Positions 1-38,261 of a stretch of DNA of 38,261 nt are shown here, one piece after another (the first letter of the stretch is position 1; each line of letters begins with the position of its first letter). The notes below the pieces were generated by a model that was not told the DNA's origin, searched no databases, and saw only the letters and a program-made list of their open reading frames with translations. Location of the stretch: the IMG/VR virus record IMGVR_UViG_3300046723_000423, positions 1 to 38,261 of that record; one strand, 5' to 3'. This stretch comes from a virus. Both the position numbers and the translations under genes were made by a program.

Positions 1-457
1 CCAGATAGCCGCTCCCCGAGTCCGCACCGCGGACGACGTCGCACTCGACCAGGAGCCGGTCATCAGGCCCGCCAGTGCCGAGCACGATTTCAAACGTGGT
101 CGTGGATTCGACGGCAAGCGGCAGGGTGTCGAGACGGTCTTCCGCCGACTCGACCAGCTCGTCGTGGTCCAGGTCGAGCAGCTCGGCCCCCTTCTGCGAG
201 ACCTCCTCGCCGTTGGCAATCGCCACCAGCGCGGCTATGTCGCCCATCCGGCCTCGCATCGCCACCCCGACGTAATTGGCCGCGTCGGTCGAGTCTTCGG
301 TGGGATGGATGCGAACTCCGCCGTAAGCGTCGATGCGCCGCTGCGCCTCTCGGCGGAACTCGTCCTTCTCCGTTGGCCGTAGGTGCCGCCAAACCTTCAC
401 GGCATCCTGCGCTAGTTGCTTGGCCGCCTCTTCGCGGTCCGTCGTGATCCCGGGCAT
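1..457 (-). CDS. Hypothetical protein, C-terminus cut by the window edge
   Basis: A leftward frame stays open from an ATG at 457 to the window edge, giving 152 codons with no stop. The start is chosen because the reverse complement shows AAGGAGAAGC directly before the ATG. The protein opens MPGITTDREEAAKQLAQ, has a charged helical first half, and near the visible end contains FEIVLGTGGPDDRLLVECD, which looks like a beta strand and turn. I do not recognise the family. It is the last visible member of a leftward cluster (967 to 1) and is separated from the gene upstream by the tRNA-like element at 492-532. GC-rich third positions and the good ribosome site make it a real gene, but its function is unknown. 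Confidence 0.75.
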   Translation of the reverse strand, partial: MPGITTDREEAAKQLAQDAVKVWRHLRPTEKDEFRREAQRRIDAYGGVRIHPTEDSTDAANYVGVAMRGRMGDIAALVAIANGEEVSQKGAELLDLDHDELVESAEDRLDTLPLAVESTTTFEIVLGTGGPDDRLLVECDVVRGADSGSGYL

Positions 458-491
458 TGCTTCTCCTTCGGTTGATCGTTCATGGATACAG

Positions 492-532
492 AGGGCGCCG
501 CGGAATCGAACCGCGGCAAAGCCAGTCGCCCT
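492..532 (-). other. tRNA acceptor/T-arm look-alike (minihelix), possible attP core
   Basis: Read leftward, this segment is AGGGCG, a 10-nt linker, CCGCGG, TTCGATT, CCGCGG, CGCCCT. TTCGATT is a canonical 7-nt T-loop. The two CCGCGG arms pair as a T-stem, and AGGGCG pairs with CGCCCT as an acceptor stem, so the upper half of a tRNA could fold with 12 stacked base pairs. There is no D-arm, anticodon arm or CCA end, so it is not a working tRNA. It overlaps the stop codon of the 531-731 gene. Many phage attP cores copy the 3' end of a host tRNA gene, which is the main alternative to a terminator-like hairpin. The visible integrase is about 31 kb away, which weakens the attP reading. Confidence 0.5.
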
Positions 533-731
533 AGACGCTGCGCAGCTGCCGCTCTCGGTCACACAGGGCGATCAGCTTCACGCGGCGGCGCTCATAGGCT
601 GCGATGGTCGCCCCGTGCTTGTGGCCGCCGAACTCAGCTAGGCGCTTCTGCAGTCGCTTCAATTCCCTGCGGTTCGCCTTGGCGGCTGCTCTGACTTCGG
701 CTAGGTCCATATGGTCGATGGCCTTCCACAT
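531..731 (-). CDS. Small basic hypothetical protein, 66 aa
   Basis: The start is placed at the ATG at 731 because GAAAGGA lies 6 nt upstream in the reverse complement. A longer frame from 791 would overlap the previous gene but lacks such a site. The product is MWKAIDHMDLAEVRAAAK followed by an Arg/Lys-rich helical stretch (RRELKRLQKRLAEFGGHKHG) and a second basic helix ending at RSV. It is probably a short helical, possibly nucleic-acid-binding protein. I recognise no family. It lies between two other leftward genes, and its TAG stop falls inside the 5' arm of the tRNA-like element. Confidence 0.6.
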   Translation of the reverse strand: MWKAIDHMDLAEVRAAAKANRRELKRLQKRLAEFGGHKHGATIAAYERRRVKLIALCDRERQLRSV

Positions 732-787
732 AGGTGTTCCTTTCGGTTCGATCAGGTGCTCTAGCTGCGGCAAGACGTAGCCGCCGA

Positions 788-967
788 TCATGCGGCTTCG
801 AGCAGAGCGTCAAGGATCGTGTCTGCTTCGACGGCCATCTGCTCGACTGAGAGCGGACCGGCATAGGCGTAGCCGACATCGACGGCGAGGATCTCGTCGT
901 TCGAGTACATGTCGCCCATTCCGGCGCTGATCGCGCGCAGTCGTTCGATTCTCTCTGCGAACTCCAT
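788..967 (-). CDS. Small acidic hypothetical protein, 59 aa
   Basis: The start is the ATG at 967, preceded by AGGAGA at 5 nt spacing. An in-frame ATG at 997 has no ribosome site. The product MEFAERIERLRAISAGMGDM... is acidic and helical, ending DTILDALLEAA. I recognise no family. It is the first gene of the leftward cluster and faces the divergent region 968-1394, so its promoter should lie there. Confidence 0.6.
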   Translation of the reverse strand: MEFAERIERLRAISAGMGDMYSNDEILAVDVGYAYAGPLSVEQMAVEADTILDALLEAA

Positions 968-1394
968 CGGGTCTCCTGTTCGTAGCTGGTCGTTCATGCA
1001 CCGCTGATGATCGGCACTACGTGGGCACAGGTCAAGCGAGCCGACCGAATGCGGACATACGTCCTACGCAGTAAGCAGGGCCGATCGACGGTCGGATACG
1101 GCGCTACAGCTCGACGCGCGCCAAGCCAAAGGCGCGAGGTCCTCGACCTGGTCGCCGCCGTCGATGGGTTGTCATTCGATAGGGAATGTCAAGCCAGCTA
1201 GGCACGAGTACGCATGAGTGTGTGAGAGCGCATGCCTGACCTACCCACTTTCGATCAGCCTCGGCCGCGGCCCTCCGGTCGTTCCCAGGTCGCTGCAGGC
1301 ATCGGTGGGGGGCGGGGGAGTCGCCGAGTTCGAGCGCCGGCCTATACATAAATCACCTCCCCCACCGACAATCTCAGAGACAAAGGATCCGACT
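968..1394. other. Divergent intergenic region between leftward and rightward arms
   Basis: No convincing gene fills these 427 bases. It should hold promoters for both arms. Rightward, TATACA at 1343-1348 could be a -10 box, and AAAGGA at 1383-1388 is the ribosome site of the HAD gene. The stretch GTGGGCACA near 1021-1029 resembles half of the palindromic operator found at 1890 and 31503. A leftward frame from 1349 to 1104 starts behind GGGGGAGGTGATTT, a good ribosome site, but its third positions are mixed and its product (MYRPALELGDSP...) looks random, so it is not called. Confidence 0.4.
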
Positions 1395-1405
1395 GTGCCC
1401 ACAAT
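1392..1405. promoter_or_regulatory. Degenerate copy of the 14-bp palindromic operator
   Basis: ACTGTGCCCACAAT matches AGTGTGCCCACACT (1890-1903) at 12 of 14 positions and covers the GTG start of the HAD gene. A bound protein here would block initiation or translation. A chance match cannot be excluded for a single degenerate site. Confidence 0.3.
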
Positions 1406-1886
1406 CCCAGCCATAGATCAGTCCGGCGATCGCCCAGCTCGCCCCCTCCTGTTCCTCGATATCGACGGCGTCCTCAATCGGATCGGCCCCGACTTCCCCA
1501 GGGCCCGGCCAGAGGGTGGGCGCGGTGCTCAGCTCTGGATCCCCGAGGGCACGGCTGAGAGGGTCGGCCGTCTGCTCGAGGTCTTTGAGCCGGTCTGGGC
1601 ATCGGCCTGGCGGGGGTACTCGCACAAGGCGATGAGATCGGGACTCGGACTCAAGGGGCCGGCGTGGCCCTACCTTCGCTTCCACGAGTCGAAGCTGCGG
1701 GCGATCATGGAATACGCCGGCAAGCGGTTCTGGGCCTGGGTGGACGACGAGCCCGATGGGCAGACGATCATCGGGCAGAGAGGGATGATCGTCACCCCGG
1801 ATCCGAAGGTCGGCCTGACGGACGGGCAGGTCAAGGCGCTGCTCACGTTCGCCAGTCAGCTGCGCTTCGTCAATTCGTCCAATTAG
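1395..1886 (+). CDS. HAD-superfamily phosphatase-like protein, 163 aa
   Basis: All four HAD motifs are visible. LLFLDIDGVLN carries the nucleophile Asp22 and acid/base Asp24 (motif I), VWASAW carries Ser70 (motif II), Lys100 or Lys110 fits motif III, and FWAWVDDEP carries Asp117/Asp118 (motif IV). A late VGLTDGQVKAL segment fits the 'GLT' tail of small actinobacterial HAD-like proteins. The family hydrolyses phosphoesters. The substrate here is unknown; phage relatives are often polynucleotide- or nucleotide-phosphatase-like. The GTG at 1395 is chosen because AAAGGA lies 6 nt upstream; the frame extends further upstream without a ribosome site. It is the first rightward gene, and a palindromic operator follows its stop at once. 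Confidence 0.8.
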   Translation: MPTIPAIDQSGDRPARPLLFLDIDGVLNRIGPDFPRARPEGGRGAQLWIPEGTAERVGRLLEVFEPVWASAWRGYSHKAMRSGLGLKGPAWPYLRFHESKLRAIMEYAGKRFWAWVDDEPDGQTIIGQRGMIVTPDPKVGLTDGQVKALLTFASQLRFVNSSN

Positions 1887-1889
1887 CGG

Positions 1890-1926
1890 AGTGTGCCCAC
1901 ACTTCCGCCGGAGACCCTGTTAGGTT
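1890..1926 (+). promoter_or_regulatory. Palindromic operator plus TAGGTT promoter upstream of the 1966 gene
   Basis: AGTGTGCCCACACT (1890-1903) is the exact reverse complement of AGTGTGGGCACACT at 31503-31516; both are preceded by CGG. TAGGTT at 1921-1926 fits an actinobacterial TANNNT -10 box, and the operator would cover the missing -35 position. The motif TAGGTTGCCG recurs at 29924. The layout suggests a repressor-controlled promoter for the cluster starting at 1966. Confidence 0.55.
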
Positions 1927-1965
1927 GCCGACCGTGACCAGTTCCGTACCGACCGAGGAGGAGAC

Positions 1966-2181
1966 GTGTTTCAACGCAAGCTGAGGGTATGGGCCGTGAA
2001 GCTGCAGTCGGCCGCAGGCGAAGTGATCGACGTCGAGTTCAAGTCGTATTGGTCGCCCAGCTACGAGGGGATCAAGACGACGATCGGCGAGGCTGCCGCG
2101 GCCAAGGCGTTCCTCGAGTCGGGCAAGCAGATCGAGTACGCCGCCGTCCTCGTCCAGCCCAACTCCGAGCTGCCCGCATGA
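1966..2181 (+). CDS. Small hypothetical protein, 71 aa
   Basis: It starts at GTG behind AGGAGGAGAC, a strong ribosome site, and about 40 nt after the TAGGTT -10 box, so it is probably the first gene of its transcript. The product (VFQRKLRVWAVKLQ...) is a compact alpha/beta protein with FKSYWSPSYEGIKTTIGEAAAAKAF in the middle and a YAAVLVQPNS strand at the end. I recognise no family. Its stop overlaps the next start in ATGA, so the two are translationally coupled. Confidence 0.7.
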   Translation: MFQRKLRVWAVKLQSAAGEVIDVEFKSYWSPSYEGIKTTIGEAAAAKAFLESGKQIEYAAVLVQPNSELPA

Positions 2182-2963
2182 GTGAGCATCCGAAGCCGGG
2201 CGACGCGATCAGCAAGATGCGCAACGCCTCAACCATCCCCGGGAAGCTCGAGCGCGATTTGAACAAGTTCGAGCGCAGCATCCCCGATGGATGGCAGGGC
2301 ACGCAGCCCGCGCAGGGCACCCGGCGGGCGCTGATCCGCGACGCCGTCTGGAACGCGATCAAGGGCTGGGACATCGGCCGAGTGGGCGACAAGGGCTATG
2401 CCGGCGCGACCGGCACCGACTCGCTGGTGATCGCCGACGAGGTCGAGTCCGCTCTCCTGCAGACGACGATCGCTGAGGAGTGCACCGACACGCCGCCCCC
2501 GATCGTCGAGCTCAAAGAGCAGGCCGAAGAGCGCCTGCGCCGCGTCGCCCGGATCATTGAGAACGGCGAGGTCGGCGGCCGGACCGGCGAGGCGATCATC
2601 GACTCGATCAAGGCCAACGTCCTCGACAAGGCCGGCGTTGACACCGGCCCAGATCCTGCGTGGATTCGGGACAAGGCGGACTTCCTCGCGATCGCCGAGA
2701 TCCTCGAAGAAGATCGGCCTGATTGGGCGAAGATCGACGCGATCGCCGACTTGGTCGATGTTGACGTCAACCGCTCGGACGACGATGCCTTCCCAGTCCA
2801 GGCCCCCGCCGACGACATCGATCGGCTCTACACCCAGCGCGAAGAGGCCCGCGCCGGGGAAGGCCGCTTCAAGGAGGAACGCGACGCCGCCTTCGCCCTC
2901 CTGCGCTGGCTCCTCCCGGTCACCGTCGCCCGGCCGCTCTCAGAGATCGGGGAGGACGACTGA
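2178..2963 (+). CDS. Acidic hypothetical protein, 261 aa
   Basis: It starts with ATG in an ATGA overlap with the previous gene. The protein is mostly helical and strongly acidic. The first third (KLERDLNKFERSIPDGWQG...RRALIRDAVWNAIKGWDIGRVG) looks like a folded helical domain. The middle has EEICTD-type acidic helices with AEERLRRVARIIENGEVGG, and the end (LYTQREEARAGEGRFKEERD) suggests a coiled coil. No catalytic motif is recognised. Terminal TGATG couples it to the next gene. It could be a DNA-metabolism or host-takeover protein of the left arm; function unknown. Confidence 0.7.
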   Translation: MSEHPKPGDAISKMRNASTIPGKLERDLNKFERSIPDGWQGTQPAQGTRRALIRDAVWNAIKGWDIGRVGDKGYAGATGTDSLVIADEVESALLQTTIAEECTDTPPPIVELKEQAEERLRRVARIIENGEVGGRTGEAIIDSIKANVLDKAGVDTGPDPAWIRDKADFLAIAEILEEDRPDWAKIDAIADLVDVDVNRSDDDAFPVQAPADDIDRLYTQREEARAGEGRFKEERDAAFALLRWLLPVTVARPLSEIGEDD

Positions 2964-3238
2964 TGGAGGCCAACCTCGCAGCGATCGAGAAGTTCTGCGC
3001 CGAGCAGGAGGGCACCTTCGCTCTCGGGGTCGGACAGAGAGGCGGCTGGTCGGCGATGTTGAACTTCGGCCGCGAGGCCCCCGACTCGCCGATGGCCGGC
3101 GGCTCCGCGATCGGCACTGGCGACACCGCCGCTGAGGCCGTCGCTCAAGTGGTCGAGGAAGCCAAGATCGAGGTCCCGAAGACGTTGCCGCCCGAGCTCG
3201 ACGGCCCCGGCAACCAGGGCGAGGGAGGGATGGACTGA
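2963..3238 (+). CDS. Hypothetical protein, 91 aa
   Basis: It is coupled to its neighbours by TGATG overlaps at both ends. The N-terminus (MEANLAAIEKFCAEQEGTF) is helical and is followed by a short beta region (FALGVGQRGGWSAMLNFGRE). There is an alanine-rich helix (DTAAEAVAQVVEEAKIE) and a Gly/Glu-rich tail. The order resembles small phage proteins of unknown role, and no specific family is recognised. Confidence 0.65.
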   Translation: MEANLAAIEKFCAEQEGTFALGVGQRGGWSAMLNFGREAPDSPMAGGSAIGTGDTAAEAVAQVVEEAKIEVPKTLPPELDGPGNQGEGGMD

Positions 3239-3396
3239 TGGCTCTCTTCGGGTTGGAAGAACGGTGGATGGCCAACAAGAAGCGCGGCAAGGCACGGAAA
3301 CGGATGTCGAAGTCCGCCCGCGGCCACAAGGTCTGGTGCGCGGCACGACAGTCGAAGGCGCTCTGCAACTGCGGTGCTGAGCGGCGCGATGGTTGA
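3238..3396 (+). CDS. Small basic cysteine-containing protein, 52 aa
   Basis: This short gene starts in a TGATG overlap and ends in TGA at 3394-3396, inside the start of the next gene. The product is very basic (NKKRGKARKRMSKSARGHK) with three cysteines, the last two in CNCGAERRDG. It may bind nucleic acid or a metal, but one CxC pair is too little to say. An internal ATG at 3268 is an alternative start. The call rests on tight packing between coupled genes. Confidence 0.5.
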   Translation: MALFGLEERWMANKKRGKARKRMSKSARGHKVWCAARQSKALCNCGAERRDG

Positions 3397-3736
3397 GGCG
3401 GCCGCACCCGAGCTGAGCGCCGCCGAGGAAGCGGCCGAGCTGCTCGAGAAGCTGACCCCGCTGATCCGCGACGCGATCACCTACACGCCGGACGGGCCGC
3501 TGCTCGATCTCGACTTCCTTACCCGGCTCTTGGTCGCCCGCGACATCAAGTACGTGGATGTCAACCGCACGGCGCTGTTCACCGAGCTGGCGATCGTCCG
3601 CGAGGAGCACCACGCCCAGCGGGTGAAATCCGAAAACGAGAGGGACGGTCTCAAGCGCCAGGAGTTCGACCAGCGGCGCCGGGTGCTGAAGCGGCGCGAG
3701 AAAGAGATCCTCGACCAGCTTTGGCCGATCTCATGA
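3389..3736 (+). CDS. Helical hypothetical protein, 115 aa
   Basis: The ATG at 3389 is preferred over an in-frame GTG at 3374; it overlaps the previous stop by 8 nt. The protein is helical. It has an acidic AAEEAAELLEKLTPLIRDAI segment, a short YTPDGPLLDLDFLTRLLVARD core, and a charged coiled-coil end (EEHHAQRVKSENERDGL, then RRRVLKRREKEILDQL). The pattern suggests an oligomer-forming phage protein of unknown role. It is coupled to the next gene through ATGA. Confidence 0.6.
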   Translation: MVEAAAPELSAAEEAAELLEKLTPLIRDAITYTPDGPLLDLDFLTRLLVARDIKYVDVNRTALFTELAIVREEHHAQRVKSENERDGLKRQEFDQRRRVLKRREKEILDQLWPIS

Positions 3737-4035
3737 GTCGCTTCCGCCGCGAGGTCAAGCAGTTCATGCACGTCTTGAAGGCGCGCGAACGCGGCCTCGA
3801 AACGGAACTCCACATCGCCCGCCGGGAGACCGAGCAGCTCCGCGAGAAGGTCCAGGGGGAGCTGGGGCGGATCCGGGTCCAGGCCACGCTGCGGCGTCAG
3901 GAGGGCCCGAACCTGAAGCGCAAGCGCGAACGGCAGGTCTCGGCCGGCGCGGTCGGCGCCGCCTACAAGGTTTGCGATCGCATCGAAGCAGTCCTCAACC
4001 CACCACAGAAGGGCGAGACCAATGGCACGCGGTAG
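3733..4035 (+). CDS. Highly charged coiled-coil protein, 100 aa
   Basis: It starts with ATG in an ATGA overlap. Residues 1-70 are almost all charged helix (SRFRREVKQFMHVLKARERG, then REKVQGELGRIRVQ), with heptad-like spacing suggesting a coiled coil. The end contains a single Cys in AAYKVCDRIEAVLN. It could bind nucleic acid through its Arg/Lys faces. Function unknown. It overlaps the next gene by 14 nt. Confidence 0.6.
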   Translation: MSRFRREVKQFMHVLKARERGLETELHIARRETEQLREKVQGELGRIRVQATLRRQEGPNLKRKRERQVSAGAVGAAYKVCDRIEAVLNPPQKGETNGTR

Positions 4036-4675
4036 GCAGCGTCGGAAGGCCCGTCAGCGCGATCGTGACGCGACGGTGGACGAGCGCCAGGTCAGCGACG
4101 ACGCCCCCAGCCTGATGTCACCGGAGACCCAACTCGAGGAGGCCGAAGAGGCCGGACTGATCGAGGTCGCAGACGAGGACGAGGAGATGCACGCGGTTGA
4201 CATCAGGGGCGCCCAGGAGTGGACCGCTCCCGAGCACTCGTTGCTCCCCGGGATCCGCATGTTCACGGCGATGCTGGACGAGGCCCGCGGCGGCTACATC
4301 ATCGACCGTCTCGCCGAGTGCGAAGCCGGCCTGCAGGTCGAGTTCAACTTGCTCGAGCGCGAAGGGATCGTCCAGGTCGCCTCCGCGGCGATCGACCCGC
4401 AGGGGATCCCCGACGTCGAGCTCGCCGTCAACCTCGCGCTCGAGGCGCGACAGGAGATCGAGGCCTTCGGTCCTCCCGGCGAGCAGGTCGAGCGCGAGCA
4501 CCCGGCCGGCACCGAGGAGCCCCCACCTTCCGAGGAATCGCGCGAGCTGATGCGTGAGGAGGCTCGTGCCGGCGACGTTGAGACCGGCCGCGAACTCGAG
4601 GAGATCGAGGACGGCGAAGAGGAGGATCCCGACGCTCCCGGTGAGGACGAGATCCCGGAGCCGATGGGCGCGTGA
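4022..4675 (+). CDS. Very acidic hypothetical protein, 217 aa
   Basis: A short basic N-terminus (MARGRQRRKARQRDRDA) is followed by a long acidic protein. The centre (residues about 60-150) looks folded: EHSLLPGIRMFTAMLDEARGGYIIDRLAECEAGLQ, then ELAVNLALEARQEIEAF. The C-terminal 70 residues are nearly all Glu, Asp, Pro and Gly (EEIEDGEEEDPDAPGEDEIPE) and are likely disordered. The acidic tail could mimic DNA or act as a chaperone segment; that is inference. Its stop overlaps the next start in GTGA. Confidence 0.65.
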   Translation: MARGRQRRKARQRDRDATVDERQVSDDAPSLMSPETQLEEAEEAGLIEVADEDEEMHAVDIRGAQEWTAPEHSLLPGIRMFTAMLDEARGGYIIDRLAECEAGLQVEFNLLEREGIVQVASAAIDPQGIPDVELAVNLALEARQEIEAFGPPGEQVEREHPAGTEEPPPSEESRELMREEARAGDVETGRELEEIEDGEEEDPDAPGEDEIPEPMGA

Positions 4676-4782
4676 GCTCCAAGCGCCGCGAGTGGCTCGT
4701 CTTCTGGTTCGGCGTCGCCGGCATCATCGTCTTCTGGGTCGCCATCCTCTGGCTCGCGACCCAGATCGCCACCGTCGCGTGA
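4672..4782 (+). CDS. Single-helix membrane protein, 36 aa
   Basis: This tiny gene is held by GTGA overlaps at both ends. The product has a basic N-terminus (VSSKRREW) followed by one continuous hydrophobic helix (LVFWFGVAGIIVFWVAILWL) and a short polar end, so it should insert with the N-terminus inside the cell. Small phage membrane proteins of this kind can act in lysis, membrane signalling or superinfection exclusion. Its distance from the lysis genes argues against a holin role. Confidence 0.6.
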   Translation: MSSKRREWLVFWFGVAGIIVFWVAILWLATQIATVA

Positions 4783-5078
4783 GACCTCGCCGGACCTACG
4801 AGAGCGTTCGCGCGATTGGCCTCGAGGGCGGCAACGAGGACAACGACCTCTGGGTTTCGCTGAAGCGCGACGACAACGACTACCCGATCATCTCCTCGGT
4901 CTGGGAGCCGACCGACGAGGAGCGCCAGCAAATCGCCGAGGGCGCCAATATCGAGCTGCTCGTCTGGGCGATCCAGACGCCACCGGTCGCCATCGATGTC
5001 ACCCATGTACCCCTGGGGAAGCTGCCACCCGACGAGGAGTGGCCGATCCCCGATGAAGACCCCCCCGACCCTCTCTAG
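4779..5078 (+). CDS. Acidic hypothetical protein, 99 aa
   Basis: It starts with GTG in a GTGA overlap. The sequence VRPRRTYESVRAIGLEGG, then NDLWVSLKRDDNDYPIISS, followed by WEPTDEERQQIAEGANIELLVWAIQTPPVAI, is a compact fold resembling the small phage proteins in which a helix (EERQQIAEGANIELLVW) precedes a PPV strand. The C-terminal 20 residues are Pro/Asp/Glu-rich. The WEPTDEERxxIxxGxxIEL pattern is one I have seen in many phage genomes without an assigned function. Confidence 0.7.
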   Translation: MRPRRTYESVRAIGLEGGNEDNDLWVSLKRDDNDYPIISSVWEPTDEERQQIAEGANIELLVWAIQTPPVAIDVTHVPLGKLPPDEEWPIPDEDPPDPL

Positions 5079-5085
5079 GAGGCCC

Positions 5086-5277
5086 ATGCAGACCCGTCGT
5101 CGGCCGCGCAGCTTTGTCTGCCGGCGTTGCAAGCACAGCTTCGGCCACGGCCCCTCCTGCCAGGAGTGCGGCGTCGGTCGGTATCGCACTGTCCGCGCGC
5201 GCCCCAACCACCGCACGATCAACGGCAAGCGCGGCAAGAATTCCGGCAAGGTCTCCCAGCACGGGAAGAAGGGCTGA
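5086..5277 (+). CDS. Zinc-ribbon protein, 63 aa
   Basis: AGGAGG (5077-5082) sits 3 nt before the ATG. Two CxxC pairs, CRRC and CQEC, spaced by 11 residues form a zinc-ribbon knuckle (residues about 11-28). The remainder is basic and Gly/Lys-rich (NGKRGKNSGKVSQHGKKG), which suits nucleic-acid binding. It could be a small transcription or RNA-associated factor; the role is inferred from the fold only. TGATG couples it to the next gene. Confidence 0.65.
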   Translation: MQTRRRPRSFVCRRCKHSFGHGPSCQECGVGRYRTVRARPNHRTINGKRGKNSGKVSQHGKKG

Positions 5278-5552
5278 TGGCGCGCCGCGAGGATCGCGAC
5301 TCGGTCCGCTCGGTCACCTTCCGCTTCAGGATCTCGCCGGCCGAAGACGTGCGCTTCCGGGCACTCGCCAAGGAGCGCGGCGTCGGCCGGGCCGAGCTGA
5401 TCCGCGAAGCCCTCGGGCTCGCCTTCGCCCAGCCCACTCCACCTGCTGTTGTACCGGCCGACAGGCCGGACCCTAAGACCGAACCAGGCGCCGCGGCAAT
5501 GGTCGAGGTAGCCGAGCGCATCCAACGTAAGAAGGGGAAGAAGAATGGCTAA
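5277..5552 (+). CDS. Ribbon-helix-helix-like DNA-binding protein, 91 aa
   Basis: Residues 12-47 (VTFRFRISPAEDVRFRALA, then GVGRAELIREALGLA) fit a ribbon-helix-helix fold: a short strand, then two helices with the G(V)xRxELIREAL pattern of Arc/CopG-type repressors. The C-terminal half is a Pro-rich linker and a basic helix ending RKKGKKNG. Such proteins bind operators as dimers. Its place near the start of the virion operon suggests a local regulator or a DNA-recognition role in packaging. No small terminase is otherwise recognised, so that role stays open. It overlaps the next gene by 8 nt. Confidence 0.6.
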   Translation: MARREDRDSVRSVTFRFRISPAEDVRFRALAKERGVGRAELIREALGLAFAQPTPPAVVPADRPDPKTEPGAAAMVEVAERIQRKKGKKNG

Positions 5553-5841
5553 AGGCAACTTCATAGCCGGGGCGATCAAGAAGCCCGGCGCCCTACATGC
5601 GCAGATGGGAGTTCCGATGGGGATGAAGATCCCCGCCGGCAAGCTCGCAGCTGCAGCGAAGGCCTCGGGCAAGCTCGGTCAGCGGGCCCGTTTCGCCCAG
5701 ACCCTCGAGGGCCTGAATCACTCCTCGGGGAAGAAGGCCGATCGTGCCAAGGCGGTCGCCAAGATCGTCGCGCGTCGACGCAAGCGCAAACCCAGTGAGG
5801 AGGAAGTCGAGCCGACCGGGCCGGAGGAGGTCGAGGCGTAG
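5545..5841 (+). CDS. Conserved phage small basic protein, 98 aa
   Basis: The opening MAKGNFIAGAIKKPGALHAQ and the later ARFAQTLEGLNH match a widespread short phage protein type usually found near packaging or structural genes. Its function is unknown. The centre is Ala/Lys-rich and helical (AGKLAAAAKASGKLGQ). The end carries a basic patch (AKIVARRRKRK) and then an acidic tail. A ribosome site (AAGAAGGGGAAGA) overlaps the end of the preceding gene. Confidence 0.65.
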   Translation: MAKGNFIAGAIKKPGALHAQMGVPMGMKIPAGKLAAAAKASGKLGQRARFAQTLEGLNHSSGKKADRAKAVAKIVARRRKRKPSEEEVEPTGPEEVEA

Positions 5842-5844
5842 TCG

Positions 5845-6048
5845 ATGGCCACCACCGGCCCCTACGAGCGTGCGGCGCAGCGGCTCCTGACCAAGGCAGA
5901 CGAGACCCTGCTCGAAAAGATGCTCTACAAGCAGCCGCCTCCCGCCGGTAAACGCAACTACTCCGACCTCTCCTCCTTCGGCCGTCCGACCCCGAAGCTG
6001 CGTCGCCGTCACGCCCGTCACGCCGGCAAGCTGCGACGGCGCGGGTGA
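5845..6048 (+). CDS. Small basic protein upstream of terL, 67 aa
   Basis: It starts with ATG 3 nt after the previous stop and overlaps the terminase start (GTGA). The first half is helical (YERAAQRLLTKADETLLEKM). The end is very basic (PTPKLRRRHARHAGKLRRRG). Position directly before the large terminase is where a small terminase often lies, but at 67 residues and without a recognisable helix-turn-helix the assignment is not supported. Function unknown. Confidence 0.55.
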   Translation: MATTGPYERAAQRLLTKADETLLEKMLYKQPPPAGKRNYSDLSSFGRPTPKLRRRHARHAGKLRRRG

Positions 6049-7631
6049 GCGCAACCCAGACGCTCGACCTCTCAGCCCTGCCGCCCGGCCTGAAGATCCG
6101 GGTAGACGATCCCAAGGCCCTCGCCGACCCGATCGTCCAGGCCCAGCTTCGCGAGCTGATCGACCGGGTCCGGGTCAACCCGCTGCTGCGTTACTACCCG
6201 CACGTCAAGCAGACCCCCTTCCACGGCACCCCGCGCAAAACCCGCGTCTTCCTCGGCGGCGAACGATCGGGCAAGTCCGTCGCGGGGATCCTCGACGACA
6301 CGATCAACGCGGTCGATCGCGAGGTTCTCCCCGAGCACCTGCTCGAGTTCAAGATCTGGGACGAGTTCTTCTGCAGGATCATCACTCCCGACTTCGGCCG
6401 CGGCCAGGAGGAAATCCTCAAGACCCTGCAGCAGTGGGTGCCGGCGGCCCAGCTCTACACCGGCAGCTGGGAAGGCGCCTACTCCGACAAGAAACACGAG
6501 CTGCGCTTCGCCAACGGCAACTTCTTCGAGTTCATGACCTGCGAACAGGACGTCTCGAAGTTCGGCGGCACCTCGCGTCACCGGATCCACTACGACGAGG
6601 AACCCAAGGGCGCCAAAGGTGAAGAGATCCGCCAGGCCAACGTCAACCGCCTGGTCGAGTTCCGCGGTGACGAACTGTTCACCTTCTCCCCGGTGCACGG
6701 GCTCGGCTGGACTTACGACGAGCTCTGGGAAGAGAGGGGCGAGGAAGTCGCCGAGGACGTCTGGGTCTCAGACGAGATGATCCTGGTTCGCGCTGACCAG
6801 GACGACAACCCCCACCTGGACCAGCAGGGCAAGGAAGAAGCTGAGGCGAAAATCCCGGAGGGGATGCGGGCGGCGCGCAAGTCCGGCTATTTCGTCCACG
6901 CCCAGGGCCTCGTCTACGACAACTTCGATCGCGACCTGCACGTCTGCGAGCCGCTCTCGAAGGAGTTCGTGCAGACCCTCGCCCGCTTCGAGTCGATCGA
7001 CCCGGGCATCGTCACCACTGCGGTCGTCTTCGGCGGCTTCGATTCCGACAACGTCCTCTGGATCTACGACGAGCTCTACCTGCACGACCGTTGGGCGGTG
7101 CCGGAGAACGCGGCCGAGAAAATCTTCGCCAAACGAGCTGAGTGGGAGGTCGGATCCCCGCGACGGTCGATCATCGACCCGGCGGCCGACTCCCGCAACG
7201 TGCAGACCAACATCAAAACGGACAAGGCCTACAAGAACGCCGGCATCCGAGTTCGCAAGGCCAAGTCCAATGACGTCGAAGCCGGCGTCTTCGAAGTAAT
7301 GCGTCGCCTCGAGCACACGGTGACGATGGAGAGCGAGTCGGGCGAGAAGCTGACGATGGCCTTCCCGCTCATCAAGATCGCCGAGAACTGCAAGAAAGTC
7401 CTCTGGGAGCGCGGCCGTTATCGGCGCGAACCAAACGACGACGGCAGCTTCGGAGTGGTCAAGCGCGATGACCACCTGATGGATGGCAAACGGTACCTGG
7501 CGATGGAGAAACCGCTCGAGCGCCGTAAGCGCAGCCAGGGCGCGTCGAAGATCTACAAACCCGGCACCGCCGGTCCGGCACCGAAACGGGGACGCGCCAA
7601 AGTGGGCGGCCCGTTCGGCAAATACTCCTAG
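6045..7631 (+). CDS. terL: Terminase large subunit, 528 aa
   Basis: TerL packages phage DNA: an ATPase motor feeds DNA into the capsid and a nuclease cuts the concatemer. The N-terminal ATPase shows Walker A GGERSGKS (residues 71-78) and Walker B with catalytic glutamate in IHYDEE (181-186). FTFSPVHG near 213-219 fits the coupling region. The C-terminal RNase H-like nuclease shows acidic residues in SIDPG (Asp319), IIDPAAD (Asp378) and RDDHLMD (Asp475/476, Asp480). The length is typical. The start is GTG in a GTGA overlap with the previous gene. The basic tail (KRGRAKVGGPFGKYS) is usual for the family. It opens the virion operon. Confidence 0.93.
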   Translation: MSATQTLDLSALPPGLKIRVDDPKALADPIVQAQLRELIDRVRVNPLLRYYPHVKQTPFHGTPRKTRVFLGGERSGKSVAGILDDTINAVDREVLPEHLLEFKIWDEFFCRIITPDFGRGQEEILKTLQQWVPAAQLYTGSWEGAYSDKKHELRFANGNFFEFMTCEQDVSKFGGTSRHRIHYDEEPKGAKGEEIRQANVNRLVEFRGDELFTFSPVHGLGWTYDELWEERGEEVAEDVWVSDEMILVRADQDDNPHLDQQGKEEAEAKIPEGMRAARKSGYFVHAQGLVYDNFDRDLHVCEPLSKEFVQTLARFESIDPGIVTTAVVFGGFDSDNVLWIYDELYLHDRWAVPENAAEKIFAKRAEWEVGSPRRSIIDPAADSRNVQTNIKTDKAYKNAGIRVRKAKSNDVEAGVFEVMRRLEHTVTMESESGEKLTMAFPLIKIAENCKKVLWERGRYRREPNDDGSFGVVKRDDHLMDGKRYLAMEKPLERRKRSQGASKIYKPGTAGPAPKRGRAKVGGPFGKYS

Positions 7632-7645
7632 GAAAGGATCCCAGC

Positions 7646-7996
7646 GTGAGGCTCATCAACACCGCAGACCCAGACTGTTACCCGCTTCCCTACCCCCCGC
7701 GCGCGTGCGTCGTGTCCGGCCGGGCAGAGGGCGAGATCGTTGACTTCAACGTCGTCATCGACTCCCCGGAGCCGACTCGCCTCTACATCGATCGTCACAT
7801 CATCGAAGCGGCCGCCCGCGACCTCTTCGGGATGGTGAAAGAAGGCAAGGCCATACAGCTCGAGGCGTGGCATCAGTACGAGAAAGAGCGGGCCGATGAA
7901 CTCGAGGAGCAGTGCAAGCACTTGCAAGAGACCGTCAAAACGCTGAGGCGCCTGGACGCCCAGCAAGGAAAGGAGTTGGCTGACAATGCCGGCTAA
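7646..7996 (+). CDS. Hypothetical phage protein, 116 aa
   Basis: The GTG at 7646 follows AAAGGA at 7 nt spacing. The N-terminal half is a beta domain (ACVVSGRAEGEIVDFNVVID, then RLYIDRHIIEAAARDLFGM), a pattern I have seen in small proteins of phage structural clusters. The C-terminal half is a coiled coil (EQCKHLQETVKTLRRLDAQ). Function unknown. It overlaps the next gene by 11 nt, so the two are probably translated together. Confidence 0.6.
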   Translation: MRLINTADPDCYPLPYPPRACVVSGRAEGEIVDFNVVIDSPEPTRLYIDRHIIEAAARDLFGMVKEGKAIQLEAWHQYEKERADELEEQCKHLQETVKTLRRLDAQQGKELADNAG

Positions 7997-8396
7997 CCAA
8001 ACACTGAATTCGGGTAAGAGCAGGTTGCTCGAAACCCCGGTCAAGGAACTCGCCGTCTCGGTCGGCCACGTTGCGGTCACCGAGCCCGACGACAGCGCCT
8101 ACGTGATCGACGCCGATGGCGTCCACATTTACGACCCACCGCAGTCCGGTCTGACCGTCTTCGCGATCGGTCAGGGCGGCGCTCGGTTCTCGGTCTTCTA
8201 CGCCGACGACACCGAGAGCGTCCCGGATCCCACCCCGCCGGCCGACTCGGCGGTGCCGGCCCCTCGCAAACGGGCTCGACGGAGTCGCCCCAAGGCGGCC
8301 GCCAAGCGCGCCAAGCCCGAGAGCAAGCCCGCGGCTAAGGCCCCGAAGAAGAAGGCCTCGAAGGCGAAGGCGAAGACGACCTCGAGGAAGCGCTAG
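7986..8396 (+). CDS. Protein with a histone H1-like Lys/Ala/Pro tail, 136 aa
   Basis: Residues 1-75 form a small beta-rich domain (RLLETPVKELAVSVGHVAV, then ARFSVFYADD). Residues from about 88 to the end are almost only Lys, Ala, Pro, Arg and Ser (KRARRSRPKAAAKRAKPE, then KKKASKAKAKTTSRKR), as in histone H1 or bacterial HU-type tails. Such a tail should bind DNA or the polyanionic capsid interior. It lies between terminase and portal, so a virion or packaging-associated DNA-binding role is plausible. The function is inferred from composition only. Confidence 0.6.
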   Translation: MPANQTLNSGKSRLLETPVKELAVSVGHVAVTEPDDSAYVIDADGVHIYDPPQSGLTVFAIGQGGARFSVFYADDTESVPDPTPPADSAVPAPRKRARRSRPKAAAKRAKPESKPAAKAPKKKASKAKAKTTSRKR

Positions 8397-8399
8397 TCG

Positions 8400-8801
8400 A
8401 TGAAGACATCGATCGCCCTACTCGATTCCGAAAAACGGACGGCGACCACGCCGTCCGATGACGTGTCGGCGCATGTTGACGACGCTGGGGCGATGTTCTT
8501 CCTCGACATCACCAAAGCGCCCAACAACGAAGAGAAACTCACCCTGCTGGTCGAAGCCAAAGACGAGGCGAGCGGCAAGTACGTTCCGATCACCGCTTTC
8601 GCCGCCTCCAAGAAAGGCTCCGAATTGGCAGGCGGTGAAACGCTCGCTTTCACCGTCTACCCCGCTGCAGCCGAGACGGCTGCGGTCGGTGCGCACGAAG
8701 TGCAGGCCCTGCCGATCCCGAAGCACTTCCGGGTCAAGGTCTCGCACTCCGGCGCGAGTGAATGGATCTACTCGGTCGGCATGCAGTTCCTGGGGGGCTA
8801 G
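8400..8801 (+). CDS. Putative beta-sandwich virion protein, 133 aa
   Basis: The sequence alternates strands and turns: KLTLLVEAKDEASGKYVPITAF, then LAFTVYPAA, then PIPKHFRVKVSHSGASEWIYSVGMQFL. The 'FTVYP ... LPxxxRVxVxHSGA...YSVG' pattern is one I associate with small structural proteins near phage fibre genes. It sits directly before a fibre-like gene, which supports an accessory virion role such as fibre base or decoration. It has no catalytic motif. Confidence 0.6.
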   Translation: MKTSIALLDSEKRTATTPSDDVSAHVDDAGAMFFLDITKAPNNEEKLTLLVEAKDEASGKYVPITAFAASKKGSELAGGETLAFTVYPAAAETAAVGAHEVQALPIPKHFRVKVSHSGASEWIYSVGMQFLGG

Positions 8802-8807
8802 GCGCGA

Positions 8808-10010
8808 ATGACTCGCGTTCCGGCCCTGGCTGATCCCAAAGCTGAACTGGGGATCATCAACCTCGGGTCGGATTGGTCGGCGGGGGACGTGCTGGGTTCG
8901 CGCTCAGCTAATCCCCCGCCGGCTCACAAGCTGGACCTCCGAGACGGCACGCTGGGTAATCCGGTCAAGCTGGGGACGAGCGTTTCGATCTCGCGCTTCG
9001 ATGCGACGAGGCGCGTCGAAGTGGATGAAGAAATCGGCCCGGAAGGCACTGACGGCCCCGATGGCGCGACGGCGCTGCGCTCCTCGATCAAGGCCGCCGC
9101 CTCCGGCCAGGTGCAGATCCTCGCTGGCGCCTTCACGGCCTGGCACACGGGTGAATCCAACGGTGGCCATGCCGGTGCCGATGCAGGCGCTCTCTACGGG
9201 CTCTCACGGGTAACCGGCAACGGTGTTGGCAGGGCGATCCCGCTCTACCTCGAGTCGAGCCGAGAGACCGCCACGAGCGGCGGTCAGCAGGCGATCGAGA
9301 TCCGGATCAAAAACAGCTCCGGGGAATCGGACGCCTACGTCTTCAACGGTGCCTCGAAGTCGATGGGGATCTGGCTCAACGCACAGAGCACCGGGGTCGC
9401 CGACACCGCGGCGGGGATCCAGTTCGGTCACGGCTTCGAACGGCAGTTCGACGTCGGGGTCGGCTTCAACGCCCTCTCGGTCAAGAGCGCTTCGATCCGC
9501 GATGACTCCGAAGCGCTGCGCTCGATCTTCATCAAGGGCAAACACGAAAAAGCGGCGATCGCCGTCGCTGCTGAAGGCGGCCCTGTGGTGATCGGCGGCG
9601 AAGAAAAGAACTTCGCCGGGGAACAGTTGCTCGAGGTCCTCTACGGCGCCTCTGCCCTCGACCCGGGTGTTGTGATCGGGACCGGCCAGGGCAAATCGGT
9701 TTCGATGATGGCGATCCGCAACTCGACCGGCAACGTCAAGATCTTCGCCTCCAACGCTGGCAACGCTTTCCTCACCGGCACCGTCCAGGGTGACACCGGG
9801 ATCAACTTCACCGCCGGCAAGGTCTTCCACATCGGCGCTCAAGCCAAAACCTCACTCTTCCGAGTCTCCGAAACGGGTGTCGGCTTCAACGGCGCGGCAC
9901 CCGTCGCAAAAGCAGGAGCGATCGGCAGCCCAGCCGCCGAACTCGCCGCCCTGAAGACCGCGGTAGACGCAGTCCGCGTCGCCCTGACGAATGTGGGGAT
10001 CACAGCCTGA
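8808..10010 (+). CDS. Putative head or tail fibre/adhesin, 400 aa
   Basis: The long Gly/Ala/Ser-rich beta protein has repeated strand-turn units (AIPLYLESSRETATSGGQ, IEIRIKNSSGESDAYVFNGA, FLTGTVQGDTGINFTAGK). Its C-terminus (VSETGVGFNGAAPVAKAGAI, then ELAALKTAVDAVRVALTNVG) fits the 'GFxGxxPVAK + helix' tail that ends many phage fibre and surface proteins. I therefore call it a trimeric fibre-like virion protein. Lying between terL and portal rather than with the tail genes is unusual and would suit a head fibre. Its stop overlaps the next start (TGATG). Confidence 0.6.
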   Translation: MTRVPALADPKAELGIINLGSDWSAGDVLGSRSANPPPAHKLDLRDGTLGNPVKLGTSVSISRFDATRRVEVDEEIGPEGTDGPDGATALRSSIKAAASGQVQILAGAFTAWHTGESNGGHAGADAGALYGLSRVTGNGVGRAIPLYLESSRETATSGGQQAIEIRIKNSSGESDAYVFNGASKSMGIWLNAQSTGVADTAAGIQFGHGFERQFDVGVGFNALSVKSASIRDDSEALRSIFIKGKHEKAAIAVAAEGGPVVIGGEEKNFAGEQLLEVLYGASALDPGVVIGTGQGKSVSMMAIRNSTGNVKIFASNAGNAFLTGTVQGDTGINFTAGKVFHIGAQAKTSLFRVSETGVGFNGAAPVAKAGAIGSPAAELAALKTAVDAVRVALTNVGITA

Positions 10011-10174
10011 TGCTTTCCACCGACACACTTCGCCTGCTCTCCGACATCCTCAACCGGGCCTCGGTCAACGTCGGCTCCGACGACTTCGAGGAGATGGCGC
10101 CGAAGCTACTGGCCGCCAAGAACGAACTCGCCTCCGAGCTGCGAGAGGCCGAGGGCGGTCCACATGGGAGCTGA
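10010..10174 (+). CDS. Small helical protein, 54 aa
   Basis: This short gene starts in TGATG with the fibre gene and overlaps the next gene by 11 nt. The product (MLSTDTLRLLSDILNRASVN, then DDFEEMAPKLLAAKNELASE) is two acidic helices, a form common among tiny proteins in phage structural clusters. The role is unknown. It is supported by tight coupling on both sides and by codon use like its neighbours. Confidence 0.5.
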   Translation: MLSTDTLRLLSDILNRASVNVGSDDFEEMAPKLLAAKNELASELREAEGGPHGS

Positions 10175-10415
10175 GGTCCTTTGCATCGTCCTGATCGCTT
10201 ACATCGCTTGGCGCGAGCGCAGTCATGCCATAGAGCGGCATTGGCTCATTTCGCGCCGTGGCGGCGTTCCTCCTGCTCCGTTCGCTTCCTCCCGGCGACG
10301 GGGTAAGGGGGGCGGTGCGCGGGTGATCTCGGCCGAGGACGACGCGGCGTTCCTGCAGGCCAAGGAGCGCCAAGAGGACGACCCGATCGAGGGCGAGATC
10401 GAGGAGGCTGAGTAA
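10164..10415 (+). CDS. Small membrane-anchored protein, 83 aa
   Basis: An N-terminal hydrophobic segment (EVLCIVLIAYIAW, residues 3-15) is followed by a basic stretch (RERSHAIERHWLISRRGG, SSRRRGKGGG) and an acidic tail (ERQEDDPIEGEIEEAE). The layout predicts a short membrane anchor with a cytoplasmic charged domain. The function is unknown. Its TAATG overlap couples it to the portal gene. Confidence 0.55.
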   Translation: MGAEVLCIVLIAYIAWRERSHAIERHWLISRRGGVPPAPFASSRRRGKGGGARVISAEDDAAFLQAKERQEDDPIEGEIEEAE

Positions 10416-12631
10416 TGGCCGGCGCCGTCGCAGCCCTCGCCGAAAAAGTCACTGACGCCGCGGGTGCGGCGCTGGACAAGGTCAACCCGCCGAAGGGCGG
10501 GAAGACTCCCCCCGAGATTGAGAAACGGCTGAAACGGGGTCGGGAACGGCTCAACCAGGTCGCGCCTCGCCGGCGCGAGGCAGTCGAGTTCGCGCGCGGC
10601 AACCACTACGTCTCGATCGACAAATCGGGGCTCAAACTGGTCGAACAGTCCACGGTGCCGAAGTGGGCCGGCGGCGAAAAGCCCGACCACCGCGTGCGCC
10701 GCTCGAGGGATCTGATCGGCCCGATCCTGAAGGCGAAGATCTCCGGCGCCACCCAGCGGATTCCGGGCTATGAAGTCGTGCCCTCGAGCAGCGACCCCGA
10801 AGACTATTCCGCCACCCGGATCAGCGAAAAAGTCCTCACCGCCGGCTACACGCTGTGGAAGCTCAAGCGTGCCTTCAGACGCTTTGTCTGGAACGCCCTG
10901 GTCACCGAGGAAGCCTTCATCGCCCCGATCTGGGATGCCAGCATCGGGCCCTTCATCGAAGCCCCTGACGGCTCTCAGGTCGGCATGGGCGACGTTCGCC
11001 CCGTCGTCTACAGCGGCCTCGAGGTCATCTGGGAGCCCGGTGTGCCCTACGAGGAGTCCTCGTGGATGGCGATTGAGCACGCTCGCCCCTGCGACCAGGT
11101 CGAAGCCGAACCCGACTTCATCGGCGACACGAAGCTGAAGGCCGACGCCGACGAGAAGTCGATGGAAAACGGGCTCGGCCTCCGCGAAAAGCCGCGGGGC
11201 GGCAACCTCTGCATCGTCACCGAGTTCCTCGAGCGGCCCTGCCCGAAGTACCCGAAAGGCCAGCGCAAAGTCTTCGCCAACGGCCGGGAAATCTTCCCTG
11301 TGGAGAACTACCCGCTCGAAGACCACAAGGGCGAGATCGTGGACGAACCGTTCCTCAAACGGATCGCCTATTCGATCGACGGCGTCAGCGATCGCGATCG
11401 CGGCCTCGTGCAGTCGATGATCGAGTCGATGCGCCAGTACGACTACGGCGCCAACAAGGCGGCCGAGTACCTGCAGCTGGTCCTGGTCCCGCAGATCATG
11501 GCCGCCGAGGGCGCCGTCAAGGGTGTCATTGACGACGAGCCCGGCGCGGTCGTGGAAATCGACCCCGACGCTTGGGCCGAAGGTGAAGCCAAATGGCGCG
11601 AGATGCCGCCGATGCCCCGCGAGTACATGGAGATGCAGTCCGCGGCGCAGACCGAGATGAACGAAATCTCGCACACCTTCGAAGTGCCCCAGGGGACGCG
11701 CTCGGCCCAGGCCCTCAGCTTCATCTCCGAAAAGGACACGCTCGCCTGGAACGACTTCATGGAAGACCTGGCCGAGGCCTACGCCGCCTTCGCCCGCGAC
11801 TCCCTCAGCCTCGTGCAGCTCCGCTACACCGAGGACCGCATGGTCAAGTTCCGCGGGCTCACCGGCTGGGAGGCGATCGCCGACTTCAGGGGCGCCGACA
11901 TTCGCGGCCAGCGCGATGTCCGGGTGAGCGCCGGCTCACTGGAACCGCTGACCCAGGCGAAGATCGAACAGCGGATCCTGTCGTGGGTCGGGCCCACGGG
12001 ACTCTTCCCCGGCCACTTCCCGCCCGAGCTCGTCATGCGCGCGCTCAGCTCCAACGACCTCGACGTGCTCAATCAGTCCTACGAAGAGGATGAAGCCCGG
12101 GTCAACTTCATCATCAGCCAGATCCGCGCCGGCACCTTCTGGGACATTCCCGACCGGCCCGTCTTCCCCGGCGAGGAAGTGCCCAAAAAGGACCCGGCCA
12201 CGGGCGAAGTCGAATGGATCCAGCCTCCCCAGCCGGGTGAGCCGTCGCAGGTCGACGAAGCGACCGGGGAACCGATCCCCGGGACCGAAGTGCCGCCGAC
12301 GCCGGGGATCCCGGTGCTCGAGACGATGCTGCCCGGCTGGATGCCGCGGCCCTTCGACAACATCGCCGTGCACAAACTGCGGATCGAGACCTTCATGAAG
12401 TCGGACGAGTGGCCCCACCTGCCGCCCGAAGATCAGAAAGCCACGATGGACTATTACCGCGGCCTGATCGACCTCGAAACGAAAAACGCGATGCGCGCCA
12501 GCGAACTGCAGACCCAGCGCGCCGAGCAGATGGGGATGCAGAACGCGGCCAAGCCGCAGGGTGCCAAACCACTCCCCGACCAGCCCTCACCCGAAGCAGC
12601 GGGTGAAAGCGAAGCTCCCCCAGCCGGATAA
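10415..12631 (+). CDS. Portal protein, 738 aa
   Basis: The portal is the dodecameric ring at one capsid vertex through which DNA is packaged and ejected. Length, position between terminase and scaffold, and sequence features fit the large portals of P22-like and related podoviruses. These include an N-terminal basic helical region (ERLNQVAPRRREAVEFARGN), a clip/wing region with many acidic loops, and a long helical region typical of the stem and crown (AQTEMNEISHTFEVPQGTRS, then KDTLAWNDFMEDLAEAYAAF). The last 150 residues are Pro/Gln/Glu-rich and probably disordered or crown. It begins in TAATG with the gene before it. Confidence 0.85.
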   Translation: MAGAVAALAEKVTDAAGAALDKVNPPKGGKTPPEIEKRLKRGRERLNQVAPRRREAVEFARGNHYVSIDKSGLKLVEQSTVPKWAGGEKPDHRVRRSRDLIGPILKAKISGATQRIPGYEVVPSSSDPEDYSATRISEKVLTAGYTLWKLKRAFRRFVWNALVTEEAFIAPIWDASIGPFIEAPDGSQVGMGDVRPVVYSGLEVIWEPGVPYEESSWMAIEHARPCDQVEAEPDFIGDTKLKADADEKSMENGLGLREKPRGGNLCIVTEFLERPCPKYPKGQRKVFANGREIFPVENYPLEDHKGEIVDEPFLKRIAYSIDGVSDRDRGLVQSMIESMRQYDYGANKAAEYLQLVLVPQIMAAEGAVKGVIDDEPGAVVEIDPDAWAEGEAKWREMPPMPREYMEMQSAAQTEMNEISHTFEVPQGTRSAQALSFISEKDTLAWNDFMEDLAEAYAAFARDSLSLVQLRYTEDRMVKFRGLTGWEAIADFRGADIRGQRDVRVSAGSLEPLTQAKIEQRILSWVGPTGLFPGHFPPELVMRALSSNDLDVLNQSYEEDEARVNFIISQIRAGTFWDIPDRPVFPGEEVPKKDPATGEVEWIQPPQPGEPSQVDEATGEPIPGTEVPPTPGIPVLETMLPGWMPRPFDNIAVHKLRIETFMKSDEWPHLPPEDQKATMDYYRGLIDLETKNAMRASELQTQRAEQMGMQNAAKPQGAKPLPDQPSPEAAGESEAPPAG

Positions 12632-12717
12632 CACTTACCGCCGAACCCGCGACCCGCACTCGGCAAACCAGGCGAACCCGGCTCCATCGGCCACTCGCCC
12701 TGGATAAAGGAGACACG

Positions 12718-13626
12718 ATGAACGCAGTTGAGGCCCCTGCCGGTCGGCAGGATCAGCCCGAGGCACTCGCTCACCTGGACGACGTCCTCGAGCTTGCCCG
12801 ACGTGAGGAACCGGCTTGGCCGGCGCAGCAGCGAGAGCTGAGGCGCAGCGGAGCACTCCTCAACGAGGTAAGCACGGAGGCAGACGCCGGGAAAGAGGGC
12901 GAGGAGCCGACCACCGAAGGTGACCACTCGGCTGAGGCCGAACCCGGCACCGAGGGGGCGGAGTCCTTTACGGACTTCGATCTCGACAGCCTCCCGCCGG
13001 AGGCGCGTGCAGCCGCCGAAGCCGCTGAGAAGCGGATGCAGGCGGACTACACCCGCAAGACGCAGGAAGCCAGTCAGAGAGTCACGCAGGCAGAGCAGTA
13101 CCAGGCGATAGTGGAAGGCCTCGAGGACCCACAGCGGGCTCCCGAGATCCTTCGCATTCTCGGCTGGGACCTCGAGGACGGTGCCCAAGAGGAGTTTGCC
13201 GAGGAGGAGTTCGAGACGCGCGACCCCCGGGTCGATCAGCTCGAGCAACGCCTCGCCGAACGCGAACGTATGGACGAAATCAAAGCCGAGGAACAGGCCG
13301 AGGATCGTTCCATCGCCGAGCAGATCGAAGCCTCTGAGAATGAGATGGACCACAAATTCTCAGAGGAGGAAATCGGCTTCCTCTATCTCTACGCGGACGA
13401 ATACCGCGACGAGCAGGGCAAACCCAACGTGAAGGCCGCAATCGACCTTCTCGAAGGGATCGTCTCGTCTCGACAGCAGAACTGGATCGAGACGAAGAAG
13501 GCTCCCCGCCGGCTTCGCCAGGGAAAACCTGCCACACGTGAGGTTGACCTGTCCACTGAGAGCCGGGAGGACCGCATCAAACGGATGGCTGAGGCCGCCG
13601 AGGCAGTGCGCGGTTCCGCGGAGTAG
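12718..13626 (+). CDS. Capsid scaffolding protein, 302 aa
   Basis: It lies directly before the major capsid gene, behind AAAGGAGACACG. The protein is acidic, very Glu-rich and almost wholly helical. FDLDSLPPEARAAAEAAEKR followed by MQADYTRKTQEASQRVTQAE is a hallmark of phage scaffold proteins ('LPxEaR...kkmQaDYTrKTQe'). Coiled-coil helices follow (DQLEQRLAERERMDEIKAE). The C-terminus has Arg/Lys residues (DRIKRMAEAAEAVRG) that usually bind the coat. Its role is to shape the procapsid and then leave it. Confidence 0.85.
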   Translation: MNAVEAPAGRQDQPEALAHLDDVLELARREEPAWPAQQRELRRSGALLNEVSTEADAGKEGEEPTTEGDHSAEAEPGTEGAESFTDFDLDSLPPEARAAAEAAEKRMQADYTRKTQEASQRVTQAEQYQAIVEGLEDPQRAPEILRILGWDLEDGAQEEFAEEEFETRDPRVDQLEQRLAERERMDEIKAEEQAEDRSIAEQIEASENEMDHKFSEEEIGFLYLYADEYRDEQGKPNVKAAIDLLEGIVSSRQQNWIETKKAPRRLRQGKPATREVDLSTESREDRIKRMAEAAEAVRGSAE

Positions 13627-13651
13627 TAACAACAGCTAAAGGAGGCGTCAC

Positions 13652-14887
13652 ATGCCGGCTACCGACATCTCGGTAATCGAAGCGACGCTGAAGGAGGGCT
13701 GGACCCAGGACAACCTGGAGATCCAGTTCCTCGACACAGATGAATTGATGAAGCAGCTCGGGACCAGAAACCCCGAGCAGTTGATCGGTGACCACGCTCT
13801 GACCGGCGTGCACACTGGTCGCGGTGGTGGATTCACGATGGTGCCTCCTACGGGTACCCGGGCAGCGAACTCGCCGGACTCGCAGAAGACCGCACAGGCG
13901 GAATGGACTCTTCGCCGGGCGTTCAACTCCATCGAAATCGACACAGCGGCGATCAAACGGACGGGGAACAACTCCCTGGCCGTCGCCAACGTGATCGACC
14001 TCGAGGTCTCGGGGACCATCTCCGACACCCAGAAACAGATCGTGCGTCAGCTCGTGACCGATCAGTCTGGGTTCATCAGTTCGTTCAAAAAAATCGGTGG
14101 CGCCAAAACCAAAACCCTCGAACTCAACACGACGGGGGCCTTGGGGCTCGGCATCGAGGCAACACGGCAACAGTGGTTGCCGATCGGTCAGGAAGTGGAC
14201 ATCGGGACGGAAGCCGAACAGGCGAAATTCGCGGAAAAGGCGGAAGTCACCGCCTTCAGCGAATTGGAATCCAAACCGACGATCACCCTGAACAAAGAAA
14301 TCGAAAAAGAAGTCGAAGGCAACATCTCGATCGCGAAGTCGCGCTCGGGTGCCACTTCTTTCTCGATGAACGGTTTCCGGAACATGGCGAGCCTCACTGC
14401 CAAATTCGGGAACCTGGACCCGGCCGTTGAACCAGGCTGGGCTCCCGCGTTCGCCGACGCGACCGGCGGTGCGATCACCCGTCAGCGGGTAATCAAGGGC
14501 CGGCGCAAGGTGCGTCAGAAGGGCGTCAACCCCGATTGGGCGTGGACGTCGCTGAAGCAGGTCGAAAACCTCGAAAACGAGACCTACCCACAGGTCCGTT
14601 TCCAGGGGACTGACGGCCAGAACACGGGCGACGGGGAGTCGATCAAGATCGGCAACCTGACTGTCCAGGCGCACGAGGATTGCCCAGAGGGCGACTTCAC
14701 GTACGTCAAGAAGGACAACGTGTTCATGATCCGCGATGAGAAGCCTTACTGGCTTACTCAGCGCTACGGCAACGGCATCTTGATGCCGCAGGCCAACTCG
14801 ACGTTCCTCTACGGTTCGCTCGAGTGGTACGTGGAGCTGTGCACCAACCGGCGCAGTGCGGTCGGTCAGTTCACGCAGCTCGCCTAG
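13652..14887 (+). CDS. Major capsid protein, 411 aa
   Basis: It follows the scaffold behind a strong AAAGGAGG ribosome site and is followed by a strong terminator, both usual for the most abundant virion protein. Length and gene order fit an HK97-fold coat of about 45 kDa. Visible features are an N-terminal helix (DISVIEATLKEGWTQDNLEI), a long-helix region (KTAQAEWTLRRAFNSIEIDT, QKQIVRQLVTDQSGFISS), and a beta-rich late segment with a turn at GILMPQANSTFLYGSLEWYV. No protease gene is seen upstream. Family assignment is by context plus fold-like pattern; I do not name the closest coat family. Confidence 0.88.
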   Translation: MPATDISVIEATLKEGWTQDNLEIQFLDTDELMKQLGTRNPEQLIGDHALTGVHTGRGGGFTMVPPTGTRAANSPDSQKTAQAEWTLRRAFNSIEIDTAAIKRTGNNSLAVANVIDLEVSGTISDTQKQIVRQLVTDQSGFISSFKKIGGAKTKTLELNTTGALGLGIEATRQQWLPIGQEVDIGTEAEQAKFAEKAEVTAFSELESKPTITLNKEIEKEVEGNISIAKSRSGATSFSMNGFRNMASLTAKFGNLDPAVEPGWAPAFADATGGAITRQRVIKGRRKVRQKGVNPDWAWTSLKQVENLENETYPQVRFQGTDGQNTGDGESIKIGNLTVQAHEDCPEGDFTYVKKDNVFMIRDEKPYWLTQRYGNGILMPQANSTFLYGSLEWYVELCTNRRSAVGQFTQLA

Positions 14888-14893
14888 TTACCC

Positions 14894-14929
14894 AGCCCGT
14901 CCCTGAGTCAAATCAGGGGCGGGCTTTCT
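14894..14929 (+). terminator. Rho-independent terminator after the major capsid gene
   Basis: AGCCCGTCCCTGA (14894-14906) pairs with TCAGGGGCGGGCT (14913-14925) over 13 bp, with one T-G wobble and a 6-nt loop, followed by TTCTTA. It would limit read-through and leave the capsid gene as the most abundant 3' end of its transcript. Confidence 0.85.
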
Positions 14930-14957
14930 TATCTGCCCCCACAACAAAGGAGTCGAA

Positions 14958-15311
14958 ATGTTTGCCTTGGTCCGACTGCTGTTTGCTCTCCTCGCCCTGA
15001 CGCCCGTCGTCGTCCGCACGCAGCGCGTGCCCGGCAGCGAGACGTTGACCGAAACCGATATCACCTTCGACAACTCCTACGAAGCCGAAGGCGAGCCGGT
15101 CACGGCGGCCGAACTCGGCCTGCGGCGTGTCAACGCCGGATGGTGCAACCTCAAGAACGGCTCCGAAGCTGAAGCCACGCCGGTCTCGAGCGCCTGGTTC
15201 GATCCGGTGGCGATGAAACTGCACCTGAACAACGCCAAAACCTCGAAAGAGCTGGCCGGCGCCGCAGACGCCTCGAAAGTGGTCGTCCGCGTCTTCGCCC
15301 TGGGCAAGTAG
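14958..15311 (+). CDS. Putative capsid decoration/structural protein, 117 aa
   Basis: It follows AAAGGAGTCGAA. The core TETDITFDNSYEAEGEPVTAAELGLRRV fits the 'ITFDxSYptGGExLTAAdLGL' signature of small structural proteins that often sit next to the major capsid gene in phages. The last half is a beta domain ending KVVVRVFALGK. The first 19 residues (MFALVRLLFALLALTPVVV) are hydrophobic and could pass for a signal peptide or membrane segment, which is odd for a decoration protein. They may instead be a buried N-arm. Confidence 0.6.
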   Translation: MFALVRLLFALLALTPVVVRTQRVPGSETLTETDITFDNSYEAEGEPVTAAELGLRRVNAGWCNLKNGSEAEATPVSSAWFDPVAMKLHLNNAKTSKELAGAADASKVVVRVFALGK

Positions 15312-15318
15312 GTCGCCG

Positions 15319-15906
15319 ATGCCCGACCTTCTGGTCCCCAGCCACCTCGCCCAGCAAGAGGCTGCCTCCACTCAGGAGATCAATGCGGCGATGGAGCGTC
15401 AGTCCGTCACCGACATTGCAGAGGCCCTGCGCTGGACGGAGGAGCTACGGCATATCGATCCCTCACTCGAAGTCATCTGGGTGCCCGAGCAGGCCACCGA
15501 ATACGACCACCCTGCTCGCTGGCATATCCGTAAAAAGATCCCGGGTGACGTTGACGAATGGTGGCCGCTGCTCGGACCCGGCGGCTGCTACCGGGCCCCG
15601 GGTATGTGGCTGCTCGAGGGGCCGGACTCGCTCAGCGCCAACGATATGTGGAACCCACGGGTTCACCGCACCAAACGCGAAGCGAGGGCCAAGTTCCGGG
15701 AGGCCAAGAAGCGGGCGCAGGAGAGGGAGGCAGAACAGCGCCAGGACGAAATGGCGGTGGCCTACCGGGCCGCCAAGCGGATCAAGGGCGACGCCGGCCT
15801 GACCAAGCGCACCGACCTGCAGGTGCCGAAGGTGATCGCGGCCGAGCGCAAAATGCAGCGAGACGCTGAGAGAGCGGGGGTGGCGCCATCACCTTCAAAG
15901 AACTGA
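15319..15906 (+). CDS. Hypothetical protein with basic coiled-coil tail, 195 aa
   Basis: The first 120 residues contain a folded domain rich in Trp and Pro (LEVIWVPEQATEYDHPARWH, VDEWWPLLGPGGCYRAPGMW). The rest is a long charged helix (RTKREARAKFREAKKRAQER) and a basic tail. Position after the decoration gene and before the connector suggests a virion or morphogenesis role. I do not recognise the family. Its last codons overlap the start of the following gene, whose reading frame lies one base back. Confidence 0.6.
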   Translation: MPDLLVPSHLAQQEAASTQEINAAMERQSVTDIAEALRWTEELRHIDPSLEVIWVPEQATEYDHPARWHIRKKIPGDVDEWWPLLGPGGCYRAPGMWLLEGPDSLSANDMWNPRVHRTKREARAKFREAKKRAQEREAEQRQDEMAVAYRAAKRIKGDAGLTKRTDLQVPKVIAAERKMQRDAERAGVAPSPSKN

Positions 15907-16505
15907 GGGAAGAGGTCATAGCCCGCGGGTTCGAAAACATCGCCACCGACACTGGCGGTGAAGCTCGGATCAAGCGTTGGATCAACCAGGCCTACCGGGA
16001 AATCATCGACCACCGGGCCTGGGCATTCCTCGAAGCCTCCAAAGAAGGCAAAGCGCCGCTCGCGATCGCCGACCTGGGCCACGTGCTCTCGGTCAGCAAC
16101 CTGACCAACGAATCACTGGTCAAGTTCATAGAGCGGGCGGTGCTGCTGCACTACGACCCGGCGCTCACGGGCACGGGTGTCGGCAACCGTTGGTACCTCG
16201 AGAACGGCAACTCGCTGCACGTCTACCCGACCGATCCCAACTCGACCTACGTGGTGCGCTACCTGAAAGAGGCCGCCGAACTGGTCAACGACGGTGACGA
16301 ACCCGTGCTGCCGGCCGCCTACCACGGTGTGATCGAGGACGGTGCCGTCCTGCGCGCCTACAAGACCACCGACAACTACGAGGCCGTCGCCTCCACTCGC
16401 AGTGAGTTCAACATCGGCCTCAAGAGCATGGTCAAGGGTCTGCGGGTCAACTACGACTCGGGCAAGACGATCGTCCGCACGGGCTCGGCGAACGACTACA
16501 TCTGA
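15888..16505 (+). CDS. Head-tail connector-like protein with an apparent ATC start
   Basis: The frame is open from a TGA at 15867-15869 to the stop at 16503-16505. It reads ITFKELREEVIARGFENIA followed by RIKRWINQAYREIIDHRAWA, the usual beginning of phage head-completion or connector proteins (normally 'MTFxELRxEV...RWINxAYxEI'). No ATG, GTG or TTG exists before 15920 in this frame. ATC at 15888 follows GGGGGTGG and fits the protein start. The alternative is entry from the previous gene by a -1 frameshift on the run of five G at 15876-15880, or an indel there. The later GTG at 16083 would lose the conserved N-terminus. Confidence 0.65.
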   Translation: MTFKELREEVIARGFENIATDTGGEARIKRWINQAYREIIDHRAWAFLEASKEGKAPLAIADLGHVLSVSNLTNESLVKFIERAVLLHYDPALTGTGVGNRWYLENGNSLHVYPTDPNSTYVVRYLKEAAELVNDGDEPVLPAAYHGVIEDGAVLRAYKTTDNYEAVASTRSEFNIGLKSMVKGLRVNYDSGKTIVRTGSANDYI

Positions 16506-18046
16506 TGGCCGTCAAGCCAGAGATCTCGGTCGATAACTTCGGCGGGCTGCAGCTCAGCGTTCCTCCCGCGCTGGTCGGCGAGGCCGACGCGACCGACCTG
16601 CTCGACGTCGATTGGGACAACAACGGTGTGCTCGGTTCGAGGATGGGCGTCGAAGGGCTGACCACCGAAGCGCCGGCCACCGCCTACGACCGCATCTTTG
16701 GCCACGGGGTTGACTTCGTGCCGCTGGGCGAGGTCTTCTCGGTGCTCGCCCGCCGCGGCAAAGTCCTGGCCTGGATCAACTCGGCCGGCAAAGAGGGTGC
16801 CGGCACGATCGCCGTCAACGAAGGTCGGCTCAGCTTCGCGAAGATCAGCTCGAGCGTCCTGGTCCCGGTCACCTACATCGCCAACCAGGAAGAAAAGGTG
16901 CGCAAATTCTTCGAAGGCGCCTTCTCCTCACCGACCGCCACGGTGGACGGCGTCGCCGGCAAAGATATGCCGCGGGCGAACTTCCTCGCCACCTGGCAGG
17001 ACGGCGCCAACCGGCTCGTCTACGCGAACACGACGCTGACCGGCGGCCCCAATGGCGCGGCCGGATCCCCGTCGCACGTCTTCTTCTCCGAACCCGGCCA
17101 GCCGGAGAAATTCGAATCGACCGCCTTCGTGGAGCTCAACCCCGGCGACGGCGAGCAGATCCTCGGGATCTGTTCCTACGGGCGCAACATCTTCGTCTTC
17201 AAGGAAACCTGCTGCTTCGTCTTCTACGGCATCTCTGAAGACGCTGAAGGCCGGCCGATCTTCAACTTCAAAACGATCGACCTGGGGACGCAGGTGCTCG
17301 CCTTCTTCGCCTCCGACTCCCAGCCGATCACGGTCGGCAAGGACGGCGTCTACTTCCTCGCCCAGGACGGGATCTGGGTGACGAACGGCGGCCCGCCGAT
17401 CCGGGTCACCGATCCGCTCGAACTGGGTGCCGATCGGCGCGACGCGAGAACCTCGCTCGGCGGCATGGCCTTTCCCACCTGGCCGCGGGCGAAAGGCTTC
17501 CTGCTGCAGATGGGCAACTGCCTCTTCGTCGGCTTCCCCGAAAAAGCAGGTGAAAGCCTGATTAAGCGGGTGCTGAAACTGGACCTGACCACGGGCCGCG
17601 CCACCTACTGGAAGACCGAACTGAACGGCGCGATGATCTGGTCGCCGACCTTCAACGGCGGTCCGTTCCTCTTCTTCTCCGGCGGCCCCGGTCACAAGGG
17701 TGTCTTCTTCTACAACCCCGCCACCAACCTCGACCCCGTTGTCGAAATGGAACCGTTCTGGCAGTCGGGTGGGTATGACATCGGCAACCCCGACGAAAAG
17801 ACGCTGACCGAGCTGAAGCTCTGGGGCACGGGCAACGTGGACGTGGCGATCGGCGAGGACTTCAAGGCGGTCGGCAAAGCCAAGACCTTCAAACTCGGCG
17901 CCGCTCCCGCCATCGCCCAGCAGCAAAAGCAGCTCGGTCAGACGGCCACGGTGCTCAGCCACAAGCTCTCCGGTAAAGCGCCCTGGTCGGTGCAGCGGCT
18001 CACTCGCTACGTCAGAGAGGACCGCGTCCCGGGGACCGAGAAGTGA
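16505..18046 (+). CDS. Beta-propeller tail hub/nozzle-like protein, 513 aa
   Basis: It starts in TGATG with the connector. The sequence is a chain of beta blades with recurring signatures of short-tail hub proteins (P22 gp10 / T7 gp12 type): SPSHVFFSEPGQPEKFEST, VELNPGDGEQILGICSYGRN, IFVFKETCCFVFYGISED, and GKDGVYFLAQDGIWVTNGGP. The 'SEPGxPExF ... GDGExIxGI ... vFK' series is typical. Such proteins form the tail tube or its tip, below the portal and connector, and keep packaged DNA in place. Together with the absence of tail-tube and tape-measure genes, it is the main support for a short-tailed virion. Confidence 0.75.
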   Translation: MAVKPEISVDNFGGLQLSVPPALVGEADATDLLDVDWDNNGVLGSRMGVEGLTTEAPATAYDRIFGHGVDFVPLGEVFSVLARRGKVLAWINSAGKEGAGTIAVNEGRLSFAKISSSVLVPVTYIANQEEKVRKFFEGAFSSPTATVDGVAGKDMPRANFLATWQDGANRLVYANTTLTGGPNGAAGSPSHVFFSEPGQPEKFESTAFVELNPGDGEQILGICSYGRNIFVFKETCCFVFYGISEDAEGRPIFNFKTIDLGTQVLAFFASDSQPITVGKDGVYFLAQDGIWVTNGGPPIRVTDPLELGADRRDARTSLGGMAFPTWPRAKGFLLQMGNCLFVGFPEKAGESLIKRVLKLDLTTGRATYWKTELNGAMIWSPTFNGGPFLFFSGGPGHKGVFFYNPATNLDPVVEMEPFWQSGGYDIGNPDEKTLTELKLWGTGNVDVAIGEDFKAVGKAKTFKLGAAPAIAQQQKQLGQTATVLSHKLSGKAPWSVQRLTRYVREDRVPGTEK

Positions 18047-20511
18047 CCAAACCGCTTCCCGCCCGTGACGTCGAGGCTCGTGTTGGTCGCTCGGGCCCTC
18101 CGCACCTGACCGCGGTCGAGCGGAAGAGTCTTGCCGGCGTCGAGGACGAAGGGCTGCGCAAGCTGCTCGGCGAGCTGATCCGCCAGTCGGCGGGCAATCA
18201 GGAAAACTTCGAGACGCTCGAGCAGTGGTTCCCGATCCAACCCGCCGACATCGCCAAAGCCGACGCGGACGCGGAGTGGTTGCACTACGAAAACCGCACC
18301 GCCAGCTCGGCGCCCGAACATCATCCCGGCACCTTCTTCCTGCAGACGGAACCGTTTGGGCAGGTCAGCATCGCCACCCACGATCTCGAGGGCCTCGATC
18401 TCACCGCCTTCCTCGAAAGCTGGGACGACTCGACCACCACCGCCGACCGCGGCTACCTGCTCGTCCGTCAGCCCCAGGTGGACCCGTCCTCGCTGTGGAT
18501 CCTCCGGATCACCGGGGCGGCCGTCCTCAAAGAAGGCAGCGAATTCGAACCGCCGGTCGAAAAATTCTTCAAAATCCCGGTCACGCCGGTAGTCCTTCAC
18601 GGCAACTTCGGTGGGGGCTCCGAAGAAGGCGTCGAGCGCAACGGGATCGAAATCCTCTTCGTCCGCTCGGGTGACAAGGGCGCGGAAGGTGCTGAAGGCG
18701 CCAAAGGCGAAAAAGGCGCGACCGGAGCCAAAGGGGAAAAAGGCGAAACGGGGGCCAAAGGGGAAAAAGGTGAAGCCGGCGCTGCAGGGGCGACGGGTGC
18801 CGAAGGCCGTAGCGCCGGGGTCAAGTACACCTACCTGACCAACACCGAATCCTCTGACCCGGGTGCCGGCAAGTTCAAGCTGAACAAAACGACGCTCTCG
18901 GAAGCCACGGTCTTCCGGATCTCCGAGACGGACGGCGATGCCAACGCCCTGGCGGCCTACCTGGCGACGATTGACGATTCGACCTCCACGATCAAGGGCA
19001 CGCTCGTCATTCGCAAAATCGGAGCGCCCACCGTCTTCGCGATATTCCAGACGTCGGGGATCCTCAACGACAACGGCACCTGGGACAGCTTCACTGTCGC
19101 TCACGTCGCCAGCAACGGGCTGGCCAACAACGACGTCTGCACGATCGAATTCTTCCGCACCGGAGATCTTGGTGCGACAGGGGCGACGGGCGAAAAAGGT
19201 GCCACCGGAGAAAAAGGTGCGACAGGGGAAAAAGGCGCCACGGGTGAAAAAGGTGCTGAAGGCGCCAAAGGCGAAAAAGGCGCCGAAGGTGCTGCGGGTG
19301 CTGCAGGGGCGACGGGGCGAGCGGGTGCGCTGCACTACAAATGGCTGACCAATACGGAAGCCACTGAACCTGCGGCGGGGAGGATCAAGACCACCGCCGG
19401 CAAGACGCTTACGCGGATCTCCGAGACCGACCTCGACGGCAATGGGATCGCGGCGCTGATCGCCACCTGGGATGACTCGACCACGACCAAACGCGGCTAC
19501 CTGACCGTCCGCCAGGTCTCCAACCCGAAAAAGTTCATCGTCTTCGCAATTACCGGAGCCAACGTCGATGAAGGCGCGTTCGACAAGCTGACGACGGAAG
19601 CGATCTCCGAAGGCGAAGCGATCGAAAACGAAGCTGAAGTGATGGTCGAATTCAGCCGCACCGGGGACCTCGGGGCGACCGGCGCAAAAGGTGAAACGGG
19701 TGAACCCGGCCCTCACAAACTTCCCCAGGGCGTCTCCGTCGAATGGGAAGAAACTGAAGGCGGCACCTTCCCGGAGAAGGTTGTCGGTACCAGGGAAGGG
19801 ATCTTTCGGAAGCTACAGGCGATCGTCAACGGGTTCTCGACCAACGCGGCGCTCGTAATCGAATCGTCGGCGACCACCGCCGTCGCCAGGCTGAAGGCCG
19901 TCGTCGGTGCGCTCGAACGGACGATCCTCGACAACGAAGGCAAGTCGGAATTCCTCCAACTGAGCTCGCTGCGCAAAGAGCGTGACTCCGGGATCGTCAG
20001 CGCTCTGCCCGGCACACCCGTCGTCGGCGATCGTTGTTTCTTCCAGGCCGACAAAACCAACGGGGTGATCTGGGAGCTGGTCTACGACGGTGAAGGCGAA
20101 TTTCCCTGGAAGAAGGTGGGCGGCCCTCCGATGGAGGCTCAGTCCAACGAAACACGAGAACTCACCAACGAAACCGCCTACAAATCCCTGCCCACTGATC
20201 CGCTCAAAGTCACGGTGCCGCTGAAAGGTGACTACGACATCTCGATCGAGGCGGCCCAGGTTTTGCCGGCCACCATCAACTCTCAGGGGCTGCTTTCTTA
20301 CGCGATCGGGGCGACGGCCGCCAGCGACAACTGGTCCGCGACGGCCAACAACAACGCCGCCAACGGGTTCGGTGCCGACATCATCAAAAAGACGCGGCAG
20401 CTCGGCGTCGCCAAATCGGCGGAAGTGATCGAGAAAGGGCGCACAGTCGGCAACTACACCGTCAAATGGGCGCGACGTCGTCTGTACGTCGATCCGGTCC
20501 GGGTCGGCTAG
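18043..20511 (+). CDS. Modular collagen-like tail fibre, 822 aa
   Basis: It starts with GTG in GTGA. After a helical base (residues 1-75) come three diverged copies of a domain of about 110-130 residues (79-209, 261-373, 431-540), sharing 'ISETD...LxAxxATxDDSTxTxxGxLxxR', and each followed by Gly-X-Y runs (210-258, 374-428, 541-557). The Gly-X-Y runs (GEKGATGEKGATGEKG and similar) should form a collagen triple helix, so the fibre is a trimer of knob domains on collagen stalks. The C-terminal 260 residues are beta-rich and probably hold the receptor-binding tip (FQADKTNGVIWELVYDGEGE, then YTVKWARRRLYVDPVRVG). Confidence 0.8.
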   Translation: MTKPLPARDVEARVGRSGPPHLTAVERKSLAGVEDEGLRKLLGELIRQSAGNQENFETLEQWFPIQPADIAKADADAEWLHYENRTASSAPEHHPGTFFLQTEPFGQVSIATHDLEGLDLTAFLESWDDSTTTADRGYLLVRQPQVDPSSLWILRITGAAVLKEGSEFEPPVEKFFKIPVTPVVLHGNFGGGSEEGVERNGIEILFVRSGDKGAEGAEGAKGEKGATGAKGEKGETGAKGEKGEAGAAGATGAEGRSAGVKYTYLTNTESSDPGAGKFKLNKTTLSEATVFRISETDGDANALAAYLATIDDSTSTIKGTLVIRKIGAPTVFAIFQTSGILNDNGTWDSFTVAHVASNGLANNDVCTIEFFRTGDLGATGATGEKGATGEKGATGEKGATGEKGAEGAKGEKGAEGAAGAAGATGRAGALHYKWLTNTEATEPAAGRIKTTAGKTLTRISETDLDGNGIAALIATWDDSTTTKRGYLTVRQVSNPKKFIVFAITGANVDEGAFDKLTTEAISEGEAIENEAEVMVEFSRTGDLGATGAKGETGEPGPHKLPQGVSVEWEETEGGTFPEKVVGTREGIFRKLQAIVNGFSTNAALVIESSATTAVARLKAVVGALERTILDNEGKSEFLQLSSLRKERDSGIVSALPGTPVVGDRCFFQADKTNGVIWELVYDGEGEFPWKKVGGPPMEAQSNETRELTNETAYKSLPTDPLKVTVPLKGDYDISIEAAQVLPATINSQGLLSYAIGATAASDNWSATANNNAANGFGADIIKKTRQLGVAKSAEVIEKGRTVGNYTVKWARRRLYVDPVRVG
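18670..19326 (+). repeat. Two collagen-like repeat tracts in the fibre gene
   Basis: Near-identical 9- and 18-bp units built on GAAAAAGGTGC/GCGAC code for Gly-Glu-Lys and Gly-Ala-Thr triplets at 18670-18816 and 19162-19326. A third short run lies at 19663-19713. Such runs can expand or contract by slippage or recombination and so change stalk length. Confidence 0.8.
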
Positions 20512-20548
20512 TGAACTTCATTCATCTCAATCCCAAGGAGGCATCGAT

Positions 20549-21103
20549 ATGCCTGGTCTAGGCAACGCAGTGCCGCGGGGACGTCCAACTCCCCGCCAAC
20601 AGGAAATTTCTCGTGCCGGGCGCGCAGCTCGTCCTCCTCGAGTCGCGCCCGGCACACCCCCGGGCTTCGGCGGCCCGCCGTCGTCGGGGCCCGCTGCGGG
20701 GAATGGTGGAACCGCTGCTCCCGCTGCAGGTGGTGGCGGTGGCGGCGGTGGTGTCGGCCTCGGTGGCAGCGAACGCCCGGGTCTCGGTCGCCAGCTCACC
20801 CGCCGGGTCAACGCCGGCACGATCACCGCTCAACAGGCGCGGCGCACGATGCAACAGCGGCAGACCTTCAAAAAGGCCTACGGGGCCGATTGGCGCCAGA
20901 AAGTGTTTGGCGGCGTCGGAGCGGCGCAGAAAGCGCGCACGCAGCTCAGCGCCAACCCGAACGACCCGAAAGCCCTGGCGCTCAACCAGCGGCTCTTGGC
21001 GCAGCGCAAATCGCTGCTCTCCGCGGCCAAGCAGAAACTCGGCGGCGGCAAGACGAACCCACAGGGCCGCGGCTTCATGAACCCACCGGGGCAGAGCTAC
21101 TAG
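20549..21103 (+). CDS. Gly/Pro-rich probable virion protein, 184 aa
   Basis: A strong AAGGAGG lies 8 nt before the ATG. The first 80 residues are low-complexity and Gly/Pro-rich, including a run of eight glycines. The rest is a basic helical segment (RQLTRRVNAGTITAQQARRT, then AQKARTQLSANPNDPKALAL) ending in Gly/Asn/Pro. The protein is basic and flexible. It begins the block of four genes (20549-27213) that I take to be internal or ejected virion proteins; this is inference from order and composition. The stop lies next to the start of the following gene. Confidence 0.6.
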   Translation: MPGLGNAVPRGRPTPRQQEISRAGRAARPPRVAPGTPPGFGGPPSSGPAAGNGGTAAPAAGGGGGGGGVGLGGSERPGLGRQLTRRVNAGTITAQQARRTMQQRQTFKKAYGADWRQKVFGGVGAAQKARTQLSANPNDPKALALNQRLLAQRKSLLSAAKQKLGGGKTNPQGRGFMNPPGQSY

Positions 21104-21733
21104 ATGACGCTGATCCCCGCCCGCCAGCAGCAGATCATGGCCGCCCGCCCGCGCGGTGGCGGCACCCGTGCCGGGGATCCCGCGGCCGGCGCTCGGGGGC
21201 AGACCGGCCGCCCGGGACCGGCTCGCCCTGGTCGCCTCACCAAAACGGTCTCGCCCTGGGATTCGCAGGCCGAGCGCGAATCCTCAGAAGCCGGCTTCGA
21301 AAGGGCGGCGACCGGGGCCAACCTGACTGCTGCTCGCAACGCCGAGGAAGAACAGTCAGGTCTCGGGGCCGGTGCCGACAATCCCTACTCGGATGCGGCG
21401 ATGCTCAAACGTCAGCGCGAAGCCAACTCGAGGGGGCAGCTCAACACCGCCGGCAACAGCCTCTACTCGGGCTCGACCCTCAACGCCCAGCGTGAGATCT
21501 CGAGCGCCTATGACCGCAGCTACAACGCCCTGACCACCAAGGACGCTCTGCAGGCTGCCGCTTTCCAGCGCGGGACCGACGAAACCAATCGCGAGTACGA
21601 ACTCGGTCTCGACAAAATCAAGGAAGGCGCCCTCAACCGCGCCCTCGAATCTGAACCCGCGCCACTTGCGGTCGGCCGGCCTGGTAAACGCCTCGTCCGT
21701 CGACCCGCGACAACCCACAGAGGGAGAGCCTAA
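21104..21733 (+). CDS. Probable internal virion protein, 209 aa
   Basis: It starts at once after the previous stop. The N-terminal 50 residues are Arg/Gly/Pro-rich. The rest is helical and Ala/Asn/Ser-rich (ANLTAARNAEEEQSGLGAGA, then LKRQREANSRGQLNTAGNSL), a composition like podovirus ejection proteins. It contains an Asn-Pro-Tyr motif in GADNPYSDAAML, also present in its two downstream neighbours. There is no signal peptide or catalytic motif. Its stop overlaps the next start by one base. Confidence 0.55.
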   Translation: MTLIPARQQQIMAARPRGGGTRAGDPAAGARGQTGRPGPARPGRLTKTVSPWDSQAERESSEAGFERAATGANLTAARNAEEEQSGLGAGADNPYSDAAMLKRQREANSRGQLNTAGNSLYSGSTLNAQREISSAYDRSYNALTTKDALQAAAFQRGTDETNREYELGLDKIKEGALNRALESEPAPLAVGRPGKRLVRRPATTHRGRA

Positions 21734-22911
21734 TGCCACTTCGCACCCGTAGTCAGGTGATTCAGCAGGCGGGGAGCCAGGCTCGCCAGGGCCGTGCCGC
21801 GCGTCGGGGTAACAGTGTCGGTGCCTTCCTGCAGCCGCACACGGGCAAGGCCGCGGGCCGGATCGCCAACGCCGAGGCCGGGACCGAATTCAACCCGGCG
21901 ATCCGCGAAGGCCGTCAGCAGGCGAAAGGCTCGCGCAAACGGCAGGCCGACATCGGCAAGTGGTACGGCCAGCTCGCGGGCGACTACGCCGGCTCAGAGG
22001 CCGCCGGCAACACCGCCTTCAAAACCGCTCAGGACGCGGTCTCCCAGCAGCTCGCCGAAGCCGGCGCCCGCGGTAAGAGCGAGGTGTCGGAACTGGCCGG
22101 CAAAGACGCTGCGGTCTCCTCCCTGGTCGGGGGCCCGTCAGACACCGCCGGGCTCACCCAGGCTGCCCAGGCCGGCGCTGCAGCGGATCGCTCGAGGGCG
22201 ACCCTCAACGCTCCGATCGCCGCCACCCAGGCTGCCTACCTCGCCTCTCTCGGCGGCCGGCGTACAGCGGCCCGGATGAAAGGGATCGAGGCCCGCGGCG
22301 AAGAGAGCGCCCGGCGGGAAAAAATCCTTCAGGACGTCGGCGCCGCCCGCAAGGAAAAGGGACAGGCGAAGGTCGCCAACATGGAGAAAATCCGCGAATC
22401 CGATCGCGGCTACTCGCTCGAACAGCGCAAGCTCAAACAGGCCAAGAAAGAAGCCGCGATCTCCTCTCAGCAGGCAGCGGCCTCGCTCGCGGTCACCCAG
22501 GCCAACCTGCAGCGGGAGGTCAACGAAGGCAAGATCTCCGCGCGACAGGCCCAGGAACGGATCACGGTCTCGAGGCGCAACGCCGCGACCGCTCGCCGCT
22601 CGCAGCAGACCACCGCCAGGCACTACAAGCAGACGGGTGCCGGCGGCGGCCTGACGGCCTCTGAGCGCAACGCGATCAAGGAAGGTCATCAGAACGCGGT
22701 CGCCTCCGGCCACAGCCTGGTCAAGGCCTCCGGTCACGGCTACCCGACCAACGCCCAGGGTTGGGCCCAGCTCGAAGAAGCGATCCGCGCCGAATCCGAA
22801 GTCAGCCCGGCCGAGGCCCGTGCCGCGGTGGCGAAGATGAAGCAAGAACAGACCGCGGCCGCGACGAATCCCTACCCGACCCGGCTCGCGATGGAACGGG
22901 CGCGCAGGTAG
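21733..22911 (+). CDS. Long helical probable internal virion protein, 392 aa
   Basis: The protein is Ala/Arg/Gln-rich and almost completely helical, with coiled-coil segments (SLEQRKLKQAKKEAAISSQQ, then NEGKISARQAQERITVSRRN). A short Gly-rich hinge (KQTGAGGGLTASERNAIKEG) precedes the last 80 residues, which end TNPYPTRLAMERARR. Helical, low-complexity proteins after the fibre gene in podoviruses usually act as internal core or ejection proteins. The shared NPY motif supports a link with the genes on either side. No enzyme motif is seen. Confidence 0.6.
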   Translation: MPLRTRSQVIQQAGSQARQGRAARRGNSVGAFLQPHTGKAAGRIANAEAGTEFNPAIREGRQQAKGSRKRQADIGKWYGQLAGDYAGSEAAGNTAFKTAQDAVSQQLAEAGARGKSEVSELAGKDAAVSSLVGGPSDTAGLTQAAQAGAAADRSRATLNAPIAATQAAYLASLGGRRTAARMKGIEARGEESARREKILQDVGAARKEKGQAKVANMEKIRESDRGYSLEQRKLKQAKKEAAISSQQAAASLAVTQANLQREVNEGKISARQAQERITVSRRNAATARRSQQTTARHYKQTGAGGGLTASERNAIKEGHQNAVASGHSLVKASGHGYPTNAQGWAQLEEAIRAESEVSPAEARAAVAKMKQEQTAAATNPYPTRLAMERARR

Positions 22912-22914
22912 CCG

Positions 22915-25900
22915 ATGGCATTCGGCGTCGGGACCTTCGATCGCCTCGCGAAGGAGGCAGCCAAGCCGCCTAAGCGGGTGGCTCCGCCGAAGGTCAAGCC
23001 GCCCCCGCCGCTCCACAATCCCTATATCGCCAAGCCTGTAACGAAGCCGTCGCGGCCTAAGCTGCGGCGGCTTTCGCCATCTCCGGGGCCGATCCGCACC
23101 CCGATCCAAGCCCTGCAGCACACCCAGAAAGTGCTGGCCAAGCATCCCAACCCGGCGATGCGGGAGGCGGCCCGGGGACTGCGCCACGCGCTCGCTTCCC
23201 AGGCCCTCTTCAAGGCCCACCAGCCGAGCCCGGAAGGCAGCGGCGGCTTCCCCGATCGCAAGCTCGCCAGGGTCGCGCCCAGGGCCTATGAGAAATCGCT
23301 GAAGGCGGCGGGTGGCGCGGGCAGCTCCGGCGGGGCGACTGCGGACCCGGTCGCCGAACTGGCGATCTCCACCGCGGCGACTGCGGGTCTCGGTGCCGGC
23401 GCCAGGTTGGCCGGGCTCGCCGGCAAGACCGGAGTCGAGGCGCTCGGCTCCAAGTTGGCCTCGAAGGAGACGGCGGCCGGCGCTGAAGTCGCAGGCCACG
23501 GGCTGAAGGCCCTCGCCGGAGGCGCCGGGAGGGCGCTCGAGCGAGGCGCGACGAAACGTCTCACCCGGATCCGGGAGACGCCGACGAGGGTCCGAACGGC
23601 GCCTGCCAGGGCCGTCAAGCGCGTTAAAACGGCCCCGAAGGACCTGAAGCACGCCGCAACGACCCCTGAGGGCCGCAGAGCGGCTGCCAGGGCCTCTGCG
23701 CGCTCAGCGGCCCACCACCCCGCCCGGTCGGGCTACGGGGCTGCTGTGGCGCTCCCACCGGGTGTCCTGCCGGGAGACGCGACGCAGCGCGCCAGGGCCT
23801 TCGCTGAAGGCTCAGTCGGCGCCGTCATCCACCACCCGGTGGAAACCGCTCAGACGACGGGACGATCGCTCTCCGCGGCGATCACCGGGCCGGCCGCGAT
23901 CGCCGAGGCGGCGGGGCTCTCGGCGATCCACGGCAACCCGAAGTACCTCGAGAACACCGCCGCGGACCAGGCCAAGGGGATCGCCCACATCGCCGGCCAG
24001 GCGTTCTCGGGCTCGGCGAAGAAGGCCGAAGAAGCCGCCCGTAAAGAAGGCTCCCTCGCCCTGGTCACCCCGCTGCCGGCGCTGACCCGGACCAAGGCCT
24101 ACGGTCGGGTCCGCGGAACCGTTCGCCGCGTCGCCGGCGACACACGACGGAATGTCGCGGCACGATCGGAGAAGCTCAACCGCCGCGTCCGCCACGCGCC
24201 CCAGGGCGTCGAGCAGCCGGTCCTCGGTGTGATCGGCCGCCACAACGATCGTAAGACGACGGCGCTGATTAAGCAGCGCACCGACAACCCGTTCCGGATG
24301 GCGCGCTCGGCCCACCGCGAGAAAATCACCAACCACATGGCGAAGGCGCCGAAGGGTTCCGACGTCGCTTTCCAGGCCGCGGCCGAGTACGGGATCCGCA
24401 ACCAGCACATGGCCGCCCAGGTGCGCGCTCGAGGCCCCGGGGATCCGCACCTGGTCAAGGCGCTCGACTACATGGATCGCCACCCCGAGCTCTGGCGCGA
24501 CCCTCACTTCAAGGCTGCCCTGAAAGCGGCCGACGCGAACTCGAGGGCTCTGCCGGCGGCGTTGGTCGGCAAGGGCGAGCGGGCGCGGCTGATGGCACAG
24601 GGAGACCTGCTCGGCGTCACCCGGCCCGAGCACGCGGTTCCCCACGGTGCCCGGGACCTGACCCTCGCCCCCGACCGCAAAGGTGCCTACGAGGATCTGG
24701 CCGTGGCCGAGAAGACAGCCAAGGCGATGCGCCGCGTCGGCCACGACAAACTGGTCCAGGCCCGGGTCATGAAGGGCAAACTGCAGGACCGCAAAAAAGC
24801 CGAGGTCGCACGGCACTACCGCGACGCCCGCGAGCTGGAAGCCCACGCGAAGGCACTGCGCAACGCGCTCACCTATGGCCGTGCGAAAGGCCCCCGCTAC
24901 AAAGGCGAGCAGCCGTTCACCAAACCCGGTGTCTCGATCGACCGCTCGGCCGGCAAACCGTATGACTCGCGACTGCTCAGCGAGTACAAGGCCAAGGTCG
25001 AAGCCGCGCGCCAGGCGGCCGGTGCTGCCCCGGCGATCTGGACCCACCACGCCGAGGCTCCCGGTCACGGCTCGGGCTTTGAGAATCCCTTCCCGACGCC
25101 GGCCGGTCGGGTTGAGCACATGCGCACGGGCGCGCTCGCCAAAGAAGGCAAACTCGATCGCAGCTTCGAAAGCTACGTCCGTGGCACGATCGACCTGCCG
25201 CGCCAGCGCGAGTCGGGCCGGCGCTTCATGCGCAACCTGGTCGAGCACTACAAGACCCCGTTCACGATCGACGGCAAATCGAAGATGGTCGGCCAGGGCT
25301 CAAAGGACTGGCAGGCGATCACCTCGAGGCGCGACGCCGCTCATCCCAACGGCGGCCAGATCGACCCGCACTCCTGGGGCCGACTCGCCTACCGCGAGTG
25401 GAAGAACGCGCTGAAGGATCCCTACCTGACCGAGGCCGAGAAACAGGGCAAGCTCGACGCCCTGCTGCGCGACGCCGAGGAGGGCAAAGTCAAAGGCTCA
25501 GAGCCCTGGGTGCTGATCCCGCGCGAGGCGATCAAGGAGGCCCGCCTGCAGATCACCCCGGAGCACTCGGCGATCGTCCAGGCGCTCAACGCCGGCAGCC
25601 GGCTCGCCAACCGCTCGATCCTCGCCACCAACCCGGCCTGGGAGGTCGCCCAGACCGTCGCCGAGGGGATCCCGATCATCCTCGCCCACCCCGACGCGCT
25701 GCTGAAGGCACCGCAGGTCCTCCGCGACATTCACCGTTACCACAAGAACAACCCCGAGGGTGCGATCGCGCTCGAAGCGACAGCCGGCGCGGCGCCGATC
25801 TCCTCAGCCGCTCTGCGCACGCCGCTCGATATGCAGGAGACCTACACCCCGGCGCTCTGGGAGCAGGGCGCGAAGGAGCTGACCCGCGGCAAATCGGCGA

Positions 25901-27213
25901 AAGAGGCGCTCAGCTTCGCCAAGCTGCGGACCCTGGGGCGGATCGATGCCAAGCGCCAGAACGTCTACCGGACGACGCTCTACGCGCTCGAGGCCGACAA
26001 ACGCTTCCGCAGCTTCCACGCCGGGCTCACCGGCCTCTTCGACAAGCAGCGCCAGCTCTCGGGCAAATTCAGGGGCAAATCGCGGGAGGAGCTCTGGAAC
26101 TGGCTCGAGGGGACGAAGGAGGGCCGCGCCCAGAAAGCCAAGCTCGAAGATTACGTGGACAACATCGCCGGCAACTGGACGGCGTTCTCCCACTTCGAGC
26201 GCACCTACGCGCCGCTGGCGATCTTCTACGGCTTCCTGCGCTACTCGCTGCGTTGGACGCTCTGGACCTTCCCGAAAACACACCCGGTGACGGCGACGCT
26301 GGCCTACATGCTCGGCCAGCAGAACTCGAATCAGATCGAAAAGATCATCGGCGGCAAACCGTCAAATCCGCTCGACTACGCCTATCCCGCCTACACGACG
26401 CCGAGCGGCAAGAAAGCGGTCCTGCCGGCGGGCTCGAGGATCTCTCCCGGACAGTCGCCGCTGACCCAGGTGCTCGCCACCGGCAACGTCGGCCAGGTGG
26501 TCTCCTCGGCGAACCCGCTGGTCGCCGCCGGCTACACGGCGCTCTCGGGACAGGAACCGCTGAGCGGCGAAAAGTCGTCGCTGCCGGCCGGCTACGCGGC
26601 GATCAAACAGCTGCTCGCGATGCCGGCGCCGGTCAGGGTCAACGCTCCGGACGGCACGCCGTTGATCGGCGGCACGTCGATCTCGCAGAAGATCCTCGAA
26701 GCACTCGGCGCCCCCGAACGCTCGGCGGCCTCCAAGGCCTACGAAAAATTCGATCCCAACCGCGGCCTGCGCTCGCTGATCGCGCCGCCGTTGCCGCAGT
26801 CGGCCGCCAAGCTGCACGGCTCCGAGCACCTGAGCAAAGAGTTCGCCAAGAAGTACGGCGAAGGCCACGTCCCCGGCCCGTTCGACTCGGCGATGGTGCA
26901 GGACCTCCTCTACGGCGGTCCCGGCGGCACCCCGCAGCCGAAGAAGCTGAAGAGCGTGATCGAACAGATCCACGGCTCTGAAGCTGCCAGTGGCTTCGTC
27001 AAAAAGGCCGAGCAGCCGACCTATGGCAAGGGCAAGCCCTTCTCGGCGGTGCAAAAGGAACTCCTGAAGGCGGTCGAAGAAGCCTGGACAACCGGTCCGG
27101 GCGCCGCCTCTGCCGGCTCCAACCCCTACATGAAAGCGACGACCGGCGCTGCTACCAACCCGTACATGAAAGCCAGTGCCGGCTCCTCGGGTAACCCGTA
27201 CATGGGAGGTTGA
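22915..27213 (+). CDS. Very large internal virion (ejection) protein, 1432 aa
   Basis: This is the largest gene of the window and ends the virion block. The first 250 residues are Pro/Ala/Arg-rich with several hydrophobic alanine segments (VAELAISTAATAGLGAGARL). The middle 600 residues are charged and helical. Near residues 1091-1133 lies FSHFERTYAPLAIFYGFLRY, continuing to a Trp-rich amphipathic stretch that ends TATLAYMLGQ and could insert in a membrane. The C-terminus carries three 12-residue repeats starting NPYM. Size, place and amphipathic segments suit an internal core protein that forms a channel during DNA ejection. A tape-measure role is less likely without tail-tube genes. Confidence 0.65.
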   Translation: MAFGVGTFDRLAKEAAKPPKRVAPPKVKPPPPLHNPYIAKPVTKPSRPKLRRLSPSPGPIRTPIQALQHTQKVLAKHPNPAMREAARGLRHALASQALFKAHQPSPEGSGGFPDRKLARVAPRAYEKSLKAAGGAGSSGGATADPVAELAISTAATAGLGAGARLAGLAGKTGVEALGSKLASKETAAGAEVAGHGLKALAGGAGRALERGATKRLTRIRETPTRVRTAPARAVKRVKTAPKDLKHAATTPEGRRAAARASARSAAHHPARSGYGAAVALPPGVLPGDATQRARAFAEGSVGAVIHHPVETAQTTGRSLSAAITGPAAIAEAAGLSAIHGNPKYLENTAADQAKGIAHIAGQAFSGSAKKAEEAARKEGSLALVTPLPALTRTKAYGRVRGTVRRVAGDTRRNVAARSEKLNRRVRHAPQGVEQPVLGVIGRHNDRKTTALIKQRTDNPFRMARSAHREKITNHMAKAPKGSDVAFQAAAEYGIRNQHMAAQVRARGPGDPHLVKALDYMDRHPELWRDPHFKAALKAADANSRALPAALVGKGERARLMAQGDLLGVTRPEHAVPHGARDLTLAPDRKGAYEDLAVAEKTAKAMRRVGHDKLVQARVMKGKLQDRKKAEVARHYRDARELEAHAKALRNALTYGRAKGPRYKGEQPFTKPGVSIDRSAGKPYDSRLLSEYKAKVEAARQAAGAAPAIWTHHAEAPGHGSGFENPFPTPAGRVEHMRTGALAKEGKLDRSFESYVRGTIDLPRQRESGRRFMRNLVEHYKTPFTIDGKSKMVGQGSKDWQAITSRRDAAHPNGGQIDPHSWGRLAYREWKNALKDPYLTEAEKQGKLDALLRDAEEGKVKGSEPWVLIPREAIKEARLQITPEHSAIVQALNAGSRLANRSILATNPAWEVAQTVAEGIPIILAHPDALLKAPQVLRDIHRYHKNNPEGAIALEATAGAAPISSAALRTPLDMQETYTPALWEQGAKELTRGKSAKEALSFAKLRTLGRIDAKRQNVYRTTLYALEADKRFRSFHAGLTGLFDKQRQLSGKFRGKSREELWNWLEGTKEGRAQKAKLEDYVDNIAGNWTAFSHFERTYAPLAIFYGFLRYSLRWTLWTFPKTHPVTATLAYMLGQQNSNQIEKIIGGKPSNPLDYAYPAYTTPSGKKAVLPAGSRISPGQSPLTQVLATGNVGQVVSSANPLVAAGYTALSGQEPLSGEKSSLPAGYAAIKQLLAMPAPVRVNAPDGTPLIGGTSISQKILEALGAPERSAASKAYEKFDPNRGLRSLIAPPLPQSAAKLHGSEHLSKEFAKKYGEGHVPGPFDSAMVQDLLYGGPGGTPQPKKLKSVIEQIHGSEAASGFVKKAEQPTYGKGKPFSAVQKELLKAVEEAWTTGPGAASAGSNPYMKATTGAATNPYMKASAGSSGNPYMGG
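27121..27204 (+). repeat. Three NPYM repeats at the C-terminus of the 1432-aa protein
   Basis: AACCC(C/G)TACATG occurs at 27121, 27157 and 27193, exactly 36 bp apart, coding NPYMKATTGAAT, NPYMKASAGSSG and NPYMGG. The codon-level similarity points to recent duplication of a short binding or sorting tail. Confidence 0.8.
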
Positions 27214-27219
27214 GCACCT

Positions 27220-27519
27220 GTGAATGCGATCGCGCTACTCGGCATCATCGCCCTCTTCGCTGCTCCGCTCGTCACCTACCTCGTCGCCGCTCGGCAGTTC
27301 TCGGGCAAGATCGCGACCTCCGACGCCACCGATCTCTGGGAAGAGTCACGCTCGATCAGGGACTGGTCGCAGAAACGGATCAACGAACTCAATGACCTTG
27401 TCGTCCATCTCGAAAGGCGCGTCGCTGAGGTCGAAGTCAAGAACCACGGTCTGACGCTCGAAAACGACCATCTGCTGCAGAAGGTGGGCGTCCTAGAAAA
27501 GGAGAATGTCGGTGACTGA
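27220..27519 (+). CDS. Membrane-anchored coiled-coil protein of the lysis cassette, 99 aa
   Basis: The GTG at 27220 follows GGGAGGT 8-9 nt upstream. An N-terminal hydrophobic helix (AIALLGIIALFAAPLVTYLV, residues 3-22) is followed by a coiled coil (LNDLVVHLERRVAEVEVKNH, then ENDHLLQKVGVLEKEN). This is the shape of a small anchored spanin-like or holin-accessory protein. In a single-membrane host a true spanin would not be needed, so I leave the role open. It overlaps the next gene. Confidence 0.6.
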   Translation: MNAIALLGIIALFAAPLVTYLVAARQFSGKIATSDATDLWEESRSIRDWSQKRINELNDLVVHLERRVAEVEVKNHGLTLENDHLLQKVGVLEKENVGD

Positions 27520-27823
27520 TTCGACCGCCCCCCCTGCCGAAATGCTGGACTCGATCATCCGCACTCTGCGGGTCTTGGTGATCGCCACCGTGGTCCTCTA
27601 TTTGCTGCAGTTCGGCGGCTACATCTACATCTACGTCCAGAGCGCTGAAGCCAACAAGGCCCTGTGCACCTTCCGCGCCAACCTCGCCGAAGAGGCGGCG
27701 GCGTCCAACAACTTCCTGCTCGAACACCCCGAAGGCGTGCCCGGGATCACCCCGGAAACGATCCGTGAAGGCGCGCACCGGCAGGAAACGGCGGTCACGT
27801 CGCTCAGCGGCTTGTCCTGCTAG
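27512..27823 (+). CDS. Single-span membrane protein, holin candidate, 103 aa
   Basis: The start is placed at GTG 27512 because GGAG (27501-27504) is 7 nt away. The ATG at 27506 is only 1 nt from it. One strong membrane helix (RVLVIATVVLYLLQFGGYIY) lies near residues 18-40, after a short N-terminus. It is followed by a periplasm-like or cytoplasmic domain with two cysteines (ALCTFRANLAEEAAA, LSGLSC). Its place directly before the endolysin fits a holin or antiholin, but one-helix topology with a long C-terminal domain is not typical. Confidence 0.55.
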   Translation: MTDSTAPPAEMLDSIIRTLRVLVIATVVLYLLQFGGYIYIYVQSAEANKALCTFRANLAEEAAASNNFLLEHPEGVPGITPETIREGAHRQETAVTSLSGLSC

Positions 27824-27880
27824 CCGTCCGATGCCCCGAGGACCCTCTTGATCCGATGAGCATCCAACCGAAGGAGATCC

Positions 27881-28813
27881 ATGCGCTACGAGGTCATTGA
27901 CGGGTGTCCGTGCCCTAAGCCCCTCTTCCCGCTGCTCAAAAAGCTGAAGGCAGAGACGGGCTGCACCTACAACTCGATCTACCGCGGCGAGGACGTCGCC
28001 GGGATCCTCCACCGCTTCGGCAAGCACACGCAGGCCGAGCTCTTTGCCGAACTGCCGGCGGGGATGGCGAACCCCCCCGATCGAGGCACGCACATCTTGC
28101 TCGGTGATGGCGTCGTCGGCCGGCTTCACGAAAAGCTGCCTTGGTGGAAATGTGGGATCGACGTCAACGACGAACAGGTCGAAGAGGTCATCGCCGCGGC
28201 CAAGCGCCACGGCTGGACGCTCTACCGGCCCTATCCCTCGGGCAGCGAGTTCCACCACCTGAACTTCGCCCACAAGCCCAAGCGCTGGCGGGCCTTCTTC
28301 CGAGCTGTCTTCGGCGGTAAGAAGAAGCCTCAGCCTCACCACGGCGCCAAGCACCCGGGCGTCGCGGAGCCGACCAAAATGTCCGCGGCCGGGCTCAAGT
28401 TCATCGGCGGCTTCGAGGGCTTCAGGGCTGACGCCTACTGGGATGCGCTGGGCCAGGTCTGGACGATCGCCTTCGGCCACACGGGCGGCGTCAAGTCCGG
28501 TCAGCACGTCACTCGCGCGCAGGGGTTGAGACTGCTGAGTAAGGACACGAAGACCGCGGTGACAGCGGTCCTCGACCTCGTCACCGTCCACCTGAGCCAG
28601 AAGCAGCTCGACGCCCTGGGCAGCTTCACTTTCAACCTGGGAGCAGGCGCACTGGCGGAATCGACGCTGCTGAAGAAGCTCAATCAGGGCAACTACAGGG
28701 GCGCGGCCGAGGAGTTCAAGAAGTGGGACCATGCCGGCGGCGTTGAGGTTGCCGGCCTGAAGACACGTCGGAACGCCGAGGCTCGTCTCTTCGAGGGAGG
28801 TCCATACGCATGA
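27881..28813 (+). CDS. Two-domain endolysin: M15-like peptidase plus GH24 lysozyme, 310 aa
   Basis: The ATG follows GAAGGAGATCC. The C-terminal domain (about 168-310) is a T4-type lysozyme: GLKFIGGFEGFRADAYWDAL with catalytic Glu179 in FEGF, Asp188 and GHT (200-201), then NFLGAG-like FTFNLGAGAL and a C-terminal RRNAEARLF. It cleaves the glycan backbone of peptidoglycan. The N-terminal domain (about 30-130) shows GTHILLGDG, WWKCGIDVND and YPSGSEFHHLNF, resembling D,D-peptidase-like (M15) folds of actinophage lysins. I am less sure of it. A Lys/His/Pro linker (KKKPQPHHGAKHPG) joins the two. The stop overlaps the holin start. Confidence 0.85.
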   Translation: MRYEVIDGCPCPKPLFPLLKKLKAETGCTYNSIYRGEDVAGILHRFGKHTQAELFAELPAGMANPPDRGTHILLGDGVVGRLHEKLPWWKCGIDVNDEQVEEVIAAAKRHGWTLYRPYPSGSEFHHLNFAHKPKRWRAFFRAVFGGKKKPQPHHGAKHPGVAEPTKMSAAGLKFIGGFEGFRADAYWDALGQVWTIAFGHTGGVKSGQHVTRAQGLRLLSKDTKTAVTAVLDLVTVHLSQKQLDALGSFTFNLGAGALAESTLLKKLNQGNYRGAAEEFKKWDHAGGVEVAGLKTRRNAEARLFEGGPYA

Positions 28814-28989
28814 AGAACACGCTCGCAAATCGCCCGACCGAGTCAGCGTCGGGAGTAGTCCTGACCGGCACCGTGACTGGCCTGCTCGTGACCAACGGCG
28901 TGCCGCCGGAGATCGCCGTCGTCGCCGGCCTGGTCGTCGGCCTCGGCCCATTCATCGTCTCCCGCTTCGTGGACGCGGCGCGGCGCTGA
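28810..28989 (+). CDS. Small two-segment holin candidate, 59 aa
   Basis: It starts in ATGA with the endolysin and its stop overlaps the next ATG. Two hydrophobic stretches (SGVVLTGTVTGLLV and IAVVAGLVVGLGPFIVSRF) are separated by a short NGVPPE turn, with a polar N-terminus and a basic C-terminus (DAARR). Size, topology and place directly after the lysozyme fit a class II holin, which makes the membrane pores that release the lysin. It is the better holin candidate of the two in this cassette. Confidence 0.65.
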   Translation: MKNTLANRPTESASGVVLTGTVTGLLVTNGVPPEIAVVAGLVVGLGPFIVSRFVDAARR

Positions 28990-29450
28990 TGTTCGATTCG
29001 CGACCCGACACCCACGAGCACATAGGCCAGGTGCGAGGCCTCGTGCTCGGGGTGGTCGGCAACCTCATCGACCGGGCTCACCGCCACGACCAATCGAAAC
29101 TCGGCTCCCCGGAGGTCGCGGTCTTCGATCGGGTGACCAAGCGGCTCAGCGAAGTCACCTACGACAGTCCCGAGTACAAGGAGGCGCTGGCCGATATGGG
29201 GCCTGCGCTCGAGCACCACTACCGGGCCAACGATCACCACCCCGAGCACTTCGGCGAGGAGGGGATCAAGGCGATGAACCTGCCGCAGCTCACGGAGATG
29301 CTCTGCGACTGGATCGCGGCCTCCCGCCGGCACGCCAACGGCGACATCAGGATCTCGATCGAGGCCAACGCCGAGCGTTTCGGCTACGGCGAAGAGATCA
29401 AACGGCTGCTGCACAACAGCGTCGATGCGATCCTCAACCTCGAGCTGTGA
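28989..29450 (+). CDS. DUF5662-like protein, 153 aa
   Basis: The sequence fits the DUF5662 pattern. It begins DTHEHIGQVRGLVLGVVGNL, has RAHRHDQSKLGSPEVAVFD with the conserved HDxSK, and then EHHYRANDHHPEHF, KAMNLPQLTEMLCDWIAASR and GDIRISIEANAERF. The several His and Asp residues (RAHRHD, HHPEH, CDW) resemble an HD-type metal-binding fold, so phosphohydrolase chemistry is possible. The family's function is not established to my knowledge. It overlaps the next gene by GTGA. Confidence 0.75.
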   Translation: MFDSRPDTHEHIGQVRGLVLGVVGNLIDRAHRHDQSKLGSPEVAVFDRVTKRLSEVTYDSPEYKEALADMGPALEHHYRANDHHPEHFGEEGIKAMNLPQLTEMLCDWIAASRRHANGDIRISIEANAERFGYGEEIKRLLHNSVDAILNLEL

Positions 29451-29824
29451 CGCCCACAGTCGTCACTCTCAACATCCCCGGCACCCCGCCCTCCTACAAC
29501 ACCCAGGCCCACGCCCACTGGACCAAGGTGCGCAAGGCCAAGCAGGACTGGCAGAGCTACTGCGAGATCGCGTTGATGGAGATGCGGGTGCCGCGGGAAC
29601 TCAAGCGCGTCGCGGCGACGGCCCAGCTCCTCTTCACCCTGCAGCGGCGACGGGACGAAGGCAACTTCAGGGTGGTCCTCGAGAAGGCCCTGGGAGACGC
29701 CCTGGTCAACGGTGGTTGGCTTCCCGACGACACCCCCGAGCATTACCAATTCGGGGCGATCGAGCTGCTGGTCCCCGATCTGACGCCCGACATACCGAGG
29801 ACCCTGGTCAGGCTGGCCTGGTAG
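29447..29824 (+). CDS. RusA-like Holliday junction resolvase, 125 aa
   Basis: The start is GTG in a GTGA overlap. The sequence fits the RusA family: an N-terminal strand (VTLNIPGTPPSYNTQ), a basic helix (HWTKVRKAKQDWQ), and the metal-binding region LQRRRDEGNFRVVLEKALGD, then ALVNGGWLPDDTPEHYQFG with Asp residues at RRRD, GDAL and PDDT. RusA dimers cut four-way DNA junctions and can resolve branched replicating phage DNA before packaging. The location after the lysis genes is unusual but is followed by the operon terminator. Length is normal for the family. Confidence 0.75.
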   Translation: MTPTVVTLNIPGTPPSYNTQAHAHWTKVRKAKQDWQSYCEIALMEMRVPRELKRVAATAQLLFTLQRRRDEGNFRVVLEKALGDALVNGGWLPDDTPEHYQFGAIELLVPDLTPDIPRTLVRLAW

Positions 29825-29874
29825 GCTGCTCGCGGGGAAGCTCCCTTCGGATGCTCCTTCGTTCATGCGGCACG

Positions 29875-29906
29875 AGCCTCTCGCCCTTCGGGGCGGGGGG
29901 CTTTTG
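29875..29906 (+). terminator. Rho-independent terminator closing the late operon
   Basis: AGCCTCTCGCCC (29875-29886) pairs with GGGCGGGGGGCT (29891-29902) across a TTCG tetraloop, 12 bp with two wobble pairs, then TTTTG. The UUCG-type loop and long stem make it strong. Confidence 0.9.
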
Positions 29907-29923
29907 TCGTTCTGGGGCCGTGA

Positions 29924-29991
29924 TAGGTTGCCGGCGCAAGCGGCCCCCCGGAGAGCAACAAGGATGCGGTGAACCCGGGGGGCCGCACTTT
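29924..29991 (+). promoter_or_regulatory. TAGGTT promoter followed by a perfect 12-bp hairpin (possible short RNA)
   Basis: TAGGTT (29924-29929) with the same downstream GCCG as at 1921 should start transcription near 29936. GCGGCCCCCCGG (29940-29951) and CCGGGGGGCCGC (29975-29986) then form a perfect stem around a 23-nt loop, followed by CTTTTAA. The loop holds AAGGATGCGGTGA, a two-codon ORF. The unit could release an RNA of about 57 nt or attenuate the gene at 30019. Confidence 0.5.
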
Positions 29992-30018
29992 TAACCAGCA
30001 ACCGAAGGAGATCCCAGC

Positions 30019-30309
30019 ATGGAGAACGGTCAAGAAATGCCCCTCTACAGCAAGGACAACATCCCGGTCGATTTCTCGGCGCCGGGGGGCAACGCCTGGG
30101 GCGAGTTCCAGAAGAAAGTCGCGACCAAGGCCCTGAAGATCGACACCCCGTTCCGGGTCGAGACCAGCGAGTCCGAGAACGAGCCCTTCCTCTGCGAGGA
30201 CGGCTACCTGGCGATCGACGCGCGGGGCTATCCCTACGCGATCGCGACCGAGGAGTTCGAGCTGATCTACGCGCCGGTCGCGGACGCCGAGGAAGAGACG
30301 CCCGCCTGA
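30019..30309 (+). CDS. Hypothetical protein, 96 aa
   Basis: It has a clear ribosome site (GAAGGAGATCCCAGC). The product MENGQEMPLYSKDNIPVDFS, then GGNAWGEFQKKVATKALKID and later LAIDARGYPYAIATEEFELI, is a compact alpha/beta protein with an acidic tail. I recognise no family. It is the first gene after the late terminator and lies downstream of the hairpin at 29940-29986, so its expression may depend on read-through of that structure. Confidence 0.65.
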   Translation: MENGQEMPLYSKDNIPVDFSAPGGNAWGEFQKKVATKALKIDTPFRVETSESENEPFLCEDGYLAIDARGYPYAIATEEFELIYAPVADAEEETPA

Positions 30310-30314
30310 TCCAC

Positions 30315-30382
30315 TAGGCTCCGCGCCGCGACTACCCGCCCCTTCCGGTCTCCGACGTACGCGAATGCACTGGAAGGGGCGG
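30315..30382 (+). promoter_or_regulatory. TAGGCT motif followed by a perfect 11-bp hairpin
   Basis: TAGGCT at 30315-30320 resembles the other TAGG(N)T -10 boxes. CCGCCCCTTCC (30336-30346) and GGAAGGGGCGG (30372-30382) pair perfectly around a 25-nt loop. There is no T-run after it. The layout mirrors 29924-29991, but the -35 is not recognisable and the hairpin may simply end the 30019 gene. Confidence 0.4.
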
Positions 30383-30412
30383 TCGTCGTCTGTTCCGTCC
30401 GTCCGCCGTGGC

Positions 30413-30418
30413 TACAGT
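30413..30418 (+). promoter_or_regulatory. TACAGT -10 box of a likely leaderless gene
   Basis: TACAGT ends 7 nt before the ATG at 30426, so transcription should begin at or next to the start codon. Leaderless mRNAs with this spacing are common in actinobacteria. No ribosome site precedes the ATG. Confidence 0.5.
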
Positions 30419-30425
30419 GCCCGGC

Positions 30426-30722
30426 ATGGCACAGCTACGGCACATAGGCGCTCAGCGCAAAGCGGAAGGCATCCTCGAAGACACCGTCGACCTGCGACGG
30501 TCGATGCGCCACGACGAGCGCTTTCAGGCGATCTCCAACGCGGCGATCGACACCCTCTCGGCGCTCGAGCGACGGGCCGCGGAGATCGTCACCGTCGAAG
30601 AAGTCACCGACTGCTCGTTGACGTCATGCGGCGAGATCGAGCTGCGACGTCGGGCGGCCGAAGGCAGTGAAGGGGCGTTGGCCGAGCGGAGCCGGCGCAG
30701 TGCCCTCCCCGTTGCCGCTTAG
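30426..30722 (+). CDS. Helical hypothetical protein, leaderless, 98 aa
   Basis: The ATG at 30426 is chosen because a TACAGT -10 box sits 7 nt before it; upstream in-frame GTG codons fall inside that promoter. The protein is charged and helical (AQRKAEGILEDTVDLRRSMR, then ALERRAAEIVTVEEVTDCSL), possibly a short coiled coil with two cysteines (CSLTSC). Function unknown. It runs toward the leftward gene at 30719-31096, and the two stop codons interlock (TAG and TAA sharing bases at 30719-30722), so they are convergent without a terminator between them. Confidence 0.55.
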   Translation: MAQLRHIGAQRKAEGILEDTVDLRRSMRHDERFQAISNAAIDTLSALERRAAEIVTVEEVTDCSLTSCGEIELRRRAAEGSEGALAERSRRSALPVAA

Positions 30723-31096
30723 TCGGGGGTCGTCCTCTGGACTAGCTCGAGTTCGGCTGCTGCGTAGATCACCGAGCACCGTGCATGGGAGAGAGTGCCG
30801 GAGACGGACTTCCACTCACCGAGGGCTCTGCGGTGCTCGTGGCGCTCCTCTTCGGTGGCCCGGTTGCGCCAGGCCCCGGTCAGCGTGTCGAGGGCCGGCG
30901 TCTCGGCGAAGAACTCATGCCAGGCGTGCAGCACCCTGGCGGCCTCGTAGAAGGTCAGGTGGGCGCGCAGGACACCGCACACCCGGCAGAGCCGCCCCGA
31001 CAACGCACCCTCAGCGAGGCCGAGAATGGCGCTGTCGGGGAGCTCGGCGACCAAGCGCTTGACGTCTACAAGCTCAAGGCGAGGGTCGTCGGCCAT
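30719..31096 (-). CDS. Hypothetical protein, second gene of the regulator operon, 125 aa
   Basis: Read leftward it begins MADDPRLELVDVKRLVAELP and contains a CRVCG pair within GALSGRLCRVCGVLRAHLTF, then a helical HAWHEFFAE and a charged helix. The paired cysteines and later His/Cys (LSHARCSVIY) may bind a metal. I recognise no family. It starts 9 nt after the stop of the winged-helix regulator, has a weak ribosome site, and is likely co-transcribed with it. It could be a partner or modulator of that regulator. Confidence 0.6.
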   Translation of the reverse strand: MADDPRLELVDVKRLVAELPDSAILGLAEGALSGRLCRVCGVLRAHLTFYEAARVLHAWHEFFAETPALDTLTGAWRNRATEEERHEHRRALGEWKSVSGTLSHARCSVIYAAAELELVQRTTPD

Positions 31097-31105
31097 CGCT
31101 GCTGC

Positions 31106-31456
31106 CTAGTCCTTGACTCCGGGCACTTTGTAGGTCCGGCCCTTCTTCACTACCTGCTTGTCCTTCTCGAGCTGGCCCAGCACCCGGTACATGTAGTTGG
31201 GCTTGATTTTCATCGACTCGGCGATCTCCTTGGCGCTGATCCCGGGCTGCTCGCCGATCAGCTTCAAGGCCTGGTCGATGCGGGTGCCGCCCCGTCGCCG
31301 TCGCCGGCCGCGGGGGCGGGATGCTCGAGCGGGCGCCGGCCGCTTGCCGTTGGGGCTGAGCGCATCCATCGCGCTCTTGATCTTCGCCCGTTCACTGTCG
31401 AGCTCCTCGAGTGACGACGAGAGCACGTCACGGACCTTCTCAATCGTTGCTGACAC
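31106..31456 (-). CDS. Winged-helix regulator with arginine-rich linker, 116 aa
   Basis: The GTG start follows AAGGAG at 7 nt. The N-terminus is a coiled-coil-like helix (SSLEELDSERAKIKSAMDAL). A basic linker follows (RASRPRGRRRRRGG). The C-terminal domain (about 57-116) is a winged helix: RIDQALKLIGEQPGISAKEI, then AESMKIKPNYMYRVLGQLEK and a wing (VVKKGRTYKVPG). This architecture is common in Thermoleophilia-type genomes in my recollection. Divergence from the integrase, with a palindrome between the two start regions, makes it the leading candidate for the phage's lysogeny or integrase regulator. DNA specificity is inferred, not shown. Confidence 0.75.
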   Translation of the reverse strand: MSATIEKVRDVLSSSLEELDSERAKIKSAMDALSPNGKRPAPARASRPRGRRRRRGGTRIDQALKLIGEQPGISAKEIAESMKIKPNYMYRVLGQLEKDKQVVKKGRTYKVPGVKD

Positions 31457-31502
31457 GTTCGGTCTCCTTAGCTGGTTTGAGTGAACGGGGAAACCTTACC
31501 GG

Positions 31503-31528
31503 AGTGTGGGCACACTTTGCGGTAGGGT
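31503..31528 (+). promoter_or_regulatory. Palindromic operator and TAGGGT promoter of the integrase
   Basis: AGTGTGGGCACACT (31503-31516) lies between the divergent starts of the regulator (31456) and integrase (31578). TAGGGT at 31523-31528 is the likely -10 box, so the operator would cover the spacer and block RNA polymerase. The exact reverse complement is found at 1890-1903. A short stem (GGCCG/CGGCC at 31542-31559) follows. Confidence 0.55.
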
Positions 31529-31577
31529 GTCGCCAACGTCGGGCCGAGGGGGTCCGGCCTTCCGAAGGAGAATCCAT

Positions 31578-32165
31578 ATGCCGAACGAGCTGACCACTCC
31601 CTGGGCCGACCGCGATGAATTGCGAAAGCTGCTCGCGATCGCCCAGAAGACCAGCCCCCGCGACTTCCTGCTGATCGCCCTCCTGGGCCTCAACGGGCTA
31701 CGGGCCTCAGAGGCGATAGGGGCCGCTGTACCGGACCTGGGGGCCTCTGGCGGCCACCGCACCCTCAGGGTGACCCGCAAGGGCTCCAAGGCCGGTGTCG
31801 TCCCCCTGGCGCCCCCTGTGGGCCTCGCTGTGGACGACTTCCTCGGGGGGCGCCCGTCCGGGCCGCTCCTGGCACGGCTAAACCGGGCAGGTGAGGTCGC
31901 GGAGCCGCTGCTCGGGATCTCGCGGCAGGCCGTCTATGACCGCGTCCAGAAGCTCGCTCGGGAAGCCGGCGTCAACCCGGCGCTCTCACCGCACTCGTTG
32001 CGGCGCAGCTTCGTGACGATCTCCCTGCAGAACGGTGTGCCGCTGCATCAGGTGCAGCTCGCGGTCGGCCACTCCTCGCCGACGACGACGATGATCTACA
32101 ACCGCGACGCCGGCAACCTCGAGGACAACCCGACCTTCGAGCTCGCCGAGGGTCTGCTCTCGTGA
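31578..32165 (+). CDS. int: Tyrosine recombinase (integrase), catalytic domain only, 195 aa
   Basis: All catalytic residues of the family are visible: Arg42 in GLRASEA, Lys68 in RKGSK, His139/Arg142 in HSLRR, His165 in GHSS and the nucleophile Tyr174 in TMIYNRD. The protein forms a 3'-phosphotyrosyl link with DNA and performs site-specific recombination. The start is fixed by GAAGGAGAATCC before the ATG. Normal phage integrases are 300-400 residues with an N-terminal arm-binding and SAM-like core-binding domain; here both are missing. It may need a partner protein or bind a very short site. Its stop overlaps the next start in GTGA. Confidence 0.85.
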   Translation: MPNELTTPWADRDELRKLLAIAQKTSPRDFLLIALLGLNGLRASEAIGAAVPDLGASGGHRTLRVTRKGSKAGVVPLAPPVGLAVDDFLGGRPSGPLLARLNRAGEVAEPLLGISRQAVYDRVQKLAREAGVNPALSPHSLRRSFVTISLQNGVPLHQVQLAVGHSSPTTTMIYNRDAGNLEDNPTFELAEGLLS

Positions 32166-32398
32166 GCATCCCCAAGGGCGAGACGATCAACTGCCGCTCG
32201 AGGAAGTCGCCCAACTGCGAGCACGGGAAGCCGATCGCGGAGACGGCGATGGACCCCGAAGGTGACGGCATGGCCGAAGACGGCACCTGGGACGGCGAGA
32301 CGGTGCTCTGCGATGCCTGCTACATCGCCGAGGGAATGCCGGTCAACAACGCGAACCCCGGCTCCGTGGCCGGCGGGAAAGGGAGCCCAGGTCGATGA
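32162..32398 (+). CDS. Cysteine-containing small protein, 78 aa
   Basis: It starts in GTGA with the integrase. Cys residues occur in NCRSRKSPNCEHGKPI and in LCDACY, giving a possible four-Cys zinc site across an acidic insert (ETAMDPEGDGMAEDGTWDGE). The role is unknown. Direct translational coupling to the integrase suggests co-expression, though not necessarily a shared function. It ends in an ATGA overlap with the next gene. Confidence 0.6.
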   Translation: MSIPKGETINCRSRKSPNCEHGKPIAETAMDPEGDGMAEDGTWDGETVLCDACYIAEGMPVNNANPGSVAGGKGSPGR

Positions 32399-32544
32399 AG
32401 AAATCGAAGGAGAACACGCCCGCAGCCAACCGACGTCGGATCGCGATGGCGCAGCACGCTGAGATCAAAGGCAAGCTGTTCCGGACCCCGCCCGAGAACC
32501 AGGCAAAGGGCACTCGGGAGTTCGTCCACCAGGAGGAGCGGTGA
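32395..32544 (+). CDS. Very small basic protein, 49 aa
   Basis: This gene starts in ATGA and ends in a TGATG overlap. The product MKKSKENTPAANRRRIAMAQ, then HAEIKGKLFRTPPENQAKG is basic at the start and acidic at the end. It is a possible integrase partner by size and place (excisionase-like proteins are often this small and basic), but no helix-turn-helix is visible. I record it as unknown. Confidence 0.5.
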   Translation: MKKSKENTPAANRRRIAMAQHAEIKGKLFRTPPENQAKGTREFVHQEER

Positions 32545-32765
32545 TGGCCCAATTCGACCCTCCACAGATCCGTGTCGGTGGGCTCTCTGGGCGCGTGCAG
32601 TGCATCACCCACGGTAAGGAGATCGACCTCCCTAACGGCGAGAAGGGGATTGAGTCGAGTCGCAAGTACGACGTCCACGATCAATTCGAGACGGTCGCCC
32701 GTGAGCTTGGGTGGTCGCCGCCGAAAAAGGGGCCGGGAGATCAACCGGACGGGACGATCCAGTGA
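32544..32765 (+). CDS. Hypothetical protein, 73 aa
   Basis: The ATG at 32544 overlaps the previous stop and is preceded by AGGAGGAGCG. The product MAQFDPPQIRVGGLSGRVQC, then ITHGKEIDLPNGEKGIESSR, followed by DQFETVARELGWSPPKKG is a small mixed protein with one Cys-His pair. I recognise no family. It is coupled to the next gene by GTGA. Confidence 0.6.
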   Translation: MAQFDPPQIRVGGLSGRVQCITHGKEIDLPNGEKGIESSRKYDVHDQFETVARELGWSPPKKGPGDQPDGTIQ

Positions 32766-32938
32766 GGCCCTTCGACTGGCGCCGGCAGTGCCCTGACGAT
32801 GTCAGTCGGCGCTTCCCGGCGGTCGTCGGCAAGGGTCGCGGCGAGCAGCTCGAGGTCGCCGATGCTCGCCGCAAATTGCGCCCTCGAAAAGAGCGACTCC
32901 CGATGGAACCCTTGACGGAAGCAGACAATCCCGCGTAG
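32762..32938 (+). CDS. Small basic protein, 58 aa
   Basis: It starts with GTG in GTGA. The product VRPFDWRRQCPDDVSRRFPA, then QLEVADARRKLRPRKERLPM is Arg-rich. The coding sequence ends inside the promoter that drives the replication module (TTGACG at 32912), so the last 27 bases carry two functions. Function unknown. Confidence 0.5.
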   Translation: MRPFDWRRQCPDDVSRRFPAVVGKGRGEQLEVADARRKLRPRKERLPMEPLTEADNPA

Positions 32939-32941
32939 GGT
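32912..32941 (+). promoter_or_regulatory. Near-consensus sigma70-type promoter of the replication module
   Basis: TTGACG (32912-32917), an 18-bp spacer and TAGGGT (32936-32941) make the best -35/-10 pair of the window. Transcription should start near 32948. It points at the initiator and helicase genes. Confidence 0.75.
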
Positions 32942-32974
32942 CTCGCCCGCTTCACACGTTTGTTCTCTGGTCGC

Positions 32975-33013
32975 AACGGCCGCCCCTCACTCCGTCCTCG
33001 AGGGGCGGCCGTT
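32975..33013 (+). promoter_or_regulatory. Perfect 14-bp hairpin in the leader of the replication module
   Basis: AACGGCCGCCCCTC (32975-32988) pairs exactly with GAGGGGCGGCCGTT (33000-33013) around an 11-nt loop, about 27 nt after the predicted start of transcription. It is followed by TGTGTCC rather than a T-run, so it could be an attenuator, a protected 5' end or an antitermination site. Downstream a 6-codon ORF (33102-33122) behind GGGGG ends in GTGA on the start of the first gene. Confidence 0.6.
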
Positions 33014-33118
33014 TGTGTCCGGCCGGCGAGACTTTTTCTTTCCGTCCGCTCGTGGCCCTAGCTTCGCGATCGTCTTGCACACGACGCCGAGGGGGCAAAC
33101 GATGGAGGGGAGATCGCG

Positions 33119-33319
33119 GTGAAAGAGACGATCGGGATGCACCAGTTTCGGGACCCCGGCAAGGGTTGCTTCCTCCCCAAACCGCAGGTCGTCAAACAGA
33201 CCGCGGCAGGCACTCACATCGCGGCGCCGGCCGGCTATGACCCCGACCGTGGCGGCGTCATTCGCTACAACTGGACCCGCGATTACTTCCTCGTAGACGA
33301 CAACCTTCTGCCGGCGTGA
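33119..33319 (+). CDS. Small hypothetical protein, first gene of the replication module, 66 aa
   Basis: The GTG at 33119 follows GGAG at a slightly long spacing and overlaps the TGA of a 6-codon leader ORF (33102-33122). The product VKETIGMHQFRDPGKGCFLP, then YDPDRGGVIRYNWTRDYFLV is a compact beta-rich protein. I recognise no family. It ends in a GTGA overlap with the next gene. Confidence 0.6.
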   Translation: MKETIGMHQFRDPGKGCFLPKPQVVKQTAAGTHIAAPAGYDPDRGGVIRYNWTRDYFLVDDNLLPA

Positions 33320-33492
33320 GTAAGCCTCTCGAAGTCGAGCTCCTCGTTTGCCCAGAGCCCGGTTGCCGGCACATCGGCAAAGTCCCGATGAAGGGAGCGG
33401 CGAGCCAGATGAAGGGCTATTGCCGCGGGTCGATGCATGACAACCACCCGAAACGCCGGATGGAGCAGGTCCGTTTCGTGGAGGCTGAGTGA
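33316..33492 (+). CDS. Small zinc-finger-like protein, 58 aa
   Basis: It starts in GTGA. LLVCPEPGCRHIGKVPMKGA followed by GYCRGSMHDNHPKRRMEQVR has three Cys and three His in an arrangement like small phage zinc fingers (C-x4-C...C...H). It probably binds one metal ion. Such proteins are common beside actinophage replication genes and their role is unknown. It is coupled to the initiator gene by GTGA. Confidence 0.6.
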   Translation: MSKPLEVELLVCPEPGCRHIGKVPMKGAASQMKGYCRGSMHDNHPKRRMEQVRFVEAE

Positions 33493-34298
33493 GTCTCGCT
33501 GACCAGCGAAGGGCTCCCTTCGTTTGGACGACGATCGCGGCGATCAAGGCGATCCGTGAGGGAGTCACCGCCAGCGATCCCAGCCTGAGCAGTCTGCGCT
33601 CGGTCTACGACGCTCTGATCGAGGTCGCCAACGAGCAGCGCTCTCGGCCTGAGATCGCCACCGACAGCGACAGCTTCACGGCGACGAGGGAGCGGGTTGC
33701 CTCCTACTCAGGCACGTCAACCAAGACCGTTTCGCGGGGCCTCAAAACCCTCGAGCGAGTCGGCGTTCTTCGGGTCGAGCGACGTGAAGAAAAGCAGCTC
33801 CCGAGCCTCTATGTGTTGATCGAGCCCGGGACACAGAGTCCCACCCCCGGGTCACAGAGTCCAGGGGACCCCGGGTCACAGAGTCCCACAACTACTCAAG
33901 AAGAAAAAGATAAAGCCAAGAAGAAGGCGCCTGTCAAAACGGTCAATTCCAAGCCTGTTTCGGAGGAGGAGTTGATCCTCGCTGCTGCTGTTGTTGAATC
34001 TTTCAACGAGGTCTTTGGGACCGCGCTCACCGTCGATCCGCACCTGACCCCGATCGTCGGTCGGATCCGCGAGAAGCCAAAGCTCAATGCCGAGCATCAT
34101 CGGATGGTGATCGAGGCGGTCTCCAACGGCGAGCATTGGTGGAATGGGGCGCCGACGCCGCGGATCATCTACGGCAATGCCGCGCAGTTCGAGGCGTCGA
34201 TCGAGTTGGCTCGAGCCGAGGCCAAGAAACCCAAGCGCTACGACGTCAACGCCGAAGCCGACCGGATGAAACGCGAGCAAGAAGAAGGGCGCGACTAG
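33489..34298 (+). CDS. Replication initiator-like protein with winged helix, 269 aa
   Basis: It starts with GTG in GTGA. The N-terminal domain (about 10-112) is a winged helix: RSVYDALIEVANEQRSR, then RVASYSGTSTKTVSRGLKTL and a wing (LRVERREEKQLPSLYVLIE). A flexible linker with three PG(T/S)QSP repeats follows (113-135), then a basic helix. The C-terminal domain (about 150-245; ESFNEVFGTALTVDPHLTPI, then EAVSNGEHWWNGAPTPRIIY) fits the conserved C-terminal domain of phage replication initiators of the O/DnaD-like group. Next to it lies the helicase gene, and its own linker DNA holds the iterons, so it is the likely origin-binding protein. Confidence 0.75.
   Translation: MSLADQRRAPFVWTTIAAIKAIREGVTASDPSLSSLRSVYDALIEVANEQRSRPEIATDSDSFTATRERVASYSGTSTKTVSRGLKTLERVGVLRVERREEKQLPSLYVLIEPGTQSPTPGSQSPGDPGSQSPTTTQEEKDKAKKKAPVKTVNSKPVSEEELILAAAVVESFNEVFGTALTVDPHLTPIVGRIREKPKLNAEHHRMVIEAVSNGEHWWNGAPTPRIIYGNAAQFEASIELARAEAKKPKRYDVNAEADRMKREQEEGRD
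33825..33886 (+). repeat. Three 17-bp iterons, likely replication origin
   Basis: CCCGGG(A/T)CACAGAGTCC occurs at 33825, 33846 and 33870, spaced 21 and 24 bp (two helical turns), with one base difference. It is followed at about 33889-33930 by the A-rich stretch CAACTACTCAAGAAGAAAAA, rare in this GC-rich genome and a good unwinding element. Iterons plus an A-rich element inside an initiator gene match the lambda ori arrangement in the O gene. Confidence 0.65.
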
Positions 34299-35668
34299 TG
34301 GGCTCGGTGACGATGCCGGGGCAGGACGACGCCCCGCCGACCAATATCGAGATGGAGGAATCGGTGCTCGGGGCGATGCTCGTCAACGAGCGGGCGCTGA
34401 AGCAGGTGCGGGTGGACTCGGGCCTGACCTCCAAGCACTTCTACCTCGATCGTCACCGCGAGATCTTCGCCACCATCTGCAGGGTCGCCGTCCGCAGTGG
34501 CGCCGTGGACTCGCTGCTGGTCAGCAACGAGATCCCCGCGCACAAGGACGTGATCGCCGACCTGGTCGCCAAGGTGCCGGCGCCGGGGAACGCGATGCAC
34601 TACGCCCGGATCGTTTTGATAAACGCCCAGCTGCGGGCCAAGCTCGAGGGTGCGCAGCTGATCGTGCGGGGCGTGCGTGAGCGGGCCGACGAGGAGCGCT
34701 CGGCCGAGCTCGTTCGGGAGGGCCTGCAGCTCGCCGCCTCCGACTACACGATCGAGGCTGAACCGACGTCGGGTGAGGCGATTCTTGACGAGCTGTTCAA
34801 CCACTTCGATCGCGACGAGGAGGGTGAGGTCTTCGAGCTGCCCTGGGCGATCCTCAACGAGTCGGTGCTTGGCGGCTACCGGCGCAAGCAGATGTCGGTG
34901 ATCGCCGGCTGGACCGGCATGGGCAAGAGCTGGTTGCTGGACGACATCATGGCCGCCTTCGACTCCCAGGGCTACAAGGCGGCGATCTTCGCGACCGAGA
35001 TGTCACGCGAGGAGAGAGCGGCCAGGTGGCTGACTTCGCAGACCGGGGTGTCGCTCGAAAAGATCCTCCGCAACCGCCTCGACGCCGACGACCATCGCAA
35101 GTTGGCGAAGGCTCGAGCCGAGGCCGATGGCCGACTGCCCTTCGACTACTTCGAGGCGTTCGAATGGAGCGCCGACAAGATCTGCGAGCGGATCATCTTC
35201 GGCGATTACGACGTCGTCGCGATCGACCCGGTCACCGAGATCCCCGGCTTCGAAGAAACGGAAACCGCGTCGAAGATCTCCCGTCGACTCGCGACGGTCG
35301 CCGGCCGCGCCGACTGCCATGTGATCGCCGTCTCGCACCTGAATCGCAACCGACTGAAGGATCCCAAAGGGGTGAAGCCGCGGCCGGTGCTCGCCGACCT
35401 GAAGGGCTCGGGTGCCCTCGAAACCAACGCCCACGCCGTCCTCTTCCTGCACCGTAAGCAGGACGCTGAGGCGCACATCTTGCCCGAGGGCGAGCTGTTC
35501 TACGCGAAGGTCAGGAACGGGGTGCCGAAGGAGATCAACGTGGTCCAGTCGAGTCGGACTCACCGTTTCCTAGCCCTGGCGCCGGACCCGGTGCATGTGC
35601 AGGAGACGATCAAAATGGACACGCCGCCGCCCCATGACAGCACCGAGGGTCGGGTGTTCCCGTTTTGA
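34298..35668 (+). CDS. dnaB: DnaB-type replicative helicase, 456 aa
   Basis: The GTG at 34298 overlaps the previous TAG (TAGTG). The N-terminal helical domain (about 16-115) opens NIEMEESVLGAMLVNERALK, the usual DnaB beginning. The RecA-like C-terminal domain carries Walker A GWTGMGKSW (about 204-212), Walker B VVAID (306-310) and HVIAVSHLNR (341-350). As a hexamer it unwinds DNA ahead of the fork using ATP. No separate loader gene is seen, so the initiator may load it, or the host may supply one. The length is normal. A TTGA overlap joins it to the next gene. Confidence 0.92.
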   Translation: MGSVTMPGQDDAPPTNIEMEESVLGAMLVNERALKQVRVDSGLTSKHFYLDRHREIFATICRVAVRSGAVDSLLVSNEIPAHKDVIADLVAKVPAPGNAMHYARIVLINAQLRAKLEGAQLIVRGVRERADEERSAELVREGLQLAASDYTIEAEPTSGEAILDELFNHFDRDEEGEVFELPWAILNESVLGGYRRKQMSVIAGWTGMGKSWLLDDIMAAFDSQGYKAAIFATEMSREERAARWLTSQTGVSLEKILRNRLDADDHRKLAKARAEADGRLPFDYFEAFEWSADKICERIIFGDYDVVAIDPVTEIPGFEETETASKISRRLATVAGRADCHVIAVSHLNRNRLKDPKGVKPRPVLADLKGSGALETNAHAVLFLHRKQDAEAHILPEGELFYAKVRNGVPKEINVVQSSRTHRFLALAPDPVHVQETIKMDTPPPHDSTEGRVFPF

Positions 35669-36399
35669 TTCAGAAGTCCGACAGCCAGATCAAGCGGGAA
35701 GTGAGCCGGGCGAAAAAGAAGGTCTCCCGCAGGGCGACGCGGGTGACGATCACTCGGCCCAACGGTGAGGTCGAGACGGCGCCGGCCTCGCGCTTCCGAC
35801 GCAAGCCGACCTACGTCTTTCGGCTCGATCGTCGTCAGCGCCAGGCCCTCTTCTCCGGGGAGACGCCACGGATCACGGTGCCCGCCGGCGAGTGTCCCTT
35901 CGAGCCCGGTGACGTCTACGACGTGCCCGGCACTCGGAACCTCTCGATCGGCATCGTCGGCATCGCCGAGGGCCAGGGCCAGGACGTCTTGGTCTACACG
36001 GTCTTCGATCAGCGCCCGCGGCTGCTGCGCGCCAACGTCCACTCGGTTGACTTCGATTCCATCCGACGCAGCTACGACAGTAAGGGCGTGCCGAAGCCGA
36101 TGGAGGATGCCGCCGCAGTCGCCCAGGCCGCCGAGGAGAGCGCCTACACGACGTCCCCAGGCGCTTCCCTACGCGGTGAGCCCGAGGCGATCGGCAAGGG
36201 CGCGTTGGAGGAACAGAATCAGCTCCGGCGCGATAAGCGTGAGCGCAAGATCCGCTCGCCGATCGCCGACATCAACGGCAAGCTCGCCGACCTCGAAGAC
36301 AATCCCCTCTTCGCCGCTCACGGCTCGACGGTCCGCTTCCTGCGCAACCGGCTCGCCAAACTCGAGCAGGAACGTCTCGAGGAAGAGGGTGACGGGTGA
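35665..36399 (+). CDS. Hypothetical protein of the replication module, 244 aa
   Basis: It starts with a TTG in TTGA; no ATG is available before residue 144. The N-terminus is basic (IKREVSRAKKKVSRRATRVT). A beta domain follows (FRRKPTYVFRLDRRQRQALF, then EPGDVYDVPGTRNLSIGIVG), like a small barrel of nucleic-acid-binding type. A long helical, charged end comes last (QLRRDKRERKIRSPIADING). The family is not recognised. DNA binding is possible from composition, and the neighbours suggest a role in replication or recombination. Confidence 0.65.
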   Translation: MIQKSDSQIKREVSRAKKKVSRRATRVTITRPNGEVETAPASRFRRKPTYVFRLDRRQRQALFSGETPRITVPAGECPFEPGDVYDVPGTRNLSIGIVGIAEGQGQDVLVYTVFDQRPRLLRANVHSVDFDSIRRSYDSKGVPKPMEDAAAVAQAAEESAYTTSPGASLRGEPEAIGKGALEEQNQLRRDKRERKIRSPIADINGKLADLEDNPLFAAHGSTVRFLRNRLAKLEQERLEEEGDG

Positions 36400-36647
36400 G
36401 CTCTGATCCCCCCTTCACCGAGCCGACCGGCAATTGGACCGAGCGGGCTGCCGCGTTGGTCAAGTCCGGCGACTACGTCGAGGATTCTGCCGGTGATCGC
36501 CTGAAAGTCATTGCCTCTTACGCCGGCACCGGAGGCGCCTCTGCGTCGGCCACTACTTGGCACGTTGACTGCTACCGCCACGGTCGGCCGACGAAGCGGA
36601 TTGGCTGCGACCCAAGTGATCCGATCAAAGTCGAGGTCCCGGTATGA
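36396..36647 (+). CDS. Small hypothetical protein, 83 aa
   Basis: It starts in GTGA. The product (EPTGNWTERAAALVKSGDYV, then KVIASYAGTGGASASATTWH) has an alternating beta-strand pattern and two cysteines (DCYRHGRPTKRIGC) with a His between them, possibly a metal site. I recognise no family. It is coupled at its end to the next gene by ATGA. Confidence 0.6.
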   Translation: MSSDPPFTEPTGNWTERAAALVKSGDYVEDSAGDRLKVIASYAGTGGASASATTWHVDCYRHGRPTKRIGCDPSDPIKVEVPV

Positions 36648-36874
36648 ACCCGAGCGCTGATGTCACTCAGTGCGCCTGCTGCTTGGGCCATCGCCGGCTG
36701 AAGCAGGACGGCACCTTCTACGCTCACGATCGCGGTGCTCGGATCAAGGTGAATTGTCCGGGCTCTGGACTGACGCCCGAAGAGGCGGCGAGCCAACACG
36801 CGCTCGAGAAGCGACAGGGCGAGAGCGTCGAGTCCGGCCGGCAGGACTCGGTCGCTCCGGAGGACATTTTCTGA
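36644..36874 (+). CDS. Small zinc-finger-like protein, 76 aa
   Basis: It starts in ATGA. CACCLGHRRLKQDGTFYAHD, then IKVNCPGSGLTPEEAA gives Cys-Cys, Cys, His and Cys ligands. The 'CxxC...LxxDGxxxxH...CPGSGxxP' arrangement is one I have seen in many small actinophage proteins. Its function is not established. The rest is an acidic, polar tail. It ends in TGATG with the next gene. Confidence 0.65.
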   Translation: MNPSADVTQCACCLGHRRLKQDGTFYAHDRGARIKVNCPGSGLTPEEAASQHALEKRQGESVESGRQDSVAPEDIF

Positions 36875-36981
36875 TGAAGCTCGCCTGGCGATCGCCGAAG
36901 TTCTTCGAGGAGCCGGGTCTCTTCGTCGTTGTCGGCCGCCGTAGCGTCTGCGTCTTGCCGGTGCCGAGGAAGCGGGCCTGA
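36874..36981 (+). CDS. Very small protein, 35 aa
   Basis: It is held by TGATG overlaps on both sides. The product MKLAWRSPKFFEEPGLFVVV, then GRRSVCVLPVPRKRA has a short hydrophobic strand and a basic end. With only 35 residues the call rests on coupling and the exact fit between neighbours. Function unknown. Confidence 0.45.
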   Translation: MKLAWRSPKFFEEPGLFVVVGRRSVCVLPVPRKRA

Positions 36982-37193
36982 TGGCGCCGGCAACTTGCAC
37001 GAAATGTCAGCGTCCGATCGTCTGGGCCGCGCTCGACGGCGAGTCAGCTGCCTTCGAGGTCGCCGTCCTGCAGAACGACGAGCCCAGCTTCGAGATCCAC
37101 AAGGCGCACGGGACCTATCGGGCCAAGCCGCGCCGCTCCCTGCCGTATGCGACTCCCTACCAGCGACACACCTGCCGAAAGGACCAGCGATGA
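36981..37193 (+). CDS. Small zinc-binding protein, 70 aa
   Basis: It starts in TGATG. CTKCQRPIVWAALDGESA at the N-terminus and YQRHTCRKDQR at the C-terminus provide Cys-x2-Cys, His and Cys ligands that would close a small zinc fold. The 'CxxCxxPIvWA' opening is frequent in small phage proteins of unknown role. It ends in ATGA on the nuclease gene. Confidence 0.65.
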   Translation: MAPATCTKCQRPIVWAALDGESAAFEVAVLQNDEPSFEIHKAHGTYRAKPRRSLPYATPYQRHTCRKDQR

Positions 37194-38261
37194 AGCGCGA
37201 CATTTCTTACACCGAGCAGTCGATGCTCTTGACTTGCCAGGCTCAGTGGGACTTCAACTACGGCGGCTATCTGGCCGGCACGGCGTTGCGTTCGAAGGAG
37301 ACGCCGATCATCTTGCGCGAGGGTCGCGCTTGGGGCCGCGCGGTCGCCGCCTTCCACGCCGCTAAGGAGGATCGCCTCGACGCCGCGATCGTCGTCCTCG
37401 CCGACGCCCTCGAGGAAGACGCGACGGAGCAGCGCGAGGCCGGTTTCTATGACGCCGACGCCCATCGCGCCACGGTCGCCAAGCTGCGCGGCATCCTCGA
37501 GCAGTACGCCGCCGAAACGGTGCCGATCGCCATCGACCGCCTCGAGCACGAGCTGTTCGTCCCTCTGCCGTCGCGAACGGGCCCGGGCGACTCCAATCGC
37601 TACCGGCTGCAGGTTCTCTTCGACGGCATCCACACCGACGCCCAGGGCCGCACCTGGCTGGTCGAGTTCAAGCTGCGCGGCGAATTGTCGGCGCTCGAGC
37701 TGATCGCCAACTCGCGGCAGATCCGCTACTACGCCTGGGCCTGGCAGCGGGAGACCGGCCAGCCGGTGACCGGGGTGATCGTTGATGAGCGCTTGAACGC
37801 GATGCCGAAGCCCGCCCGCTGGGTGAAACCGCAGAAAAAAAACGACGGGATCGAGGTCAGCTTCGAGGAAGCGACAGCGCTCGGTGCTCCTCCCTCTGAG
37901 AAAGAGCAGGTCGCTAACGGCGGTCCCGAGGGCACCTTCACGGTGCGCCGTACGGTCTCCCACGCCAAGGATCAACTGACCACTCCGGAGCGGTACGTCG
38001 AGGCCTGCCAGAAAGCCAACGTCGAGCCCGAACCGGAGGCGCTCGAGCAGATCTCGGCGCGACACTGGTCTCACCGCGAGCCGGTTTTCCTGACTCCGGT
38101 CGAGATCGAGGAGTCGGGCAAGGAGCTCGTCTCCTTGGGCCGCCAGATCGCCCAGATCGACGCCGGCCAGATCTACCCCGTCCGCAACGTCAAGCCCCAG
38201 AACTGCAGGGGCTGCCGCTTCAAGGAAATCTGCAATGAACCGCAAGACACAGAGCTGGTCG
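37190..38261 (+). CDS. Cas4/RecB-like iron-sulphur nuclease, C-terminus cut by the window edge
   Basis: The frame from ATG 37190 is open to the window edge, 357 codons. The PD-(D/E)XK core has Asp145 (LFDGIH), Glu159 and Lys161 (WLVEFK) and the RecB-type QIRYY motif (Gln177/Tyr180). An early GRAWGRAVAAFH matches the family's 'GxxxHxxxE'-like helix, with His56. Four cysteines, Cys16 and a late Cys339/Cys342/Cys348 cluster, fit the 4Fe-4S site of Cas4 and AddB. Such enzymes resect DNA ends from 5' or 3'. Here it probably serves phage recombination or replication. No CRISPR array or other cas gene is in the window. Confidence 0.85.
   Translation, partial: MKRDISYTEQSMLLTCQAQWDFNYGGYLAGTALRSKETPIILREGRAWGRAVAAFHAAKEDRLDAAIVVLADALEEDATEQREAGFYDADAHRATVAKLRGILEQYAAETVPIAIDRLEHELFVPLPSRTGPGDSNRYRLQVLFDGIHTDAQGRTWLVEFKLRGELSALELIANSRQIRYYAWAWQRETGQPVTGVIVDERLNAMPKPARWVKPQKKNDGIEVSFEEATALGAPPSEKEQVANGGPEGTFTVRRTVSHAKDQLTTPERYVEACQKANVEPEPEALEQISARHWSHREPVFLTPVEIEESGKELVSLGRQIAQIDAGQIYPVRNVKPQNCRGCRFKEICNEPQDTELV

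Follow-up and report, generated by a model that had tools for sequence, protein, structure and literature searches.

A probable replication origin of lambda O type inside the initiator gene of an uncultivated temperate phage

The initiator gene and its surroundings

The window analysed here is the whole of a virus contig (IMG/VR IMGVR_UViG_3300046723_000423; 38,261 bp, mean GC 65%). Because profile matches reveal genes for a terminase, a portal, an endolysin and an integrase, the source of the record is probably a tailed temperate phage and, since an integrase is present, the prophage probably integrates. The integrase gene (31506-32165) codes for only 219 aa, the C-terminal catalytic part: the gene may be short, or it may begin further upstream. 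A large ORF (18043-20511), the product of which is probably a tail or fibre protein, carries collagen-like G-x-x tandem repeats at 18686-19300, made of AAGGCGCC-type units.

The gene of interest (33489..34298, plus strand) encodes a 269-aa protein composed of N-terminal helices, a winged helix-turn-helix (about aa 60-100), a linker (about aa 112-150) and a C-terminal domain. The initial annotation had described it as a winged-helix initiator-like gene, and the profile searches concur: Pfam HTH_Crp_2 matches aa 60-99 (E 3.5e-6) and the PHROG replication-initiation families 428, 678 and 270 match with E about 1e-6, family 678 ('replication initiation O-like') doing so over aa 64-154 with an E of 1.1e-6 and a modest score. 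The lambda O family of Pfam does not match, the scan to E 0.1 giving only HTH_Crp_2 and a weak TrmB. HTH_36 (PF13730) matches neither the window initiator nor L004, whereas all seven sampled relatives do match. A PDB sequence search with the initiator gave no match, and no relatives were returned by tblastn of the window protein against annotated phages or by a profile search of genome contigs. The AlphaFold model of the initiator (3 sequences; mean pLDDT 45, above 70 only near residues 70-80) served solely to place the recognition helix; this low-confidence model, aligned with the HTH of the family, puts it at aa 78-90 (TKTVSRGLKTLER; 33720..33758, plus strand). The next gene downstream (34319..35668, plus strand) encodes a DnaB-type replicative helicase (Pfam DnaB_C, 1.1e-30, and DnaB N, 2.9e-17; PHROG 19, 3.3e-62).

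The iteron array and the A-rich DNA beside it

Three copies of CCCGGG(A/T)CACAGAGTCC are found in the linker at 21- and 24-bp spacing, as initially annotated, starting at 33825, 33846 and 33870. Iteron 1, CCCGGGACACAGAGTCC (33825..33841, plus strand), holds together with the next C a perfect 15-bp dyad of the form GGGAC-N5-GTCCC, namely GGGAC-ACAGA-GTCCC (33828-33842). Iterons 2 and 3 are both CCCGGGTCACAGAGTCC (33846..33862 and 33870..33886, plus strand), and their dyads depart from the perfect half-site by two mismatches (33849-33863) and by one (33873-33887), respectively. When up to 3 mismatches are allowed, the record contains three matches to the repeat unit against 0.33 expected, a number reached by 0 of 100 shuffles; no further copy exists elsewhere in the 38,261 bp. 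The codons of the units (CCC GGG ACA CAG AGT CCC, CCC GGG TCA CAG AGT CCA and CCC GGG TCA CAG AGT CCC) are identical save for one first position and one wobble, as had been claimed, and the core word is read in the first of them as PGTQSP.

The A-rich DNA reported after the repeats is confirmed and was understated. The putative unwinding element (33886..33960, plus strand) has a GC content of 0.43, its first 41 bp (33886-33926) being 37% GC and 56% A, and at the 30-, 40-, 60- and 80-bp scales no other part of the record is as low in GC as this DNA adjoining the array. The GC-skew check proposed in the initial annotation was not informative: the cumulative skew shows no more than a shallow minimum near 32 kb, and most genes are co-directional, which confounds its use as a locator.

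In phage lambda, the O gene has the same design, with iterons and A-rich DNA inside the initiator gene. The array is very probably a lambda-O-type intragenic replication origin of the phage, built like oriLambda; the GC-skew switch aside, the computable predictions of this reading, which is drawn from the sequence, hold. An improbable alternative is that the array is an operator, through which the initiator represses its own gene or the helicase gene with no origin role. Self-binding by the winged helix would give an identical sequence picture, and autoregulation is common among plasmid initiators; however, the array sits about 335 bp into the gene and not at a promoter, the DNA that directly follows it is the most AT-rich of the genome, a feature for which an operator has no use, and the coupling of an array to lower-GC DNA recurs across the family described below.

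It could also be that the repeats are those of a low-complexity Pro-Gly-Ser linker born from a recent in-frame duplication, their DNA identity reflecting nothing but youth. The three window copies do share one reading frame, and peptide repeats alone yield in-frame DNA repeats. For the same reason, since all copies are in one frame, a test for repeats in other frames is silent in the window (2 out-of-frame repeats versus 1.9 expected, not significant on this gene alone).

Conservation of the DNA in close and distant initiators

Two close relatives were found, with initiator proteins 92% and 78% identical to that of the window. A 64-bp block that takes in the second and third copies together with the beginning of the A-rich DNA (33844..33907, plus strand) is identical in the 78% relative. 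With the count restricted to codons whose amino acid is unchanged, synonymous changes in this relative affected 2 of 26 codons inside the array and the A-rich stretch versus 66 of 176 (38%) outside (Fisher p 0.0017); for the relative at 92% identity the figures were 0 of 27 codons in the array region versus 35 of 216 outside (p 0.018). The pattern named beforehand as refuting the intragenic origin, a PGSQSP peptide kept with scrambled codons, was not observed, the 78% relative keeping the 64 bases exactly.

A search at the DNA level only, for two CACAGAGTCC words, led to HTH initiator genes in unrelated phages. The core GGACACAGAGTCC recurs there in other reading frames, in initiators that are 19-26% identical to that of the window in the N-terminal domain: it is read as both PDTESP and PGHRVP within the single L025 gene and, likewise in two frames of one gene, as PDTES and PGHRV in L020, and it is present as its reverse complement in L016. 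Several other viral-contig matches, in simple-sequence proteins or intergenic repeats, were set aside, as was the sole match of the same search in genome contigs, an unrelated Ser-Asp repeat protein. L011, L022, L023 and L026 belong to one shared protein family without a recognised HTH and carry GGACTCTGTG repeats (SVRDSVWGSV peptides). The claim that the DNA itself is conserved, and not just the peptide, is thus borne out by synonymous conservation in the relatives and by the frame-shifted copies in other phages. Because the word is kept while the peptide changes across initiators, the DNA is, on these comparisons, the selected object; kept DNA with a changed peptide is direct evidence of it.

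To look at the wider family, 255 genes (O-like, primosomal protein I), nearly all of them gathered by protein profiles regardless of repeats, were reduced to 63 clusters; the exceptions are the window gene, L016, L025 and L020/L200, which were reached through the DNA word that they have in common. Compared with a protein-preserving null, in which synonymous codons are shuffled within each gene, 8-mer repeats in a different frame were 13-fold in excess (1722 observed versus 132 expected), with 49 of the 63 clusters significant, and they were mostly centred just past the winged helix. These repeats, together with the copies of the word in other frames of unrelated initiators, run against a recent duplication. 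So does the age of the window copies: they are older than a split that has left 38% synonymous change elsewhere in the gene, yet copies 2 and 3 are still identical. That explanation, to which we now give very little weight, is largely refuted.

The family repeats have a common geometry. A significant 5-5-5 dyad is present in 48 of the 63 clusters, commonly at 21-24 bp spacing (24, 21, 21 and 24 in SfV; 21 and 24 in Vibrio D67). An odd spacer between half-sites beats an even one in 45 clusters versus 11, with a mode of 5, and the DNA after the array has a GC content below that of the gene in 57 of the 63 clusters.

Two or more GAACC words follow the iterons in 45 of the 63 clusters, mostly 11-12 bp apart and, in 37, in more than one reading frame. 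These words are about twice as numerous as in the synonymous-shuffle null (148 versus 71), and 140 of the 213 in family genes fall within 7% of gene length. Of the 70 loci that a DNA-only search for the GAACC array listed clear of contig ends, 56 are initiators of this family, and many of the others are simple repeats. The element is absent from the window gene, and no published description of it was found in the open-access papers searched. In L028-L039 and L040-L359 it takes the form of an 11-12-bp phased GAACC(A/G)T(C/A)A array, in several frames, 0-100 bp after the iterons; in L025 its place after the iterons is taken by GAAGCTTCC(C/T)T, repeated in 12-bp phase around nt 460-510 of the gene. 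The phased GAACC array is a possible second origin element.

Recognition helix, mechanism and relation to known origins

The initial annotation had suggested comparing helix and iteron for co-variation. With half-sites crudely labelled by the presence of short words in the called repeats, an R two positions past the conserved V of the recognition helix goes with GAC half-sites: 10 of the 13 clusters with this R have them versus 7 of the 50 without (Fisher p 3e-5, raw counts). Without the four genes that are linked to the DNA word itself, the figures are 6 of 9 versus 7 of 50 (p 0.0022). The window follows the rule (TVSR, GGGAC), and a clean contrast is provided by Vibrio D67 (AMR, GTGAC) versus the 61%-identical SfV (VMN, GTGCA). 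Tree-aware pairing, which yields 6 pairs, too few for significance, gives 2.4 going the same way and 0.1 the opposite way. Co-variation is seen in the raw counts; the labels being crude and the informative pairs few, the correspondence between recognition helix and half-site is to be regarded as suggestive. In the SER(A/S)V clade (L217, L250, L031, L253, L278, L238, L249 and L273 versus L202, L214, L232 and related clusters), R after the V occurs with CGGCA half-sites; where that residue is Q or H, the half-site is CCGCA or GTGCA.

Iteron arrays also act as parS-type sites, and the window array might accordingly be a partition (centromere-like) or other structural site bound by a different protein. 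We hold this to be highly unlikely: the genes scanned on the record include neither ParA nor ParB, an integrase is present, the array lies in the initiator gene itself, and in raw counts the repeat type in the family tracks the recognition helix of the initiator.

For a lambda-O-type origin, the following scheme can be proposed, in which binding, bending, melting and helicase loading are all carried over by analogy from lambda (PMC7466680). The initiator, product of the very gene that houses the array, would bind the three dyad iterons as dimers through its N-terminal winged helix. Adjacent dimers, about two helical turns apart, would bend the DNA and melt the neighbouring A-rich stretch, after which the C-terminal half of the initiator would recruit the phage's own DnaB, the product of the adjacent downstream gene, to the separated strands.

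The lambda O/oriLambda system and those of the lambdoid relatives P27 and 933W (PMC7466680) have, like the window, mid-gene iterons that are imperfect inverted repeats, an AT-rich neighbour and a helicase function encoded next. In lambda itself the iteron, an imperfect inverted repeat, is 19 bp long, and iteron 1 of P27, known from a published primer, is CCCTC-AAAAC-GAGGG (PMC7466680), i.e. a 5-5-5 dyad with the geometry that is the family mode. The window differs by its iteron sequence, by having 3 copies versus 4-6, by a neighbour that is a DnaB helicase and not a P-type loader, and by the missing Pfam match to lambda O. Comparable in layout are the 'replication initiation O-like', 'primosomal protein I' and HTH_36 initiators of the temperate phages SfV, ST64B, RothD, PP9W2, JBD68, Bbif-1 and PMBT6, which also have an N-terminal winged helix, a linker array with dyads often at 21-24 bp, and AT-richer DNA after it; the window protein, however, is only about 17-26% identical to them in its N-terminal part, has HTH_Crp_2 where they have HTH_36, and its gene is without phased GAACC. 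The RepA-type initiators of the mycobacteriophages Miko and Rachaly, which are actinophages, are likewise HTH proteins, and the origin proposed for these phages lies either upstream of repA or within it (PMC7157519). Unlike the window phage, these are extrachromosomal prophages with parABS, and no repeats were identified in the region examined (PMC7157519).

The layout is thus already known from lambda; what is new is how widely it recurs, with repeats readable in any frame: dozens of phage genes that are distant relatives have it. The helix/half-site correspondence and the 11-12-bp phased GAACC element, both observed family-wide in the sequences compared, may be new features as well. A broader proposal, to which we give even chances, is that a single intragenic origin grammar is common to the winged-helix initiators of phages whose hosts are actinobacterial, proteobacterial or other: 5-5-5 dyad iterons in any frame at 21-24 bp, half-sites partly predictable from two helix residues (R at V+2 for GAC and, in one clade, R at V+1 for GG, Q or H for CG or TG), then in most cases an 11-12-bp phased GAACC array. 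If this is true, origins would be readable directly from the sequence of the initiator.

For this uncultivated high-GC temperate phage, the likely origin is placed within about 140 bp, with an exact candidate binding site. More generally, the DNA words kept across frames in the linkers of this large initiator family make the prediction of prophage origins straightforward, and the family offers a natural set for learning how winged helices read DNA.
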